NCBI GenBank assembly: GCA_020161775.1
Contig: JAIUOW010000017.1
Location: forward strand, 1 to 64,000
Origin: Pseudomonadota bacterium
Lineage (GTDB): Bacteria; Pseudomonadota; Gammaproteobacteria; Burkholderiales; Burkholderiaceae_C
Length of the DNA: 64,000 bases
Reading direction: 5' to 3'
Shown here one piece after another: positions 1 to 64,000 of the stretch. The stretch's first letter is position 1. The number at the start of each line of letters is the position of its first letter. The position numbers and the translations under genes were made by a program. The notes under the pieces were generated by a model. It worked only from the letters and a program-made list of their open reading frames with translations. It did no database searches and was not told the origin of the DNA.

Positions 1-92
1 AAGACCTGTACGACCCGGGCCAGCGCCGTGTCAGTACCGGCTCTCATGTCCAGGGGGTCTATGGCCAGCCATACCGCGTCGATGCGGATCAC
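1..92 (-). CDS. tnpB: IS66 family accessory protein TnpB, N-terminal fragment cut by window edge
   Basis: Reading the minus strand from a GTG at 92 gives a protein beginning VIRIDAVWLAIDPLDMRAGT, the characteristic N-terminus of IS66 TnpB (the IS66 Orf2-like family). TnpB is required for transposition of IS66 elements, although its biochemical role is not settled. The GTG start overlaps the tnpA TGA stop (GTGA), indicating translational coupling. Only about 30 codons lie in the window. The frame is open to the window edge and shows no damage. Confidence 0.8.
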   Translation of the reverse strand, partial: MIRIDAVWLAIDPLDMRAGTDTALARVVQV

Positions 93-487
93 CGCAGCAG
101 CTCGCGCATCCAGGCAGCGCATTCGCCCGCTTGTGCTACGGGCCAAGCCACGTTCACGACCGTGGCGCCTCGGCGCAGTTCGATGCGGATGTCTTGCGCG
201 GGTTGGGCTGGCGCATCTGCCTGTGGTGCCATCGGGGCATTGACTGGTGCCATGCTCAGCGCCACAAAGCCCGGCTGTGCCGGCGCCACGCCTGCGCGTT
301 CGCGCAGCCAGCGGTGAACGATGTTGGCGTTGATGCCGTGGGACAGCGCCACGCCTGCTATCGAGGCGCCGGGCAGCCGGGCTTGGGCCACGACTTGGTT
401 CTTCAGTTCAGGGCTGTACAGGCGTCTCTTGGGTGCGGGTGCAAGCTCTTCGCTCGCCATGGTGTGCATCATCTTCATCGCGCACAC
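89..487 (-). CDS. tnpA: IS66 family insertion sequence protein TnpA
   Basis: The 132-residue protein has the layout of IS66 TnpA: an N-terminal helix-turn-helix (RRLYSPELKNQVV followed by GVALSHGINANIVHRWLRE) that resembles transposase_8/IS3 OrfA-type DNA-binding domains, then a variable Ala/Pro-rich linker and a basic C-terminal part. It probably recognises the element ends. The open frame starts at a GTG (487), but an ATG nine bases further in (478) is at least as likely. The gene overlaps tnpB by four bases. The frame is intact, so the element may still be complete outside the window. Confidence 0.82.
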   Translation of the reverse strand: MCAMKMMHTMASEELAPAPKRRLYSPELKNQVVAQARLPGASIAGVALSHGINANIVHRWLRERAGVAPAQPGFVALSMAPVNAPMAPQADAPAQPAQDIRIELRRGATVVNVAWPVAQAGECAAWMRELLR

Positions 488-581
488 GATGCACGAGGGG
501 TGCGGCTATCTCAAGATGGGTTGGCCGGACGCTTACCTTCAGCGCAACTCTTTTAGAGACTTTCAAAGTCATCAAGACCGA

Positions 582-620
582 CAAAAGAAAAAGCCGTTGC
601 AAGTAACTTGCAACGGCTTT
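582..620 (-). terminator. Intrinsic terminator after the tRNA cluster
   Basis: A near-perfect hairpin (arms AAAGCCGTTGCAAG and CTTGCAACGGCTTT with a three-base loop) lies just downstream of tRNA-Asp on the minus strand and is followed there by a T-rich run, TTTTTCTTTTG. This fits rho-independent termination of the Ala-Glu-Asp tRNA transcript. Confidence 0.85.
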
Positions 621-627
621 CGATTTT

Positions 628-704
628 TGGCGGAGTGGACGGGACTCGAACCCGCGACCCCCGGCGTGACAGGCCGGTATTCTAACCAACTGAACTACCA
701 CTCC
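628..704 (-). tRNA. tRNA-Asp (GUC)
   Basis: The minus strand folds as a 77-nt cloverleaf starting GGAGTGGTAG and ending with an encoded CCA. The anticodon loop CTGTCAC reads GUC, and the T-arm GGTTCGAGTCC is canonical. It is the last of three tRNA genes and is followed by a strong terminator at 582-620. Confidence 0.96.
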
Positions 705-773
705 TGGTAGGCAACATTCGCTCCTTGCGGAGCCAAGCCTTGCCAGCTTGTGCCTTGTTAACCGAGGTTAATT

Positions 774-849
774 TGGCGACCCTACGGGGATTCGAACCCC
801 GGTACTTACCGTGAAAGGGTAATGTCCTAGGCCTCTAGACGATAGGGTC
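774..849 (-). tRNA. tRNA-Glu (UUC)
   Basis: This is a 76-nt minus-strand cloverleaf beginning GACCCTATCGTCTAGAGG and ending with an encoded CCA. The anticodon loop contains TTC and the T-arm GGTTCGAATCC is standard. It lies downstream of gltX, the gene for the enzyme that charges it. Confidence 0.96.
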
Positions 850-868
850 AAAACCTTGAACTGTTCGG

Positions 869-944
<76 letters not shown>

Positions 945-1009
945 AAATTGACGTTGCTGCTTTTCAGTAGCCCCGTTAATTACCGAGCCTTGAATTATAG
1001 CCTTATTTT

Positions 1010-2395
1010 TCAGGCTGTCTTCAACCGGTTCAACACTGTTTCGCGAGAAGACAGCGCCAACACCGCATCCAGCGACGGGGTTTGTGCCGTGCCCATGACC
1101 AGCACGCGCACGGGCATGGCCAGCTGCGGCATTTTCAGACCATGGGCAGCCAGCACTTCCTTCAGCGCGGCGGCGATCGCGGCCTTGTCCCAGGCGACCG
1201 TGGCCAGTTTTTCGGCCAGGGTGGCAATGGCTGGCTTGACGGCGTCTGTCACGTGCTGGGCCTTTTCTTCTTCGCTGGGCATCACGTCGGCGTAGAAGGC
1301 CTTGGCCCATTTCGCCAGCGCCACCGTGGTGTCGCAGCGGTCCTTGAACAGGCCGCAGATGGCGGTAAGGCGCCCGTCGGCGGTGATGCCCTGCTTTTGC
1401 AGCTGGGCGGCCACCAGCGGCGCCAGCGCATCGTCGGCCATCGCCTTCAGGTGCTGAGCGTTCACCCAGCGCAGTTTGGCTTCATCAAACTGCGCGGCGC
1501 TGCGGCCCAGGTGGTCCAGGTTGAACCATTCCAGGAACTGCGCGCGGCTGAAGATTTCGTCGTCGCCGTGGCTCCAGCCCAAGCGCGCCAGGTAATTGAC
1601 CATGGCGTCGGGCAGAAAGCCTTCGTCACGGTATTGCGTGACGGGCTTGGCGCCGTTGCGCTTGCTCATCTTTTCGCCCTGCTCGTTCAGCACGGTGGGC
1701 AGGTGGGCGTACACCGGGGGCTCCTTGCCCAGCGCCTTGAAGATGTTGATCTGGCGCGGCGTGTTGTTCACATGGTCGTCACCGCGGATCACATGCGTGA
1801 TGGCCATGTCGATGTCGTCCACCACCACGCAGAAGTTGTACGTGGGGGTTCCGTCGGGCCGGGCGATCACCAGGTCGTCCAGTTCGTCGTTGCTGATCTC
1901 GATGCGGCCCTTGACCTTGTCGTCCCAGGCCACCACGCCACCCTGCGGGTTCATGAAGCGCAGCACGGGCTGCACGCCGGCCGGCACGGGTGGCAACGTT
2001 TTGCCGGGCGCGGGGCGCCAGGTGCCGTCGTAGCGCGGCTTTTCCTTGGCCTCCATCTGCTTTTCACGCAGGGCGTCCAGCTCGGCCACGCTCATGTAGC
2101 AGGGGTAGACGTGGCCCGCGGCCTGCAGCTGCGCCAGCACCTGCTTGTAGCGGTCCATGCGCTGCATCTGGTAGAACGGGCCTTCGTCGTGGTCCAGCCC
2201 CAGCCAGGCCATTCCTTCCAGGATGACGTCCACCGCCGCCTGCGAGTTGCGCTCCAGGTCGGTGTCTTCGATGCGCAGGATGAAATCGCCGCCGGTGGCA
2301 CGCGCGAACGCCCACGGGTACAGCGCCGAGCGGATGTTGCCCAGGTGGATGAAGCCCGTGGGTGACGGGGCAAAGCGGGTTCGGGTCTTGCTCAT
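1010..2395 (-). CDS. gltX: Glutamyl-tRNA synthetase
   Basis: The 461-residue class I aminoacyl-tRNA synthetase attaches glutamate to tRNA-Glu in the cytoplasm. The HIGH-type signature lies in [12 protein letters not shown] (residues 9-20) and the KMSKS-type loop is KMSKR at 242-246. The length matches bacterial GluRS (about 460-490). The start was chosen at the ATG before [13 protein letters not shown], which overlaps the metZ stop as ATGA, so the two genes are probably co-translated. The tRNA-Glu gene follows shortly downstream on the same strand. A longer upstream reading into metZ has no family support. Confidence 0.97.
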
Positions 2396-3615
2396 TGAAT
2401 GCTGTTCAGGGTGTCCAGGCCGCGCAGCAGGTCGGCCTTCATGTCGTCCAGGTGTTCCAGGCCCACGGCCAGGCGGATCAGCCCCTGGCCAATGCCTGCG
2501 GCCTGGCGTTGCGCCTCGGACAGCTTGCCGTGCGAGGTGCTGGCCGGGTGGGCCAGCAGGGTTTTGGTGTCGCCCAGGTTGGTGCACAGCGACAGCACCT
2601 GCAATGAGTCGAGCACATGGAATGCCCGTGCGCGCGCCTGCGCGGCGTCCGCCGCTTTCACGTCAAACGACAGCACGGCGCCGCCCACGCCCGACATCTG
2701 GCGCATGGCCAGCGCGTACTGCGGGTGGCTGGGCAGGCCGGGGTAGAACACGCGCGACACGGCCGGGTGTTGTTCAAGCCACCGCGCGATGTCCAGCGCG
2801 GCGGCGCTCTGCGCCTTCAGGCGGATGTTCAGTGTCTCAAGCCCCTTGAGCACCACCCAGGCATTGAAGGGTGACAGCACCATGCCGGCGTTCTTCTGCA
2901 CGGGCAGGAACTTGTCGCGCACCATGGCTTCAGGTGCGCACAGCGCGCCAGCCATCACGCGGCCCTGGCCGTCCAGGAATTTGGTGCCCGAATGCATGAC
3001 GATGTCGGCGCCCAGCGTGACCGGGCGCTGCAGCGCGGGCGTGGCAAAGCAGTTGTCCACGCACAGCAGGGCCCCCGCCTTGTGCGCGATGTCGGCCAGC
3101 GCGGCGATGTCGCAGACTTCGGTCAGCGGGTTGGTCGGTGTTTCGGCAAACAGCAGTTTGGTTGTGGGGCGCACGGCGGCGCGCCAGGCGTCCACGTCGG
3201 TCTGCGACACGCTGGTGGATTCCACGCCGAAGCGCGCAAATTCCGAGCCGATCAGCTTCATGGTCGAGCCGAACATCGACTGCGAGTAGATCACGTGGTC
3301 GCCCGCGCGCAGCAGGCTGAAGCACATGAGCATCACGGCCGCCATGCCGGAGGCCGTGGCCATGGCGGCTTCGGTGCCTTCCATGGCGGCCAGGCGCTGC
3401 TCGAAGCTGGTGACGGTGGGGTTGCCGGTGCGGCCGTAGGTGTAGCCGTCTTCTTCACCGGCAAACCGGCGGGCGGAGGCCTGCGCCGTGGGCTGCACAT
3501 AGCCGCTGGTCAGGTACAGCGCCTCGGAGTTTTCGCCGTACTGGCTGCGGTCCACGGCGGTGCGCACAGCCAGCGTGTCCGGGTGCAGCCCGGCGGGGAG
3601 TTGTCTGTCAGTCAT
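2392..3615 (-). CDS. metZ: O-succinylhomoserine sulfhydrylase
   Basis: This 407-residue PLP enzyme of the Cys/Met metabolism family makes homocysteine directly from O-succinylhomoserine and sulfide, a step in methionine synthesis. The [10 protein letters not shown] block (58-67) and the PLP-binding lysine in [12 protein letters not shown] (Lys212) are both present. The [11 protein letters not shown] form is typical of MetZ rather than of cystathionine gamma-synthase. It lies 17 bases after purF and overlaps gltX by four bases, the purF-metZ arrangement common in beta- and gammaproteobacteria. Another member of the MetB/MetC/MetZ family is possible but less likely. Confidence 0.95.
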
Positions 3616-3632
3616 TGATTGGGGGTCCTGGT

Positions 3633-5138
<1,506 letters not shown>

Positions 5139-5146
5139 GGCTTTCC

Positions 5147-5635
5147 TTAGCCGGGCAGGTATTGCCCGAATTCTTCCGGCAGCACGGGCTTCATGCCCTT
5201 GAGGGCCACGGTCAACACACCGGCGCCCGCCGATTCCTGCCACCACACGCCGCCCTTCAGGGGCGTCATGTTCACAACCACCGCCGCGGCCAGCAGCAGC
5301 ACCACGCCGCGCGCCAGGCCAAACGCCGCGCCCAGCGTGCGGTCCACGGGCCGCAGGCCGATTGCTTCCACCAGCTTCTTCAAAGCCCAGGCGATCAGGC
5401 CGCCCGCAAACGCCGCCGCCACCAGCACCACCACGAAGCCGGCCGCATAGCGCACCGGCTCGGAGGCCGAGCCCAGCGGCAGCCGGGCCGCGGCATCGGG
5501 CGCCAGCCACTGCGCCAGCACGAAGGCCGCGATCCAGCTCATGACCGACAACACCTCATACACCAGGCCGCGCCAGGCACCCAGCGCCAACGAAGCCACC
5601 AGTACCGCCACAAAAACCCAGTCCAGTACGGCCAC
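5147..5635 (-). CDS. cvpA: CvpA family inner-membrane protein
   Basis: The 162-residue hydrophobic protein has four predicted membrane segments, beginning with [18 protein letters not shown]. CvpA proteins were named for a role in colicin V export in E. coli; their general function is unclear and may concern envelope or purine-linked physiology. The start is a GTG immediately before AVLDWVF, which gives the usual family length and N-terminus. The extra upstream reading is basic and lacks similarity. It is followed eight bases later by purF, the classical cvpA-purF linkage, and preceded by a SPOR-domain gene. Confidence 0.92.
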
Positions 5636-5642
5636 GCCCTGC

Positions 5643-6434
5643 CTACAAGGTGAGGATGGCCGCGGGCAAATCCAGCCCCTTGATCTTTTCAGCCGCGCGG
5701 TCGGCCTCGGCCTTGCTCGCAAACGGCCCTACGCGCACGCGGATGCGCTTGCCTTCCTTGGTCTCGGCCACGTGGGTGTAGGTCTTCAGGCCCGCGCGTT
5801 CCACCTTCAGCCGGGTTTCGCGCGCCTTGTCGGCATCGGCGAAGGCGCCGACCTGCACCACATAGCGCTCGCCGTTGGCCGCGCCGGTTGCGGTGGCGGC
5901 GGGCGCGGCCTTGCCTTCCAGCAGGGCCTTGGCGCGGGCGCCGTCATCGGGCTTGGGGGTCGGCTTGGGCGCCGAAGCCGCCGGCTTGGGCGCCGAAGCC
6001 GCCGGCTTGGGCGCGGGCTTGGCCGGCACGATTTCTTCCTTGGGGCCCAAGCCCTCGGCCTGCGCAACCTTGGGCGGCGGGGCTGAAGGCGCCGGGGCCG
6101 TGACCGGCCCGGACACCACGGGCGCGGCCGGCGCGGGCTGGGCCGGCGCGGGGGCGGCCGGCGCGGACTGGGTCGGCGCTGAGGGCACCGGGGCCGCCGG
6201 TGCAGCCGCCAGCGGCTTGGCCTTGGTGCGGTCAGGAATGTCGATGGGGATGTCCACCTGCACCGGCCGGGGCTGGGTGTCAAACAGCAGCGGGAAGCCC
6301 ACCACGCCGATCAGCACCAGCACCGCGGCGCCGATCAGGCGGTGCCGGGCGCGCCGGCGCATCACCTCCACGCTTTCGGCCGGGGCCGCCGCCGCAGTGT
6401 CTTCACCCGCCTTGCGAAATTTGAAAAAGGCCAT
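5643..6434 (-). CDS. SPOR domain protein, DedD-like
   Basis: The 263-residue protein has a cytoplasmic N-terminus, a single membrane anchor (RLIGAAVLVLIGVVGFPLLF, about residues 33-52), a long Ala/Pro/Lys-rich periplasmic linker with a repeated PKPAASA unit, and a C-terminal SPOR domain (from RYVVQVGAFAD to the end). SPOR domains bind denuded peptidoglycan at division septa, and DedD is a nonessential division protein. The position between folC and cvpA is conserved for DedD, which supports the assignment. The linker is low-complexity and will align poorly. Confidence 0.9.
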   Translation of the reverse strand: MAFFKFRKAGEDTAAAAPAESVEVMRRRARHRLIGAAVLVLIGVVGFPLLFDTQPRPVQVDIPIDIPDRTKAKPLAAAPAAPVPSAPTQSAPAAPAPAQPAPAAPVVSGPVTAPAPSAPPPKVAQAEGLGPKEEIVPAKPAPKPAASAPKPAASAPKPTPKPDDGARAKALLEGKAAPAATATGAANGERYVVQVGAFADADKARETRLKVERAGLKTYTHVAETKEGKRIRVRVGPFASKAEADRAAEKIKGLDLPAAILTL

Positions 6435-6470
6435 GTAGAGGGGTGCCTTGTGTGGGCGATGCTTGGGGTC

Positions 6471-7772
6471 TCAGTCCGCCAGGTGCGTGGCCTGAAGCCG
6501 GGGGATCCCGTCCTTCAGAACGCCGCCTACGGTGTAGAACGATCCAAAGACGACGATTCTATCAGCGGGGTCTGCCGCGGCGACCGCCGCGCGCAGCGCC
6601 TGAAGGGGGTCGGCCCAGGTGCTGGCCTGCACGTCCTTGCGCTTTTCCTGGGCCTGCCATTTCGCCAGCAGGCCGGCGGCGGTTTCGGCGCGGGCCGTGG
6701 GCAGGTCGGTGAAGTACCAGCGGTCCACCATGGGCCCCACCTTGCCCAGCATCGGGGCCAGGTCCTTGTCGGCCATGGCGCCGAACACCGCATGGGTGCA
6801 GGGGTAGAAGCCCATGGCATCCAGGTTGGCGGCCAGCGCCGCCACCGAATGGGGGTTGTGTGCCACGTCCAGCACCAGCGTGGGCTGCCCCGGCACGATC
6901 TGGAAGCGCCCGGGCAGCTCCACCATGGCCAGGCCATTGCGCACGGCCTGCGCCGTCACCGGGATGCGCCCGCGCAATGACTCCAGCGCGGCCAGCACGC
7001 CCGACGCATTCATCAGCTGGTTGGCACCGCGCAGCGCCGGGTAGGCCAGCCCCGCGTAGCGCCGTCCGCGCCCGGCCCAGCCCCATTGCTGCTTGTCGCC
7101 TGAAAAATTGAAGTCGTGGCCCAGCCGCCAGAGGTCGGCGCCGATCTCGGTGGCGCGGTCGATCACGCTTTGCGGCGGCATCGGGTCGCTCACGATGGCC
7201 GGTCGGCCGGTGCGCAGGATGCCGGCCTTTTCATAGCCGATGCTTTCGCGGTCCGGCCCCAGGAAGTCCATGTGGTCCAGGTCCACGCTGGTGATCACCG
7301 CGCAGTCGGCGTCGATGATGTTCACCGCGTCCAGCCGCCCGCCCAGGCCCACTTCCAGGATGGCCACGTCGGGCTGCGCCGCCGCCATGCAGCGCAGGAT
7401 GGCCAGCGTGGTGAATTCAAAGTAGGTCAGCGACACATCGCCGCGCGCGGCCTCCACCGCCTCGAAATGCGGCACCAGGTCCGCCGCCCGGGCGATCTCG
7501 CCATGCAGGCGGCAGCGCTCCTCGAAGTGCACCAGGTGCGGCGACGTGTACACCGCCGTGCGCCAGCCCGCCTGCAGGCAGATGGCCTCCAGCATGGCGC
7601 AGGTGGAGCCCTTGCCGTTGGTGCCCGCCACGGTGATCACCGGGCAGCCAAACGCCAGCCCCATGCGCTGGGCCACCGCACGCACGCGGTCCAGGCCCAG
7701 CTCGATGTTTTTCGGGTGCAGGCGCTCGCAGTGCGCGAGCCATTCGTCCAGGGTGTGCGGGGGTGTTTGCAT
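6471..7772 (-). CDS. folC: Bifunctional folylpolyglutamate/dihydrofolate synthase
   Basis: This 433-residue Mur-ligase-family enzyme adds glutamate to dihydropteroate and folates. The ATP-binding loop GTNGKGST (50-57) and the sequence EVGLGGRLDAVN are diagnostic of FolC. The ATG before QTPPHTLDEW was taken as start; an ATG seven codons upstream is possible. It heads the minus-strand run folC-SPOR-cvpA-purF-metZ-gltX and is divergent from the ArsC-like gene, with only 46 bases between the start codons, so the two promoters must share this gap. Confidence 0.95.
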   Translation of the reverse strand: MQTPPHTLDEWLAHCERLHPKNIELGLDRVRAVAQRMGLAFGCPVITVAGTNGKGSTCAMLEAICLQAGWRTAVYTSPHLVHFEERCRLHGEIARAADLVPHFEAVEAARGDVSLTYFEFTTLAILRCMAAAQPDVAILEVGLGGRLDAVNIIDADCAVITSVDLDHMDFLGPDRESIGYEKAGILRTGRPAIVSDPMPPQSVIDRATEIGADLWRLGHDFNFSGDKQQWGWAGRGRRYAGLAYPALRGANQLMNASGVLAALESLRGRIPVTAQAVRNGLAMVELPGRFQIVPGQPTLVLDVAHNPHSVAALAANLDAMGFYPCTHAVFGAMADKDLAPMLGKVGPMVDRWYFTDLPTARAETAAGLLAKWQAQEKRKDVQASTWADPLQALRAAVAAADPADRIVVFGSFYTVGGVLKDGIPRLQATHLAD

Positions 7773-7818
7773 AGCCGCCGGATTGTCGCCCACCGCCCGG
7801 CGGTGCGATCATCGGGCC

Positions 7819-8175
7819 ATGAGTACCCCCACCATCACCCTCTACGGCATTCCCAACTGCGACACCGTCAAGAAGGCCCGCGCCTGGCTCACGGCGCAAG
7901 GCATCGGGCACGCGTTCCACGACTTCAAGAAACAGGGCGTGCCCACCGACCGGCTGGATGCCTGGCTGCACAGCAATGGCTGGGAAACGCTGGTCAACCG
8001 CAAGGGCAAGACCTGGCGCAAGCTGGACGCCACGGCGCAAGCCAGCGTAACAGACGCCGCCAGCGCCCGCGCGCTGATGCTGGCCCAACCCAGCGTCATC
8101 AAGCGTCCGGTGGTGGACTGGGGCCGCCAGACCACCGTGGGTTTTGATCCGGACGCATGGCAGGCGCTGCGATAA
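7819..8175 (+). CDS. ArsC/Spx-family thioredoxin-fold protein, YffB-like
   Basis: The 118-residue protein has the thioredoxin-like ArsC fold with GIPNCDTVKKARAWL near the N-terminus. The single cysteine (Cys14) occupies the position of the catalytic cysteine, and a second nearby Cys is absent, as in YffB and Spx. The late RPVVDWG motif matches the RP-x-V block of the family. YffB-type proteins are thought to act as glutathione-dependent reductases, but the substrate is unknown and arsenate reduction is not implied. The frame is open well upstream, but the ATG at 7819 gives the family length. Confidence 0.88.
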   Translation: MSTPTITLYGIPNCDTVKKARAWLTAQGIGHAFHDFKKQGVPTDRLDAWLHSNGWETLVNRKGKTWRKLDATAQASVTDAASARALMLAQPSVIKRPVVDWGRQTTVGFDPDAWQALR

Positions 8176-8264
8176 CTTTTACCCCTGCTTTACTGAACCT
8201 GCAGCGCCAAAACGGCTCCAACTGCCTAAAATTTCAGCATCCACTCGTGGAACAGAGGCCTCTT

Positions 8265-9047
8265 ATGAAAAAAGCAGTATTCAGCGCGCTGGCCCTTGCC
8301 GGCCTGGCCGCCGCCAGTGCAGGCTCGCTCGCACAAACCTTCCCCGCGCCCACCGCCCCCGTACCTGCAGCCCCCGTACCCGCAGGCCCTGAAATGGGCC
8401 GCGTCCTCTCCAGCACCCCGGTGATCCAGCAGGTGGCCGTGCCGCGCCAGGTCTGCACCAGCCAGCCCGTGGCCGTGCAGCAACCCAAGTCGGGCGCGGG
8501 TGCCGTCATGGGCGCGCTGGCCGGCGGGGCCATGGGCAATGCGATTGGCGACGGCGGCGGGCGTGCCGCCGCCACCATCCTGGGCCTGGTCGGCGGCGCC
8601 CTGCTGGGCGACCGCATTGAAGGTGGGCCCGCCGCGCAGGTGCAGAACGTGCAGCAATGCAGCACCCAGACCTTCTATGAAAACCGCACCGTCGCCTACA
8701 ACGTGATCTACGAATACGCGGGCCGGCAGTACAGCGTGCAGATGCCGCAGGACCCGGGCCCGTATGTGCGGCTGCAGATCACGCCGGTGGGCGGCGCCAC
8801 GTCGGCTGCGCCAGCAGACCTGTACCCGCAGGCGCCGGTGGTACAGGCACCGCTGCAACAGGGCCCCACGGTCATTGAAACCGGCGTGGTCACGGTGCCG
8901 TCCACGGTGGTGTATCCGGCGGCCTACCCCATGGCGGTGTACCCCACGCCGTACTACCGCCCGTACTACCCGCCGCTGGGCGTGTCCCTGAACCTGGGCT
9001 ATTCACGCGGCTACTACAGCGGCGGCCACCGTCACCACTGGCGCTGA
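8265..9047 (+). CDS. Exported glycine-zipper 2TM (17-kDa antigen-like) envelope protein
   Basis: The 260-residue protein starts with a signal peptide (MKKAVFSALALAGLAAASAG, cleavage expected near SLAQ). A glycine-zipper hairpin follows at about 78-125 (GAVMGALAGGAMGNAIGDGG and ILGLVGGALLGDRIEGG), the Rick_17kDa_Anti/2TM pattern of outer-membrane proteins. The C-terminus is rich in Tyr, Pro and Gly (YYRPYYPP, then HRHHWR). No lipobox is evident. The ATG at 8265 was preferred to an earlier one because it starts the signal peptide. The role is probably structural in the envelope; the exact function is unknown. Confidence 0.83.
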   Translation: MKKAVFSALALAGLAAASAGSLAQTFPAPTAPVPAAPVPAGPEMGRVLSSTPVIQQVAVPRQVCTSQPVAVQQPKSGAGAVMGALAGGAMGNAIGDGGGRAAATILGLVGGALLGDRIEGGPAAQVQNVQQCSTQTFYENRTVAYNVIYEYAGRQYSVQMPQDPGPYVRLQITPVGGATSAAPADLYPQAPVVQAPLQQGPTVIETGVVTVPSTVVYPAAYPMAVYPTPYYRPYYPPLGVSLNLGYSRGYYSGGHRHHWR

Positions 9048-9072
9048 GCGCACCAGGCCAGGGCGCGCGGGC

Positions 9073-9870
9073 TCAAGACCCGGTCTGCAGCAGAGCGCCC
9101 TTGAACAGCACCGGCCCGGTCGGCCCGCCCTCGCCCGGCACGCCGCCCTTGGGCTCCAGGCTGATGGCCAGCGCAGGCACCTCGCGCACCTGGCCTTCGG
9201 CGGCCGTCAGCCGCACCACCGGCTCGCTGCCCAGCACCCCCAGAGACTTCGGTCCGCCCGCGGGCGGCAAAGCCCACAGCTGCAGTGATTTGTCGGCCGC
9301 CTCCTGGTAGCCGCCCACGCGCTTGAGCACCAGGCGCTGGTTCTTCGGGTCAAACGTCACCACCATCGACGCGGCGGACTGGCCGTCGGCCAGCACGGCC
9401 ACGTACTGCACCTGGGGCGCGGCGCGCAGCTCGGCGGCAAGCTGGTCTTTTTGCTGCACCAGCTGGGCCAGCTGGCCGTCGCGGGTTTTCACCTCGCCAT
9501 TCAGGTTCACGCCCACCACCACGGCCGCCACGGAGGCCAGGCCGCCAGCCAGCGCGGCGCCGCGCCACAGGCCCACGGCGCGGCGCAGGCCGTCCAGCAG
9601 GCCCGCGCCAGCCACCGGCACGGCGGCGGCGCGCGGTTCGGCCCTGATCAGGTTTTCAATGCGCTTCCAGACATTGGGGCTGGGCACGTCGGCGGCCTGC
9701 AGCTCGGTCATGGCGGCAAACCGCTCCTGCCAGATCAGGGCGGCGGCGCGCACGGTGGCGCTCTGGCGGGCCAGGGTTTCAAAACGGCGGCGCGCGCCGC
9801 CGCGCAGCGTGCCCAGCGCATGGCTGGCGGCCAGCTGGTCCAGCAGGTTGGGGTTGTTGACGATGTTCAT
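9073..9870 (-). CDS. Anti-sigma factor, RskA family
   Basis: The 265-residue protein has an N-terminal cytoplasmic anti-sigma domain (from NLLDQLAASHALGTLRGGAR), one membrane segment near residues 100-120 (GAALAGGLASVAAVVVGVNL) and a C-terminal periplasmic domain with the ALPPAGGPKSLGVL pattern of RskA. It should sequester the ECF sigma factor encoded just upstream until an envelope signal releases it. The start ATG overlaps the sigma stop codon (ATGA), which is normal for such pairs and implies coupled translation. The signal sensed cannot be inferred. Confidence 0.92.
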   Translation of the reverse strand: MNIVNNPNLLDQLAASHALGTLRGGARRRFETLARQSATVRAAALIWQERFAAMTELQAADVPSPNVWKRIENLIRAEPRAAAVPVAGAGLLDGLRRAVGLWRGAALAGGLASVAAVVVGVNLNGEVKTRDGQLAQLVQQKDQLAAELRAAPQVQYVAVLADGQSAASMVVTFDPKNQRLVLKRVGGYQEAADKSLQLWALPPAGGPKSLGVLGSEPVVRLTAAEGQVREVPALAISLEPKGGVPGEGGPTGPVLFKGALLQTGS

Positions 9871-10481
9871 GCAAATCGCGCCATGCAGCCGCGCAGCTGT
9901 TCCAGCCCGCGGCGAATCCAGGTTTTCACGGTGCCCAGCGGCAGCTTGAGCTGCTCGGACAGCTCGCCGTGGCTCAGGTCGCGCAGGTAGGCCAGGCTGA
10001 CCACGTCGCGCTGCCTGGCCTCCAGCTTGCGCAGGCATTCGTGCAGCGCCCAGGCCTGCTCGCTGGCCTGGGTGGTGTCCATGGGGTTGGGGCTGTCGCC
10101 AGCCACGGTTTCAGTGATCACGTCGTCCAGCTCCAGCGCGGTGTCAGCGCGTTCGCTGGCACGCCGGCGCAAAAAGTCCAGCGCCCGGCTGCGCACGATC
10201 ACACCCATCCAGGCCAGGGGCGGGCTGATGTGGGCGCGGTAATCACCCGCGATGCGCCAGATGTTCAGGTAAGCCTCCTGCAGGGCGTCCTCGGCCCAGT
10301 CGCGGTTGCCCGCCACGCGCAGCGCCACGCCGTACAGCTTGGCGCTGGTCAGGTCGTACAGCTCGCGCAGGGCCGCCTCGCTGTCAGTGCGCCGCGCGCC
10401 CCCGTCCAGCGACTGGGCGGCGATGCGGTCGATCAGGGCAATCAGGTGAAGGTCTTGGGTGTCTGCGGCCATGGTGGGCAT
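9867..10481 (-). CDS. ECF-type RNA polymerase sigma factor
   Basis: The 204-residue protein has sigma region 2 (ALRELYDLTSAKLYGVALRV, then WAEDALQEAYLNIWR) and region 4 with a helix-turn-helix (RDVVSLAYLRDLSHGELSEQ followed by LPLGTVKTWIRRGLEQL). The composition resembles SigK/ECF19-type factors, which pair with RskA anti-sigmas, as here. The exact start is uncertain: MPTMAADTQ and MAADTQ are both plausible. It is transcribed divergently from ppnP, and the 143-base gap must hold both promoters. ECF factors usually activate their own promoter. Confidence 0.93.
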   Translation of the reverse strand: MPTMAADTQDLHLIALIDRIAAQSLDGGARRTDSEAALRELYDLTSAKLYGVALRVAGNRDWAEDALQEAYLNIWRIAGDYRAHISPPLAWMGVIVRSRALDFLRRRASERADTALELDDVITETVAGDSPNPMDTTQASEQAWALHECLRKLEARQRDVVSLAYLRDLSHGELSEQLKLPLGTVKTWIRRGLEQLRGCMARFA

Positions 10482-10624
10482 TGTCGGGCCTGCCTTGCTC
10501 TACGCAAGGAAATGCCCCCCGGATTCAGTGGGGGTGTGGCATGAAGCACCCGGACGCTAAAATCGCGGGCTCTCCCTCCTCCTGTCCCCGTTAACCTTCT
10601 TGCGCGCCGCCAGGCGTCCGAGCC

Positions 10625-10942
10625 ATGACCCAGCAGACCCTCGACGGCGTGTCCGTCAACCCCCAGGCCAATGTCTATTTCGACGGCAAGTGCGTGAGCC
10701 ACAGCATCACGCTGGCCGACGGCACCAAAAAATCCGTGGGCGTGATCCTGCCCGCCACGCTGACCTTCAACACCGGCGCCGCCGAAATCATGGAATGCGT
10801 GGCCGGCAGCTGCGAGTACAAGCTGGCCGGCAGCGACGCCTGGGTCACCTGCGGCGCGGGGCAGACATTCAGCGTGCCCGCCAACTCGAAGTTCGACATC
10901 CGCGTGAGCGACGCCTACCACTACATCTGCCACTTCGGCTGA
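10625..10942 (+). CDS. ppnP: Pyrimidine/purine nucleoside phosphorylase (DUF1255)
   Basis: The 105-residue single-domain cupin phosphorolyses a broad range of nucleosides to base plus ribose-1-phosphate. The family signature is visible in NVYFDGKCVSHSITLADGT and the late GQTFSVPANSKFDIRV block. Length is slightly above E. coli PpnP (YaiE, 94 residues) because of the N-terminal extension. It lies 18 bases before argG on the same strand and may be cotranscribed with it, although the two pathways are unrelated. Confidence 0.92.
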   Translation: MTQQTLDGVSVNPQANVYFDGKCVSHSITLADGTKKSVGVILPATLTFNTGAAEIMECVAGSCEYKLAGSDAWVTCGAGQTFSVPANSKFDIRVSDAYHYICHFG

Positions 10943-12301
<1,359 letters not shown>

Positions 12302-12386
12302 GTCACGGGCGCATTTCACGCGCTGGCCGGAATCCCCACGGGCCTTAGTCAAAATCCCTAAGGCCTGCGCAGGTGGGGTCGTTACA

Positions 12387-12411
12387 TTGAGTTACGTCAA
12401 ATTTGACTCAA
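12387..12411. promoter_or_regulatory. Inverted repeat upstream of the SUOX-like/histidine kinase pair
   Basis: Nested dyads are visible: outer arms TTGAGT (12387-12392) and ACTCAA (12406-12411), and an inner perfect palindrome TCAAATTTGA (12397-12406). The AT-rich block sits just ahead of the likely start at 12426. It is a candidate operator or part of the promoter; no regulator can be assigned. Confidence 0.4.
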
Positions 12412-12425
12412 TGAAAGGATGCCTG

Positions 12426-12923
12426 ATGGCCCCGCAGTTCACCCGCCGCCTGCTGGCCGGCGCCACCGTCGCCCTGGCGTGCTGCGCCGCGCTGGCGCAA
12501 GGCGCCAGCGCCCCCCGCCCCGTGCTGGAAATCAGCGGCAAGGTGGCCGCGCCCCCTGTGCAGCTGGACATGGCCGCGCTGCAGCGCCTGCCGCAGCAAA
12601 GCTTCAAGACCAACACCCCCTGGACGCGCGAACCCCACACCTACAGCGGCCCGCTGCTGCGTGACGTGCTGGCCCTGGCCGGCGCCAAGGGTGCCGTGAC
12701 CATCAAGGCCGTGGCGCTGAACGACTACCAGATCAGCATCCCCGCCGAAGACGCCGCCAAGCTGGACGTGATCGTGGCCCACCAGATCGACGGCAAGGCC
12801 ATCCCCGTGCGCGAGCGCGGCCCACTGTTCGTCATCTACCCGTTTGACAGTGCCCCCGAACTGCGGTCCACCCGCTACTACGAACGCTCGATCTGGCAGC
12901 TCAAGTCGATACGGATCGAGTAA
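12426..12923 (+). CDS. Exported SUOX-like (oxidoreductase molybdopterin-binding) domain protein
   Basis: The 165-residue protein begins with a basic n-region and hydrophobic signal (RRLLAGATVALACCAALAQG). The rest matches a minimal sulfite-oxidase-like molybdopterin-binding fold (LEISGKVAAPPVQLDMAALQ, then YSGPLLRDVLALAG and VRERGPLFVIYPFD). No cysteine is available to coordinate molybdenum after cleavage, so it is probably a binding or sensor protein and not a catalyst. AAAGGA precedes the ATG at 12426 by seven bases, favouring it over the ATG at 12411. The TAA is directly followed by the ATG of a hybrid histidine kinase, suggesting a shared sensory role. Confidence 0.8.
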   Translation: MAPQFTRRLLAGATVALACCAALAQGASAPRPVLEISGKVAAPPVQLDMAALQRLPQQSFKTNTPWTREPHTYSGPLLRDVLALAGAKGAVTIKAVALNDYQISIPAEDAAKLDVIVAHQIDGKAIPVRERGPLFVIYPFDSAPELRSTRYYERSIWQLKSIRIE

Positions 12924-15100
12924 ATGAAAGGCCTTGCGGGCCGCACGCGCCTGCTTGTTTTCCTGGCGATGCTCAGCATGCTGGCCGTGCTGGGCGCGGC
13001 CGTGATGTCCGTGGTGAAAGTGCGCGAGGGGCCGTTTGCCGACCCGCGCCAGGTCAATTGGCGCGACTCGGTGTCGGGCCTGGTGTTTGGCTTCGAGCGC
13101 GAATACTCGCGCTTTCGCGGCGAACTGGCAGCGGCCGCACGGGGCAACGGCCCGGTGGACCTGCGCGATGCCCAGATGCGCTATGAAATCCTGGCCAGCC
13201 GCATCCAGCTGCTGGAGAGCACGGGCAGCCTGGACCCGCTGCGAAACATCAGTGAGTACCTCACGCTGGTGGCGCGCCTGCGCGAGCTGACCACCACCGC
13301 CGACGCGCTGTTTGCGCAGCCCGCGCCACAGCGCGCCAAGGTGCGCGCGCTGCTGGCGCTGACCGACGAATCCACGTCCGACGTGCAAAGCTTCACGCGG
13401 GCCGCCACCGTGGCCACGGCCTACCTGGTGGAGCAGCAGTTTGGCGCGCTGCGCCAGCAGGCCAGCGTGATCGGCGCGCTGGCCGCTCTGCAACTGCTTC
13501 TGGCCGCGGCGGCGGGCTACCTGGTGTGGACACAGCGCCGCCAGGAGGCCGCGGCACGCGAACAGCTGGAAACCCTGGCCGATGAGCTGCGCACCGCCAC
13601 CCACGCAGCCGACGCCGCCAACCGCACCAAGAGCCAGTTCCTGGCCAACATGAGCCACGAGCTGCGCACCCCCTTCCAGGGCGTGACGGGCATGCTGCAG
13701 CTGCTGGAGCAGACGCAGCCCACCGCCGCCCAGCAGGACCTGATCCGCACAGCCCGGGAATCGGCCGACCACCTGCTCACGCTGCTGAACGACGTGCTGG
13801 ACGTCTCCGCCATCGAAGCCGGGCGCGTGGTGCTGGAAGAGCAGCCGCTGAACCTGCACCGGCTGTGCCGCGACGTGCGCCAGCTCATGCGCGGGCAGGC
13901 CTTCGCACGCGGGCTGCGGCTGGAGCTGGCCGTGTCAAGCAGCGTGCCCAAGTGGGTGACCGGCGACGCCACGCGCATCAAGCAGGTGCTGTTCAACCTG
14001 CTGTCCAACGCCATCAAGTTCACGCCATCGGGCGTGATCACGCTGACGGTGCAAAAGGCCCACGGCGTGGTGACCTTCCAGGTCACGGACACCGGCATCG
14101 GCATGGACGAAGCCACGCTGGCGCGGCTGTTCCGCCGGTTCGAGATGGGCGACGAAACCCTGTCGCGCCGCTTCGGCGACGCGGGGCTGGGGCTGGAGAT
14201 TTCGCGCAGCCTGGCGCGCATGATGGGCGGCAACCTGGTGGCGCAAAGCACGCTGGGCAAAGGCTCGATCTTTACCTTCACCGCCAATTTGCTGCGTTGC
14301 CAGGCCCCGGTCGAAGCGGGCGCCGCAAACGCTTTGGCCGCCTTGCCAGAGCACGCGCTGGACGTGCTGGTGGCCGACGACCACCCGATCAACCGCAAAT
14401 ACCTCGCCCTGGTCCTGGCCAGCATGGGGCACCGCTATGTGCTGTGCGAAGACGGCCTGCAGGCCGTGGAACACGCGCGCACCGGCCAGTTTGACGTGGT
14501 GCTGATGGACATCCACATGCCCGGGCTGGACGGATTGCAGGCCACGGAGGCCATCCGCGCACTGGACGGCCCGGCCGCGCGGCTGCCCATCCTGGTGCTG
14601 ACCGCCGACGTGATGCCGGCCACCCGCGAGCGGGCCACCGCCGCGGGCGTCACCGCCTGCCTGCACAAGCCGGTGCAGGGGCCACAGCTGGCCGAGGCGC
14701 TCAATGCAGCGGTGAACGGTCCCGACGCACCCCCCCGGCCCGGTGCGCTGTCCTCGCGGTTTAACGCCCTGAGCAAGGAACTGCCGGCCCAGGCACTGGC
14801 CGGCCCGGTGGACATGTTCTTCGGCGATGAATCGCGCACGCTGGCCGACCTGCATGCCGCGCTGGACGCGGGCGAGCCCCGGCGCATTGCGCTGGCTGCC
14901 CACAAGCTGCAAGGCAGCGCCGCATGCTGGGCTTCTGGCGCATGGCCGAGCTGGCGGCCGACATCGAAAAAGGCGAAGGCCAGGGGCCCCACAAGACCCG
15001 CACGCCGTATCAGGCGCGCAGGCTGCTGGACGACGCGGTGGCCGAAACGCGCACCGCCGTGCAGGCGGCCCGACCAGGCCCCAAAACGCTGCCCGCGTGA
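12924..15100 (+). pseudogene. Hybrid sensor histidine kinase with Hpt domain, frameshifted near its C-terminus
   Basis: The protein has two membrane segments (about 9-31 and 182-202) flanking a periplasmic domain, a HisKA H-box FLANMSHELRTP (His245), an HATPase domain (GLGLEISRSLARMMGG), a receiver (VLVADDHPIN, acceptor Asp529 in VVLMDIHMPG) and the start of an Hpt domain with His660 in AAHKLQGS. Just after this, near 14915-14924, the frame shifts. The continuation MLGFWRMAELAADIEKGEG lies in the frame starting with ATG 14924 and stops at 15100, as expected for the end of an Hpt domain. One base appears to be missing. The original frame instead runs on antisense through the next gene to 15479, giving an implausible basic tail. 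The cause is either a real mutation or a sequencing error. It probably acted with the SUOX-like protein encoded immediately upstream. Confidence 0.82.
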
Positions 15101-15122
15101 GCAGGCCTGCGCCGCAAACAAA

Positions 15123-16238
15123 TTACTGGATGGCGCCCGCCACCGCCTGGTTCACCGCCGCCATGCCCTGCAGCGCGTGGCGCGCCAGCGCGGCGTTGTC
15201 CACGTCCAGCGCCATGTCCACCCGCTTGCTGGTGCTGGCGCCCAGACCCATGGTGACCGCGCCGAAGATCTGCAGCGCCTTCACGGCCGTGTCTTTTTGC
15301 GTGTCGTAGCCACCGGTCTCGCGCAGGTTGGCAAACTGGCCGGGCACGGCCAGCGGGCCGCCCAGGCTGACCACCTGCGTCAGCGCATGGGTCTGCATCA
15401 CGCCCAGCTGTTTGGGCGCCATGGCCACCTCCATCGCGGCGGAGGCATTGGCGCTGGAGCCGCGCTTGAACATCGATGAACCGCCGCCGGATGACTCCTG
15501 CGCGGCCAGGTTCACCACCATGCCCACCGACACACCCTCCAGGTTGGCCTTGCTGAAATCAATGCGCTTGCCGATGTTGCCCGCGCCAATGCCGGCAAAG
15601 CCGCGCGGCACCAGGCGGGTGCCCGTGGGCGCCATGACCAGGTATTTGCGCTTGCCATAGCCCAGTTCCACGTCCTCGTACACCTCGGCGCCGGGCTTGC
15701 TGGCCTCTGCGGTGGCCTCGTACACGGCGCCGTTTTCCTTCACGAAGGCCTCGGCTGGCTCGGGCTTGACGCCCGCGGCCTCCAGCCGCGCCAGGAAATC
15801 GGCGTAGGCCTTGTCGGTGATGGCCTGCAGCAGCTTGACGTCGGGCGTGGGCACCAGGTAATTGACGCGCACGTTGGTGGAGCCGTAGTCGGTGCCGCCG
15901 AAGTAGGCGGCGCGCGTGTTGGCCGACACGCTGCCGCCCATTTCAAACAGCACGCGGTATTCGGCAATGTAAAAGCGCTTGCCCTTGAGCGTGGCACTGC
16001 CCTTGACCGGCACCGCCGCCTCCAGCGGCGCCACGGGTGCGGCCAGCGCCGCCTCGATCTGCTCGGGCGTGGCCTGCGCGATGGACGGCGTGCCCTGCGC
16101 GGCTTGGGCCGCCTGCTCGGCCTTGGGCGCGTTGCTGCCGCCGGTGATGGCGTTCAGCAGCGAGCCAAACTGGGCATGGGAGGGCAGCGCCAGGCAGGTC
16201 AGTGCGGCAAGGGCAAGAGTGGGTTTGAAGTACTGCAT
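15123..16238 (-). CDS. Exported protein of unknown function
   Basis: The 371-residue product starts with a clear signal peptide (YFKPTLALAALTCLALPSHA, cut before QFGSLL). A short Ala/Gln-rich segment follows, then a globular body containing KGKRFYIAEYRVLFEMGGSV and GTDYGSTNVRVNYLV. I do not recognise the family. Nothing suggests an enzyme active site, and the composition suggests a periplasmic or surface protein. The ATG at 16238 was chosen because it begins the signal peptide; an earlier ATG would bury it. It is convergent with the damaged histidine kinase gene, 22 bases apart. Confidence 0.75.
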   Translation of the reverse strand: MQYFKPTLALAALTCLALPSHAQFGSLLNAITGGSNAPKAEQAAQAAQGTPSIAQATPEQIEAALAAPVAPLEAAVPVKGSATLKGKRFYIAEYRVLFEMGGSVSANTRAAYFGGTDYGSTNVRVNYLVPTPDVKLLQAITDKAYADFLARLEAAGVKPEPAEAFVKENGAVYEATAEASKPGAEVYEDVELGYGKRKYLVMAPTGTRLVPRGFAGIGAGNIGKRIDFSKANLEGVSVGMVVNLAAQESSGGGSSMFKRGSSANASAAMEVAMAPKQLGVMQTHALTQVVSLGGPLAVPGQFANLRETGGYDTQKDTAVKALQIFGAVTMGLGASTSKRVDMALDVDNAALARHALQGMAAVNQAVAGAIQ

Positions 16239-16335
16239 GAACGGCCCCAGGATATGAAGCGCCCAATGTAGGCACAAAGCACCCGTCACTCAACCCCGCA
16301 TTCGGGGGTGGCGCCATGCCTCACAGCCTTTCACC

Positions 16336-16839
16336 TCAAGGTCCGGGAGGATTCAATCGTGTGTCAATCGAAAGCGGCTCCTGCAACAACTGCCGGTAGG
16401 CACCGGTGGCCCGATCAGGGTCAAAAATGAGGTTCCAGCTGTGCTGGCTGACAACACTGGGAATTGCCACAAACAGGTGCTTTGCAAGCAATTCGGCCCC
16501 CCACTCCTGCTGGCCTGCACTGGGCATCCCGGCATGCAGCCAGGCCGGGTTTGGCACATCTTGCGGCTTTACGACAAAAACGCTTCCTGGATCATCGACC
16601 TGCAGCGCAGTGATGACGTGAGGCACCTTGTCAAGCGCCCGGAAGCCCTTGTGAACGGCCACCTCAAGAATGGCCGTTGAGGCATCCAGCGAGCAATAGA
16701 GCGCCTTGACGCCTTTGGGATTCCAGCGGCCCCCCAGTGCGTGCGCACCGGTTGCGCTGTTCCAGGTCGCCTTGAAAGCAGCCTGATCAACACGCCACGC
16801 CTGGGCCGTTACGCCAAGCCGCGGGGGAAAAGGCGTCAA
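16336..16839 (-). CDS. RES-domain toxin (NAD-degrading type)
   Basis: The 167-residue protein matches the RES domain: AWRVDQAAFKATWNSATGA, GGRWNPKGVKALYCSLDAST and the later HSWNLIFDP. It includes the conserved Arg, Glu and Ser positions for which the domain is named. Characterised RES toxins are ADP-ribosyltransferase-like and deplete NAD or modify targets. The start is a TTG that overlaps the antitoxin stop (TTGA), so it depends on coupled translation. Gene order antitoxin then toxin is standard. The module appears complete. Confidence 0.88.
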   Translation of the reverse strand: MTPFPPRLGVTAQAWRVDQAAFKATWNSATGAHALGGRWNPKGVKALYCSLDASTAILEVAVHKGFRALDKVPHVITALQVDDPGSVFVVKPQDVPNPAWLHAGMPSAGQQEWGAELLAKHLFVAIPSVVSQHSWNLIFDPDRATGAYRQLLQEPLSIDTRLNPPGP

Positions 16840-17306
16840 GCGTAAACCCCATAGGCCATCTGATCGAGCAACGTCCTCACCATTTCGGCGCCCTGGGGCG
16901 TTGCCATAAGGTCAATGGGCCGACGCGAGTCAAGGCCAATCGCGGGCGCCGCAAGCCACTGTTCGGCCTCCTCTTTGCCGCCCAACACTTCGGTTGCCTT
17001 GGTCAGCACCTCGGCAAGACTCCACACGCGGGCACTTTGGTCCGCATCCAGAGGGGCAGCCTTCTGTTCAGCCTTGATTCGATGCCAGGTGCGCGAACTG
17101 ACGTTCAGCGCCTTGAAGCTCTCGTCCTGCTTGAGAACGCTGAACCCTTCAACAAGGTAGACCATGGTGTGGCGGGGGAAGCCTTCAACAATGCGTTCGT
17201 GCAATTCGATGGGGCTGTTGATGCGCATCAGCTTTGTGCCCAGCGCACGCTGAACACGAGCGTATGAGCCAGACGCCAGTGCCTTGGATGCTTGGGTCGC
17301 GGTCAT
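16836..17306 (-). CDS. Xre/MbcA/ParS-family antitoxin (DUF2384)
   Basis: The 156-residue protein has an N-terminal Xre-like DNA-binding region (GFSVLKQDESFKALNVSSRT in the middle third) and the C-terminal MbcA/ParS toxin-binding domain (VWSLAEVLTKATEVLGGKEE, then AAPAIGLDSRRPIDLMATPQ). Such proteins neutralise RES toxins and repress their own promoter. The ATG at 17306 starts the usual N-terminus (TATQASKALASGS); an upstream reading would run through the operator. It overlaps the toxin gene by four bases. Confidence 0.9.
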   Translation of the reverse strand: MTATQASKALASGSYARVQRALGTKLMRINSPIELHERIVEGFPRHTMVYLVEGFSVLKQDESFKALNVSSRTWHRIKAEQKAAPLDADQSARVWSLAEVLTKATEVLGGKEEAEQWLAAPAIGLDSRRPIDLMATPQGAEMVRTLLDQMAYGVYA

Positions 17307-17323
17307 GTGCCTGCCTCTGTATC

Positions 17324-17366
17324 TGCCATTTGGCAACAATATACTGCCAAATGTCAAAGCAATCAA
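17324..17366 (-). promoter_or_regulatory. Promoter and operator of the RES/Xre toxin-antitoxin operon
   Basis: On the minus strand, TTGATT (17361-17366) and TATATT (17338-17343) form a sigma-70 promoter with exactly 17 bases between them. Two overlapping dyads cover it: TTTGGCA (17329-17335) with TGCCAAA (17345-17351), nine bases apart, and TGCCA/TGGCA at 17324-17335. Repeated TGCCA half-sites over the -10 region suggest autorepression by the antitoxin. Confidence 0.75.
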
Positions 17367-17381
17367 TTCCCGAACCAGCCG

Positions 17382-18434
17382 TCAAACCACCACGGGCTCC
17401 GGCTCCAGCCGGATGCCAAAGCGTTCGTACACGCTGGTCTGGATGGCGCCGGCCAGGGTCATGACCTCGCCGCCGGTGGCCGGGTGGGCCGTGCCGCCGC
17501 GGTTGACCAGCACCAGCGCCTGTTTTTCGTACACGCCGGCGTTGCCCACCGTCTTGCCCTTCCAGCCGCAGGCGTCGATCAGCCAGCCGGCTGCCAGCTT
17601 GATGCTGCCGTCGGGCATGGGGTAATGCACGATGCCGGGCTCGCGGGCAATGATGTCGCTGCACTGCTCGGGCGTGACGGTGGGGTTCTTGAAGAAGCTG
17701 CCGGCGTTGCCGATGACGCGCGGATCAGGCAGCTTGGCGCTGCGGATGGCGCAGATCCAGTCGTAAATCTGGCGGGCAGACGGCTCGCGCACCCCCGTCT
17801 CGGCCATCTTGCGCTCCAGGTCCAGGTAGCCCAACACGGGCTTCCAGGGCTTGGGCAGGCGAAAGCGCACGCGGGTGATCAGCGCGCGGCCCGCCAGTCC
17901 CAGGTCGCCCGCCTGGGCTGCTGTGTGCTTGAACACCGAATCGCGGTAGCCAAATGCGCACTGGGCCGCGTCCAGCGTGAATTCGCGCCCGGTCTGCAGG
18001 TCCACCGCGTCCAGCGAGTCAAAGCGGTCCTGCAGCTCCACCCCGTAGGCGCCGATGTTCTGCACGGGCGAGGCCCCCACGGTACCGGGAATGAGCGCCA
18101 GGTTTTCCAGGCCGGGCAGGCCCTGGTCCAGCGTCCAGCCCACAAAACCGTGCCAGGGCTCGCCGGCGCCGGCCTCCACGATCCAGGCGCGGGGGGTGTC
18201 GGCCACCAGGCGGCGGCCCATGATTTCGACCTTGAGCACCACGGGGCGCACATCGCCCGTGAGCACGATGTTGCTGCCCCCGCCCAGCACGAACTTGGGC
18301 TCGGGTGCCAGGGCCGGGTCGGCCAGCACGGCCAGCACGTCGGCGGTGGACGCCACGCGCACCAGCAGGCGCGCCCTGGCCACGATGCCGAAGGTGTTGT
18401 GCGGCTGCAGGGGTACGTTTTGCTCCGTGATCAT
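17382..18434 (-). CDS. murB: UDP-N-acetylenolpyruvoylglucosamine reductase
   Basis: The 350-residue FAD enzyme reduces enolpyruvyl-UDP-GlcNAc to UDP-MurNAc in peptidoglycan synthesis. Diagnostic blocks are [33 protein letters not shown] and FGYRDSVFK, which carries the catalytic serine. Length agrees with the E. coli-type I MurB. The ATG before [15 protein letters not shown] gives the standard N-terminus. It is divergent from yajQ with 55 bases between start codons. Confidence 0.96.
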
Positions 18435-18489
18435 GGGAGAATTGTCGCATCCACCATCCAAGCACAGGCACGCACCCGAGGGAGTATTC

Positions 18490-18975
18490 ATGCCGTCTTT
18501 TGACACCGTCTGCGAACCCAACCTGGTTGAAGTCAGGAATGCCGTGGACAACACCGCCAAGGAAATCGCCACCCGCTTCGACTTCAAGGGCACCTCCGCC
18601 GCCATCGAGCTCAAGGACAAGGAAATCACGCTGTTTGGCGACGCCGACTTCCAGCTCCAGCAGGTGGACGACATCCTGCGCAACAAGCTCACCAAGCGCA
18701 GCGTGGACGTGCGCTACCTGGACGTGGGCGACGTGCAGAAGACCGGCGGCGACAAGGTCAAGCAGGTGGTCAAGGTACGCAGCGGCATTGAATCCGAGCA
18801 GGCCAAGAAGATCTCCCGCCTCATCAAGGACAGCAAGCTCAAGGTGCAGGCCGCCATCCAGGGCGACGCCGTGCGCGTGACGGGCGCCAAGCGCGATGAT
18901 TTGCAGGCGGCGATGGCGCTGATCAAGAAAGACATTGCGGATATTCCCTTGACGTTCAACAATTTTCGCGATTGA
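18490..18975 (+). CDS. yajQ: YajQ family nucleotide-binding protein
   Basis: The 161-residue protein matches YajQ across its whole length: [32 protein letters not shown] and the end [11 protein letters not shown]. YajQ proteins have two RNA-recognition-like domains, and a Xanthomonas homologue binds cyclic di-GMP. A GGAG lies eight bases before the ATG. It is followed four bases later by the retropepsin-like protease gene, with which it may be cotranscribed. Confidence 0.95.
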
Positions 18976-18979
18976 TCGC

Positions 18980-19612
18980 GTGAAGGCCTTCGTACTGCTC
19001 TGCCTGCTGCTGCCATTCGCAGCGCTGGCTCAGTCCGTTGCGCTGCAGGGCATGATGGGCAACCGGGCGCTGCTCATCATTGACGGCAGCGCGCCGCGCG
19101 GCGTGGCGCCGGGGGATGCGCACCAGGGCGTGAGGGTGCTGTCCACCACCGGCGACGAGGCCGTGGTGGAAATTGGCGGCAAGCGCCACACGCTGCGCGT
19201 GGGCGACGCACCCGCCAGCGTGGGCGGCAGCGGCCCGCGCGGAGGCAATCGCATTGTGCTGACGGCCGGCAGCGGCGGGCATTTCTTTTCACAAGGCGCC
19301 ATCAACGGCCGGGCTGCGCAGTTCATGGTGGACACCGGCGCCACGGCCGTGTCCATGGGCCTGCCTGACGCCAGGCGCCTGGGCGTGCCGTATGAAAGCG
19401 GCCAGCGCATCCAGATGGGCACGGCCAACGGCGTGGTGCCGGCCTGGCTGGTGCGGCTGGATTCCGTGCGCGTGGGCGACGTGGAAGTGTTTGGCGTCGA
19501 AGGCATCGTGAGCCAGCAGCCCATGCCCTATGTGCTGCTGGGCAACAGCTTCCTCGCGCGCTTCCAGATGAAGCGCGACAACGACCAGATGGTGCTGGAG
19601 CGGCGGTACTGA
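18980..19612 (+). CDS. Exported retropepsin-like aspartic protease (TIGR02281-type)
   Basis: The 210-residue protein has a signal peptide (LLCLLLPFAALAQS) and a retroviral-type single-lobe aspartic protease domain. The active-site motif is FMVDTGATAVSMG with catalytic Asp118, and ALGN-like PYVLLGNSFLARFQM forms the end of the lobe. Such enzymes are expected to act as homodimers in the periplasm. Substrates are unknown for this family. The start codon gives a standard signal peptide. It lies between yajQ and an MFS transporter with nearly no gaps. Confidence 0.87.
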   Translation: MKAFVLLCLLLPFAALAQSVALQGMMGNRALLIIDGSAPRGVAPGDAHQGVRVLSTTGDEAVVEIGGKRHTLRVGDAPASVGGSGPRGGNRIVLTAGSGGHFFSQGAINGRAAQFMVDTGATAVSMGLPDARRLGVPYESGQRIQMGTANGVVPAWLVRLDSVRVGDVEVFGVEGIVSQQPMPYVLLGNSFLARFQMKRDNDQMVLERRY

Positions 19613-19613
19613 C

Positions 19614-21221
19614 ATGACCGTGCTGGACGCCCCCCAACAAGACAAGCCCCACGAGCCCCCATCGGCCTTTGCACCGCTGGGCCGCCCCGTGTTCCGCATG
19701 CTGTGGGCCACCTGGCTCACGGCCAACACCTGCATGTGGATGAGCGATGTGGCCGCGGCCTGGCTCATGACGTCGCTGGCGCCTTCGCCGCTGTGGGTGG
19801 CGCTGGTGCAGTCGGCCTCCACGCTGCCGGTGTTTTTGCTGGGCCTGCCCAGCGGCGCGCTGGCCGACATCCTGGACCGGCGGCGCTATTTCATGCTGAC
19901 GCAACTGTGGGTGGCGCTGACTGCCACGGCGCTGTGCGTGACCATCGTCATGGGCTGGATCAACGCGCCGTTGCTGCTGGCGCTGACCTTTGCCAACGGC
20001 ATTGGCCTGGCCATGCGCTGGCCGGTGTTTGCGGCCATCGTGCCCGAGATCGTGCCGCGCATCCAGCTGCCCGCGGCGCTGGCGCTGAACGGCGTGGCCA
20101 TGAACGCATCGCGCATCATCGGCCCGCTGGTGGCCGGCGCGCTGATCGCTGGCGCAGGCAGCGAATACGTGTTCGGCCTGAACGCCGTGCTGTCGGTGGC
20201 GGCGGCGTTCGTCATCATGCGCTGGAAGCGCGAACCCACGGTGAGCCCGCTGGGCCGCGAGCGGCTGAGCAGCGCCATCCGCGTGGGGCTGCAATTCGTG
20301 AAGGAATCGCGCCGGCTGCAGGGCGTGCTGGTGCGCATCTCGCTGTTCTTCCTGCATTCCACCGCGCTGCTGGCGCTGCTGCCGCTGGTGGCGCGCGGCC
20401 TGAAGGGCGGCGACGCCGGCACCTTCACCCTGCTGCTGGCCGCCATGGGCATGGGGGCCATCATCGCCGCGCTGTCGATGCAGCAGGTGCGCCGCGTGAT
20501 ACCGCATGCGCGGCTGCTGCTGCTGGGCGCGGCGCTGCAGTCGCTGGGCACGCTGGTGGTGGCCTGGGCGCCCAACGTGATCATTGCGGCACCGGCCATG
20601 TTTGTGGCGGGCATGGCCTGGATCACCGTGGCCAACACGCTCACGGTGTCGGCCCAGATGGCCCTGCCCGACTGGGTGCGCGCGCGCGGCATGTCCATCT
20701 ACCAGATGGCCATCATGGGCGCGACCGCCGTGGGCGCGGCGCTGTGGGGGCAGATCGCCACCATCAGCAACATCCACTGGAGCATGGGCATTGCCGCCTT
20801 CACCGGGCTGGCGGCCATGGTGGCGGCGCACCGGTTCATGCCCGCGCACAACATGGAAGAAGACCTGACGCCCTCACGCGTTTTCAAGGTGCCCACGGCC
20901 GAGGCACCGCCGCGCAGCGGGCGCATCCAGGTGAACATTGAATACCGGATCGACCCGGCGCGCGCCGATGAATTCCGCGCGCTGATGCAGGAAAGCCGGC
21001 GCAGCCGCATGCGCCAGGGCGCGCTGGCCTGGGAGCTGCTGCACGACCTGCATGACCCGGGCCGCTTCATCGAGCAGATCACCGATGAATCGTGGACGGA
21101 ACACCTGCGCCGCTTTGACCGCGTGACTGCCGACGACGTGGCCCTGCGCGACCGAAAGCTGGCGTTTCACATCGCCGACACACCGCCGGTGGTGATGCGC
21201 AGCGTGATCGAGGCGTCATGA
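19614..21221 (+). CDS. MFS transporter with C-terminal monooxygenase-like (ABM) domain
   Basis: The 535-residue protein has about 12 membrane segments in the first 410 residues (EntS/MFS_3-type, beginning FRMLWATWLTANTCMWMSDV). The conserved loop SGALADILDRRRYFM is present. Residues from about 430 onward form a soluble domain (RIQVNIEYRIDPARADEFRA, then WELLHDLHDPGRFIEQITDE) resembling dimeric alpha/beta-barrel ABM domains. This fusion is known in several proteobacterial MFS proteins; substrate and role of the extra domain are unknown. It overlaps the phosphatase gene by four bases. Confidence 0.87.
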   Translation: MTVLDAPQQDKPHEPPSAFAPLGRPVFRMLWATWLTANTCMWMSDVAAAWLMTSLAPSPLWVALVQSASTLPVFLLGLPSGALADILDRRRYFMLTQLWVALTATALCVTIVMGWINAPLLLALTFANGIGLAMRWPVFAAIVPEIVPRIQLPAALALNGVAMNASRIIGPLVAGALIAGAGSEYVFGLNAVLSVAAAFVIMRWKREPTVSPLGRERLSSAIRVGLQFVKESRRLQGVLVRISLFFLHSTALLALLPLVARGLKGGDAGTFTLLLAAMGMGAIIAALSMQQVRRVIPHARLLLLGAALQSLGTLVVAWAPNVIIAAPAMFVAGMAWITVANTLTVSAQMALPDWVRARGMSIYQMAIMGATAVGAALWGQIATISNIHWSMGIAAFTGLAAMVAAHRFMPAHNMEEDLTPSRVFKVPTAEAPPRSGRIQVNIEYRIDPARADEFRALMQESRRSRMRQGALAWELLHDLHDPGRFIEQITDESWTEHLRRFDRVTADDVALRDRKLAFHIADTPPVVMRSVIEAS

Positions 21222-21715
21222 ACCACACGCCCGCGCAGGTGTCGGTGCTGTTCGTTTGCATGGGCAACATCTGCCGCAGCCCCACGGCGCACGGCGTGTT
21301 TCGCCACCATGTGCGCCAGGCCGGGCTGGCCCATGCGGTGCGCGTGGACTCCGCCGGCACCCACAATTACCACCCCGGCGAGCCACCCGATGAACGGTCA
21401 CAACAGCACGCCGCGCGCCGCGGCTACGACCTGAGCGACCTGCGCGCGCGCCAGCTGCGCGAGGCAGACTTTGAAACGCACGACCTGATCCTGGTGATGG
21501 ACTGGGACAACCTGGCCCTGGTGCAGGCCGAATGCCCGCCGCAGCACCAGCACAAGGTGCGCAGGTTCACGGAGTTTTGCCAGCGGCTGGACGCCACGGT
21601 GGTGCCGGACCCTTACTACGGCGGAGCCCAGGGCTTTGACCATGTGCTGGATCTGGTGGAGGATGCTTCGGTGGGGTTGGTGAGGTTTGTGGTGCGGCGG
21701 GTAGGACGGGGATAG
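21218..21715 (+). CDS. Low-molecular-weight protein-tyrosine phosphatase
   Basis: The 165-residue enzyme has the P-loop CMGNICRS (Cys14 to Arg20) and the general-acid loop PDPYYGG near residue 130, both diagnostic of the LMW-PTP family. Length is typical. In bacteria such enzymes often dephosphorylate tyrosine kinases of capsule synthesis, but no such kinase is nearby. The ATG overlaps the MFS stop codon (ATGA). It closes a plus-strand run starting at yajQ. Confidence 0.94.
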   Translation: MNHTPAQVSVLFVCMGNICRSPTAHGVFRHHVRQAGLAHAVRVDSAGTHNYHPGEPPDERSQQHAARRGYDLSDLRARQLREADFETHDLILVMDWDNLALVQAECPPQHQHKVRRFTEFCQRLDATVVPDPYYGGAQGFDHVLDLVEDASVGLVRFVVRRVGRG

Positions 21716-21877
21716 CGTGTCGTTGCGTGGTACCGCCGTTACTCCATCCTTCTGCTGTACAAGCGCGACCGCTGGTCGCCTCTCGGCCCTCTGCTATAGC
21801 CCGTCTGCCTACAGGGATACGTCGCCTCAGCTACTGTATAGATGTACATTAACGAATCAATTGGTGGCGAATAAAAC

Positions 21878-22663
21878 GTGGCTGAATCAACCATAGAGTG
21901 GACGGACTTCACCTTCAATGGGTGGATCGGGTGCACACGCATAAGTCCCGGGTGCGACAACTGCTATGCAGCAGCACAAGACAAGTTCCGCGGATGGACC
22001 GCAGAAGGTTGGGGGTCTGGCAAGCCGCGCCGGCGCACCAGTGAAGGGAACTGGCGGCAGCCCTTACGGTGGAATGCAAAAGCCGCAGTCACAGGTATGC
22101 GCGCGCGGGTGTTTTGCTCAAGCTTGGCCGACGTTTTTGACAACGAGGCGCCAGACGCTTGGCGTACAGATCTTGCACAACTCATACTGCTGACGCCGAT
22201 GTTGGACTGGCAACTTCTGACCAAGCGAATTGGGAACGCTAACCGCATGCTAGAAGCAATGTTCCCATGCGGCCTTCCCGACAACGTCTGGATAGGTGCC
22301 ACTATCGTGAATCGGGAAGAACTTCTGCGCGACGGGCCAAAGCTAATGGCGACACCTGCTCGTGTGCGTTTTTGGAGCGCGGAGCCATTGCTTGAAGACC
22401 TCGGCGAAATTCCTCGCGATTTGATTCCTGACTGGGTAATTGTTGGGGGCGAGTCTGGCCCACGAGCACGTCCGATGGATGTCGCATGGGCTGAATCACT
22501 TCTTCGCCGCTGCACGACCTCCGGTGCCAAGGTGTTTATGAAACAACTCGGGGCGAAGCCACAAAAATCTGGTGAAGGCTACGAAAAGAGCAGAGGAAAA
22601 GGTGCAGTGATGATCGAGTGGCCCCGCAGTCTGCGTGTTCGTCAAATGCCCGCAACAGCCTAA
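21878..22663 (+). CDS. DUF5131 (phage Gp37/Gp68) three-Cys-motif protein
   Basis: The 261-residue protein starts from a GTG and begins MAESTIEWTDFTFNGWIGCT, the standard N-terminus of DUF5131. Three cysteines in C-X6-C-X2-C (Cys19, Cys26, Cys29) define the three-Cys motif and resemble an iron-sulfur site of radical-SAM-related proteins. The family is found in phages and bacterial islands; its activity is not established. It is convergent with a TcmP gene, and their stops overlap by four bases. The segment is visibly poorer in GC than its neighbours, which supports horizontal gain. Confidence 0.88.
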   Translation: MAESTIEWTDFTFNGWIGCTRISPGCDNCYAAAQDKFRGWTAEGWGSGKPRRRTSEGNWRQPLRWNAKAAVTGMRARVFCSSLADVFDNEAPDAWRTDLAQLILLTPMLDWQLLTKRIGNANRMLEAMFPCGLPDNVWIGATIVNREELLRDGPKLMATPARVRFWSAEPLLEDLGEIPRDLIPDWVIVGGESGPRARPMDVAWAESLLRRCTTSGAKVFMKQLGAKPQKSGEGYEKSRGKGAVMIEWPRSLRVRQMPATA

Positions 22664-23511
22664 AAGTCGAAACTTGGCTGCACCCCATCCTTGGCAACAT
22701 CGCCCCAGAGTCTTCTGGGTAGATCGTGGCGAGCAAAGAATGCCAGACGATAGATTTCGTGACCACTGTTGTTGCTCACCAAGGGCATCTCGCGGCTGAA
22801 CTCAAATCCCAAATCACGTACCAAGCCCATCCAGTACTTGAAGAATTCCACACGCTGATTGCTCTTGCTTACACCCGTAAGAGCGTTCTTCCACCCCGGC
22901 GCGACCTGATCAAATCTGAAACGTTCCGGGTCACTTTCCATATGGACATTCCGGGACAGATCCATCGTGGAAAAATGGACTGCGAAATCAATTTTAGGCA
23001 ACTGCGCCAACGCACGAATCATGTCGAAATTCAGCAGCGACAGGTTGTAGGGATCAATGTATGCAAGACAAAGGGCTCCGCGCGGCACCTGTTTGATCAT
23101 TTCCTGGATGGTCTCGCTCGCCGGCCCCTCAAAGCGAGTAACCGGTGCGCCTAGGGTCTGCAGACGCCTATGCGCTGCGCTGGCCCTCTCCGGGTCCAAG
23201 TCGCCAACGAACACTCGGGTATACGAAGTACCGCTCTTGAGTGCTTGGCGCCAAGCGACAACCGAACCACCATCTCTGGTGAAGCCTTCACCTTTTACCT
23301 GAATTCGGCCCGGACCACAAAATGGATCAATGAGGACACGCTCGGGCCATTGATTCATCGCTGCATATGCGGCGCTGATGTATTTCGCCAGCAATGTGTG
23401 TTTGATTTTGGGCACCCAGTCACCAACACCTAGATCCTCCGGCCCTCGTTCTACTGGAAGACCTGGACAAGGATCGTTGTGCATATCTAGTTGGAACGGT
23501 TTCCGGCTCAT
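22660..23511 (-). CDS. tcmP: Three-Cys-motif partner protein TcmP
   Basis: The 283-residue protein matches TcmP, a family defined by being encoded next to three-Cys-motif DUF5131 proteins. The block VLIDPFCGPGRIQ (about 59-71) looks like a SAM-binding motif I of methyltransferases, and LAYIDPYNLSLLNF resembles motif IV, so a methyltransferase-like fold is inferred. Residues PCPGLPVERGPEDLGVGDWV at the front are also typical. A strong GGAGGAG precedes the ATG. It faces the DUF5131 gene tail to tail with a four-base overlap. The biochemical function is unknown, and both genes seem intact. Confidence 0.85.
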   Translation of the reverse strand: MSRKPFQLDMHNDPCPGLPVERGPEDLGVGDWVPKIKHTLLAKYISAAYAAMNQWPERVLIDPFCGPGRIQVKGEGFTRDGGSVVAWRQALKSGTSYTRVFVGDLDPERASAAHRRLQTLGAPVTRFEGPASETIQEMIKQVPRGALCLAYIDPYNLSLLNFDMIRALAQLPKIDFAVHFSTMDLSRNVHMESDPERFRFDQVAPGWKNALTGVSKSNQRVEFFKYWMGLVRDLGFEFSREMPLVSNNSGHEIYRLAFFARHDLPRRLWGDVAKDGVQPSFDF

Positions 23512-23834
23512 TTCTCCTCCTTCGCGACTCTACGTCGCAGACTCTGCCTTGGGCTTCAACGACGCCCACTATTCGCGGATCGCGGCACAACTGGAATTCT
23601 TACTTATAGCTGTATTTATGTCCAGTAAATCAACCAAAGCGCCAGCGTCTTGCTCACCGCCAGGCTCTCCAGCTGCACACCCACAATGCGCCCCGGCCCC
23701 AACGGCCCCGACAAGCTTGGGCAAAACAGTCGGGCGCGGGCCGCTTTCCATCTGCCCGATAAATGCGAACGCGTGCCGCAACTCAACGATGGGTCGCGAC
23801 AGTGGCGGCAACTCGTCTGAATACCCGCCAACCC
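23512..23834. other. Intergenic stretch without a recognised gene
   Basis: This 323-base gap lies between the TcmP start and the MerR regulator gene. It begins with sequence of lower GC like the TcmP island and becomes GC-rich to the right, so the island boundary probably falls here. A 71-codon minus-strand open frame (23616-23831) has no start signal or family resemblance that I can recognise. I see no tRNA, repeat or terminator. Confidence 0.5.
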
Positions 23835-24266
23835 TCAAGCCCCGCGCTTTCGCCCCGCCACCCCGTTCCCCACCCCCACCAACTTCCCCTTCCCCGCCGC
23901 CCGCAACAACCGCTTGAAAGTCGGGCACTCAAAATGATTCTCCGCCGGGCACACCGCCGCGTGGTGCAGCCCGTTGCTCAGGGCCTTCAGCTTGTCGATG
24001 GTCGCGTCGATCTCCTGTGCCTTGCTGCGCAGCGCGGTGCGGTCTATGCGCGCGCGGCCGCTGCCCGCCACCATCTGCCGTATCTCGTCCAGCTTGAAGC
24101 CCGCCGCCTGCCCCAGCGCGATCAGTGACAGCCGGTCGATCACCTCGGGCGCAAACGTGCGCCGCAGGCCCGCTCGGCCGGTGGATTCAATCAGGCCTTT
24201 TTCCTCGTAATACCGCAGCGCCGATGCGGGCATGCCGGAACGTTTGGCCACTTCTGCGATGTCCAT
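23835..24266 (-). CDS. MerR family transcriptional regulator
   Basis: The 143-residue protein starts MDIAEVAKRSGMPASALRYYEE, a typical MerR winged-helix domain, followed by the dimerisation helix (about 80-110) and a C-terminal tail with two cysteines in VCPAENHFECPTFKRLL. Those cysteines could bind a metal or act in redox sensing, but they are not spaced as in SoxR. It is divergent from a DUF2938 gene. The gap has a 19-base-spacer promoter with a dyad, the hallmark of MerR activation, so it most likely controls the three genes at 24347-25670. Confidence 0.92.
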   Translation of the reverse strand: MDIAEVAKRSGMPASALRYYEEKGLIESTGRAGLRRTFAPEVIDRLSLIALGQAAGFKLDEIRQMVAGSGRARIDRTALRSKAQEIDATIDKLKALSNGLHHAAVCPAENHFECPTFKRLLRAAGKGKLVGVGNGVAGRKRGA

Positions 24267-24278
24267 TGCAAAAACCTC

Positions 24279-24309
24279 TTGACTTCAAGTTGACTTGAAC
24301 TTGCATAGT
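24279..24309 (+). promoter_or_regulatory. MerR-type promoter with operator dyad
   Basis: The -35 TTGACT (24279-24284) and -10 CATAGT (24304-24309) are 19 bases apart, too long for efficient unassisted transcription but typical of MerR-activated promoters. The spacer contains a perfect dyad TTCAAGT-TG-ACTTGAA (24284-24299). It lies 38 bases before the DUF2938 start and is the likely binding site of the divergent MerR protein. Confidence 0.8.
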
Positions 24310-24346
24310 GACGTCATCGCATTCCAACGTCAACCAAGGACACCGT

Positions 24347-24850
24347 ATGAATTTCTCTCTGGACACCGCCGCACGGGTTGTGTTGATCGGCCTGGGCGCC
24401 ACTGCCGTCATGGACGCCTGGCTATTGCTGCTGCAGCGCCTGGGCGTGCCAACGCTGAACTTTTCAATGATCGGGCGCTGGGTGGGCCACTGGCGCCACG
24501 GCGTGTTTGCGCACCCGGCGATAGCCAAGGCCGCGCGCGTGCGGCATGAGCTGGCGCTGGGCTGGCTCTTTCACTACGCCACGGGCGTTGCGTTTGCGGC
24601 GCTGCTCGTCGCCGTGGCGGGCACCGGTTGGGCGTACAGCCCCTCGCTGGCGCCCGCCCTCACGCTGGGCGTGGCCACGGTGGCCGCGCCCTGGCTGGTG
24701 ATGCAGCCGGCCATGGGCGCAGGCATCGCGTCGCGCCGCACGCCCACGCCCGGCCGCAACCGCGCCCGGAGCCTGGCCAACCACCTTGTTTTCGGGCTGG
24801 GCTTGTACCTGGCCGCCGCCCTTACTGCTTCCCACCTCCCTCCCCTCTGA
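24347..24850 (+). CDS. DUF2938 membrane protein
   Basis: The 167-residue hydrophobic protein has about four membrane segments and the DUF2938 landmarks VLIGLGATAVMDAWLLLLQR, GRWVGHWRHGVFAHPAI and GAGIASRRTPTPGRNRARSL. The function is unknown. It is the first gene after the MerR-type promoter and is followed 11 bases later by a flavodoxin-like oxidoreductase gene, so both probably belong to one inducible operon, perhaps linked to redox or electrophile stress. Confidence 0.86.
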   Translation: MNFSLDTAARVVLIGLGATAVMDAWLLLLQRLGVPTLNFSMIGRWVGHWRHGVFAHPAIAKAARVRHELALGWLFHYATGVAFAALLVAVAGTGWAYSPSLAPALTLGVATVAAPWLVMQPAMGAGIASRRTPTPGRNRARSLANHLVFGLGLYLAAALTASHLPPL

Positions 24851-24861
24851 AAGGAAACGCC

Positions 24862-25452
24862 ATGAAGAATCTCGCAGTCATTTACCACGGCGCGCACGGC
24901 AACACGGCGCGGATCGCCCAGCTTATCGCCGAAGGCGCGGCTACTGTCGCAGGCGTGCAGGTCACGCTGTTGCGGGCAGAAGACCTGACGCCAGCGCCAG
25001 AGCAGTTGCTCGCGTTCGACGGCTTCGTCTTCGGCTCGCCCACTTACCTGGGGGGTGTCTCGGCCCCGTTCAAAGCCTTCATGGACGCCACGGGCCGCCT
25101 GTGGAAGTCGCACGCGCTCAAGGGCAAGCTGGCGGCCGGCTTCACCGTGTCGGCGCTTCCGTCGGGCGACAAGCAGTCCACGCTCACTTCCATGTTTGTC
25201 TTTGCCATGCAGCACGGCATGGTCTGGGTGGGCAATGCCATCCTGCCCGAGCAGCACGCCGGCGTGCCCTATGAAGAGGCCGCCAACCGGCTCGGGTCCT
25301 GGTCGGGCCTGATGGCGCAGGCAGGCCATTCGTCGCCCGAAGGCAGCGCCTTTGCGCCTGGCGACCTCAAGACGGCGCGGATGTTCGGCGCCCACGTTGC
25401 CGGGTCGCTGGTGTGCATGGCGTGTGGCGCCACTGCCGAGGTGGCGCCATGA
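24862..25452 (+). CDS. Flavodoxin-like NAD(P)H-dependent oxidoreductase, WrbA-related
   Basis: The 196-residue protein has a flavodoxin fold: the FMN phosphate loop is YHGAHGNTARIAQLIAEG (8-25), and FGSPTYLGGVSAPFKAFMD matches the WrbA/NAD(P)H:quinone oxidoreductase active-site strand. It probably reduces quinones by two electrons with FMN. AAAGGAAA precedes the ATG. Its TGA overlaps the next ATG (ATGA). Position under MerR control suggests a detoxifying role. Confidence 0.88.
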   Translation: MKNLAVIYHGAHGNTARIAQLIAEGAATVAGVQVTLLRAEDLTPAPEQLLAFDGFVFGSPTYLGGVSAPFKAFMDATGRLWKSHALKGKLAAGFTVSALPSGDKQSTLTSMFVFAMQHGMVWVGNAILPEQHAGVPYEEAANRLGSWSGLMAQAGHSSPEGSAFAPGDLKTARMFGAHVAGSLVCMACGATAEVAP

Positions 25453-25670
25453 TTCCCCGCAAGTACGAACAGGTGCTGTTCAGCCTGGTCCTGTCCGGCC
25501 TGATGTCGCTGATCCTGTCGGCTGTGTCCACCGCGGCCACGCGTGGGTTTGCAGATGGATTCCTTTACGCATGGCTCACGTCGTGGGTGGTGGCCTGGGG
25601 GCTTGCCTTCACCATCGTCCTGCTGGTGGCACCGCTTTCGCGCAAGCTGGTGCAGAAGGTGTTGTCCTGA
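25449..25670 (+). CDS. DUF2798 small membrane protein
   Basis: The 73-residue protein has two membrane helices with the DUF2798 pattern: VLFSLVLSGLMSLILSAVST, then YAWLTSWVVAWGLAFTIVLL and a terminal VAPLSRKLVQKVL. The function is unknown. The ATG overlaps the stop of the flavodoxin-like gene, placing it third in the MerR-linked operon. An upstream in-frame start inside the preceding gene would add residues without family support. Confidence 0.85.
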   Translation: MIPRKYEQVLFSLVLSGLMSLILSAVSTAATRGFADGFLYAWLTSWVVAWGLAFTIVLLVAPLSRKLVQKVLS

Positions 25671-25691
25671 CATCATGCGGGGGCCGTCGGC

Positions 25692-25817
25692 TGCGGCAAC
25701 GCGAGCGCCCAGGCTTGGCTGCGCGCGTTCATTGAAGAGATGAAGGCGACGGGCTTTGTGGCGCAGGCGCTGGAGCGGCACAAGATCCAGGGGGCGGTGG
25801 TAGCGCCGGCGCGGTAG
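25692..25817 (+). pseudogene. Remnant C-terminus of a periplasmic amino-acid-binding-type protein
   Basis: An open frame of 41 codons without a start ends at 25815-25817 and reads AWLRAFIEEMKATGFVAQAL followed by ERHKIQGAVVAPAR. This resembles the last helix and tail of solute-binding proteins of the amino-acid type in this group of bacteria. There is no upstream body, so it is a deletion remnant. The call is from pattern resemblance only. Confidence 0.4.
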
Positions 25818-25894
25818 GGGCACATACACGCGCGTTGACAAGCACGCTGCGGAACCGTCAAATCGGCCACCCAACCGGTTTGATTGAGGTCGCC

Positions 25895-26140
25895 ATGCAA
25901 GTCTGGTCCGTTGACGCCGCCAACGCACGATTCAGCGAGTTTCTGGATGCCTGTCTGTCCAACGGGCCGCAGATGGTGACGGTACGAGGCGTCGAGACTG
26001 CAGTCTTGGTGAGTGTGAGCGAGTGGCGGCGGCTACAGCAAGGAACCGGCCCGTCATTGAAAGAGTTGCTGCTCTCTTCTCAAGCGCGTGCGGAAACGAT
26101 CACAGCCACTCGAGGCATCGTCAAGCGGCGCGATCTCTGA
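25895..26140 (+). CDS. Phd/YefM-type antitoxin, orphan
   Basis: The 81-residue protein begins MQVWSVDAANARFSEFLDAC and contains TVRGVETAVLVSVSEWRRL, the DNA-binding antitoxin fold of the Phd/YefM family. The C-terminal tail (SLKELLLSSQARAE) would wrap a toxin. No PIN, RelE or Doc gene follows; the next gene is on the opposite strand and encodes a membrane protein. It is therefore a solitary antitoxin, either left after loss of its toxin or acting in trans. Confidence 0.82.
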   Translation: MQVWSVDAANARFSEFLDACLSNGPQMVTVRGVETAVLVSVSEWRRLQQGTGPSLKELLLSSQARAETITATRGIVKRRDL

Positions 26141-26176
26141 CTCCTCTGGCTTACGTCAGAGTCCACCGATCAAGCG

Positions 26177-26491
26177 CTACCCCCGCCGGTTGCGCTTGAC
26201 CGCCTTGTCCGCCAGCACCACCACGGCCATGCCAACCAGTACCAGCAGCGCTGAAATCACAAACCCCACCGGCCCCTCGGGCACCAGCGCCGTGGGGTAT
26301 TGTGGAAAGGCCTCGGCCAGTGTCTTCACCATGGGCAGCTTGGCGGCTGCGCGCTCGCCATTCACCGCCATCAGTTCGGCCCGCGCAAACACCGCGCCCA
26401 GGATGGCAATGCTGCCCGCCAGGAACACGGTTTTGCCCAGGACCATCGCGCGCCGGGGGTGCCGGTCAATCATCAGTTGCAGCCATTCCAT
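26177..26491 (-). CDS. Small membrane protein of unknown function
   Basis: The 104-residue protein has two membrane segments (about 17-38, AMVLGKTVFLAGSIAILGAV; and 76-95, GFVISALLVLVGMAVVVLAD) separated by a soluble loop, and ends in a basic KAVKRNRRG tail that should face the cytoplasm. I do not recognise a family. It is located 17 bases downstream of the degraded protein kinase gene on the same strand and may belong to that cluster. Confidence 0.6.
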   Translation of the reverse strand: MEWLQLMIDRHPRRAMVLGKTVFLAGSIAILGAVFARAELMAVNGERAAAKLPMVKTLAEAFPQYPTALVPEGPVGFVISALLVLVGMAVVVLADKAVKRNRRG

Positions 26492-26508
26492 GCGGCGACT
26501 CTAGCGCA

Positions 26509-26931
26509 TCACTGCGCTTGCAGCTGACGCTGGTACAGCGCGGCGTGCAGTTCGATGGAGGCACTGGCGGCCTGCACGTCCAGGCCGCGCAGGGCGCCGG
26601 CAAAGGCGCCCGCCGTTTCATAGCGGTCGCGCGCGCGCAGCGCCAGCGCGCGGCCCAGCACCTGGCCCACGGGGCTGGAGGCCAGGCCCGGTGGCAGCCG
26701 CAGGGCGCCACGGGCGTGGGCAAAGGCCACGGTGGCAAAAGGCCCCTCGGGCACCATCGGCCAGCCCAGCAGGCATTCGGCCAGCACCAGGCCCATCTGG
26801 TACACGTCGGACGCGGGCGTGACCTCGCCGCTGGCAAAGTATTCCGGCGATGTGTAGCGCGGCGTGCACGCCATGCCGCCCACGCCCAGCGTGTGCCGCA
26901 CCAGGTAGCGCCCGGCAATCACCGGATCCAT
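26509..26931 (-). pseudogene. Serine/threonine protein kinase with internal deletion of the catalytic core
   Basis: The 140-residue reading starts MDPVIAGRYLVRHTLGVGGM, the glycine-rich ATP loop of a bacterial Ser/Thr kinase. It then jumps directly to CTPRYTSPEYFASGEVTPAS, the activation segment ending in the APE-like SPE motif, and continues through the C-lobe (DVYQMGLVLAECLLGWP). The lysine of subdomain II, the HRD catalytic loop and the DFG motif are all absent, about 130 residues in all. The join is in frame near 26870. The protein cannot be an active kinase, so an in-frame deletion is inferred. It follows a DUF4388 gene by 20 bases. Confidence 0.78.
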
Positions 26932-26951
26932 GCCGGGGCAGGCCATGCGCG

Positions 26952-27827
26952 TCAGCGCAACGCTTTGACGGCCAGCGCCACCACCGCCACGAGCAGCACC
27001 ACCAAGCACGCCCCCATGGCCATGAGCACGCCGCGCATGCCGCCACCATCGGCAGGCGGCGCCTTGGCGGCGGCCGCGCGTTCGTGGTGGGCCAGCGCGG
27101 CGCGCAGCTCGGCCGCCACCAGCGGCGGCAGCGATTGCAGGCGACCGTCCAGCGTGTTCAGCGTCTGGCCCTGGGCCTGCACCTGGGTCTGCATCTGCGC
27201 CAGCGCCGCAGCGACTTCCTCGCGCACCAGGGGACGCAGCTGCGCCGCCACGGCCTTGCCCACGGCCTCGGGCGACGCCTGCGACGGCGGGAACGGGAAC
27301 GGGCCGGACGCACCGCCGCGCGGCCCGGTCGGGGGTGGCACCTGCGGGGAGATTTGCGGTGCCATTTGCGGTGCCATTGGCGATGCAGGCACGTCGCGCA
27401 GCCGCAGCGTGGCGTCGGTGCCGGCGCCGCCCGCGGGGTGCGCGGGCACGGCGCCCTGCCCCACGGACTTCACGCGGTCATAGAGCTCCTGCAGCCGGCA
27501 GCGCGGCATGGGGAAGGGGCCGGTGGGTTCGGTGTGGTACACGGCAAACGACAGGCCCGAGCCCTGCACCGCCGTGCCAAACAGCGCCTTGAACACGTTG
27601 TCGGGGTCGGACGAGGTGGGCATGCGCGCCTCCAGCACCTGGCCGGCCTTGAGCAGCACCTCGCTGAAGGCAACTTCGCCGCGGCGGATCAAGAGGCGCA
27701 GGCACTGGCGGCTCAGGCCCAGCATCTGGACCACGTCGTCAAAGGAAAAATCGTCAAAGGTGCCGGCCATGATCTGCACGTCATTGGCGCCGAAACCGGT
27801 GGGAACAAAAGCGGTCTGGTGTTGCAT
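26952..27827 (-). CDS. DUF4388 domain protein with coiled coil and C-terminal membrane anchor
   Basis: The 291-residue protein starts with a DUF4388 (PatA N-terminal-like) domain: GTFDDFSFDDVVQMLGLSRQ, then RGEVAFSEVLLKAGQVLEAR and SDPDNVFKALFG. A Pro-rich linker with repeated MAPQ/ISPQ follows, then a predicted coiled coil (EEVAAALAQMQTQVQAQGQT) and a membrane anchor (GVLMAMGACLVVLLVAVVAL). DUF4388 proteins are linked to gliding and kinase signalling. It sits between the damaged globin and damaged kinase genes and is the only member of the three that looks intact. Confidence 0.78.
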   Translation of the reverse strand: MQHQTAFVPTGFGANDVQIMAGTFDDFSFDDVVQMLGLSRQCLRLLIRRGEVAFSEVLLKAGQVLEARMPTSSDPDNVFKALFGTAVQGSGLSFAVYHTEPTGPFPMPRCRLQELYDRVKSVGQGAVPAHPAGGAGTDATLRLRDVPASPMAPQMAPQISPQVPPPTGPRGGASGPFPFPPSQASPEAVGKAVAAQLRPLVREEVAAALAQMQTQVQAQGQTLNTLDGRLQSLPPLVAAELRAALAHHERAAAAKAPPADGGGMRGVLMAMGACLVVLLVAVVALAVKALR

Positions 27828-27844
27828 GGTGGTGTCCCTGCCCT

Positions 27845-28303
27845 TCAGGCGTTGGCGGCCTGGCGCGTGCCCATCACCATGATGGACGACAGCAGGCCGT
27901 ACAGCTTGGCCCACGCGGCGCGGGCCTCCTGGGTGAACGCCTGGCCCAGGCCCATGTTCAGCGTCCACAGCAGCGCATCGCCCACCACGGGGTAGGCGTC
28001 TTCGGGGATCTTGTAGAGCAGGCCGTGGCGCCGGCCCAGCGCCAGCACCACCAGGAACAGGTCGTCGTCCTTGCCCACGTCCTCGGCCCAGTCATCGGCG
28101 GCCCAGTCGGCGCTCTTGACCACAAAGGCCAGGGTGACCATGAGCTTGCGCTTTTGCGCCGTCATGTCGGGCGGGAACAGGTCGCGGTACGCGGGTTGCA
28201 GCTCGAACAGGCGCTTGTAAAAAAGGTCCGACGCCGTCTCCATGATGGGAACGACCAGGCGCTAGGTGTCTTTCAGGAGCTTTTTCTCCGCGTCATTGAG
28301 CAT
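27845..28303 (-). pseudogene. Bacterial globin with an in-frame amber codon
   Basis: From the ATG at 28303, which has GGAGAA seven bases upstream, the frame reads MLNDAEKKLLKDT, then TAG at codon 14 (28262-28264), then RLVVPIMETASDLFYKRLF and a full globin domain to 27845. In single-domain bacterial globins Trp is common at that place, so TGG to TAG is the likely change. Translation could restart at ATG 28243, but that product lacks most of helix A. The proximal region VVLALGRRHGLLYKIPEDAY holds the heme-ligand histidine. It is followed 17 bases later by the DUF4388 gene. Confidence 0.82.
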
Positions 28304-28404
28304 CGCGCTTCTCCGCCTTCGTTGTTGTTGGGAGAAGGCCCGCCGTACGAAAAAAGTGCGGGTTTCCGCAGGAATTATTGCAGCTAATTCCCATTTCCCA
28401 AAGG

Positions 28405-28740
28405 CTAGACGGGCAGCCAGCGCCACCAGAAAGGCTGGCGCGGCGCTTTGGCGCCACGCTGGACCAGCAGCTGCACAAATTCGGTGCGCCCGTGCTTGCG
28501 CGCCGCCTGCAGCGGCGTGAGTCCGTCAAATTCAGACCGCAAGTTCGGGTCAGCGCCATGGTCCAGCAGGTGATGGGCCACGTCCATGTGGCCGTGGATC
28601 AGGCTGGCCACCAGCGGCGTGCACAGCACCTCCGGGTGCTGGTAGTTGGGGTTGACGCCTTCACTGATGTGGTGCTGCACCAGCGGCAGGTTGCCGGCCA
28701 GCGCGGCCTGGTAGAGGTCTTTCCAGTCACCTGCGGACAT
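28405..28740 (-). CDS. Ankyrin repeat protein
   Basis: The 111-residue protein is built of three ankyrin repeats: LYQAALAGNLPLVQHHISEG, TPLVASLIHGHMDVAHHLLD with HGADPNLRS, and TPLQAARKHGRTEFVQLLVQ with RGA. No signal peptide is present, so it is cytosolic. Ankyrin repeats mediate protein contacts; the partner is unknown. It ends with a basic, Trp-rich tail. It could belong to the decaying globin/DUF4388/kinase cluster that follows on the same strand. Confidence 0.88.
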   Translation of the reverse strand: MSAGDWKDLYQAALAGNLPLVQHHISEGVNPNYQHPEVLCTPLVASLIHGHMDVAHHLLDHGADPNLRSEFDGLTPLQAARKHGRTEFVQLLVQRGAKAPRQPFWWRWLPV

Positions 28741-28767
28741 GTTCTTCCCGTGTGGATATCTGAGAGG

Positions 28768-29214
28768 TCATCCGTGCGGCTGCGACAGCACTTCGGCAGC
28801 CAGGCGCTCCAGGTTCTGCTGGTTGGCGATGGCGAGAAAACCGGCCAGGGGTTCGTAGTGCCCTGCCGTGTCGAAGGTCTGGCGCCAATGGACGCGCGTG
28901 GCGTCGCCGCTGGGCACGAGCTCGATGGTCAGCACGAAGTGATGGCCGCTCAGGTGCTCGATCTCCCAGGCACCCGGGGGCTCCACCCGCACGAAACGGC
29001 TTTCGTTCGGATAGTCCGTGCCGTCCGGCCCATGCAGGGTCAGCAGCCAGCGGCCGCCGGGCTTGAAATCGAATTCATGGATGGTGCTGGTGAACCCCGC
29101 CGGGCCCCACCAGCGGGCCACGCGCGCAGGGTCGCTCATGGCGGCAAAGACGGCGGACGGCGGTGCCGGGATCAGCGTGTGCCGGATGTCGGATCGGGTC
29201 TCTACAGGCTGCAT
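28768..29214 (-). CDS. SRPBCC/AHSA1-type ligand-binding protein
   Basis: The 148-residue protein has the START/Bet v 1-like fold of the AHSA1 family: RHTLIPAPPSAVFAAMSDPA, WWGPAGFTSTIHEFDFKPGG and WRQTFDTAGHYEPLAGF. These proteins bind hydrophobic ligands or chaperones; the ligand here is unknown. The ATG at 29214 was preferred because the reading upstream has no similarity to the family. It lies 27 bases upstream of the ankyrin gene on the same strand. Confidence 0.88.
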   Translation of the reverse strand: MQPVETRSDIRHTLIPAPPSAVFAAMSDPARVARWWGPAGFTSTIHEFDFKPGGRWLLTLHGPDGTDYPNESRFVRVEPPGAWEIEHLSGHHFVLTIELVPSGDATRVHWRQTFDTAGHYEPLAGFLAIANQQNLERLAAEVLSQPHG

Positions 29215-29314
29215 AGGCTTCTTCTGCGTGGATGCCGGCTCGGGTCCGGCATGACAGTCTACTTTCACCGCCTCAACCCGTGGCAACGCAGGCGCTTCCT
29301 CTGGACCCTGCACC

Positions 29315-29347
29315 AAAAAAAAAAGGGCGGCCCTTGCGGGGCCGTCC
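29315..29347 (-). terminator. Intrinsic terminator after the polysaccharide-lyase operon
   Basis: A hairpin with arms GGGCGGCCC (29325-29333) and GGGCCGTCC (29339-29347), with one G-U pair, is followed on the minus strand by ten T residues (plus-strand A at 29315-29324). It lies about 95 bases after the stop of the secreted lyase gene and should end that operon. Confidence 0.85.
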
Positions 29348-29349
29348 GA

Positions 29350-29434
29350 GTAGAAAAATCTTCAGCGGACCTACTTTTTCTTCAGAACTGTGGATTCACC
29401 CAACTTTTTCTTCAGAAAAGCCATCGCGGACAAC
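29350..29434. repeat. Short tandem repeat of about 30 bases in the operon 3' region
   Basis: The 15-mer ACTTTTTCTTCAGAA occurs exactly at 29373-29387 and 29403-29417, 30 bases apart. Degenerate relatives flank it (AAAATCTTCAG near 29355 and ACTTTTCTTTCA near 29432), so there are about four units. The array lies between the lyase stop codon and the terminator. Its role is unknown. Confidence 0.6.
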
Positions 29435-29441
29435 TTTTCTT

Positions 29442-32400
29442 TCACTCAAACCACAACTTCAGCGTCGGACGGAACAGGTCCGTTCCGTCCGAGCTGTCGC
29501 GCATGAACGATGTCTTGCCCGACACCGTGGGCACCAGCACGAAGCCGTGGTTGGTCTGCGGCTGGTCGATCCAGCGTTGCACCACGGCCGGGTCCAGGTT
29601 CACGCGGCGGGTGTCGGCGGCGGCGCTGTTGAAGCCGGTGATCTGGAACGTGAGCGCGTTGTTCCAGTCCGCACCGCCGCTGCCCAGCACGGCCCAGTTG
29701 TTTGCGCCGTTACGCTGTGTCCAGCCAAACTTGGTGGACAGCGGGTTCCACGCAGCGTCCAGCACCATGCCGTTCAGCGTGTAGCCGCTGGCGCCAAAGG
29801 TGAAGGTCAGCGCCAGCTCGGCACGCGTCACGCGGCGGCCTGCCAGCGTCTCCAGCCCGGCAAAGCGCACGAAGCTGCGCATTTCATAGCCGCTGCTGCC
29901 GTCAATGCGGAACGCGCCCGTCTTGCCTGTGGGCACCACCACGCCCTTGCCGTAGTTGTACTGCACGCCCTGGTTGGACACGCCCACGTCGGTCACGCCC
30001 TGGTAGCCGTTCAGGCCCTGGCGCAGCACCAGCTCGTTCGCCACCGGCTGGGGCGCCGGCGTGGGGTCCGGCTGCGGGTCGGCCGGCGCGGGGGCGGGTG
30101 CGGGAGCCGGTGCCGGGCCGGGTGCCGGCGCCGGACCGGGCGCCGGTGATGGCGATGGTGATGGCGCCGGGGCCGTACCGCCGTCATAGTTGATCTGCTC
30201 GGGCACGTACAGGTCCGGCGCCGGGCGCGGCGCGGGCGGCGGGTCGCCGGCAAACACGGGCGGCGGCGCGATGTGGGCAGGCAGCGCGCCAGCCACCTGC
30301 ACCTCGCCATTGGCGCCCTGCACGTCCAGCGTGCCACCCAGCGCGTTGATGGCAAACCGGGCCGTGGCCACGCGGCCATCGGCCAGCTGGATGCGCGCGC
30401 CCACCTGGCCTTCGGCGTCCGCGCGCGTGGCGCTCAGCACCGCGCCGTTGGTGTCCATCACATGCAGGAACACATTGGCCGTGCCGGTGCTGCTGACCTC
30501 GGCACGCCACCAGTCGCGGCTGACCGAGCGGTCCGCGTTCTGGAAGGTCGATGTCACCACCGAGGCTGCGGCATTGGCTGGCGCCAGCGTCTGCACGCGC
30601 AGCGTGTTGCCATTGTTGTTGACGGTGATCTCGCCTGCGTTCACCACTGGCGCCACCGGGGTGTTCAGCAGCCAGCTCTGGCGCGTGGGCACCGTGGTTT
30701 CCACCCGGTCCAGCACGACGAAGGTGCTGGGGCGGATGAACAGGAATTCGCGCTGGACTTTCTTCACGCGGTCGTTGTGCTTGTTCTGGTAGCGGGCGTA
30801 GTCGCCATGGCGCCAGCTGTACACCGGCGTCAGGTCCGCCGCCACATAGCTGTAGCGTGCGTGGTCGGCCAGCGCCATCACACGGCAGGGCAGCGTGTTG
30901 GGCCGCATTTCCACCTCGGCGCCATCGGGCATGGTCAGGCGCATCAGGTTGTGCAGCGACATGAACTGCTCGGTGCCCGACAGCGAGCGCTGCAATGAGT
31001 CATAGGCCAGCCAGTCGTTCTTGAAGATCATGAAGCTGCCCTGGTCGGCATGGGCATGGCTTTCGTCGTAACGGCCGCACTGGAAATGGCCGTAGGTCGC
31101 GTCGGTCTTCCAGTCCGAGCGCATCATGAAGTTGCCGGTGCCCTCGCCCCAGTAGGCGGTGGCCAGCGCCGAGCGGTCCACCTCGGGCGTGACGCTGGCC
31201 TTGGGCAGGCCGTGCAGCACGTCTGCGTAGTAGTCGTAGTCGTAACGCATGCGTGGCACGCTGGAGTTCATCACCACATTGCGCGCCACACCGGCCAGGC
31301 GTTCGTTCGGGTACAGCGCAATCAGCTGCTGCAGGTAGTCGCGGTTGTAGTCATGCAGCTCGCCCGTCACGCTGCGGGTGGAGTCGCCCACCACGGCGCG
31401 GCGGTCCAGCGTGGGGGTGATGGTGTGGATTTCCTGCGCGATGGAGGCCAGCGTGTGCGGCGTCTTGTCCGCCAGGCGTTCGCCGGTGGAGCGTTCCCAG
31501 GTGTCATACACCGTCCACAGCGTGCGGGTGGACACGCCGTAGCCCGTGCCTTCGGTCGATCCGCCGCCCTGCACCTTGGCATTCAGCAGCGGGATCAGCT
31601 CGCGTTCGATCTTCTGGTTGCGAAAGATGTCCAGCCATTCCTGTGCCTGCGGGTTGTCACCATGCGTGGCCAGGCCCAGCTGCATGCCGGCATTGATGAA
31701 ATGGCGGTAGTAGTTGTTGGCCGGGTTGTCGGTGGCCCAGCCGCTCCAGCGGTGGGTGCGCCCGCCCCACTGGCCCGCCATGCCGGTGGTGGCATTGCCC
31801 GGCGCCTTCCACACATTCCACATGGCCTGGTTGCCATAGGCCATCCAGCGGGCCTTTTGCTGCTCGGTCAGGCCGTCATAAGCCCAGTCATACACGCGCG
31901 CCAGGTTGCCCAGGTACCAGTCCACTTCCAGGTAGCTGTTGCCGTGCACCGCCGGGAACCCGCCGCTGGCGATGCGGGCCTCTTCCGACGCGACGATTTC
32001 ATCCATGCGCGCGATGGCCACGTCGCGGTAGCGCACCTCGCCCGACATCTGGTACACCAGCGCCGCGAACCACGGCGAGAAGTTGTAGGGCCGCGCACCG
32101 GCCACCACCGAGTCCACCAGCGTCTTGAGCCGCATGACCTCCGGCGCGCCGCGGGCGTACTTGTCCTGCAGGCAGGCCTTGAGCTCGGCGTTGGCCAGCA
32201 GCAGCTTGGGGCGGGTGGTGGAGATGACGGGCGCCGCCGCGTGGCTGCGCGTCACGTCGCACGCAGCCAGCGGGTCGGCGGGTACAAAGCGCGCCGTGAC
32301 CGTGCGTGCGCTGCTCAGGTTGACGTTGCAGCTCACATGGTCCGAGCACACGCCGTTGGCTTCCCAGCGGTCAAACGCAAAGCCCGGCGCTGGCACGGCG

Positions 32401-32666
32401 CGCAGGCTCACCACCGTGCCCTGCGGGATGTTGCCCACGCAGGTGCTGGTCTCGCAGTCCAGTCCGTTGGGCACCGAATACACGCGGCCCTGGCCACCGG
32501 TGACCAGCACCGTCAGGGCCACCGTGGGCACTTCGGCCGCGGCCATGGCGCTCATCTTCATGAGGCCGGCTTCGCCGCCGGTGCCCGCACCGCCCCCGCC
32601 ACCACAGGCCACCAGCAGTGCGCTGACGGCCATAGTTACCGCGCTCGCGGCAAATCGCTTGTTCAT
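29442..32666 (-). CDS. Large secreted heparinase II/III-like polysaccharide lyase lipoprotein with C-terminal DNRLRE/CBM96-type domain
   Basis: The 1074-residue protein starts with a lipoprotein signal (AVSALLVAC, lipid Cys21). A cysteine-containing bacterial repeat domain follows at about 50-130 (FDRWEANGVCSDHVSCNVNL), then an alpha/alpha-toroid region, the heparinase II/III-like beta domain (CGRYDESHAHADQGSFMIFK with candidate catalytic Tyr/His), a linker of repeated Pro-Ala-Pro, and a C-terminal beta-sandwich of the DNRLRE type (SFVRFAGLETLAGRRVTRAE). It probably degrades an acidic polysaccharide at the cell surface. It is the last gene of a five-gene operon, 27 bases after the preceding stop. 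Confidence 0.8.
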   Translation of the reverse strand: MNKRFAASAVTMAVSALLVACGGGGGAGTGGEAGLMKMSAMAAAEVPTVALTVLVTGGQGRVYSVPNGLDCETSTCVGNIPQGTVVSLRAVPAPGFAFDRWEANGVCSDHVSCNVNLSSARTVTARFVPADPLAACDVTRSHAAAPVISTTRPKLLLANAELKACLQDKYARGAPEVMRLKTLVDSVVAGARPYNFSPWFAALVYQMSGEVRYRDVAIARMDEIVASEEARIASGGFPAVHGNSYLEVDWYLGNLARVYDWAYDGLTEQQKARWMAYGNQAMWNVWKAPGNATTGMAGQWGGRTHRWSGWATDNPANNYYRHFINAGMQLGLATHGDNPQAQEWLDIFRNQKIERELIPLLNAKVQGGGSTEGTGYGVSTRTLWTVYDTWERSTGERLADKTPHTLASIAQEIHTITPTLDRRAVVGDSTRSVTGELHDYNRDYLQQLIALYPNERLAGVARNVVMNSSVPRMRYDYDYYADVLHGLPKASVTPEVDRSALATAYWGEGTGNFMMRSDWKTDATYGHFQCGRYDESHAHADQGSFMIFKNDWLAYDSLQRSLSGTEQFMSLHNLMRLTMPDGAEVEMRPNTLPCRVMALADHARYSYVAADLTPVYSWRHGDYARYQNKHNDRVKKVQREFLFIRPSTFVVLDRVETTVPTRQSWLLNTPVAPVVNAGEITVNNNGNTLRVQTLAPANAAASVVTSTFQNADRSVSRDWWRAEVSSTGTANVFLHVMDTNGAVLSATRADAEGQVGARIQLADGRVATARFAINALGGTLDVQGANGEVQVAGALPAHIAPPPVFAGDPPPAPRPAPDLYVPEQINYDGGTAPAPSPSPSPAPGPAPAPGPAPAPAPAPAPADPQPDPTPAPQPVANELVLRQGLNGYQGVTDVGVSNQGVQYNYGKGVVVPTGKTGAFRIDGSSGYEMRSFVRFAGLETLAGRRVTRAELALTFTFGASGYTLNGMVLDAAWNPLSTKFGWTQRNGANNWAVLGSGGADWNNALTFQITGFNSAAADTRRVNLDPAVVQRWIDQPQTNHGFVLVPTVSGKTSFMRDSSDGTDLFRPTLKLWFE

Positions 32667-32693
32667 GGAGTTCCTCCGTTGGTTGAAGTTGTG

Positions 32694-33413
32694 TCAGGCC
32701 GCCATTTCGCAGGCGGGCTGCGCAGCGCGCGACTGGGCCTGCGCATACGCCAGCAGCTCGTGCGTCCACAGCGCGAACCACTCGAACACCTGGTCCACGC
32801 GCTGCACGGCGTCCTGCTGCTGCGCGGGCGTCAGCACGATGCCGGCCATCTCGGCGTGGTCGTTGTTCATGGCGTGGCCCGACTCCAGGTTGAAGTGGTA
32901 TTCGCCGCAGTAGCGCAGCTCGGTGCCTGTGTCGTGCTGGTATTGCGCGGCGATGGACGAGGTCAGCGCAAACAGCACCTGGCCGGTCTCCTCGATCGCT
33001 TCAATGATGGCCAGGCGCACCACCGGCTCGGCGCCCCAGACCAGGTGCGCCAGGCGGTGGGCCAGCAGCCGGTTCTGGATGGTGGCGTCGCTGTACAGGA
33101 AGCGCAGCGTGTCACCCGGTGGCCGCTTCACATCGTCATGGCCCAACTTGGTGAAGTCCTCCAGGTACCAGGGCCAGTGGTGGTCATCTTCATACGTGTG
33201 GGCGTTGATCATCTTCTGCCAGGGGTCGTCGGTGGGCTCCACACGCAGCACCAGCCGGTTCAAATCGCCAAAGCTCAGGATGAAAGACGCCATGCACGGA
33301 AAGAACGCCAGGCGTTCGCGCGGGCTCAGATCGTCGTCACGCAGGAAGTCAAAGAACGGCAGCTTTGCGTAGGCGCGCTTGTGCTGGAAGATGTGCTTGA
33401 GTACGGTTTTCAT
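32694..33413 (-). CDS. Alpha-helical putative metalloprotein (heme-oxygenase-like fold suspected)
   Basis: The 239-residue protein is all-helical and has no signal peptide. Clusters of potential metal ligands are AHTYEDDHHWPWYLEDF (71-87), AIIEAIEETGQ (135-145) and EYHFNLESGHAM (171-182). This spread of Glu and His over several helices resembles heme-oxygenase-like diiron oxidases or related iron-containing redox enzymes. That assignment is inference; I cannot place it in a named family. It follows a ferritin-like diiron protein by 20 bases and precedes the lyase by 27, so it is cotranscribed with both. Confidence 0.6.
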   Translation of the reverse strand: MKTVLKHIFQHKRAYAKLPFFDFLRDDDLSPRERLAFFPCMASFILSFGDLNRLVLRVEPTDDPWQKMINAHTYEDDHHWPWYLEDFTKLGHDDVKRPPGDTLRFLYSDATIQNRLLAHRLAHLVWGAEPVVRLAIIEAIEETGQVLFALTSSIAAQYQHDTGTELRYCGEYHFNLESGHAMNNDHAEMAGIVLTPAQQQDAVQRVDQVFEWFALWTHELLAYAQAQSRAAQPACEMAA

Positions 33414-33433
33414 GAGCAGGATAGATCAGGGGT

Positions 33434-34363
33434 TCAGTTCATCAGGGGTTGCAGGGCGGTCTGGATGCGCTGCATCTGGTCGCTGCTGACCATCTGCGAC
33501 AGCGCGCGCGCAAAGCGCGGCTCTTTGACGCCCGAGACGATGTATTGCCAGCGGTAGGCGTCCAGCAGCCCCGCGCTGACGTCGCCCGCCTGCTGCGCGG
33601 TCAGAGCGCGGCCGCAGGTCTGGCGGAAGTACGCCGCGTCGTCGGCAGCTTGCTGCTGCACGATGCCGTCCACCGCGCCCACCAGGGCGATCAGGTCATC
33701 CACCGCGCGGTCGCGCTCGGCGGGTGAGATGCGCAGGTTCTCGCGCTCCCACTCCAGCTCGTCCAGCAGCGCGTGCTGTGACTCCTCGCGCCAGTGAAAA
33801 AGGAACACATCCTTGTACAGCTCGCAGAGGTCGTCGTCGGGCTCGATGCTCAGCCGGTAGTGCACCTGGGTGAACAGCTCGATGTGGCAGGTGAGCGCCA
33901 GCACGGCCCAGGTGGATGCCTGCAGCACCTGGGCAGCCACGCCATTGGCCGTGGGCCGGAACTGGTAGCCGTCGTACATGCCGGCGCCAGCCATGCGCTC
34001 AATGCGGCGAAACAGCTCCTGGTGTTTCAGTTCTTCATCGGTGAACCGCACCAGCGCTTCCAGCGCGACCTGGTCTCCATAGGCATGGCTGCGGCTGATG
34101 TCCAGCATCTTGATGGCGATGAAGCGCTCCACCAGGCCGAACATGTTGGCGTAGGTGCGGCCCTGGATCTGGCTCAGGCGCACCTGCTCGGCCCGCGTAA
34201 GGAATTCAAGCCGCGCCACGCGCGACAGCCCGTCGGGCAGGAACGGCCTGGAAAAGTCAAATTCGCGCGCGCGGATCACGTCGCGGTCAATGTCCCAGCG
34301 GATGCGTCTGGACGCGGCGATGCATTTCGCATACTGCGCGGTGTGGGTGGAGGTCATGGTCAT
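33434..34363 (-). CDS. Ferritin-like diiron protein (AurF/oxygenase-like)
   Basis: The 309-residue helical protein has a full set of carboxylate-bridged diiron ligands: Glu79 in GLVERF, Glu111 and His114 in DEELKHQELF, Glu162 in CHIELF, and Glu194 and His197 in REESQHALLDELEW. This E, ExxH, E, ExxH order is that of ferritin-like oxygenases. Substrate and reaction are unknown; N-oxygenation, hydroxylation or desaturation are all possible. The start is uncertain among ATGs at 34363 and 34357 and a non-ATG start at 34390. It lies downstream of a patatin and upstream of another helical putative metalloprotein. Confidence 0.78.
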   Translation of the reverse strand: MTMTSTHTAQYAKCIAASRRIRWDIDRDVIRAREFDFSRPFLPDGLSRVARLEFLTRAEQVRLSQIQGRTYANMFGLVERFIAIKMLDISRSHAYGDQVALEALVRFTDEELKHQELFRRIERMAGAGMYDGYQFRPTANGVAAQVLQASTWAVLALTCHIELFTQVHYRLSIEPDDDLCELYKDVFLFHWREESQHALLDELEWERENLRISPAERDRAVDDLIALVGAVDGIVQQQAADDAAYFRQTCGRALTAQQAGDVSAGLLDAYRWQYIVSGVKEPRFARALSQMVSSDQMQRIQTALQPLMN

Positions 34364-34390
34364 TCGTTGGATCTGCGGTGAAAGTTGCAT

Positions 34391-35296
34391 TCAGTCCGGG
34401 GTTGAGAAAGCGAAAGCGGTGTGCGGCATGACAGGCCCCTGGCGGCGCGGCGGCACGGCCTGGCGCTCCAGCGCGGCGGTAATGCGTGGCAATGCCGCCT
34501 GCGCCGCGGCGCGGCCGGCATCAAACAGGTACGGCATGGCCGATGTGTCCCACAGGCCCACATGGCGGTCCAGCACCAGGTCGATGGGGATCACCTGCTG
34601 GCCCGCGGCCTGCGCGGCGGCCGTGCGCGCATGCATCAGGTTGTTGATGAGCGTGGTGCTGGTCTGGGCCACCAGGCGCGACAGCCGGTCCACCCGGCGC
34701 GGCATCTGGCCGGCAAAGCCCAGCGTCAGCACCACGCCGGCATCGCGCGCGGCGCCAATGGGCAGCGGGTCGGACAGCACGCCGTCTACCAATCGCTGGC
34801 CATTGACTTCCACACTGGGAAAGATGATGGGTACCGCCATGCTGGCACGCAGCGCATCCGCCAGGCGCCCGCGCCTGAGCACCACCGGGTCGCCACTGAC
34901 GGCGTGCGTGGTGGCCACGCGCAGCGGCGTGGGCAGCTGCTCCAGCCGCAGGTCGCCAAAGGCATCGGCAATGCGCCGGGCGATCAGCGCGTCGTCGCGC
35001 ATGGCAAAGCTGTCGCCAAATCCTGCCAGCCGGGGCAGGATCATCTGCGCATAGGCGCGCCAGCGGCGCTGTTGCGTCAGTTCCTGCGACCACAGGCGGG
35101 TCGCCAGGCGCAGCGCTTCCTGCGCGTCCAGCCCCATGGCAATGGTGGCGCCAAACAGTGCGCCCGAGCTGCACCCGGCAATGAGCCCTGGGCGGATGCC
35201 CTCCTCGGCCAGGCGCTGCGTGATGCCCAGGGCGGCCACGCTGCGCACGCCGCCGCTGCCCAGCACGAATGCAAGGCTGTGGGTGGTGCTTTTCAT
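34391..35296 (-). CDS. Patatin-like phospholipase
   Basis: The 301-residue lipid acyl hydrolase has the oxyanion loop VLGSGGVRS (11-19), the nucleophile elbow GCSSG with Ser43, and the Asp dyad partner in LVDGVLSDPLP. This is the RssA/YlbK-like bacterial patatin layout. No signal peptide is present, so it acts in the cytoplasm or at the inner membrane. The ATG overlaps the stop of the alpha/beta hydrolase gene (ATGA), tying two lipases or esterases together in the same operon. Confidence 0.92.
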   Translation of the reverse strand: MKSTTHSLAFVLGSGGVRSVAALGITQRLAEEGIRPGLIAGCSSGALFGATIAMGLDAQEALRLATRLWSQELTQQRRWRAYAQMILPRLAGFGDSFAMRDDALIARRIADAFGDLRLEQLPTPLRVATTHAVSGDPVVLRRGRLADALRASMAVPIIFPSVEVNGQRLVDGVLSDPLPIGAARDAGVVLTLGFAGQMPRRVDRLSRLVAQTSTTLINNLMHARTAAAQAAGQQVIPIDLVLDRHVGLWDTSAMPYLFDAGRAAAQAALPRITAALERQAVPPRRQGPVMPHTAFAFSTPD

Positions 35297-36228
35297 GCGG
35301 CCTCCTTTTGCGCCATGAAGCGCACCACGCCATCGATCACGCTGGCGCTGCGCAGCACCAGGTGGTGGCCGTAGCCGCGTGTGCGCCTGAGCTCTCCGCG
35401 GGGCAGCGCGGCGGCCAGCGCCAAGGCGTGCTCAAACGGGATTTCCCCGTCGTCTTCGTCATGCACCACCAGCACGGGAAAGTCCGCCGCGCGGGCCATG
35501 TCCACCACCGACATGCGCGACCAGTCCAGCCGCCCGCCGTACAGGCGCACCAGGCGCTGGCGCACACGCTCCAGCACCTGCGGCGTCAGGCCCACATGGC
35601 TGCCAAACGCGTCGATGAACCAGTTGCAATGGTCAAACGCGCTGAACAACACCATGCGTCCGGGCTGTACGCCCCAGTCGCGCACCGCGTACAGCGCCAT
35701 GGCCGCGCCAAACGAATGGCCCACCACGGCATGCAGCGGCCCCACGTCGGCCGCCACGGCAGCAATGGCGGAGGCAAACTGCACCATGTCGGTGGCGTCG
35801 CCGCTGGAGTCCCCATGGGCCGGGGCGTCAAAGGCCACCACGCGGTAGCCCGCACTGACCAGCGGCCCCACCATGCGGCCCATGTGCGTGGCATGCGAGG
35901 CCCAGCCATGCACCAGCAGCACGGCCGGGCCCTTGCCCCATTCCATGACGGCCAGTTCGCCATGGCCAAACGGCAGGCGGCGCGCCACGGCCTGACGGCG
36001 CAGGCCGATATGCCAGTCACGCGGCGCGGCGCGCGCCGGCGTGGCCAGCTGCGCATAGGCCAGCCAGGCGGCCAGCGCCGGTGCCACCCGGCACAGCACG
36101 CCATAGGCGGCGCGCACCAGCCGCAGCCCGCGCGTGGGGGCAAAGCGGCCGGCGCGCGGTGCCTGCGCAGGCTGCTGCGCCTTGACCATGTCGGGGAAGG
36201 TTGTGTCGGGGGAAAACTGGTAACTCAT
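35293..36228 (-). CDS. Alpha/beta hydrolase
   Basis: The 311-residue protein has an alpha/beta-hydrolase fold: the HGWA oxyanion motif in AVLLVHGWASH, the nucleophile GHSFG with Ser172, an acid in VLVVHDEDDGEIPF and the catalytic His in RGYGHHLVLRS. The N-terminal 70 residues include a hydrophobic stretch that could attach to the membrane. The substrate is probably an ester or acyl chain. The ATG at 36228 follows a short leader and was preferred over an upstream one. It is the first gene of the five-gene operon ending at the lyase. Confidence 0.88.
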   Translation of the reverse strand: MSYQFSPDTTFPDMVKAQQPAQAPRAGRFAPTRGLRLVRAAYGVLCRVAPALAAWLAYAQLATPARAAPRDWHIGLRRQAVARRLPFGHGELAVMEWGKGPAVLLVHGWASHATHMGRMVGPLVSAGYRVVAFDAPAHGDSSGDATDMVQFASAIAAVAADVGPLHAVVGHSFGAAMALYAVRDWGVQPGRMVLFSAFDHCNWFIDAFGSHVGLTPQVLERVRQRLVRLYGGRLDWSRMSVVDMARAADFPVLVVHDEDDGEIPFEHALALAAALPRGELRRTRGYGHHLVLRSASVIDGVVRFMAQKEAA

Positions 36229-36307
36229 GCCTGCATTCCTTTGAAGGGATGGCGGCGAATGTACGGACGCCACCGGAATGCGGACAGGTGAAATTAGTCA
36301 TGCCGGG

Positions 36308-38074
36308 TCAAAGCTTTTGCAGCACCGCCAGCAGCGTGGGTGCGCTCACGGGCTTGGTCAGCAGACGCACCCCATGCGCCTGCGCGGCGTCGCGCAGCGC
36401 GGCATTGGTCTCGCCACTGATCAGCAGCACCTTCTTGCCCTGCCGGCGCAACGCCAGCGCCACGTCCAGGCCCGAGGCACCGTGCGGCAGGCGGGCGTCG
36501 CAGATGGCGATGTCGCCAAAGCGGGTGTCCTGCAGTGCGTCGGCCGCGGTTTCCACGTGGCGTACCTGAAGGCCCCATGAGCGCAGCAACTGCCGCGTGG
36601 CGGCGGCCACCAGCGAGTCGTCCTCCACCAGCAGCACCTCGCGCATGGCCAGCACCGGCTGCGTGGCTTCGTCAGGGTGGGCCAGCAGTTCGCCCGGCGC
36701 CGATTCAACGTAGTGCACCGGCTGCCGCGGCGGCTCGCTGACATCCGGGCCGGGCCGGTCCAGCAGCACGTCCACCGTGACGGGCGCGCGCGGCAGCGTC
36801 ACCGTCATGGTGCTGCCCCGCCCCGGCGCGGAGCGCACGGTGATGTCGCCGTTCATCAGCAGCGCAAAGCGACGCGCGATCGCCAGGCCCAGGCCCAGGC
36901 CGCGGCGGCGGTCGCGCGCGTCGTTGTCCTCCTGCACGAATTCCTCAAAGATGCGTTGCTGCGCTCCGGGCGCAATGCCCATGCCCGCGTCGCGCACCTG
37001 CAGCCGCCAGCCCAGGCTGGCCCGCCGCAGCGCCACGGCCACGGTGGCGCCGGGCGGCGAGAACTTGATCGCGTTGTCCAGCAGGTTGGACAGCACCCGC
37101 TGCAGCATCAACGCATCGGCCAGCGCGAACGCGCCGGGGCGCACCAGCGCCACGATGCGCACGCCCGCGGCCTCGGCCACGGCGCTGTGCTGGGTGACCA
37201 GGCTGGCCACCAGCGGCGCGATTTCGGTGGCGCGCAGGTCAGCCTGCACCACGCCTGAGTCCATGCGCGTGAGGTCCAGCACCTGCGACAGCAGGTCGTC
37301 CAGCGCCCGCCAGGACTGTCGTATGCCCTCCACCGCGCGCTGGGCCTGGCGGTCCTGCGTGGCCTGGGCCATGCGCGAAAGCGGCCCCAGGTACAGGCCG
37401 ATGGCATGCACGGGCTGGCGCAGGTCATGGCTGACAGCGGCAAAGAAGCGCGACTTGCTCAGCCCCATGGCCGCCAGCGCGTTGGCGGCCGCCTCGGCGC
37501 GGCGGCGTTGCTCGTACTGGTGCTTGACGTTGCTTTCCTGCGCGCGCGACAGGAACACCATGGTCAGCGTCATCAGCAGGCCGCCCACGCCCATCATGAA
37601 CAGCAGGCTGCTGTGCTGTGCACCCTCGGCCATGAAGCGGATGGAGGTGGGCAGCACGGCAAGCACCAGCGCAATCGTGGTGCGCATCACGTCGCCGGTC
37701 AGGCGCACGGCCACCAGCGTGGCGTTGCCCAGCAGGTAGCTCATCAGCACCGCCTGGATCGGCAGGTTGCCCGGCACGTACAGGAACCAGCAGGCGCTGC
37801 CCACATAGGTCATGAGCACCCACATGTAGATGCGGTACACCCGCTGGCGATGCCGTTTGGGCCGCGCCTTGAACGAGGGCTGGTTCACATGCCACCAGCG
37901 CAGCACGCTGACCGCGGCAATCACGGCGAACCAGGCGCACACCTGCTGCCACGGGATGGCCGTGGAGAACATCAGCACGCACAGCAGCTCGCAGGCGCGC
38001 AGCGCCCACAGCGACAACGCGGTGTGGGCGCTGTCTTCGGGGTCGGGGCGCTCGCTGGCGGCAGCGGCCGTCAC
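36308..38074 (-). CDS. Hybrid sensor histidine kinase with C-terminal receiver
   Basis: The 588-residue protein has about six membrane segments in residues 25-175, an H-box FFAAVSHDLRQP with His216, an ATPase domain (NLLDNAIKFS, then RGLGLGLAIARRFALLM) and a C-terminal receiver (VLLVEDDSLVAAA, acceptor Asp in AICDARLPHG). The start is GTG, overlapping the response-regulator stop (GTGA). With the LuxR-type regulator it forms a phosphorelay. It precedes the hydrolase-to-lyase operon on the same strand by about 80 bases and is a candidate regulator of it. Confidence 0.93.
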   Translation of the reverse strand: MTAAAASERPDPEDSAHTALSLWALRACELLCVLMFSTAIPWQQVCAWFAVIAAVSVLRWWHVNQPSFKARPKRHRQRVYRIYMWVLMTYVGSACWFLYVPGNLPIQAVLMSYLLGNATLVAVRLTGDVMRTTIALVLAVLPTSIRFMAEGAQHSSLLFMMGVGGLLMTLTMVFLSRAQESNVKHQYEQRRRAEAAANALAAMGLSKSRFFAAVSHDLRQPVHAIGLYLGPLSRMAQATQDRQAQRAVEGIRQSWRALDDLLSQVLDLTRMDSGVVQADLRATEIAPLVASLVTQHSAVAEAAGVRIVALVRPGAFALADALMLQRVLSNLLDNAIKFSPPGATVAVALRRASLGWRLQVRDAGMGIAPGAQQRIFEEFVQEDNDARDRRRGLGLGLAIARRFALLMNGDITVRSAPGRGSTMTVTLPRAPVTVDVLLDRPGPDVSEPPRQPVHYVESAPGELLAHPDEATQPVLAMREVLLVEDDSLVAAATRQLLRSWGLQVRHVETAADALQDTRFGDIAICDARLPHGASGLDVALALRRQGKKVLLISGETNAALRDAAQAHGVRLLTKPVSAPTLLAVLQKL

Positions 38075-38685
38075 AGCCGGTCGGCGTCCATCTGCGCGGC
38101 CTGGGTGCGGTTGGACACATTCAGCGCGCGGAAGATTTCGCTCATGTAGTTCTTGACGGTGCCTTCGCTCAGACCCAGCTGGCTGGCAATGCGCTTGTTG
38201 CTCAGGCCCTGGCGCAGCAGCTGGCGCACCTCTTCCATGCGCGGGGTCAGCACCACGTCGGGCCGCCGGGCATCCGCCAGTTGCTGCGCAAACGGCGTGC
38301 GCTCACCGCGCAGCGCGGCCGCGATCACCGCGCACAGCGTGTCAGACGGCGCGCTCTTGGGCACAAAGGCATACACATTGGGCAGCGCCAGCATGCGGCG
38401 CACCACGTCGGGCGAGGTCAGGGCCGAGATGACCACCACCGGCAGGCCCGGGTGGCGGCGCGCCAGCTCGGCCAGGCGAAAGCCTTTTTCCATGCCGGGC
38501 ATGTTCAGGTCGATCAGCGCCAGTTGGGCCGGTGGCTCGCTGGCGGCGGCCTTCAGCAGCGTTTCGGCGTCGGCGGCTTCAGTGCAGTGCACGCCGTCCA
38601 GCACGCCGGCCACCAGGGCGCGCATGCCGTCGCGCACCAGCGCATGGTCGTCTGCAATCAGGATGCGGGTCTTCGGGTCAGCCAT
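38071..38685 (-). CDS. LuxR/NarL-family response regulator
   Basis: The 204-residue protein has a receiver domain (ILIADDHALVRDGM, phosphoacceptor Asp59 in LALIDLNMPG, Lys in VPKSAPSDTL) and a C-terminal LuxR-type helix-turn-helix (LRQGLSNKRIASQLGLSEGT, then VKNYMSEIFRALNV). The ATG before ADPKTRILI gives the family start. It is coupled to the hybrid kinase gene by a four-base overlap and is divergent from an AraC-type regulator across 190 bases. Confidence 0.95.
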   Translation of the reverse strand: MADPKTRILIADDHALVRDGMRALVAGVLDGVHCTEAADAETLLKAAASEPPAQLALIDLNMPGMEKGFRLAELARRHPGLPVVVISALTSPDVVRRMLALPNVYAFVPKSAPSDTLCAVIAAALRGERTPFAQQLADARRPDVVLTPRMEEVRQLLRQGLSNKRIASQLGLSEGTVKNYMSEIFRALNVSNRTQAAQMDADRL

Positions 38686-38875
38686 GGGCAAAGGGGTAAG
38701 TCGCTGAACGCAGGTGACAGGTTTGCGCAGCACAAAAGGGCAAACTGCCGGGCGCGAATGATGCGCGCAACGCCCTGGCCCGTCTTGGCAATGCGTGCGC
38801 CGTCCGTTTGCATTTCGTGCGCAATTGCGTCAAAGTGCGCCGTTTTCGCGGCTTATGTGAAATAACTGACACGCC

Positions 38876-39823
38876 ATGGTCACCGAATGGTCCACCGACA
38901 GCTTTGCACCGCGCCAGCGCTTTGACCGCTGGCACGAGGCCTGCGCCGAGCATGTGTACGCGCTGACGCTGCAGCGCGACGACCGCGGGCCGTTCAGCGG
39001 CCGCATTGCGCGCAGGCGCCTGGGCGCACTGGACGTGACCGACATCCGCTGCGACCGCCATGTGGTACGTCGCAGCGCGCAGGACATCGCGCGCCAGCCC
39101 GGCGACGACTACTACGTGTATTTCCAGCGCGCGGGCCAATGCTGGTTTGAACAGGGCCGTACCAGCCAGGTGGCCCAGGCCGGCGACATGATCGTGGCCG
39201 ACCCCAACATCGCCTTTGCCACCGGCACCGACAGCCACTTTGACCTGCGCATCTGGCGCGTCAACCGCGCGCGCCTGGCGCCCATGCTGGCGCTCACGGG
39301 CGACGGCCTGCCCATGGTCAAGCTCGCGCAGCACAACGGCGACCGCGCGCTGATCAGCAGCTGGCTGGACGCGCTGCTGCGCAACGAACACACGCTGTCA
39401 GGCGCCGGGCTGGACGTGGCCACGCAGACGCTGTGCACCCTGGTGGCCAACGCCGTGGGCGCCACGCCCGAGATGCGCGAGCACGGGCCGCTGTCGCGCC
39501 GTCGCGCCCTGCTGCAGCAGGTGATGCGCCATATACAGCTGCATGCGGGCGACCCAGACATGGGCAGCACGCGGCTGGCGCGCGAGTTCTCGGTCTCGCT
39601 GCGCACTTTGCACCAGTTGTTCGAGATGTCGGGCACCACGGTGCACGAATGCCTGACCGACGCGCGCCTGGCCCGCGCCAGCACCCTGCTGCGCGACCCG
39701 GCCAGCCGGCACCTGGGCACCATGGAGGTGGGCTTTGCCTCGGGCTTCAGCGAGGCATCCACCTTTTACCGCCGCTTCAAGCAGAAGTTCGGCGTCACGC
39801 CCGGCGACTACCGCGCGGGCTGA
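38876..39823 (+). CDS. AraC family transcriptional regulator
   Basis: The 315-residue protein has an N-terminal AraC_binding_2-like cupin region (DDYYVYFQRAGQCWFEQGRT, then QAGDMIVADPNIAF) and a C-terminal pair of helix-turn-helix motifs (TRLAREFSVSLRTLHQLFEM, then VGFASGFSEASTFYRRFKQK with FGVTPGDYR). It lies 151 bases upstream of the exported RidA gene on the same strand and is a natural candidate to activate the uptake and catabolic operon that follows. The inducing ligand cannot be inferred. Confidence 0.94.
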   Translation: MVTEWSTDSFAPRQRFDRWHEACAEHVYALTLQRDDRGPFSGRIARRRLGALDVTDIRCDRHVVRRSAQDIARQPGDDYYVYFQRAGQCWFEQGRTSQVAQAGDMIVADPNIAFATGTDSHFDLRIWRVNRARLAPMLALTGDGLPMVKLAQHNGDRALISSWLDALLRNEHTLSGAGLDVATQTLCTLVANAVGATPEMREHGPLSRRRALLQQVMRHIQLHAGDPDMGSTRLAREFSVSLRTLHQLFEMSGTTVHECLTDARLARASTLLRDPASRHLGTMEVGFASGFSEASTFYRRFKQKFGVTPGDYRAG

Positions 39824-39974
39824 CCCCTCCACCTCCCTTGCCCTGGCCCGCGCGGACCGCTGTGGCGGGACGCCGCGTTGCTTGCGCAGCAACAGCCGGT
39901 TGCCCAATCAGCGCTTCCGCGCGAGGCCTTGCGTGCCTAGAGTCCACCCACTCAACCACGCAAGGAGATACGCA

Positions 39975-40550
39975 ATGGGACAGTTCAACCGGCGCGCCGC
40001 GCTGCGCGCCGCCACCGCCTGGGGCGCTACCGCCCTGGCCCTGGCTTCACCTCTCGCGGCACGGGCCCAGGCCGGTGGCGCGGGCCGCATCGAGGAACGC
40101 CTGCGCCAGCTGGGCATCACGCTGCCCGCGTCGGGGCCCGCGCCGGTGGCCAACTATGTGCCCACGCTGCGGCACCACAACACGGTGTATGTGGCCGGAC
40201 AGATCCCCTTCAAGGCACCGGGCGAACTGTTGCACCGCGGCCGCGTGGGTGCCGAGCTGACGCTGGAGCAAGGCCGTGCGTCCGCTCGCCTGGTGGGCAT
40301 CAACATGCTGGCGCTGCTCAAGCGCGAGCTGGGTGACCTGGACCGCGTGGCCGGCGTGTTGCGCATCGACGGCTTTGTGTCCTCGGCCAACGACTTCACG
40401 CAGCAGCCACAGGTCATGAACGGCATCTCCGACCTGATGGTCGAGGTGTTTGGCGACGCCGGCCGCCACACGCGCACCGCGGTGGGCGTGAACGTGCTGC
40501 CGCTGAACGCGCCATGCGAAATCAACGCCGAATTTTCCCTGCGCGCATGA
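39975..40550 (+). CDS. RidA family protein with N-terminal export signal
   Basis: The 191-residue protein begins with a twin-arginine-like signal (FNRRAALRAATAWGATALAL, cleavage expected near ARAQA), and the rest is a YjgF/RidA domain (NYVPTLRHHNTVYVAGQIPF, then EINAEFSLRA). RidA proteins hydrolyse reactive enamines and imines. Export is unusual for the family, which is normally cytoplasmic. AAGGAG lies close to the ATG. It overlaps a second RidA gene by four bases and leads a long catabolic operon. Confidence 0.85.
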   Translation: MGQFNRRAALRAATAWGATALALASPLAARAQAGGAGRIEERLRQLGITLPASGPAPVANYVPTLRHHNTVYVAGQIPFKAPGELLHRGRVGAELTLEQGRASARLVGINMLALLKRELGDLDRVAGVLRIDGFVSSANDFTQQPQVMNGISDLMVEVFGDAGRHTRTAVGVNVLPLNAPCEINAEFSLRA

Positions 40551-40972
40551 GCACGACCCCTGCCCCGCTCGTGCAGCGCATCGGCGTGCCCGGCCTGTCC
40601 GAGGCGATTGCCGCGCGCGGCGTGCCCCTGACGGTGGCCGTCAAGGCCAACGGCTTTGTGTTCGTCTCGGGCCTGCCGCCCATTGACCCGGCGACCGGCC
40701 AGATGGTCAACCACACGCTGGAGGCGCAGCTGCGCCGCTGCATTGCCAACCTCACGCTGGCACTGGAAGCCGCCGGCGCCACGCTGGCCGACACGGTCAT
40801 GGTGACGCTGTACGTCACCAACGTGGGCTTCTTCGGCCACCTCAACCGCATCTACCGCGAATGCTTCGGCGCGCTGCCACCCGCGCGCACCTGCATTTCC
40901 ATCGGATCCTGGCCGTTCGAGGCCGACATCGAAATCGAGGCCATCGCCGTGGCCGCCCCCACCCCCCGGTAA
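40547..40972 (+). CDS. RidA family protein, cytoplasmic
   Basis: The 141-residue protein matches RidA/YjgF: VAVKANGFVFVSGLPPIDPA, VNHTLEAQLRRCIANLTLAL and an arginine in LPPARTCISIGSW where the family has its substrate-binding Arg. It should release ammonia from enamine or imine intermediates. The ATG overlaps the stop of the exported RidA gene (ATGA). Its place ahead of an importer and a PLP-dependent dehydratase agrees with protection against, or processing of, 2-aminoacrylate-type products. Confidence 0.9.
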   Translation: MSTTPAPLVQRIGVPGLSEAIAARGVPLTVAVKANGFVFVSGLPPIDPATGQMVNHTLEAQLRRCIANLTLALEAAGATLADTVMVTLYVTNVGFFGHLNRIYRECFGALPPARTCISIGSWPFEADIEIEAIAVAAPTPR

Positions 40973-40989
40973 CCCAGGAGCAAACCACC

Positions 40990-42165
40990 ATGAAACTGCG
41001 AATCCTCACCGCGTTGCTGTCGCTGTCCCTGCTGGCCGGCACCGCTGGTGCCCAGGCCGTCATCCGCATAGGCGCACCGCTGCCCATGACAGGCGGCCTC
41101 TCGCCAGAGGGCCAGCGCCTCAAGCAGGGCCATGACCTGTGGGCCGAAACCGTCAACAAGGCTGGCGGCATCCTGGTCGGGCGCAACCGTCACAAGGTCG
41201 AGATGGTCTACGCCGACTACCAATCCAACACGCCGCGTGCGGTGCAGCTGGCCGACAAGCTGATCACGCAAGACAAGGTCGACTACATCTTTTCGCCATT
41301 CGGCTCGGGCGCCACCAAGGCCGTGAGCGCCGTAACCGAGAAGAACGAGGTGCCCAACATTGCCGCCACCGCCTCGTCGGTGGAGGTGTTCAACCAGGGT
41401 CACAAATACATCTTCGGCCTGTTCACGCCAAATGATTCCCTGACCGAGCCGCTGGCCGAGCTGGCCAGGGCCCGGCTGCCGGCCGGCGCGCGCGTGGCCG
41501 TGCTGGCACGCAATGACCTGTTTCCAAGCGCCCTGGCGGCCGAGCTGGAAAAGTCCGCCAGAAAGCGCGGCTTCCAGCTTGTGTACAACGAGAAGTACGC
41601 CATCGGCGCCATGGACCATTCCGGCACGCTGGTGCAGGTCAAGGCCGCGCGCCCCGACTGGCTGGTGGTCACCGGCTACACCAACGACGTGATCCTGGTG
41701 CGCAAGCAGATGCAGGACGCGGGCCTGTCGGCGGCGCTGGTCACCATGGTGATCGGCCCGAGCTACCGCGAGTTCACGGAGTCCATCGGTGCGCTGGCCG
41801 AAGGCGTGACCAGCGCCGTGTGGTGGCACCCGGTGGCCAGGTACACGGGCCAGGACGTGTTTGGCTCCACCGAGAAGTACGTGGCCGCCTTCCGCCAGAA
41901 GTACGGCACCGACCCCGACTACGCCAACGCCGTGGGCAGCCTGGCCGGCTCGGTGCTGCAGGCCGCCATCGAGAAGGCCGGCACCACCGAGCGCAAGGCG
42001 GTTCGCGATCAGCTCGCCCGCATGAACCTGAATACCTTCTTCGGGCCGGTAGCGTTCGATGCCAATGGCATGGTCAATTCCTATGTGCCGCCGGTATTCC
42101 AGATCCAGGGTGGGCGTTCCGTGGTGGTGTACCCGGCATCCATCGCCACCGGCACGCTGAAGTAA
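40990..42165 (+). CDS. Branched-chain-amino-acid-type ABC transporter substrate-binding protein
   Basis: The 391-residue periplasmic protein has a signal peptide (ILTALLSLSLLAGTAGAQA) and a type I periplasmic-binding fold of the LivK/Peripla_BP_6 family (VIRIGAPLPMTGGLSPEGQR, DYIFSPFGSGATKAVSAVTE). The ligand may be an amino acid, amide or other nitrogenous compound; the family is very broad. It precedes two permease and two ATPase genes, completing the importer. It is 17 bases after the second RidA gene. Confidence 0.92.
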   Translation: MKLRILTALLSLSLLAGTAGAQAVIRIGAPLPMTGGLSPEGQRLKQGHDLWAETVNKAGGILVGRNRHKVEMVYADYQSNTPRAVQLADKLITQDKVDYIFSPFGSGATKAVSAVTEKNEVPNIAATASSVEVFNQGHKYIFGLFTPNDSLTEPLAELARARLPAGARVAVLARNDLFPSALAAELEKSARKRGFQLVYNEKYAIGAMDHSGTLVQVKAARPDWLVVTGYTNDVILVRKQMQDAGLSAALVTMVIGPSYREFTESIGALAEGVTSAVWWHPVARYTGQDVFGSTEKYVAAFRQKYGTDPDYANAVGSLAGSVLQAAIEKAGTTERKAVRDQLARMNLNTFFGPVAFDANGMVNSYVPPVFQIQGGRSVVVYPASIATGTLK

Positions 42166-42168
42166 AGC

Positions 42169-43032
42169 ATGGCACTCGCGCAGGTCCTGCTCAATGGCCT
42201 CCTTCTGGGGGGCATCTACGCCTGCATCGGGGCGGGCTTTTCCATTGTGTGGGGAGTGGTGAACATCATCAACATCCTGCACGGCTCGTTCATCGTGCTG
42301 GGCGCGTACGGCGCGTTCTTCGCCCACCAGCACCTGGGGCTGCACCCGTTCATGGCCATGCTGCCGCTGGCCGGGCTGGGCTACCTGCTGGGCCAGGGGC
42401 TTCAGCGGCACCTGATCCGCCACGTCATGGCGGCCAAGGTACTGGTCACGCTCACGCTGACCTTCGGGCTGAACCTGCTGCTGAACAACCTCATGATCTA
42501 TGCCTTCTCGGCGGACTTCCGCAAGGTGGTGCTGCCCAACCAGGAGCCCCTGGTGCTGGCGGGCCTCACCCTGCCCATGGACCGGCTGCTCAGCATGCTG
42601 GCGGCAGCCGGCGTGGTGCTGGCTACCCACCTGCTGGTCACCCGCACCATGCTGGGCCGCTCCATCGTGGCCGTGCGCATGGACCCGCAGGCCGCCACGC
42701 TGATGGGCGTGGACGTGGACCGGACGTTTGCCATCACCTTTGGCCTGGGCACGGCGCTGGCGATCGTGGCCGGCGCCATCCTGTCACCGATCTTTCCCAT
42801 CTCTCCCACCGCCGCCGACAGCTACCTGGGCAAGGCCTTCATCGTCTGCGTGCTGGGCGGCCTGGGCAGCCTGCCCGGCGTGCTGGCCGGCGGCATCGTC
42901 CTGGGGCTGGTGGAAAGCCTGGGTGCGTTCTATCTGGGGCCGGACCATTCGCTCACGCTGTCGTTCGGCCTGTTGCTGCTGTTTTTGCTGCTGCGCCCCC
43001 AGGGCCTGCTGGGCAGGAAAGGTTTTGAATGA
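42169..43032 (+). CDS. Branched-chain-type ABC transporter permease, LivH-like
   Basis: The 287-residue inner-membrane protein has about eight membrane segments and the LivH pattern LLNGLLLGGIYACIGAGFSI followed by NIINILHGSFIVLGAY. Near the C-terminus, GKAFIVCVLGGLGSLPGVLA is the permease segment that contacts the ATPase. It begins three bases after the binding-protein gene and overlaps the LivM-like gene by four bases. Confidence 0.95.
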   Translation: MALAQVLLNGLLLGGIYACIGAGFSIVWGVVNIINILHGSFIVLGAYGAFFAHQHLGLHPFMAMLPLAGLGYLLGQGLQRHLIRHVMAAKVLVTLTLTFGLNLLLNNLMIYAFSADFRKVVLPNQEPLVLAGLTLPMDRLLSMLAAAGVVLATHLLVTRTMLGRSIVAVRMDPQAATLMGVDVDRTFAITFGLGTALAIVAGAILSPIFPISPTAADSYLGKAFIVCVLGGLGSLPGVLAGGIVLGLVESLGAFYLGPDHSLTLSFGLLLLFLLLRPQGLLGRKGFE

Positions 43033-43985
43033 GCAAGCGCATCTTCATCGCGCAGCCCCTGCGCGCCACCCTCATGCTGCTACTGTGCCTGGCACTCGCC
43101 GTGGTGGCCGCCACCGGCGGCAGCTACTGGCTGAGGCTGGCCTCCACCGCCGCCATGTACGTGGTGCTGGCCAGTTCCTGGAACATCGTGGGCGGCTTCA
43201 CCGGCTACCCGTCGTTTGCCACCGCCGCGTTCTTCGGCCTGGGCGCCTACGTGGCCGCCATCGCCCAGACACGCGGCCTGCCAATGGCTGCGTCGTGGGT
43301 GGCCGCCGGCCTGTTCACCGCAGCCTGCGCCTTTGCGCTGGGGCTGGCGCTGCTGCGGCTGAAGGGCCACTACTTTGCCGTGGGCAGCCTGGTGGTGGCC
43401 GAAGTGCTGCGCGAAATCATGGCCGCAGGCGGCACGCTGACCGGCGGCGGCATGGGGCTGAACCTGCCGCTGCTGTCCATGGCGCCGCAGGCCATTGGCC
43501 GGCTGTACCTTGCCGCGTTCGCAGTGCTGGCGGTGGCGTCGGTGCTGCTGTCCTGGGCTGTGCTGCGTTCGCGCTTCGGCGCGGGGCTGGCATGCATCGA
43601 ACAGAACGAGGACGCCGCCGTCATGCTGGGCGTCAACACCACGCTGTACAAGTCGGCTGCGCTGGCGCTGTCGGCCCTGCTGGCTGGCCTGGCGGGCGCG
43701 GTGTATGCCAACTGGATCAACTACATCGACCCGGGTGATGTATTCAACGTGCTGCTGTCGGTCAAGCCCATCGTCATGGCGCTGCTGGGCGGCATCGGCA
43801 CGCTCACCGGCCCGGTGATCGGCGCGGTGGGCCTGGTGGGCCTGGAAGAAATCGTCACGCGCAGCTTCCTGGACCTGACGGGCGTGGTGCTGGGCCTGGC
43901 CGTGGTGGCGCTGGTTCTCTTCCTGCCGCATGGGGTGAACGGCCTGGCCTTCATGGGCCGCAGCCTGAAAGGACGCCAGCCATGA
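43029..43985 (+). CDS. Branched-chain-type ABC transporter permease, LivM-like
   Basis: The 318-residue inner-membrane protein is the second permease of the importer. It contains SSWNIVGGFTGYPSFATAAF, the LivM signature, and the coupling segment VKPIVMALLGGIGTLTGPVI. About nine membrane helices are visible. It overlaps both neighbours (LivH-like and LivG-like genes) by ATGA, so the subunits are probably made in fixed ratio. Confidence 0.95.
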   Translation: MSKRIFIAQPLRATLMLLLCLALAVVAATGGSYWLRLASTAAMYVVLASSWNIVGGFTGYPSFATAAFFGLGAYVAAIAQTRGLPMAASWVAAGLFTAACAFALGLALLRLKGHYFAVGSLVVAEVLREIMAAGGTLTGGGMGLNLPLLSMAPQAIGRLYLAAFAVLAVASVLLSWAVLRSRFGAGLACIEQNEDAAVMLGVNTTLYKSAALALSALLAGLAGAVYANWINYIDPGDVFNVLLSVKPIVMALLGGIGTLTGPVIGAVGLVGLEEIVTRSFLDLTGVVLGLAVVALVLFLPHGVNGLAFMGRSLKGRQP

Positions 43986-44737
43986 GCCAGCATCTGCTGC
44001 AACTGCAGGGCGTCTCGCTTTCCTTTGGCGGGTTGAAGGCACTGGACAATGTGTCATTCACCGTGCGCCCCGGCGAGATCATCGGCCTGATCGGCCCCAA
44101 CGGCGCGGGCAAGACCACGCTGGTCAACGCCTGTACCGGCGTGCATCGCCCGTCGAAAGGGCGCATCGTGTTCGAGGGCATGGCCATCCAGGGCCTGCCC
44201 GCGTGGCGCGTGGCCCACCTGGGGATGGCGCGCACCTTCCAGATCGTGCAGCCGTTTCCGCGCATGAGCGTGCTGGACAACGTGGCCGCGGCTGCGCTGT
44301 TTGGCGGCGGCATCCGCAATATGCGCGAGGCGCGGGAGTTTGCCGCCGCGCAGCTGGACTTCGTGGGCCTGGAAGACCAGGCCGGCAAACCGGCCGCCAC
44401 GCTGTCGCTGGCCCATCGCAAGCGCCTGGAGCTGGCCAAGAGCCTGGCACTCAAGCCGCGACTGGTATGGCTGGACGAGGTGAATGCCGGGCTGAGCTCG
44501 GCCGACCTGGACAACACACTGTCGGTGATCCGCCGCATCGCGGCGCGCGGCATCACCATCGTGATGATCGAGCACCTGATGAAGGTCGTGCTGGGCGTGA
44601 GCACCCGCATCCTGGTGCTGAAGAACGGTGCCCTGATCGCCGACGGCGAACCGGCCCAGGTCATCAGCGACCCGGCGGTGGTCGAGGCGTATCTGGGCGC
44701 GCACTACACACAGGACGGGGAGCGCATCCATGGCTGA
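43982..44737 (+). CDS. Branched-chain-type ABC transporter ATPase, LivG-like
   Basis: The 251-residue ATPase has the Walker A GPNGAGKTT (about 38-46). The ABC signature is degenerate (LSLAHRKRLELAKSL instead of LSGGQ), and Walker B is PRLVWLDEV. The switch His lies in VMIEHLMKVV. The departure from LSYGxQR in the signature is notable, since this loop contacts ATP, but LivG-type ATPases do vary here. It overlaps the LivF-like gene by eight bases. Confidence 0.94.
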   Translation: MSQHLLQLQGVSLSFGGLKALDNVSFTVRPGEIIGLIGPNGAGKTTLVNACTGVHRPSKGRIVFEGMAIQGLPAWRVAHLGMARTFQIVQPFPRMSVLDNVAAAALFGGGIRNMREAREFAAAQLDFVGLEDQAGKPAATLSLAHRKRLELAKSLALKPRLVWLDEVNAGLSSADLDNTLSVIRRIAARGITIVMIEHLMKVVLGVSTRILVLKNGALIADGEPAQVISDPAVVEAYLGAHYTQDGERIHG

Positions 44738-45443
44738 GCTGCTGCATGTGAAGGGCCTGCACGCGGGCTACGGCCCGGTGGCGGTGCTGCACGGCGTGGA
44801 CCTGTGCGTGAAAGAGGGCGAGATGGTGGCGCTGATCGGCTCCAACGGCGCGGGCAAATCCACGCTGATGCGCGCGCTGTCGGGTCTGGCTGATACCACC
44901 GGCGGCAGCGTGCTGCTGGCTGGCCAGCCGGTCCACAACCTGCCTGCCGGACAACGCGTCAGCCAGGGCCTGATCCACGTGCCCGAGGGCCGCCGCCTGT
45001 TCCGCTCCATGACGGTTCAGGACAACCTGCTCATGGGCGCCTACCGGCTGCCCCAGGGCGCCGCGGTGCGCGAGGGCTTGCAGGCCGTGTACGAGCTGTT
45101 TCCCCGCCTGCGCGAACGCGCGCACCAGGACGCCACCACCATGTCTGGCGGCGAGCAGCAGATGTGCGCCATTGGCCGCGGGCTCATGGCCCGCCCGCGC
45201 CTGCTGCTGATCGACGAGCTGTCACTGGGCCTGTCGCCGCGACTGGTGCAGGAGCTGGCCCAGGCGCTGGTTCGCATCAACCAGATGGGCGTGTCGGTGC
45301 TGCTGGTGGAGCAGGACGTGGGAACCGCGCTGCGCCTGGCGTCGCGCGCCTACGTCATGGACCAGGGGCGCATCGCGCACAGCGGCACGTCGGCCGCGCT
45401 GGCCGGCGATGCGCGCGTGCGCGCCGCCTACCTCGGCGGCTGA
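44730..45443 (+). CDS. Branched-chain-type ABC transporter ATPase, LivF-like
   Basis: The 237-residue ATPase has Walker A GSNGAGKST, a good signature TMSGGEQQMCAIGRGLM, Walker B RLLLIDELSLGLS and the switch glutamine/His region VLLVEQDVGTAL. The HVPEGRRLFRSMTVQDNLLM stretch is diagnostic of LivF. With the LivG-like partner it forms the heterodimeric motor. A 30-base gap separates it from the nitrilase gene. Confidence 0.95.
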   Translation: MAELLHVKGLHAGYGPVAVLHGVDLCVKEGEMVALIGSNGAGKSTLMRALSGLADTTGGSVLLAGQPVHNLPAGQRVSQGLIHVPEGRRLFRSMTVQDNLLMGAYRLPQGAAVREGLQAVYELFPRLRERAHQDATTMSGGEQQMCAIGRGLMARPRLLLIDELSLGLSPRLVQELAQALVRINQMGVSVLLVEQDVGTALRLASRAYVMDQGRIAHSGTSAALAGDARVRAAYLGG

Positions 45444-45473
45444 ACCTCAAACACAACACAAGGAGAACATTCA

Positions 45474-46445
45474 ATGGACAAGACAAGCGCCCGTGTGGCC
45501 GTGGTACAGGCGGGCACCACGCTTTTTGACACGCCCGCCACGCTGGACCGCATGCAGGCCCTGTGCGAGCAGGCGCAGGGCCGGGACCTGGGGCTCGTGG
45601 TCTTCCCCGAGGCGTATATCGGAGGCTACCCCAAAGGTCTGGATTTCGGCGCGCGGCTGGGCACACGCAGCGCCGCCGGCCGGGATGACTTCGTGCGCTA
45701 CTTTGAGTCCGCCATCAGCGTGCCCGGACCCGAAACCCTGCGCATGGGGGAATTCGCCGCCGCGCTGCGCACCACGCTGGTGGTGGGCGTGATCGAGCGC
45801 AGCGCAGCCACGCTGTACTGCACCGCTGTGTTCTTCGGCCCCGACGGCGCACTGCGGGCGAAGCACCGCAAGCTCATGCCGACGGCGCTGGAGCGCCTGG
45901 TCTGGGGCTTTGGCGACGGCTCCACGCTGCCGGTGGTGGACACCGCGCTGGGCAAGGCAGCAGCGGCCATCTGCTGGGAGAACTACATGCCACAGCTGCG
46001 CACCGCGCTTTATGCCAGCGGCACGCAGTTCTGGTGCGCGCCCACGGTGGACGACCGCGACGTGTGGCAAAGCTCCATGAAGCACATCGCTGTCGAGGGC
46101 CGCTGCTTCGTGCTGAGTGCCTGCCAGTATCTTCAGCGCAAGGATGCGCCGGCAAGCTATGACTGCATCCAGGGCAACGACCCGGCCACCGTGCTGATTC
46201 GCGGCGGCAGCGTGATCGTGTCGCCGCTGGGCGAAGTGCTGGCTGGCCCGCTGTACGGCGAGGAAGGCCTGCTGGTGGCAGAAGTGGACCCAGCCGACCT
46301 GGCGCGTGGCAAGTACGACCTGGATGTCGCGGGCCACTACGCGCGGCCCGACGTGTTCACGCTGCAGGTCAACCGCGCGGCGCAAAGCCCCATCGTGGAC
46401 ATGCCGCCCGCCCGGCCCACCGCACAGGCGTGCGATGCGGTCTGA
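45474..46445 (+). CDS. Nitrilase/carbon-nitrogen hydrolase
   Basis: The 323-residue enzyme has the nitrilase triad: Glu46 in VVFPEAYIGGYPKG, Lys133 in KHRKLMPT and Cys167 in ICWENYMP. The CWENYMP form and the length match true aliphatic or aromatic nitrilases (nitrile to acid plus ammonia) rather than amidases. AAGGAG precedes the ATG. Placement after the importer suggests the imported compound or an intermediate is a nitrile. The next gene starts inside its 3' end. Confidence 0.9.
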   Translation: MDKTSARVAVVQAGTTLFDTPATLDRMQALCEQAQGRDLGLVVFPEAYIGGYPKGLDFGARLGTRSAAGRDDFVRYFESAISVPGPETLRMGEFAAALRTTLVVGVIERSAATLYCTAVFFGPDGALRAKHRKLMPTALERLVWGFGDGSTLPVVDTALGKAAAAICWENYMPQLRTALYASGTQFWCAPTVDDRDVWQSSMKHIAVEGRCFVLSACQYLQRKDAPASYDCIQGNDPATVLIRGGSVIVSPLGEVLAGPLYGEEGLLVAEVDPADLARGKYDLDVAGHYARPDVFTLQVNRAAQSPIVDMPPARPTAQACDAV

Positions 46446-47424
46446 GCTGCCCGCCGGCGACCTGCCCGGCGGCGACGCCGTCATGCCCGCGTGGGAGGTG
46501 CTGTCCACGCTGCTGCCAAGGTCGCCGCTGCTGCCGTTCGCGCACGACCCCTCGGTGCTGCTCAAGGCAGAGTCGCTCATGCCCACTGGGTCGTTCAAGA
46601 TTCGTGGCGCCACCTACCGCATGGCCCTGCTGACGCCGGCGCAGCGGGCGCGCGGCGTTGTGGCCTATTCCACCGGCAACCATGCGCAGGCCGTGGCCCG
46701 CGCGGCGCGCGACGCCGGCGTGGCGGCCACCATCGTGATGTCGCCCGACGCACCGCCCGACAAGGTGGATGCCACCCACCGCCTGGGCGCGGCCATCGTC
46801 ATGGCGGCCAGCACGTCGCAGGCGCGGCGCGACACAGCCGAGGCCCTGGCGCGCGAGCGCGGCGCAACGCTGATCCCGCCCTATGAAGACCCGGTCGTCA
46901 TCGCCGGCCAGGGCACCATCGCCGTGGAGCTTGTGCAGCAGGTCCGCACCGGCTCGCTGGCCGCGGTGTATGTGCCCGTGGGTGGCGGCGGCCTGCTTGC
47001 AGGCATGGCCTTGGCGCTCAAGCGCCTGAGCCCGCGCACGCGCGTGATCGGCGTGGAGCCCGAGCTTGAAGACGATGCCTGCCGCTCATTTGCCAGCGGG
47101 CAGCTGCAGGGCATGGCTGGCCCGTCACCCAGCATGGCCGACGCCATCCGGGTGCAATGCCTGGGCCGGCTGAACTTCGAGCTGATCCGCCGTCATGTGG
47201 ACGACATGGTGACGGTGAGCGAGGGCGCCATCGCCCAGACCGTGCACGACTGTTTTGCCGGCAACCGGCTGGTGGTGGAGCCCGCGGGCGCCGTGGCGCT
47301 GGCCGCGGCCCGCCACCATCGGCAGGACAACCCCCACGCCAGCGCCCCGGTGGTGGCCATCGTGAGCGGCGGCAACACCACCGCCGCCTGGCTGCAACAA
47401 CTCATTCAAGGAAGGACATCATGA
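46435..47424 (+). CDS. Threonine-dehydratase-like PLP-dependent enzyme (EutB-type)
   Basis: The 329-residue fold type II PLP enzyme has the cofactor lysine in PTGSFKIRGATYRMA, the loop YSTGNHAQAVARAA, and the glycine cluster VPVGGGGLLAGMAL that binds phosphate. The C-terminal regulatory domain of biosynthetic threonine deaminase is missing. Such short enzymes eliminate water or ammonia from hydroxy- or diamino-acids, leaving an enamine. The pairing with an ornithine-cyclodeaminase-like gene recalls eutBC of hydroxyectoine degradation, but the substrate here is unknown. It overlaps the nitrilase gene by 11 bases. Confidence 0.85.
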   Translation: MRSELPAGDLPGGDAVMPAWEVLSTLLPRSPLLPFAHDPSVLLKAESLMPTGSFKIRGATYRMALLTPAQRARGVVAYSTGNHAQAVARAARDAGVAATIVMSPDAPPDKVDATHRLGAAIVMAASTSQARRDTAEALARERGATLIPPYEDPVVIAGQGTIAVELVQQVRTGSLAAVYVPVGGGGLLAGMALALKRLSPRTRVIGVEPELEDDACRSFASGQLQGMAGPSPSMADAIRVQCLGRLNFELIRRHVDDMVTVSEGAIAQTVHDCFAGNRLVVEPAGAVALAAARHHRQDNPHASAPVVAIVSGGNTTAAWLQQLIQGRTS

Positions 47425-48347
47425 AACTCGTCACCCAACAGGACATTGCGCGCGTCCTGCAGTTCAGTACCCTGATCCCGGCGCTGCGCCAGGGCTTCAT
47501 CGACTACACCCATGGCCGGGCCCATTCGGCGCCGATTACCAACATCGACTTTCCCCAGGCCCATGGCGAGATGCACATCAAGCCCGGCTACCTGGACAGC
47601 ACGCCGGACGCCTGCGTGAAGGTCGTGACCTGCTTTTACGAGAACCCACGCAAAGGGCTGCCCACGCGCGACGGCTGCGTGGTGGTGGCCGACCGCAACG
47701 ACGGCCGCATGAAGGCGCTGCTGGCCGACGGCGGGCTGATCACCGACATGCGCACGGCCGGCGCGAGCGCGGTGGCGGTGGACTTCCTGCAGCGCCGCCA
47801 GGAGGTGGATCTGGGCCTGGTGGGATCGGGCACGCAGGCGCTGTGGCATGCGCGTGCGATCGCCACCGTGCGCACGCTGCGCTGCGTGCGCGTATGGGGC
47901 CGCGACGCGGGCAAGGCCCAGGCATTGTGCGATCGCATCACGTCCGAGCTGGGCGTGGCCGCCACGCCCGCCAGCCTGGAGGCGGCGCTGGCCTGCGATG
48001 TGGTGGTGACCGCAACGCCGGCGCGCGAGCCGATCGTGGGCAACCAGGCCCTGAAAGCCGGCGCCGTGATCGTGGCCATGGGCGCCGATGCGGTAGGCAA
48101 GCGCGAGCTGGGCGCCGAGGCGGTGCGCCGCGTGTCGCAGTTTGTCGCCGACGACGCCGCGCAGTGCCGCCAGTACGGCGAGCTGCAGTGGCTGCCCGAG
48201 GAACGCCCTGCCCTGGAGCTGGGCCGGCTGCTGGCAGGGCTGGAAAGCTACAACGCCGACCGCGCCGACGTGGTGGTGTACGACTCCACCGGCCTGGGCT
48301 TTCAGGACGCGGTGGGCGCGCGGCTGGTGCTGCAGGCACTGGGCTGA
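47421..48347 (+). CDS. Ornithine cyclodeaminase/mu-crystallin family protein (EutC-type)
   Basis: The 308-residue protein contains AHGEMHIKPGYLDS and a Rossmann motif LGLVGSGTQALWHARAIATV (about 135-154), diagnostic of the OCD/mu-crystallin family. Members are NAD(P)-dependent cyclodeaminases, ketimine reductases or amino-acid dehydrogenases. In this operon, reduction of an imine generated by the PLP enzyme is a reasonable role. GAAGGA precedes the ATG, which overlaps the stop of the PLP-enzyme gene. Confidence 0.9.
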   Translation: MKLVTQQDIARVLQFSTLIPALRQGFIDYTHGRAHSAPITNIDFPQAHGEMHIKPGYLDSTPDACVKVVTCFYENPRKGLPTRDGCVVVADRNDGRMKALLADGGLITDMRTAGASAVAVDFLQRRQEVDLGLVGSGTQALWHARAIATVRTLRCVRVWGRDAGKAQALCDRITSELGVAATPASLEAALACDVVVTATPAREPIVGNQALKAGAVIVAMGADAVGKRELGAEAVRRVSQFVADDAAQCRQYGELQWLPEERPALELGRLLAGLESYNADRADVVVYDSTGLGFQDAVGARLVLQALG

Positions 48348-48368
48348 GCCCCGCGCAGATAATGCGCC

Positions 48369-49367
48369 ATGCCCCCGCCCAAGACTCCCCCGGTGCACGA
48401 CACGGCCCCCGAGCAGTTGCCGCAGTTCGCGGCTACCGGGGGCCGGGTGCTGCCGTCCATGCAGTTCAGCGTGCTCAAGTACTTCCTGGCGGTAGCTCGC
48501 ACCGGCTCGATCCGGCTGGCCTCGGAGGAACTGTTCGTGGCTCCGTCGGCCGTCAGCCGTCAGATGACCGCGCTGGAAGAAGACCTGGGCATTCCACTGT
48601 TCGAGCGCAGCGCCAAGGGTGTGCGCCTGACGGCCGCGGGCGAGGTTTTTGCTTCCACGGCGCGCTCGATCTTTCGCAAGATGGAGCGGGCGCGCTCCGA
48701 GATTGACGACCTGCGGGGCCTGAAGCGCGGCCACGTGACCATCTACGCGGTGGAAGGCGTGGTGGCGGAATTTCTGTTCCCGCTGCTGGCAACGTTCAAC
48801 CAGAAATTTCCGAACATCAGCTTTGAAATCCAGGTCACCGGCACCGACGATGTCCTGCGCGCATTGATTGAGGACCGCGGCGATATCGGCCTGGCCTTCA
48901 ACCCCGAAGCCGACCGCGAGATTCTGGAGATCAGGCAAAGCGCCCACCCCGTGGTGGCCGTGACGCTGCCTGGCCACGAAGTGGCGCAGGTGGCGTCGCT
49001 GCCAGTCAGCGCGCTGGCCAGCCAGGTGCTGGGGCTGCCTGACCGCAGCTTTGGCGTGCGCCGGCTGCTGGACGATGCATTGCTGCGCGAGCATGTGCAG
49101 CACCAACCCTTCCTGCAGGTCAACTCCATCGAGATGGCCAAGGCCTTTGTGCGCGCCGGCATGGGGCTGACGGTGTTGCCCGAATTCGCGGTGCACACCG
49201 AAAAGCTGCGTGGCGAATTTGCCAGCATCCAGCTGCACGACCGCCAGGGCCCGCTGTCGGCCACGCTGGTGCTGTGCACCCACCGCGACCGCCACCTGAG
49301 CGCGGCGGCGCGACGCGTGTTGAGCATGCTCAACGACGCCATGCCGGCCACCGGCGGCGCGCCTTAG
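48369..49367 (+). CDS. LysR family transcriptional regulator
   Basis: The 332-residue protein has a LysR helix-turn-helix (FLAVARTGSIRLASEELFVA, then PSAVSRQMTALEEDLGIPLF) and a substrate-binding effector domain. The HTH begins unusually late because of about 30 extra N-terminal residues; the ATG at 48459 (MQFSVLKYF) gives the normal 302-residue LysR form and may be the true start. It is 21 bases downstream of the OCD-like gene on the same strand and probably regulates the operon, perhaps with the AraC-type protein at its other end. Confidence 0.9.
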   Translation: MPPPKTPPVHDTAPEQLPQFAATGGRVLPSMQFSVLKYFLAVARTGSIRLASEELFVAPSAVSRQMTALEEDLGIPLFERSAKGVRLTAAGEVFASTARSIFRKMERARSEIDDLRGLKRGHVTIYAVEGVVAEFLFPLLATFNQKFPNISFEIQVTGTDDVLRALIEDRGDIGLAFNPEADREILEIRQSAHPVVAVTLPGHEVAQVASLPVSALASQVLGLPDRSFGVRRLLDDALLREHVQHQPFLQVNSIEMAKAFVRAGMGLTVLPEFAVHTEKLRGEFASIQLHDRQGPLSATLVLCTHRDRHLSAAARRVLSMLNDAMPATGGAP

Positions 49368-49397
49368 TGCGCTGCCGAAGCGCTGCATGCAATGGTG

Positions 49398-51683
49398 TCA
49401 ACACCTGGGCGGATCGGTCTCGCGCTCAAAGTGGCGGTGCCTGCCTGCCGCCTCGATAAAGGCGCTCAGCTGGGGGGTGATGGCCGCATCGGCCACGGCC
49501 GGGGCGATGCCCGCCGCCGCCAGCAGCGCCCGCGCGCCTTCGGGCACCAGCAGGGGCTTGCAGTGGCGGTACTGGTCGCGGATGAATTCCAGCGCGTGGC
49601 CATCGCGTGACAGCGCCTCCACCGCGGCAGGCTCGCCCGGCAGGGCCAGCGCGTCAAACAGGAAGCCCGGTTCGTTCTCCAGCGAACAGTCTGCCTGCAG
49701 CGGCGCGGCACCATTGCGAGCCGGCTCCACGGGACCAATGCGCGCACCCACCAGCTTTCCCACGGCGCCTTTGTCCACCAGCGCGGCCTGCAGCGCCTGC
49801 ACCCCGGCGGCATCGACTCCCGGCCCTACCAGCAACGCCACCTTGCGGCCGCGCAGCGAGCCGTCCCCGGGGCGGGCCATCAGCGACAGTGCGGGTGACT
49901 TCGCCACCTCGGGCCTGGGCGGGTCGGGCAGCGCGCGCGGCAGGGCGTCAGGCAAGGCCATGCCCAGGCCGTCGGCCACCTGGCGCGCCAGGTCTTCGCT
50001 GGCATTGCGCAGCGACGCGACCATGCGTTCGCGGATGGCGGGAACGGTCACCTTGCTCAGCTCAAACCGGAACGCGGCCGCGATGTGCGCCTGCTCGGGC
50101 GGCGTCTGGCTTTCATAGAACAGCGTGGCCTGGGTGTAGTGGTCGGCAAACTTTTCGGGCTTGGCGCGCACCTTGGCCTGCTCCTGCTGTTTGGCGTTGA
50201 TGCGCGCGGGCACCGACACAAAGCCCTGCGCCGCGCCGGCCTGGAAGGGACAGCCCCCGCCCAGTGAATTGGGTTCATACGACACCCGCCCGCGCGGGAT
50301 GGCCTGGCGGTGCATGCCGTCGCGCTGGTTGTTGTGCACCGGCGCCAGCGGCGCGTTGATGGGGATTTCATGGAAGTTCGGCCCGCCCAGGCGGGTGATC
50401 TGCGTGTCCACGTACGAATGGATGCGCCCGGCCAGCAGCGGGTCGTTGCTGAAGTCAATGCCAGGAATCACATGCGCCACACAGAAGGCGATCTGCTCTG
50501 TTTCCGCAAAAAAATTGTCGGGGTTGCGGTTGAGCACCATGCGGCCCACGGGGCGGATGGGCACCAGCTCCTCGGGAATGATCTTGGTCGCGTCCAGGGT
50601 GTCAAAGCTGAAGGCCTCGGCCTCTTCCTCGGTAAACACCTGCAGGCCCAGCTCGTATTCAGGGAAGGCACCCGACTCAATGCGTTCCCACAGGTCGCGG
50701 CGGTGAAAGTCCGGGTCGGCGCCAGAGATCTTGACGGCCTCGTCCCAGGTCAGCGAGTGCGTGCCGTCGCGCGGGTTCCAGTGGAATTTGACGAAGACCG
50801 AGTCGCCCTCTGCATTGACCATGCGGTAGGTGTGCACGCCAAAGCCCTGCATGGTGGCGTAGCTGCGCGGGATGCCACGGTCGCTCATGGCCCACATGAG
50901 CATGTGGGTGGATTCGGGCATGAGCGAGACGAAATCCCAGAACGTGTCATGGGCGCTGGCGGCCTGCGGCATGGCGTGGTGCGGCTCGGGCTTGACGGCG
51001 TGGACCAGGTCGGGGAACTTCATCGCGTCCTGGATGAAGAACACCGGCATGTTGTTGCCCACCAGGTCCCAGTTGCCTTCGTCGGTGTAGAACTTCACGG
51101 CAAAGCCGCGCACGTCGCGCGCGGTGTCCTTGGAGCCGCGTTCGCCCTGCACCGTGGAAAAGCGCACGAACACCGGCGTGACCTTGCCCTGCGCCTGGAA
51201 CGGCGCGGCGCGCGTGATGTCGGGGATGGGCTCGTAACACTCGAAGTAGCCGTGCGCGCCCGAGCCGCGCGCATGCACGATGCGCTCAGGGATGCGCTCG
51301 TGGTCGAAGTGGGTGAGCTTCTCGCGCAGGATGAAATCCTCCAGCAGCACCGGGCCGCGCACGCCGTGCTTGAGCGAGTTCTGGTTGTCGGCAATGCGCA
51401 CGCCCTGGTTGGTGGTCAGCGGCTGGCCCGACGAGTCCACGCGCACGCGGTCCAGCGCTTCAATGGTGGCGTTCAGCCCGTCCAGCGCGGCGCCGCCGGT
51501 CTTGGCGTTGTGGCTTTCTTCGGACAGCGTGCTGGCGGTGGCGCTGCGCGGTGCGTGCACCGTCTGGCCGGCGCGCGGCGCCAGGCCATTGGCAAAGCCA
51601 TGCTCCTGCGGCTTGCTGGCGTTGTGCGGCATGGCCGCAGCAGCATCATTGGCGGCGTCGGCCGGATCGGGGATTCTGGACAT
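49398..51683 (-). CDS. katE: Large-subunit catalase HPII
   Basis: The 761-residue heme catalase destroys hydrogen peroxide. It has the active-site His137 in ERIVHARGSGAHGYF, the conserved RFSTVQGERGSKDTARDVRG block, and the heme-ligand tyrosine in AGRIHSYVDTQ. The extra C-terminal flavodoxin-like domain (GRKVALLVGPGVDAAGVQAL) and long N-terminal arm mark the large clade 2 HPII type (E. coli KatE is 753 residues). The ATG before SRIPDPADA gives the standard length. It is divergent from nothing close: the NhaR-like gene upstream runs in the same direction. Confidence 0.95.
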   Translation of the reverse strand: MSRIPDPADAANDAAAAMPHNASKPQEHGFANGLAPRAGQTVHAPRSATASTLSEESHNAKTGGAALDGLNATIEALDRVRVDSSGQPLTTNQGVRIADNQNSLKHGVRGPVLLEDFILREKLTHFDHERIPERIVHARGSGAHGYFECYEPIPDITRAAPFQAQGKVTPVFVRFSTVQGERGSKDTARDVRGFAVKFYTDEGNWDLVGNNMPVFFIQDAMKFPDLVHAVKPEPHHAMPQAASAHDTFWDFVSLMPESTHMLMWAMSDRGIPRSYATMQGFGVHTYRMVNAEGDSVFVKFHWNPRDGTHSLTWDEAVKISGADPDFHRRDLWERIESGAFPEYELGLQVFTEEEAEAFSFDTLDATKIIPEELVPIRPVGRMVLNRNPDNFFAETEQIAFCVAHVIPGIDFSNDPLLAGRIHSYVDTQITRLGGPNFHEIPINAPLAPVHNNQRDGMHRQAIPRGRVSYEPNSLGGGCPFQAGAAQGFVSVPARINAKQQEQAKVRAKPEKFADHYTQATLFYESQTPPEQAHIAAAFRFELSKVTVPAIRERMVASLRNASEDLARQVADGLGMALPDALPRALPDPPRPEVAKSPALSLMARPGDGSLRGRKVALLVGPGVDAAGVQALQAALVDKGAVGKLVGARIGPVEPARNGAAPLQADCSLENEPGFLFDALALPGEPAAVEALSRDGHALEFIRDQYRHCKPLLVPEGARALLAAAGIAPAVADAAITPQLSAFIEAAGRHRHFERETDPPRC

Positions 51684-51813
51684 GGGGCAACTCCACAGGT
51701 AGAGGGTCCGCAAGGAACGGGACCGGATGCAACCCACTCTAGGTGCGCAGCCGCCCCTGGCCTGTAGGACCACGCCTGTTGCGTGTAACACGCCACGCGA
51801 TGGAAAGCCCCGC

Positions 51814-52728
51814 CTAACCATAAAGCTCCCGCCGCGCCGCGGTGGTGATGGCGGCCACGGCAGGATGGGTGATGCGCCGCTCGATGGAGATCGCATAGAA
51901 CTCCTCCACCAGCGTGGGCGCCGTGCCCAGCCGCAGCACCTGGTACTGGGCCTCGATCTCGCCCGCCAGCACCGCCGGCCCCGCAAAAACCCCCAGGCCT
52001 TGCCGCCCGAACGCCTTGGTCAGGGCGCCGTCGTCGAACTCTGCCGCCACCGGGGGTGCCAGCGCGTTGTCGCGCAGCCAGGCATCCAGGCGGGGCCGCA
52101 ACGCGGTCTCGGTGCTGGGCATCAGGAAGGCAAGCTCCGCCAGGCAGTCGGGAAAGCGCGCCCGCGCGCGGCGCGCCGTCCAGCCCGCGCTGGCCAGCAG
52201 CGCCTCTGATGCAAAAAAACTCACCTGCGTTCGCCCCAGCAGGTGCGTGAACGCCTTGACGCTCAGGCTGGCGGGCAGCGGCACATCGGAAACCACCAGG
52301 TCAAGCCGGTGCACCGCCAGCTCGGCCAGCAGCGCCGTCAGCTTGCCCTCATGACAGATCAGGCGGCCATGAGCCGGCGAGGCCAGGCACGGCTCCAGCA
52401 CATGGCAGGCCACCGATTTGGGCACCGAATCCACCACCCCCACGCGAAAGCTGGACTGGGACAGCCCGTCGCGCCCGGTCTGAAGTGCCTCCTGCATGGC
52501 CGAGCCCAGCGTGAATATCTCGTCGGCATAGCGCTGCACCATGCGCCCGGCCTCGGTGGCCTCCAGGCCGCGGCCGGCCTTGCGCAGCAATGGCTTGCCC
52601 AGCCGCTCTTCCAGCTGCTTGATCTGGCCGCTCAAGGTCTGGGGCGTGAGGTGCAGCTGCTCGCTGGCGCGCGCGATGCTGCCGGTTCGAAGCACCGTCC
52701 AGAAGTAGTGCAGGTGTTTGTAGTTCAT
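51814..52728 (-). CDS. NhaR-like LysR family transcriptional regulator
   Basis: The 304-residue protein starts MNYKHLHYFWTVLRTGSIAR and has the LysR helix-turn-helix (SEQLHLTPQTLSGQIKQLEE). The N-terminal wording MNYKHLHYFW is typical of NhaR-type regulators, which respond to sodium or control pga genes in E. coli. No NhaA antiporter gene is adjacent, so the target is open. The catalase gene lies 130 bases downstream on the same strand. A zinc-ribbon protein gene is divergent across about 106 AT-rich bases. Confidence 0.9.
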   Translation of the reverse strand: MNYKHLHYFWTVLRTGSIARASEQLHLTPQTLSGQIKQLEERLGKPLLRKAGRGLEATEAGRMVQRYADEIFTLGSAMQEALQTGRDGLSQSSFRVGVVDSVPKSVACHVLEPCLASPAHGRLICHEGKLTALLAELAVHRLDLVVSDVPLPASLSVKAFTHLLGRTQVSFFASEALLASAGWTARRARARFPDCLAELAFLMPSTETALRPRLDAWLRDNALAPPVAAEFDDGALTKAFGRQGLGVFAGPAVLAGEIEAQYQVLRLGTAPTLVEEFYAISIERRITHPAVAAITTAARRELYG

Positions 52729-52834
52729 GCCAGGTACTTCGATTTATTCGATGAATTGAAATGTAAATGTGAATTTATCTCGAAGCAATGCGGCCCTACA
52801 TTGAATGCATGGTGTTCAACAAAGAAGGAGTCCC

Positions 52835-53077
52835 ATGAAGTGCCCCACCTGTCCATCGTCGTCCCTGGTGATCGCCGAGCGCTCGGGCGTCGAGATCGAC
52901 TATTGCCCCCAATGCCGCGGCGTCTGGCTCGACCGCGGCGAGCTCGACAAGCTGGTTGAACGCGCCGCCGCCAGGTCCGAGCCGCACCGACAGCCGCAGT
53001 TTGCCGATTCGGACCACGGCCATCGGCACGCAGGCAGCCATCGGCGCAAGTCGTGGCTGTCGGACATTTTTGACTGA
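52835..53077 (+). CDS. Small zinc-ribbon (zf-TFIIB) protein
   Basis: The 80-residue protein begins MKCPTCPSSSLVIAERSGVE and continues DYCPQCRGVWLDRGELDKL, two CxxC knuckles of a TFIIB-type zinc ribbon with the conserved GVWLDRGEL tail. A His-rich, basic stretch (HGHRHAGSHRRK) follows. The family is widespread and uncharacterised. A GGAG sits six bases before the ATG. It is transcribed divergently from the NhaR-like regulator, whose product may control it. Confidence 0.9.
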   Translation: MKCPTCPSSSLVIAERSGVEIDYCPQCRGVWLDRGELDKLVERAAARSEPHRQPQFADSDHGHRHAGSHRRKSWLSDIFD

Positions 53078-53154
53078 CCTTCAACCCCGCAAAGCACTCC
53101 CCATGCTGATTAACAGGTTGGGCGCTGCCGATGGCCTCCCTGCATTGGCGCGCG

Positions 53155-53574
53155 TCAGTCCGCGGGCACATGCCCCAGCTGCTTGAGGCCGGCCAGGTTG
53201 TCCCACTCGGCCCATGCCTCAACGATGCGCTGATTCTCAATGCGGTAGATGGCAAGGTAAGTTGCGTTCAGCGCTTTGCCCGTGGGTCCAAACGTACCCA
53301 TGGGACCCAGTTGTGTGCCGAAGAACTGGTGCCGCGCCGCGACCTTGTCGCCTTCGGCCACAAGGTCCAGCACGATTTCAACGGCATCAGGGAAAGTGAT
53401 GAACTCTGCCTGCAGGAACTTCACCAGGTCTTGCGCCGACCGCACTCCTGGCGCGCCTGCGGCAGTGCTGTGGCGCTTGAAGTCGGGGGCGGTTACAGCG
53501 AGGACGCGAGCCCAGTCCTGGGCGTTGATCGCTTCAACGAAGGTCAGGACAAGGGATTTATTCGCTGATGACAT
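53155..53574 (-). CDS. SnoaL-like polyketide-cyclase/ester-cyclase family protein
   Basis: The 139-residue protein has the NTF2-like cone fold of SnoaL/ester-cyclase proteins: LVLTFVEAINAQDWARVLAV, then FPDAVEIVLDLVAEGDKVAA and YRIENQRIVEAWAEWDNLAG. Members isomerise or hydrolyse small molecules, but many have no known activity. It lies downstream of a RidA gene on the same strand with a 25-base gap and is convergent with the zinc-ribbon gene. Confidence 0.85.
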   Translation of the reverse strand: MSSANKSLVLTFVEAINAQDWARVLAVTAPDFKRHSTAAGAPGVRSAQDLVKFLQAEFITFPDAVEIVLDLVAEGDKVAARHQFFGTQLGPMGTFGPTGKALNATYLAIYRIENQRIVEAWAEWDNLAGLKQLGHVPAD

Positions 53575-53599
53575 GGAAAGCAGCGGTCTACCCGCAACC

Positions 53600-53950
53600 T
53601 CAAACCGCCGCCGTCACCACCACTTCAATGCGCCATTCCGGCCGCGCCAGCTTCGCCTGCACCGTGGCGCGCGGCGGGGTCTGGCCCGCCACGACCCAGG
53701 CGTCCCACACCGCGTTCATGGCGGGGAAGTCGGCCAGATCGGCCAGGAAGATCTGCGCCATGAGGATGCGGCTTTTGTCGGTGCCGGCCTCGGTCAGCAG
53801 GCGGTCGATGTTGGCCAGCACCTCGGCCGTCTGGCCGGTGATGTCCTTGGTCGGGTCGTCGGGCACCTGGCCGGCCAGGTACACGGTGCCGTTGTGCACG
53901 GCCATTTCACTCAGGCGTGCGCCGACGTGAAAACGCTGGATGTCGCTCAT
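53600..53950 (-). CDS. RidA family protein
   Basis: The 116-residue protein belongs to the RidA superfamily: FHVGARLSEMAVHNGTVYLA, GQVPDDPTKDITGQTAEVLA, and the Arg in PPRATVQAKLARPEW where substrate binds. It probably hydrolyses imines. It is the third RidA paralogue in the window and clearly different from the two at 39975-40972. Its ATG overlaps the plsY stop codon. Confidence 0.92.
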   Translation of the reverse strand: MSDIQRFHVGARLSEMAVHNGTVYLAGQVPDDPTKDITGQTAEVLANIDRLLTEAGTDKSRILMAQIFLADLADFPAMNAVWDAWVVAGQTPPRATVQAKLARPEWRIEVVVTAAV

Positions 53951-54573
53951 TTTTTTGTCCCCAGTTTGGATTCGTTGCCTTGCAGCAGGCGGTTGATGTT
54001 TTCGCGGTGGCGCACCACCAGCAGCAGCGCCATGACGAACAGCCCGAACAGCACCGGCTTCTCAGCGTACCACTGGATGCGGTCGCCAAACAGGTAGTAC
54101 ACCGGCGCAAACACCGCGCTGGCCATGGAGGCCACCGACGAATACCGCAGGAAGAAGGCAATGATCAGCCAGGTGGCACCGGTGGCCAGGCCCAGCACCA
54201 GGTCGATGCCGAACACCACGCCAATGAAAGTGGCCACGCCCTTGCCGCCCTGGAAGCGGAAGAACACCGGCCACAGGTGGCCCACAAACGCGGCCAGGCC
54301 CACCAGCGCCATGGTGCCGTCCTCCAGCCCATACGGCTTGCCGAACCAGCGCACCAGCACCACAGGCAACCAGCCCTTCACCGCGTCCAGCAGCAGCGTG
54401 ACGATGGCGGCGGCCTTGCTGCCCGAGCGCAGCACGTTGGTGGCGCCGGGGTTCTTGCTGCCAAAGGTGCGCGGGTCTTTCAGGCCCATGAGCCGGCTCA
54501 CGATGACGGCAAACGACAGCGAGCCCAGCAGGTACGCGGCCAGGACGGCCAGGGCGGGATAGATGGATTGCAA
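53947..54573 (-). CDS. plsY: Glycerol-3-phosphate acyltransferase PlsY
   Basis: The 208-residue integral membrane enzyme transfers acyl groups from acyl-phosphate to glycerol-3-phosphate in phospholipid synthesis. It has five membrane segments and the conserved motifs GSKNPGATNVLR, FRFQGGKGVAT and the later RHRENINRLLQG. The start is a TTG before QSIYPALAVLAAYLLG, with GAGGAG seven bases upstream; no ATG fits. It is followed by a RidA gene with a four-base overlap and preceded by ybaK. Confidence 0.95.
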   Translation of the reverse strand: MQSIYPALAVLAAYLLGSLSFAVIVSRLMGLKDPRTFGSKNPGATNVLRSGSKAAAIVTLLLDAVKGWLPVVLVRWFGKPYGLEDGTMALVGLAAFVGHLWPVFFRFQGGKGVATFIGVVFGIDLVLGLATGATWLIIAFFLRYSSVASMASAVFAPVYYLFGDRIQWYAEKPVLFGLFVMALLLVVRHRENINRLLQGNESKLGTKK

Positions 54574-54599
54574 AGCTTGAGTCTCCTCGGACAGAGGCG

Positions 54600-55091
54600 C
54601 TATTCTGCCAGCGCGCACTGCACCGGCGTGGCGCCCAGCAGCTGCACGCACACCTGCGGGTCCAGCCCCACCAGATAGCCGCGCCGCCCGCCGTTGATGG
54701 CAATGCGCGGCAGCGCCAGGATGGTTTGCTCGATGTACACCGGCATGGCCCGGCGCGTGCCAAAGGGCGAGGTGCCGCCCACCAGGTAACCGCTGTGGCG
54801 GTTGGCCACCTCGGGCTTGCACGGCGCCACCGATTTCACGCCGATCTGGCGCGCCAGGTTTTTTGTGGACACCGTGCGGTTGCCGTGCATCAGCACCAGC
54901 AGGGGTTTGGCCTTGTCGTCTTCCATCACCAGCGTCTTGACCACCGTGTAGGGGTCCAGGCCCAGCACCTGGGCGCTGTGCTGCGCGCCGCCGTGCTCCA
55001 GGTATTCGTAGGGGTGTTCGGTGAAGGCCACCTTGTGCTGGCGCAGCAGCGCGGTGGCCGGGGTTTCGCTGACGTGGTCTTTTTTGGCCAT
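54600..55091 (-). CDS. ybaK: YbaK/EbsC family aminoacyl-tRNA deacylase (Cys-tRNA(Pro) type)
   Basis: The 163-residue protein edits mischarged tRNA, typically Cys-tRNA(Pro). The family landmarks are present: EHPYEYLEHGGAQHSAQVLG, VVKTLVMEDDKAKPLLVLMH, and GGTSPFGTRRAMPVYIE with the catalytic region. The ATG before AKKDHVSETPATALL was taken as start, since more upstream sequence lacks similarity. It lies 26 bases before plsY on the same strand. Confidence 0.94.
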   Translation of the reverse strand: MAKKDHVSETPATALLRQHKVAFTEHPYEYLEHGGAQHSAQVLGLDPYTVVKTLVMEDDKAKPLLVLMHGNRTVSTKNLARQIGVKSVAPCKPEVANRHSGYLVGGTSPFGTRRAMPVYIEQTILALPRIAINGGRRGYLVGLDPQVCVQLLGATPVQCALAE

Positions 55092-55111
55092 GGCCTGCGG
55101 CGCGTTGTGGA

Positions 55112-56173
55112 TTACAGGGCGGGGTCGCGCATTTCCCAGCGGATGCGGTCGATCTGTGCCAGCACCTCGGGTGACAGTTGCGTGCCCCAGGCGTTGAGGT
55201 TCTCGTCGAGCTGGGCCAGCGACGTCACGCCAATGATGGTGCTGGCCACGCGCCAGCTGGTGTAGCAAAAGGCCAGCGCCATCTGCGTGGGCGTCATGCC
55301 GTGGTCGCGTGCCAGTGCGTTGTAACGGCGCGCGGCCGCCAGCGCCTCGGGCCGGCCCCAGCGTTGCTGGCGCACGGATTCAAACCGGGCAATACGCGCA
55401 TCAGCCGGCGCGAGCGGGCCTTCGGTACCGCCCTGGTCGTATTTACCCGTCAGCAGCCCGAAACCCAGCGGCGAATAGGCCAGCAGCGACACCCCCAGGC
55501 GGTGCAGGGTTTCGTCCAGCGCGTTGTCCACCGTGCGATTGAGCGTGCAGTAAACGTTCTGCACGCTGGCCACGCGCGGCAGGCCGTGCTGTTCGGCCAG
55601 CCGCACAAACTCATGCACGCCATACGGTGTTTCGTTGGACAGGCCGATGTGGCGCACCTTGCCGGCCTTCACCAGCGTGGCCAGCGCCTCCAGCTGCGCA
55701 TGGATGGGCGTGCGCGACTTTTCCTTGGCCGGGTCGTAATACTGGATGCCGAAGGCCGGCACATGCCGTTCGGGCCAGTGGATCTGGTACAGGTCAATCA
55801 CGTCGGTGCGCAGCCGTTTGAGCGACGCGTTGCACGACGCAATGATGTCGGCGGCCGTCATGCCCGCGCCTTCGCGCAACCAGGGCATGCCGCGCGATGG
55901 GCCAGCGACCTTGGTGGCCAGCACGGTTTTCTGCCGTGCACCGGGCGTGGATGCAAACCAGTTGCCGATGATGGTCTCGGTGGCGCCGCAGGTTTCGGCG
56001 CGCGCCGGCACCGAATACATCTCGGCCGTGTCGATGAAGGTCACGCCGCGCTCCTGCGCGCGGTTCAGGATGGCGTGGGCCACCGGTTCGTCCACCTGTT
56101 CACCAAAGGTCATGGTGCCCAGGCAGATGGGGGTGACGTGAAGGCCGCTTTGGCCGAGTTGGACCGTGTTCAT
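55112..56173 (-). CDS. Aldo/keto reductase, Tas-like
   Basis: The 353-residue NADPH-dependent reductase has the (beta/alpha)8 barrel pattern: ICLGTMTFGEQVDEPVAHAI, catalytic Asp/Tyr in FIDTAEMYSVP, Lys in VLATKVAGPSRGMPWL and His in DLYQIHWPER. The GMPWLREG insert and length are as in Tas/YghZ-like enzymes. The substrate is unknown. It is 20 bases upstream of ybaK on the same strand and downstream of an intergenic repeat element. Confidence 0.93.
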   Translation of the reverse strand: MNTVQLGQSGLHVTPICLGTMTFGEQVDEPVAHAILNRAQERGVTFIDTAEMYSVPARAETCGATETIIGNWFASTPGARQKTVLATKVAGPSRGMPWLREGAGMTAADIIASCNASLKRLRTDVIDLYQIHWPERHVPAFGIQYYDPAKEKSRTPIHAQLEALATLVKAGKVRHIGLSNETPYGVHEFVRLAEQHGLPRVASVQNVYCTLNRTVDNALDETLHRLGVSLLAYSPLGFGLLTGKYDQGGTEGPLAPADARIARFESVRQQRWGRPEALAAARRYNALARDHGMTPTQMALAFCYTSWRVASTIIGVTSLAQLDENLNAWGTQLSPEVLAQIDRIRWEMRDPAL

Positions 56174-56218
56174 GGGGTTGAGTTTACCTAGGGGCTCTAC
56201 AGGGGTTGCGCTTCTTCT

Positions 56219-56320
56219 GGATAAGGCGCGCGGGGTACTCTGCTCCGCGAATGTCCTCCGGCGGGCTGCGCCCGCCTCCCCCTTGATTTCGCTGCGCAGA
56301 GCACCCCACCCACCTTATCC
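56219..56320. repeat. Imperfect long inverted repeat overlapping repeat copy 1
   Basis: The 33 bases at 56219-56251 (starting GGATAAGG and ending CCGCGAA) are an imperfect reverse complement of 56288-56320 (TTCGCTGCGC to CCTTATCC). The arms flank a 36-base region that itself contains GGCGGG/CCCGCC arms. Only the downstream arm has an equivalent in repeat copy 2. It may be a terminator or part of the ancestral repeat unit. Confidence 0.6.
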
Positions 56321-56470
56321 CGCCAACACAGCGGCGCGCCACCGGCTGCACGCCACCAAGTAGCGGGTTGGTGGTGATGGTGCCCGGCGCAGCGGCATCA
56401 AGGAGGAGAAACGGCGAAGCCGTTTCGGGGGACAGCCGCGGAGCCGGGCACCGTCAGCGCCAACCTGCGG
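56257..56470 (+). repeat. Structured intergenic repeat, copy 1 (214 bp)
   Basis: This 214-bp block reappears with the same length and orientation at 63482-63695. Its 3' part can fold into three stacked stems: GGTGCCCGGC (56379-56388) with GCCGGGCACC (56443-56452); GCGGC (56392-56396) with GCCGC (56435-56439); and GAAACGGC (56408-56415) with GCCGTTTC (56419-56426) closing on a GAA loop. Purine-rich internal loops (AAGGAGGA and GGGGGA) are conserved in character. No gene lies within it. It fills most of the gap between the aldo/keto reductase and LysR genes. Confidence 0.88.
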
Positions 56471-56491
56471 GGCAAAAAAAGCCAGCCAAGT

Positions 56492-57379
56492 TCAGCGCGC
56501 CGACAACCCCCAAACCCCGCGCAGCACCGACAGCGCCGCCACGATGGCGGGGTCATGCTCCGACGTCTTGGGGTAGATAAAGCTCAGCATGGCGGCCACG
56601 CGCGTGTGGGGCCAGATCACCACTTCGTCGCGCTCGGCCGCGGGCACGGCCACATCCTCGCGCAGCAGGGCCAGGCCCAGGCCGGCGCGCACCAGGCTGT
56701 GCGGGGCCGATGCGTCGTCAGACTCCAGCACGATGTTGGGCAGCAGGCCCTGCCGCGAGAACAGGTCGCGCAGCAGGCTCTGTGCGTGGCTGGCGTGCGG
56801 CGCGCCGATCCACGGCATGTCGGCAATCTCGCGCCAGCCCGCGCGCAGCACCTGGTGGCTGAACGAGAACGGCGCGGCAATGCGGTAATGCAGCGTCTGC
56901 AGCGGCAACCCGTTCACGTCGCGCGGGATGTTGGGGCCGATGTAGAAGGACGCGCCCAGCGTGGATGTGGCCACCGCCTCGCGCAGCGCCTCGGCGTCGC
57001 CCGAGCGCGTCTTGATCTCCAGCAGCGGCAGCGCGCTGACCAGCCCACCCAGCAGCGAGCCAAGGCGCAATGAATCAGGGTCGCCCACGGTGCCGATCAC
57101 CAGTGAGCCCGACACCTCGCCCTGCAGCTCGCGCGCCTGGCCCAGCAGCGAGCCCGCGGCCGCCAGCACCTTTTCAGCCTCGGGCAGCAGGCGCTCGCCC
57201 GCGCGCGTGAGCGCGATGCGGCCGGGGCGGCGGTCAAACAGGGCAATGCCCAGTTCCTCTTCCAGCGCCTTGATCTGGCCGGTGACGGCCGGCTGCGTAA
57301 CATGCAGCGCCTCGGCGGCGCGCGTCAGGTGGCCGATCTTGGCCACCGTGACGAAGGCGCGCAGCTGGTAGATTTCCAC
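56492..57379 (-). CDS. LysR family transcriptional regulator
   Basis: The 295-residue protein begins MEIYQLRAFVTVAKIGHLTR and has a standard LysR helix-turn-helix (AAEALHVTQPAVTGQIKALE) and effector-binding domain (GSLVIGTVGDPDSLRLGSLL). Its ATG is one base beyond the stop region of the ABC transporter ATPase gene upstream on the same strand, so it is the last gene of that operon and probably controls the importer. Length is typical. Confidence 0.94.
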   Translation of the reverse strand: MEIYQLRAFVTVAKIGHLTRAAEALHVTQPAVTGQIKALEEELGIALFDRRPGRIALTRAGERLLPEAEKVLAAAGSLLGQARELQGEVSGSLVIGTVGDPDSLRLGSLLGGLVSALPLLEIKTRSGDAEALREAVATSTLGASFYIGPNIPRDVNGLPLQTLHYRIAAPFSFSHQVLRAGWREIADMPWIGAPHASHAQSLLRDLFSRQGLLPNIVLESDDASAPHSLVRAGLGLALLREDVAVPAAERDEVVIWPHTRVAAMLSFIYPKTSEHDPAIVAALSVLRGVWGLSAR

Positions 57380-57380
57380 G

Positions 57381-58472
57381 TCAGTGGGTCAAAAAACGTA
57401 CTTGCGTGGACTCTACCCCCAGGCGTACCTGCGCTCCGGGCTGGAACAGCGCCAGGCCCGAGTAGTGCGGCTGGTTGGCCACGATGACCGCATCGCCCAC
57501 GCGCACGCGATAGCGTGACGATTCACCCAGGAATTCCGAGCTTTCCACCTTGCCGTCCAGCCAGGTGCGCGAGGCGTCCACATGTTCGTCGCGCACGCGG
57601 ATGTTGACCGTGTGCGGACGAAACGCCATGGTGGCCGGGCCCACGCCCGGCGCTTCGCTGTTGCGCGGCAACACCAGCATGCCCACGCCGTCGGCCTGGA
57701 AGCTCAGCGTCTCGCCATTGACCTGCGTGACCTTGCCTTCCACCAGGTTGGCCGTGCCCACAAAGCCCGCCACGAAGCGGTTGGCCGGAAAGTCAAACAG
57801 CGCGGCGGCCGTGCCCACCTGCTGCAGTACGCCCTTGTCCAGCACGGCCATGCGGTCCGCCGTGGTCATGGCTTCTTCCTGGTCATGGGTGACGAAGATG
57901 GTGGTCAGGCCCAGCGTGCGCTGCAGGTTCTTGAGTTCCTCGCGCATCTGCACGCGCAGGTTCTTGTCCAGGTTGGACAGCGGCTCGTCCAGCAGCAGCA
58001 GCTTGGGGCTAATCACCACGGTGCGCGCCAGCGCCACGCGCTGCTGCTGGCCGCCCGACAGCTGGCTGGGCCGGCGGTCGGCGTATTGCGCCAGGCCCAC
58101 CAGTTCCAGCGCGGCGCCGACCTTGCGGCGGATCGCGTCCTTGGTCTCGCGCCGCTCGACAAGGCCGAAGGCCACGTTGTCCCACACGGTCATGTGCGGC
58201 CACAGCGCGTAGTTCTGGAACACCATGCCCACGTTGCGCAGGTGGGGCGGCGTGCCGGTGATGTCCTTGCCATCAATCAGCAGCTCGCCGCGCTGGTGCT
58301 GGTTGAAGCCCGCGATCAGCCGCAGCAACGTGGACTTGCCCGAGCCCGACGGGCCCAGCAGTGCGAAGAACTCGCCCGGCTCGATGCGGATGTTGACGTC
58401 TTTCAGCACTTCAACCGGGCCATAGCTCAGGCTGATGTGGCGGGCTTCGAGGGAAACTTTGTTGAGGGTCAT
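57381..58472 (-). CDS. Fbp/Pot-type ABC transporter ATP-binding protein
   Basis: The 363-residue ATPase has Walker A GPSGSGKST (about 39-47), the Q-loop VFQNYALWPHMTV, signature LSGGQQQRVALAR, Walker B KLLLLDEPLSNLD and a switch His in FVTHDQEEAM. A C-terminal TOBE-like domain (TMAFRPHTVNIRV) is present, as in FbpC and PotA. It works with the fused permease and solute-binding protein encoded upstream. Iron(III), polyamine or phosphonate are all possible substrates for this class. Confidence 0.92.
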   Translation of the reverse strand: MTLNKVSLEARHISLSYGPVEVLKDVNIRIEPGEFFALLGPSGSGKSTLLRLIAGFNQHQRGELLIDGKDITGTPPHLRNVGMVFQNYALWPHMTVWDNVAFGLVERRETKDAIRRKVGAALELVGLAQYADRRPSQLSGGQQQRVALARTVVISPKLLLLDEPLSNLDKNLRVQMREELKNLQRTLGLTTIFVTHDQEEAMTTADRMAVLDKGVLQQVGTAAALFDFPANRFVAGFVGTANLVEGKVTQVNGETLSFQADGVGMLVLPRNSEAPGVGPATMAFRPHTVNIRVRDEHVDASRTWLDGKVESSEFLGESSRYRVRVGDAVIVANQPHYSGLALFQPGAQVRLGVESTQVRFLTH

Positions 58473-58483
58473 GTTGTGGTTCC

Positions 58484-60214
58484 TTATTCGTCCTTGGCAC
58501 GCACGGGTTCGCGCGACTTCTCGATCACGCGGTGCGACAGGTAGGTGCCGATGGCCACCACCACCACGGCGATCACGCCCAGGGCGGCGCCGGGCCCGCG
58601 GCCGGACACGCTTTGCATGTAGAGGTAGATGCCGTAGCTCATGGGCGCCTGGCTCTGCGCCGACGTGAGCAGGATGGTGGCCGACAGCTCCACCGCCGCC
58701 GTGATGAAGCTGGTGACAAAGCCCGCCAGGATGCCGCCCATCATCAGCGGCACCATCACGCGCCGCACGGTGCTGATCTTGCCCGCCCCCAGGCTGTTGG
58801 CGGCCTCTTCCAGCGAGATGTGCACCTGCTGCAGCGCCGCCATGCAGGACCGCAGCGCATACGGCAGCCGCCGCACCGCATAGGCGATCATGATCAGGAA
58901 CCAGGTGGCCACCATGGGGGTGTCGGTAAAGGGCACGTTCACGCCCTTGAACAGCCGCAGGTAGCCGATGGCCAGCACCAGGCCGGGGATGGCCAGCGCG
59001 ATCGACGCCAGGTAGTCCAGCCACTGGCGCGCCGGCAGCTGCGTGCGGTAGATCAGGTAGGCGATGGCGGTGCCCAGCAGCACGTCCAGCCCCGCCGCCA
59101 GCAGGCAGTATTTCAGCGTGTTGTAGATCATGAGCTTGGAGTCGCCGAACACCGTGCCGTAGTGGGCCAGCGTGTAGCTGTCGGGCAGCACCGAGAAGCT
59201 CCAGACCTTGCTGAACGACATCAGCAGGATGCCGATATGCGGCGCCAGCGTGACCAGCAGCACGAACACGATCCAGCCATAGGCCAGCACCGATTCCCAG
59301 CCGCGCAGGTGGCGCCGCTGCAGCGAGTTGCCACCCTTTTGCAGCGTGGAATAGTCCTTGCCCTTCATGACGCGCGCGGCCATCCACAGCGCCAGGATGG
59401 AGAACGCGATCATGATCACGCTGATGACGTAGCCCAGCGGGTCCTCGATGCCCACCGAGGTGATGCGCAGGTAGGCCTGGGGCGCCAGCATGTTGGTCAC
59501 ACCCATGACCAGCGGCGTGCCCAGGTCGTCGAACACCTTGACGAACACCAGCGCCGCGCCCGCCAGGTAGCCCGGCAGCGACAGCGGGAAGATCACCCGC
59601 CAGAACAGTCGCCAGCCCTTGGCCCCCAGGTTCATGGCGGATTCCTCCATCGCGCCGTCGATGTTGCGCATGGCGGCCACCAGGTTCAGCAGGATGAACG
59701 GGAAGTAGTGGATGCTTTCCACAAAGGTCACGCCCACCAGCCCGTCCATGATCGGGATGCTGAAGCCGAACCAGTCGTTCAGGATCAGGTTGACCGAGCC
59801 GCTGCGGCCAAAGATCAGCTGCAGCGCGACCGCGCCCACGAACGGCGGCATGATCAGCGGCAGCACGCCCAGCGTCTGGATCAGCAGCGCACCGCGGAAT
59901 TCGAAGCGCACCGTGAGGTACGCGAGCGGGATTGCAATGACCGACGCGAAGAACACCGAGGCCAGCGCCACGATCAGGCTGTTCATGAACGATTCACGCA
60001 GCAGCGACTGGCCAAAGAAGTTCTGGAAGTGCCCGAGCGTAGGCGCGCCGGTTTCGGTGACGAAGGCGGTGTAGATCACCTGCCCCACCGGCAGCAGCAG
60101 GAACACGCCCAGGAAGGCGAGCACCAGCCCGGCCAGCAGCCAGGGGCCCCAGGCGATGGGCGCTCGCGCGCGGGCTGCGCCGGGCGCGGCGGGTTCTGTC
60201 ATGACAGCAGACAT
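58484..60214 (-). CDS. Fused double ABC transporter permease, FbpB-like
   Basis: The 576-residue inner-membrane protein carries two permease domains in tandem with about 12 membrane helices. Each half has a coupling motif: EESAMNLGAKGWRLFWRVIF in the first and EEAANSLGAGKISTVRRVMV in the second. Such fused permeases belong to the ferric iron/2-aminoethylphosphonate group of importers. The start may be MSAVMTEPA (60214) or MTEPA slightly inside. It precedes the ATPase gene by 11 bases and follows the binding-protein gene by 66. Confidence 0.92.
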   Translation of the reverse strand: MSAVMTEPAAPGAARARAPIAWGPWLLAGLVLAFLGVFLLLPVGQVIYTAFVTETGAPTLGHFQNFFGQSLLRESFMNSLIVALASVFFASVIAIPLAYLTVRFEFRGALLIQTLGVLPLIMPPFVGAVALQLIFGRSGSVNLILNDWFGFSIPIMDGLVGVTFVESIHYFPFILLNLVAAMRNIDGAMEESAMNLGAKGWRLFWRVIFPLSLPGYLAGAALVFVKVFDDLGTPLVMGVTNMLAPQAYLRITSVGIEDPLGYVISVIMIAFSILALWMAARVMKGKDYSTLQKGGNSLQRRHLRGWESVLAYGWIVFVLLVTLAPHIGILLMSFSKVWSFSVLPDSYTLAHYGTVFGDSKLMIYNTLKYCLLAAGLDVLLGTAIAYLIYRTQLPARQWLDYLASIALAIPGLVLAIGYLRLFKGVNVPFTDTPMVATWFLIMIAYAVRRLPYALRSCMAALQQVHISLEEAANSLGAGKISTVRRVMVPLMMGGILAGFVTSFITAAVELSATILLTSAQSQAPMSYGIYLYMQSVSGRGPGAALGVIAVVVVAIGTYLSHRVIEKSREPVRAKDE

Positions 60215-60280
60215 ATGTTGTGCTTTCTCGGGTCTGAAAAACCGGCGCGCACCGTGGCGCGCCGGCGGGCCGGGGCGGCC

Positions 60281-61612
60281 TTACTTGATGAGGGCCGAGG
60301 CCTGGCTGGCCAGCTCGCGCGCCTTGTCGTAGTTGGACTTGGCCTTGGAGCTCCACAGGTCTTCCAGGCCGGTGAGCTGCTTGGCCACGGCCACGTCCTT
60401 CTTGTTCTTGCGGAACAGCTCCAGGAACGCGGCGTCCTTGATCATGCTGTCGGACACCAGGGGCGAATACGCATAGCTGCGCGCCTGCTTGAGCAGGTCG
60501 GCGGCCTGCGCATTGGGCTTGGCTTTCAGCTTGCGCTCGGCGTCATGGATGGCCTTGGTGGCGGCCTGCAGGTCCTTCAGCCGGAAGGTCACCATCTGGT
60601 CAAACAGGCTCACCACGACCTGGTAGCGGTCGCTGGACAGGTGCGAGTCAAACTGCACCTTGGCCCGCTTGGCGATCTCGTGCGCGTCGGGGTAGCCGGC
60701 CGGCACCTTGGCGCCAAAGCTGGCGTTGGGCAGGATGGGCAGGCGGCTGATCTTGGGGTCGAACAGCAGCTCCTGGCCTTCGCGCGACAGCGTGAAGCTG
60801 ATGAACTTCTTTGCCTCGTCGTTGTTCTTGCCGCCGGCCACCAGCGCGATGTTGGCCGGCACCACGGCCGTGACGTTGGGGTAATGGAATTCCACCGGGA
60901 AGCCGGAGTACTTGCCCGCCAGCCCAAAGAAGTCAATCACGATGCCGACGCCGTACTGGCCATTGTTCACGCCATCAGGCACGGCAAAGCTGCGGTCCGT
61001 CACGGCGGCGCAGTTGCCCGCGATCTGCAGCATCTGGGCCCAGCCCTTTTCCCAGCCCTCGCCCTGCAGGATGGTCTCCACCGTCAGGTGGGTCGTGCCA
61101 GAGCGCGAAGGCGATGAGATCGACACGTGGCCAAAGTATTCAGGCTTGATGAGGTCGGCCCATTCCTTTGGCGCGGGCACCTTGTGCGCGTTCATGTAGC
61201 GCGTGTTCCACATCAGGCCGTAGCCAGCCAGGGCCTGGCCGTAATACATGTTCTCGGGGTCGTTGATCGGGTAGTTGCCGATCTTGGCCGGGGCCTGGGG
61301 GTTCTTGACCTCGGGCGCGGGCTGCAGCAGCTTGTCGCGCGCCAGCACCTCGAATGCATCGGGCGCCGACGCCCACATCACGTCCGGGCGCTGGCCGGCC
61401 GGCAGTTCCTTGATGTAGGCGATGCTGGCCGTGGTGTTCTTGTTCAGGATCTCGATCTTGATGCCCGGGTTGCGCGATTCGAATGCCTTCTTGTAGGCCT
61501 CGGTCAGCTCCTTGGGGAACGAGGTCACCACCGACACGGTGCCGGCGTGGGCGGCGGCAAACGCGGTCATGAGGCCCAGTGTCAGGGCACGGATGGCGTG
61601 GCGGTTCGGCAT
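60281..61612 (-). CDS. ABC transporter extracellular solute-binding protein
   Basis: The 443-residue protein has a signal peptide (AIRALTLGLMTAFAAAHAG) and a type II periplasmic-binding fold (VSVVTSFPKELTEAYKKAFE, then NMYYGQALAGYGLMWNTRYM). It is about 100 residues longer than FbpA/AfuA because of a helical, Lys/Ala-rich C-terminal extension (from about 340). The usual tyrosine pair of ferric-binding proteins is not evident, so iron is not assured. It is the first gene of the importer operon with the fused permease, ATPase and LysR regulator. Confidence 0.9.
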   Translation of the reverse strand: MPNRHAIRALTLGLMTAFAAAHAGTVSVVTSFPKELTEAYKKAFESRNPGIKIEILNKNTTASIAYIKELPAGQRPDVMWASAPDAFEVLARDKLLQPAPEVKNPQAPAKIGNYPINDPENMYYGQALAGYGLMWNTRYMNAHKVPAPKEWADLIKPEYFGHVSISSPSRSGTTHLTVETILQGEGWEKGWAQMLQIAGNCAAVTDRSFAVPDGVNNGQYGVGIVIDFFGLAGKYSGFPVEFHYPNVTAVVPANIALVAGGKNNDEAKKFISFTLSREGQELLFDPKISRLPILPNASFGAKVPAGYPDAHEIAKRAKVQFDSHLSSDRYQVVVSLFDQMVTFRLKDLQAATKAIHDAERKLKAKPNAQAADLLKQARSYAYSPLVSDSMIKDAAFLELFRKNKKDVAVAKQLTGLEDLWSSKAKSNYDKARELASQASALIK

Positions 61613-61844
61613 GCTTGTCTCCTTCAGTTTCGTTATTGGAAGGTCTGCAATGTACCGCCCGCTCCCCTATGTCGCCAATCATGGTTTTTGATAGGGGGGA
61701 TAAACGCGAAGGCCTCTCGGGTTAACCCTTGCGCTGTTGGTATCGCTTTTTAATCTGCAGCAGGGCACCGTCGCTACTTCTTGATGTTCCACCAGGGACG
61801 AAGATCGAACGGCTGAACGAGGAAGGAACGGGGACAAAGGGTCT

Positions 61845-62813
61845 TCAACGCCATCCCTGTGAAGCTGGCTGCCAGGTGGCAGTGGCCTGACTGCCCGCAG
61901 CAGCGACCTGAGTCGGGGGCCACAGCAGGTCATCCAGCATCGACACGGTGTCACCCAGGCTCGCGGCTTCGATGCGGTTCTTGTTCAGGAAGGCCTGCCA
62001 CTGGCGCAGTTTCGCGGCGTCTTCGCTGAACTGCCGGGTCAGCGCCAGGGGCCGCTCGTTGGGAAGGGCTGTCTGGCGCCGGGCGAAGGTGGCGGCGATG
62101 GCTGCGGCCAGCGTGGCGCCGTCCAGTTCCGTGCGCCGTGCAATCACCGCCAGATCAAAGAAGTCCTTCATGCGGCTGTTCGCCTGCCCCAGCATCACCA
62201 TGGCTTGGTATTTCTCGGCGATCACGGTGTACACCGGATAGACCCGCAGCGTGGGAGATGGGAAGTCACCCAGCAAGGTGGGATAAGCCGCCGTCTGCGG
62301 CCCTGGCGTCACGGCGTCCCCGAAACCCACGTCGATCTGAAGTGCGCAGCGTGCGGAGCCGATGCGTGCCACCAGCCTGATGCGCGTTCCGCCTTAGGTG
62401 TTGTCTTCGCGAATCGCAGCGGCCGTCACGGAGTCGGGGTCAAACACGATGCCGTCGCCCAGGTCCATGGCGGCGATGTCGCGGAAAGTGGCGATCAGGT
62501 TTGCCTCATCGTCGGGGCCGAAGCCGAGCAAGTCGGCGTCCCTGGTCGGCCGGTGCGGTGTGTCGTACCAGAGTGCAAAAAGCAGGGCGCCCTTGAGCAG
62601 GAAGCGGTCGGCATGCGGTGAGATGCTGACGCGGGCCAGCAGCCGCTCGATGCCGAAGCGGTTGAGCAGCAGGTTGTAATCGTCGCCACGTTGCTTGGCA
62701 AGGATCAGCAGTCGGGCCAGTATTGACGCGCAAAGGTTGCCGGAGGATGTGAGAACACCGCCCTCGCGGGCTGCGGTGCGAGCTGGCTTGGGGCGGCCCG
62801 GCGCTGCACTCAT
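61845..62813 (-). pseudogene. abiEii: AbiEii nucleotidyltransferase toxin interrupted by an ochre codon
   Basis: From ATG 62813 the frame encodes the nucleotidyltransferase part of AbiEii (FLLKGALLFALW, then RPTRDADLLGFG with the DxD-like metal site) up to REDNT at codon 139. Codon 140 is TAA (62394-62396). The same frame continues without shift as GGTRIRLVARIGSARCALQI, then DVGFGDAVTPGP and the C-terminal half to 61845. Homologues have Tyr-Gly-Gly at the junction, so a Tyr codon has probably become TAA. The N-terminal fragment alone lacks the ligand-binding half. The ATG overlaps the antitoxin stop. Confidence 0.85.
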
Positions 62814-63409
62814 TGCGTCACCGCCTCCAGGTAGGGTTGCATGACACGTTCGACCCGGTTGATCCTGGCGAAGTGCCTCAGCTCGGCCATGGTCACCTTG
62901 CGGCTGCGCCAAGCGTCTTTCAGCGCCTCCAGCGCCACGTCCAGGCCGATCTTGTTGCGGAACTTGAAGCAGTCGGTCACCGTCTTGGCGGCGCTGTACA
63001 CCCGGATGGGGGCACCATGGTCGGTCACGGTCTCGATGCCGTCGCTGTAAGCGGTGCCGCGCAGGCGCGTGATGCGAAGCAGGGGGTAGCTCGGGGCCGG
63101 GGTCTGTGTCGCTTCGGGCAGCGCGATCCACACTTCGTGCGGCAGTTGCGTGCCAATCTCATGGAATTGCAGCGCGCTCAGAAGACACAGCACGGCCTTG
63201 GGCACACGCTGGCAGACCTCGATCAGCGTCTGATGCTCGGTGACTTCAGCGTCAGGCAGTCCGTACAGGCCCCGGGCGAACCGTTGCAGCTTTCCTGCCT
63301 GGTACAGCCGGATCAGAAGCTGCGGTGACCAGCCGAGCTCGCGCACATCCGCCGCCCGCAGCACGCGCCGGTGCTGAGCCAGTTCGAGAATGTGGTCAGA
63401 CTGGTTCAT
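62810..63409 (-). CDS. abiEi: AbiEi-type antitoxin/transcriptional regulator (type IV TA)
   Basis: The 199-residue protein has an N-terminal winged helix (HRRVLRAADVRELGWSPQLL, then GKLQRFARGLYGLPD) and the AbiEi C-terminal domain (AVLCLLSALQFHEIGTQLPH, then RVYSAAKTVTDCFKFRNKIG). AbiEi represses its promoter and neutralises the AbiEii nucleotidyltransferase. It looks intact. It is coupled to the damaged toxin gene by an ATGA overlap and preceded by a perfect 12-bp inverted repeat, its probable operator. Confidence 0.92.
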   Translation of the reverse strand: MNQSDHILELAQHRRVLRAADVRELGWSPQLLIRLYQAGKLQRFARGLYGLPDAEVTEHQTLIEVCQRVPKAVLCLLSALQFHEIGTQLPHEVWIALPEATQTPAPSYPLLRITRLRGTAYSDGIETVTDHGAPIRVYSAAKTVTDCFKFRNKIGLDVALEALKDAWRSRKVTMAELRHFARINRVERVMQPYLEAVTQ

Positions 63410-63426
63410 GAGGGGTTAGTTTAATA

Positions 63427-63456
63427 TTCGCATTACTTTTGTTCAAGTAATGCGAA
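63427..63456. promoter_or_regulatory. Operator-like perfect inverted repeat upstream of abiEi
   Basis: TTCGCATTACTT (63427-63438) and AAGTAATGCGAA (63445-63456) are perfect 12-base inverted arms around a six-base spacer, ending 17 bases before the abiEi start codon on the minus strand. AbiEi proteins are known to bind inverted repeats in their own promoters, so this is the likely autoregulatory site. The AT-rich sequence stands out from its surroundings. Confidence 0.85.
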
Positions 63457-63481
63457 ATTCAATCAGTTCTGTGCCATGGCT

Positions 63482-63695
63482 TCCGGCGGGCTGCGCACGC
63501 CTCCCCCGTTATTTCGCTGCGCAGAGCACCCCACCCCCCTTATCCTGCCCACGCAGCGGTGCGCCAACGGTTGCACGCCACCATGCAGCGGGTTGGTGGT
63601 GATGGTGCCCGGCGCAGCGAAATTAAGGGGGAGAACTGGCGAAGCCAGTTCGGAGGACATTCGCGGAGCCGGGCACCGTCAGCGCCAACCTGCGG
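63482..63695 (+). repeat. Structured intergenic repeat, copy 2 (214 bp)
   Basis: This is the second copy of the element at 56257-56470, offset by exactly 7225 bases with no net insertion or deletion. The fold is preserved: outer arms 63604-63613 and 63668-63677 are identical to copy 1; middle arms are GCGAA (63617-63621) and TTCGC (63660-63664); inner arms are GAACTGGC (63633-63640) and GCCAGTTC (63644-63651) around GAA. Differences in the middle and inner stems occur on both sides and keep pairing. It fills the gap between the AbiE promoter and the acyl-CoA synthetase gene. Confidence 0.88.
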
Positions 63696-63704
63696 ACCAG
63701 AAAC

Positions 63705-63998
63705 TCAAACAGCAGATTTAAAGCGTTCTTCCTCACGCAGCCGCAAAACCCGCCGCTGCACCTTGCCCGTAGTCGTCATGGGCAAAGAGTCGATGAACTC
63801 GATCTCCTTGGGGTACTCATATGGCGCGAGCTTGCCCTTCACATGGGCTTGCAGTTCGGCAATCAAGGCATCGTTGGCCACATAACCCGCCGCCAGCACC
63901 ACATAGGCCTTCACCAGCGCCCCGCGCTCACGGTCCGGCTTGGGCACCACAGCGGCATTCGCCACCGCCGGATGCTTGACCAGACAGTTCTCGATCTC
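63705..63998 (-). CDS. AMP-dependent acyl-CoA synthetase/ligase, C-terminal part
   Basis: The frame is open from the window edge to the stop at 63705 and reads EIENCLVKHPAVANAAVV, then AYVVLAAGYVANDALIAELQ and YEYPKEIEFIDSLPMTTTGK. That is the small C-terminal domain of ANL-family acyl-CoA synthetases, with the A10 catalytic lysine in TTTGKVQRRVLR. Substrate cannot be inferred because the N-terminal domain is outside the window. The gene runs on the minus strand, and its tail borders repeat copy 2. Confidence 0.9.
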   Translation of the reverse strand, partial: EIENCLVKHPAVANAAVVPKPDRERGALVKAYVVLAAGYVANDALIAELQAHVKGKLAPYEYPKEIEFIDSLPMTTTGKVQRRVLRLREEERFKSAV

Positions 63999-64000
63999 GC

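Follow-up and report, generated by a model that had tools for sequence, protein, structure and literature searches.

A dispersed paired-hairpin element with a covarying, strand-specific fold

Two intergenic repeats in a 64,000-nt stretch of contig JAIUOW010000017.1 (assembly GCA_020161775.1; "the window" below, at its full length) belong to a dispersed element built from two hairpins that lie on opposite strands. What is shown directly is the fold with its strand specificity, the arrangement as two hairpins, the dispersal and, in a sister species, empty sites. As the likeliest reading, to which we give an even chance, the copies are non-autonomous, REPIN-like elements in which a protein reads one DNA strand in its folded, single-stranded form.

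Two copies in the window

The 214-bp repeats at 56257-56470 and 63482-63695 have the same orientation and align without gaps at 89% identity. The nested stems drawn in the original prediction are present: an outer stem, GGTGCCCGGC/GCCGGGCACC, that is the same in both copies, a middle stem in which GCGGC/GCCGC becomes GCGAA/TTCGC, and an inner stem in which GAAACGGC/GCCGTTTC becomes GAACTGGC/GCCAGTTC around a GAA loop. The four base-pair replacements counted between copies 1 and 2 are likewise as described, all of them two-sided, and one exchange had been overlooked, namely that of an internal loop from GGAGG/GGGGG to GGGGG/GGAGG. The extent of 214 bp, however, was misjudged: a copy consists of two ~108-nt hairpins, one of each subtype, that lie on opposite strands (Table 1). 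The 3' hairpin is longer than first described, with an extra outer stem that brings it to ~108 nt. In the 5' half lies another hairpin of this family, read on the other strand, which begins at about 56217, upstream of the start first given (56257); in copy 2 this left hairpin is damaged and one arm is gone. The core pattern AAGGNGGAG..CGGNGGACA has 3 matches in the window and 0 in 100 shuffles.

Table 1. Hairpin units of the two copies in the window
Feature	Positions	Strand	Basis	Details	DNA fold
Copy 1 left unit, type B	56217..56322	-	R1, 114.8 bits	outer stem GGATAAGG.., GCTCTGC; core 56252-56284	-38.4 kcal/mol, z -7.3
Copy 1 spacer, 39 bp	56323..56361	.	gap separating both R1 matches		
Copy 1 right unit, type A	56362..56469	+	R1, 109.1 bits	outer stem GCGGGTTGG.., GCCCGGC; core 56400-56434	-45.3 kcal/mol, z -9.0
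Copy 2 left-unit remnant, type B	63480..63541 (approximate)	-	alignment to copy 1; no R1 match	inner hairpin and single arm left	
Copy 2 right unit, type A	63587..63694	+	R1, 111.3 bits	purine loop swapped, GGGGG/GGAGG; core 63625-63659	-42.9 kcal/mol, z -8.2

Conservation of the fold and of its strand

That the fold is selected, proposed at first from two copies, is now backed beyond phylogeny with 144 distinct units. Paired cells make up 93.9%, versus 64.8% in shuffles and 35-41% when slid, and cells with a two-sided change number 1379 versus 359. Alignment A3, fitted to the model, holds the best 150 of 194 matches, which come from the window and from 98 of roughly 300 loci (99 sources in all). 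In a test that we built ourselves along the lines of R-scape, using 40 null alignments, 23 of the 37 pairs exceed the phylogenetic null. Outside these 37 only 4 of 5319 column pairs do so, and one of the four is the purine-purine exchange within the GGRGG/GGRGG loop. This purine pair is AG in 291, GA in 46, AA in 5, GG in 1 and something else in 10 of 353 distinct units; this set and the 408-unit set used below contain related copies, so that their counts are not independent events. In 43 of 142 units, tandem G.A replaces two adjacent Watson-Crick pairs jointly. Two of the measures separate poorly from the shuffles: 34 of 37 pairs show any two-sided change, hardly more than the shuffled 31.0 (6 of 500 reach 34), and 44 of 500 shuffles attain the number of extra pair types (44). 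No shuffle attains any of the remaining measures. Neither outcome named beforehand as speaking against selection, many copies free of covariation or a match to a known transposon end or gene, was encountered. Covariation beyond phylogeny is found, by a kind of test that reads RNA and single-stranded DNA alike. The keeping of the shape while the sequence varies suggests that a factor in the cell recognizes the shape.

The fold is selected on one strand. Across 408 units, in an alignment whose scoring treated G.T and A.C alike, there are 914 G.T and 141 A.C. Where the sense strand is transcribed from the flanks (83 units; transcription, context and neighbor counts all use our own crude GC3 gene calls) the ratio is 185:16, and where it is untranscribed (84 units) it is 196:33. 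Selection of the strand is thus about equally evident with and without flanking transcription of the sense strand; the larger number of A.C in untranscribed units (33, against 16) is a mild hint of selection at the RNA level. Single units have their sense strand on the locally C-rich strand in 50 cases versus 28. By third-position skew, at loci with genes on both strands, the division is 32 versus 26 (p 0.51), or 21 versus 8 where the skew is >0.05, and we place no weight on a preference for either replication strand.

Dispersal, pair geometry and gene context

The element is dispersed and unevenly distributed between sister species. By the exact pattern the window's own genome carries 22 units. 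Units occur in 135 of 299 genomes (76 of 141 genera) across the family and in 14 of 200 genomes of a second order; an exact-pattern scan of the whole order gave matches in families f1, f13 and f21 only. Since the structure is kept while most stem bases have changed, across 76 of 141 genera and a second order, a widespread shape-reading factor is implied. Plasmids with units are three Variovorax records of 1.2-1.3 Mb, and phage records contain 0 units. In IMG/VR, 87 stretches match the bare core; a stem check of 80 retains 6, of which 4 look real by eye.

Of six sites compared with a sister species, four are empty there. Identity at these empty sites is just 83-95%, which blurs the junctions, and neither a clean junction nor a target duplication can be read. 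A site flanked by methyltransferase and LysR genes was sought in 61 congeners, and one of 30 loci, the query's own, has a stem-bearing unit. One other locus has an arm-like remnant, and two more matches lie, by eye, in a glycine-rich gene; the ten loci read by eye are too divergent between species for a junction to be placed.

Within a pair the sense strands are purine-rich and directed outward, the two hairpins usually differ in subtype, and the cores are mostly 111-125 bp apart. Close neighbors have the order "-+" in 130 of 135 cases, and in 16 of 20 in the second order. With a looser core (2 substitutions), two-unit groups are "-+" in 93 cases, "--" in 10, "++" in 7 and "+-" in 6. The median distance to gene 3' ends is 48 bp, and positions between divergent genes are less frequent (15 of 162 groups, a set that excludes 27 of 218 overlapping a called ORF).

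Clustering of 781 neighboring proteins from 214 loci yielded common families and one recurrent site. By eye, the 25 largest clusters appear to be ordinary metabolic, transport and regulator genes, with no enzyme that might serve the element and no integrase or TnpA noticed among them. The recurrent site lies between pccB-like and pccA-like genes, where a pair, probably transcribed, is present in several genera. Upstream of PccA, inspected in 50 of the 99 genomes with a PccA match, pairs are present in 3 and a single unit in 1; weaker matches to the loose pattern were judged to be chance. An autonomous form with cargo was also considered. Just two "-+" neighbors are >400 bp apart (722 and 2906 bp), and there are three far-apart "--" neighbors. 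Locus L054 encloses two genes, one of 290 aa without a Pfam match and one for a 641-aa AAA-type ATPase, and L056 encloses what is by eye a small membrane-protein gene; neither includes a transposase, and two flanking half-elements explain the enclosed genes equally well.

Explanations and known families

In the explanation that we put at even chances, the sense strand would be functional when single-stranded, as it becomes during DNA replication or repair. On the folded strand a G.A/C-G/A.G 3x3 motif and the GGRGG/GGRGG internal loop may create a binding site, and a host or mobile-element protein would recognize the folded shape. By analogy with the action of RAYT on REPINs, this protein might copy or move the element; by the tests made it is not a RAYT. 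The host may have retained some copies, such as those at the pccB-like/pccA-like site, for a function at that place. The loops of 389 units are GNA in 271, GNNA in 26 (11 of these also being RNA-type GNRA) and TNCG in 1, and DNA mini-hairpins with GNA or GNNA loops are described as extraordinarily stable (PMC4686876).

A more particular version, possible if doubtful, is that of an element in two orders whose folded DNA strand, with its purine-only loop, is read by a non-RAYT transposase or nuclease. The loop, with four GG steps and a side-swapping A.G pair, would perhaps be a two-tetrad quadruplex or a purine-purine pairing between two duplex stems, and the two outward hairpins would be both ends of the smallest unit of such a system. 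The exchange within this loop offers a convenient case on which to test a non-canonical nucleic acid fold, and the shape-reading factor, once found, would be a further system that recognizes DNA (or RNA) by its structure. To our knowledge, few bacterial dispersed repeats have a comparably elaborate architecture together with comparably strong evidence of selection.

Some observations sit less easily with a folded DNA strand. A REPIN-like single-stranded intermediate would put one hairpin on the weaker strand; G.U pairs and tandem G.A are equally at home in RNA; no enzyme was found among the 25 largest neighbor clusters; no target duplication could be read at the empty sites; and a RAYT is absent from 3 of 20 unit-bearing genomes.

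Roles at the RNA level have been suggested for NEMIS and for REPs located in operons. Here the hairpin could work in the read-through transcripts of its neighbors, where it might protect mRNA 3' ends, take part in RNase processing or bind a protein, or it could be a small RNA of its own. We consider this rather unlikely, yet still a serious rival. The architecture is RNA-like, with its coupled tandem G.A, its many G.U pairs and its strand-specific fold, and the nearness to gene 3' ends, the rarity between divergent genes and the pair at the pccB-like/pccA-like site also speak for RNA. However, single units in tandem gene contexts show no orientation bias (24 sense, 26 antisense, p 0.89), both units of pairs in such contexts are equally intact (21 vs 22), and the G.T:A.C asymmetry is kept where the sense strand is untranscribed. 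No promoter signature is seen in the spacers (13 of 124 flank pieces but just 3 of 124 spacers have TATAAT with <=1 mismatch) and no terminator signature in the 3' flanks (T-run >=4 in 2 of 252), and RNA-type tetraloops are rare. The original prediction had left RNA and DNA side by side; the strand tests favor DNA, without deciding.

Its statement that no known family could be named also stands. Above the gathering threshold, Rfam identifies only 3 tRNAs in the window and 0 families in 20 loci of other genomes, and a permissive scan of 56150-56550 gives as its best match a miRNA family (E 0.0016, 31 bits against 168). With no Rfam family scoring the searched loci, the hairpin family could be added as an Rfam model. 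No description of the repeat turned up in open-licence PMC papers, where six core strings have no match.

Identity with the Beta-proteobacterial repeat element (BRE) of Bordetella is improbable. As described (PMC3110155), BRE is rich in G+C, scattered and mostly intergenic, has no known function and is reported also from Comamonadaceae such as Polaromonas, Delftia, Rhodoferax and Acidovorax; it is to that extent a similar Burkholderiales repeat. However, as described in the same text, BRE is 75-91 bp, commonly forms tandem arrays whose members are separated by few bases, and occurs within genes too, whereas the units here are ~108 bp and inverted; it is by this description, not by sequence, that the two are set apart. 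The order-wide exact-pattern matches, confined to the three families above, add to this (families are coded, Bordetella's not assigned).

Closer in form are REP, BIME and REPIN elements, described (PMC3733652) as dispersed intergenic palindromes, frequently in the form of inverted dimers whose spacers mostly measure 20-100 bp, found mainly between tandem or convergent genes and close to gene 3' ends. The units here share the inverted dimers, the intergenic position, the 3'-end bias, the many copies and the non-autonomy. That they are REPINs of a RAYT (TnpA-REP) transposase is nevertheless very improbable. They are ~108 nt instead of 20-40 bp, have two conserved internal loops and a purine-purine covariation, and keep the fold with a nearly free stem sequence. 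The GTAG/CGTC tag of REP is not a general feature of the units; GTAG is at the foot of some type A units of the own genome, and elsewhere there are, by eye, GCAG, TTAG or other letters. The RAYT domain PF01797 is found in 17 of 20 unit-bearing genomes and is missing from G020, G120 and G255, all rated 100% complete. Nineteen (19) Y1_Tnp genes were inspected to a distance of about 1.5 kb, and no unit lies there, the 5 loose pattern matches at these loci having no stem by eye. The own genome has one Y1_Tnp gene, surrounded by different palindromes of its own, with no unit nearby.

Slighter still is the chance of neutral quasipalindrome correction, in which template switching keeps the arms complementary with no selected function. 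Template switching in long inverted repeats can yield two-sided changes. However, it treats both strands alike, as Watson-Crick matches are equal on both, and therefore leaves unexplained the large excess of G.T over A.C and the A.G/G.A exchange; conserved unpaired purines and coupled tandem G.A are unexplained as well. Least credible is a bidirectional intrinsic terminator, for which G+C-rich hairpins facing both ways near gene ends would be suited, but the U-tract is nearly always lacking and termination does not need elaborate conserved internal loops.

Correia/NEMIS and MITE-like elements are also small, non-autonomous, intergenic and present or absent between relatives. They have conserved terminal inverted repeats and target duplications, whereas here no duplication was seen and, by eye, the ends do not look conserved. 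A further comparison is with integron attC sites and the ends of IS200/IS605, which are recognized in folded, single-stranded form and whose structure is more conserved than their sequence. The attC sites are in direct repeat and the IS200/IS605 hairpins are on one strand, whereas the hairpin pair described here occupies opposite strands.

Architecture of the hairpin unit

The two 214-bp blocks of the window, copies 1 and 2, align without gaps in the same orientation at 89% identity, and their three stems and four two-sided base-pair replacements are all as the original prediction described. What it missed is that a second, similarly built hairpin makes up the 5' half of the block, on the opposite strand. 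BLAST had given a hint of this, with several copies showing self-matches to both strands; the extent of copy 1 is therefore that listed below. Copy 1 is flanked by a LysR gene and an aldo/keto reductase gene, and copy 2 adjoins an AbiEi-type gene, of which a nearby inverted repeat is likely the (predicted) operator.

Coordinates of the window copies and of associated features
Feature	Position	Description
Copy 1, whole	window, about 56217 to 56469	left unit (-), 39-bp spacer, right unit (+); R1 search model
Copy 2, right unit	window, 63587-63694	retained; left unit damaged
AbiEi-type gene	window, 62813-63409	PF13338, E 5e-7
Inverted repeat	window, 63427-63456	perfect, 12 bp, TTCGCATTACTT / AAGTAATGCGAA; just upstream of AbiEi-type gene
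Locus L054	G005:C40, 3170-6219	two like units 2.9 kb apart around two genes
Locus L023	G000:C1:279035-279361	sole Y1 transposase match in own genome

The core pattern, AAGGNGGAG..CGGNGGACA, occurs three times in the window versus zero in 100 shuffles, and an exact pattern identifies 22 units across the whole genome. In 21 units collected from 12 places in this genome, an outer stem (~11 bp, of free sequence) is followed by one mismatch, a ~14-bp stem, a 3x3 motif, G.A/C-G/A.G (GCA over GGA), whose two G.A places are invariant (21/21), and a 5-bp middle stem. Next, inward of the middle stem, lies an internal loop, ATNAAGGRGGA over GGRGGACA (the purine loop), and the tip consists of a terminal stem, free in both sequence and length, and a small loop. 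In DNA folding, all three intact units of the window adopt one common structure (-45.3, -42.9, and -38.4 kcal/mol; z = -9.0, -8.2, and -7.3, respectively), their antisense strands being 11-12 kcal/mol weaker; the sense (purine-loop) strands are also the stronger ones when folded as RNA. Among 389 units, the apical loop is GNA in 271, GNNA in 26, and TNCG in 1. DNA mini-hairpins that combine GNA or GNNA loops with G-C pairs are described as extraordinarily stable, the melting point of GCGAAGC being 78 degrees (PMC4686876).

Selection on a strand-specific fold

The fold is maintained by selection. Within the genome, 96.5% of cells are paired versus 78.3% in shuffles, and 22 of 38 pairs show two-sided change versus 16.2; in a set of 144 distinct units drawn from many genomes, the paired share is 93.9% (shuffles, 64.8%; slid controls, 35-41%), with two-sided change in 1379 cells versus 359 in shuffles. 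Kinship was controlled with a tree and 40 simulated null alignments, matched for the parsimony change count per column. At E<0.05, 27 of 5356 column pairs exceed this null, so that the covariation proposed from two copies holds beyond phylogeny in the multi-genome units. Structure pairs make up 23 of the 27; one other lengthens the terminal stem, two link the middle-stem switch to the adjacent base, and one joins the R positions of the purine loop. In 353 distinct units these positions are AG (291), GA (46), AA (5), GG (1), or other (10), whereas independent sides would, from the margins, give about 44 AA and 40 GG. In 43 of 142 units, tandem G.A jointly replaces two adjacent Watson-Crick pairs of the middle stem. 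The AG and GA states each occur in several genera with several middle stems, and lie adjacent within one element at locus L069 and in copy 1.

The fitted alignment has 347 G.T pairs against 59 A.C pairs, and 408 units in an alignment favouring neither have 914 against 141; therefore one strand, that of the purine loop, is selected. If transcription of neighbouring genes caused this asymmetry, it should be lost where the sense strand is untranscribed, yet 84 such units keep it (196:33). The stronger skew in 83 units with a transcribed sense strand (185:16) mildly hints at a degree of RNA-level selection. In tandem gene contexts, single units divide into 24 sense and 26 antisense, and neither member of a pair is better preserved (21 versus 22). 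Spacers lack promoter-like enrichment (3/124 versus 13/124 flank pieces). An intrinsic terminator is rejected, since just 2 of 252 3' flanks have a T-run, as is neutral arm correction, which should yield neither purine-purine exchange nor strand asymmetry. Asymmetry without transcription, the lack of orientation bias, promoter, or T-run signals, and the GNA/GNNA loops together favour a unit acting as a folded single DNA strand. Thus, between the structured RNA and protein-bound DNA hairpin originally offered, strand and loop evidence leans to DNA, action as RNA being the less likely option. At 78 loci with single units the sense strand is the locally C-rich one in 50 versus 28, a bias that is not robust (32 versus 26 with gene-corrected skew).

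Outward pairs and their genomic sites

Most units form outward pairs, which are dispersed and have been gained or lost as species diverged. Of 135 neighbouring units <400 bp apart, 130 have sense strands outward (-+), four are +- and one --; core-to-core gaps are mostly 111-125 bp, and paired units generally differ in subtype (by eye). The 162 clean intergenic groups lie between convergent (53), tandem (94), or divergent (15) genes, against 103 divergent among 529 adjacent pairs of the same loci with gaps >=50 bp, element gaps included; they lie a median of 48 bp from a gene 3' end. Outer stems look alike among copies within one genome. Six sites in genome G154 were compared with two sister species: one or both sisters lack the element at four of them (at one, the other sister has 925 bp of different sequence), one is filled, and one seemingly lost a unit via deletion between CCTG repeats; no target duplication was readable in these comparisons.

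By analogy with REPINs, a protein would recognise the folded DNA strand, most simply at replication, and so drive copying of the pair; we consider this about evenly balanced between right and wrong. Neither the own genome nor 20 others gave a RAYT link, and the Bordetella BRE, as described in PMC3110155, differs in size and arrangement. Viral carriage shows no sign beyond about 4 units.

A pair lies between pccB-like and pccA-like genes at seven loci (L116, L119, L204, L238, L267, L297, L301; G066, G094, and records titled Hydrogenophaga, Rhodoferax (two), Comamonadaceae, and Burkholderiaceae), with a further one in G088. Stems are replaced among these loci, e.g. CAACGGGC/GCCGTTG versus CTTGGGGC/GCCCAAG, and the middle stem of the type B units differs there, being GCAGGT paired with ACACGGAGC or ACACGAAGC. 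The pair may be old at this site; upstream of pccA it is a minority state (three pairs and one single unit in 50 genomes examined).

Another family of short palindromes, GTCATTCCCGCGAAGGCGGGAATCCAGTC or a near variant, lies in the spacers of three G154 elements (L110, L112, L114); in the own genome a similar palindrome, GTCATTGCGGGCTTGACCCGCAATCC, separates pccB from pccA (L424). The Y1 transposase match at L023 lies between its own AATTGGGGTCAGATT-like palindromes. The genes enclosed at L054, possibly cargo or an inserted module, encode a 290-aa protein that matches no Pfam family and an AAA-type ATPase of 641 aa (PF24389, PF13191; weak zinc-ribbon match).

Distribution among bacteria

Rfam, searched as originally suggested, yielded no family in the sequences scanned, and the proposed search of relatives found units dispersed in the genome, its family, and a second order. 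With <=13 places scored per genome, R1 matched 135 of 299 genomes and 76 of 141 genera of the family. Across the order, the exact pattern occurs in 18 of 399 genomes, which belong to three families (reversed control, 0). Genera named in the titles of the matches listed include Variovorax, Rhodoferax, Hydrogenophaga, Ramlibacter, Acidovorax, Rubrivivax, Ideonella, Aquabacterium, Rhizobacter, Pseudorhodoferax, and Xylophilus. A contig (L283) in a record titled MAG Stagnimonas sp. contains the pattern and may be misbinned, as its metagenome prefix (C4_) is shared with a pattern-bearing Ramlibacter bin.

Over 274 genomes of the class, the second model, R2, matched the own genome, another genome of its family, and G756 from another order, and weakly G835 (E 1e-3). 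Units occur in 14 of 200 genomes of G756's order, all in a single family (4/69 genera) whose gene style is, in our impression, reminiscent of Xanthomonadaceae. There the purine loop is AG in 49 and GA in 2 of 51 units, and of 20 close neighbours 16 are -+, two --, one +-, and one ++.
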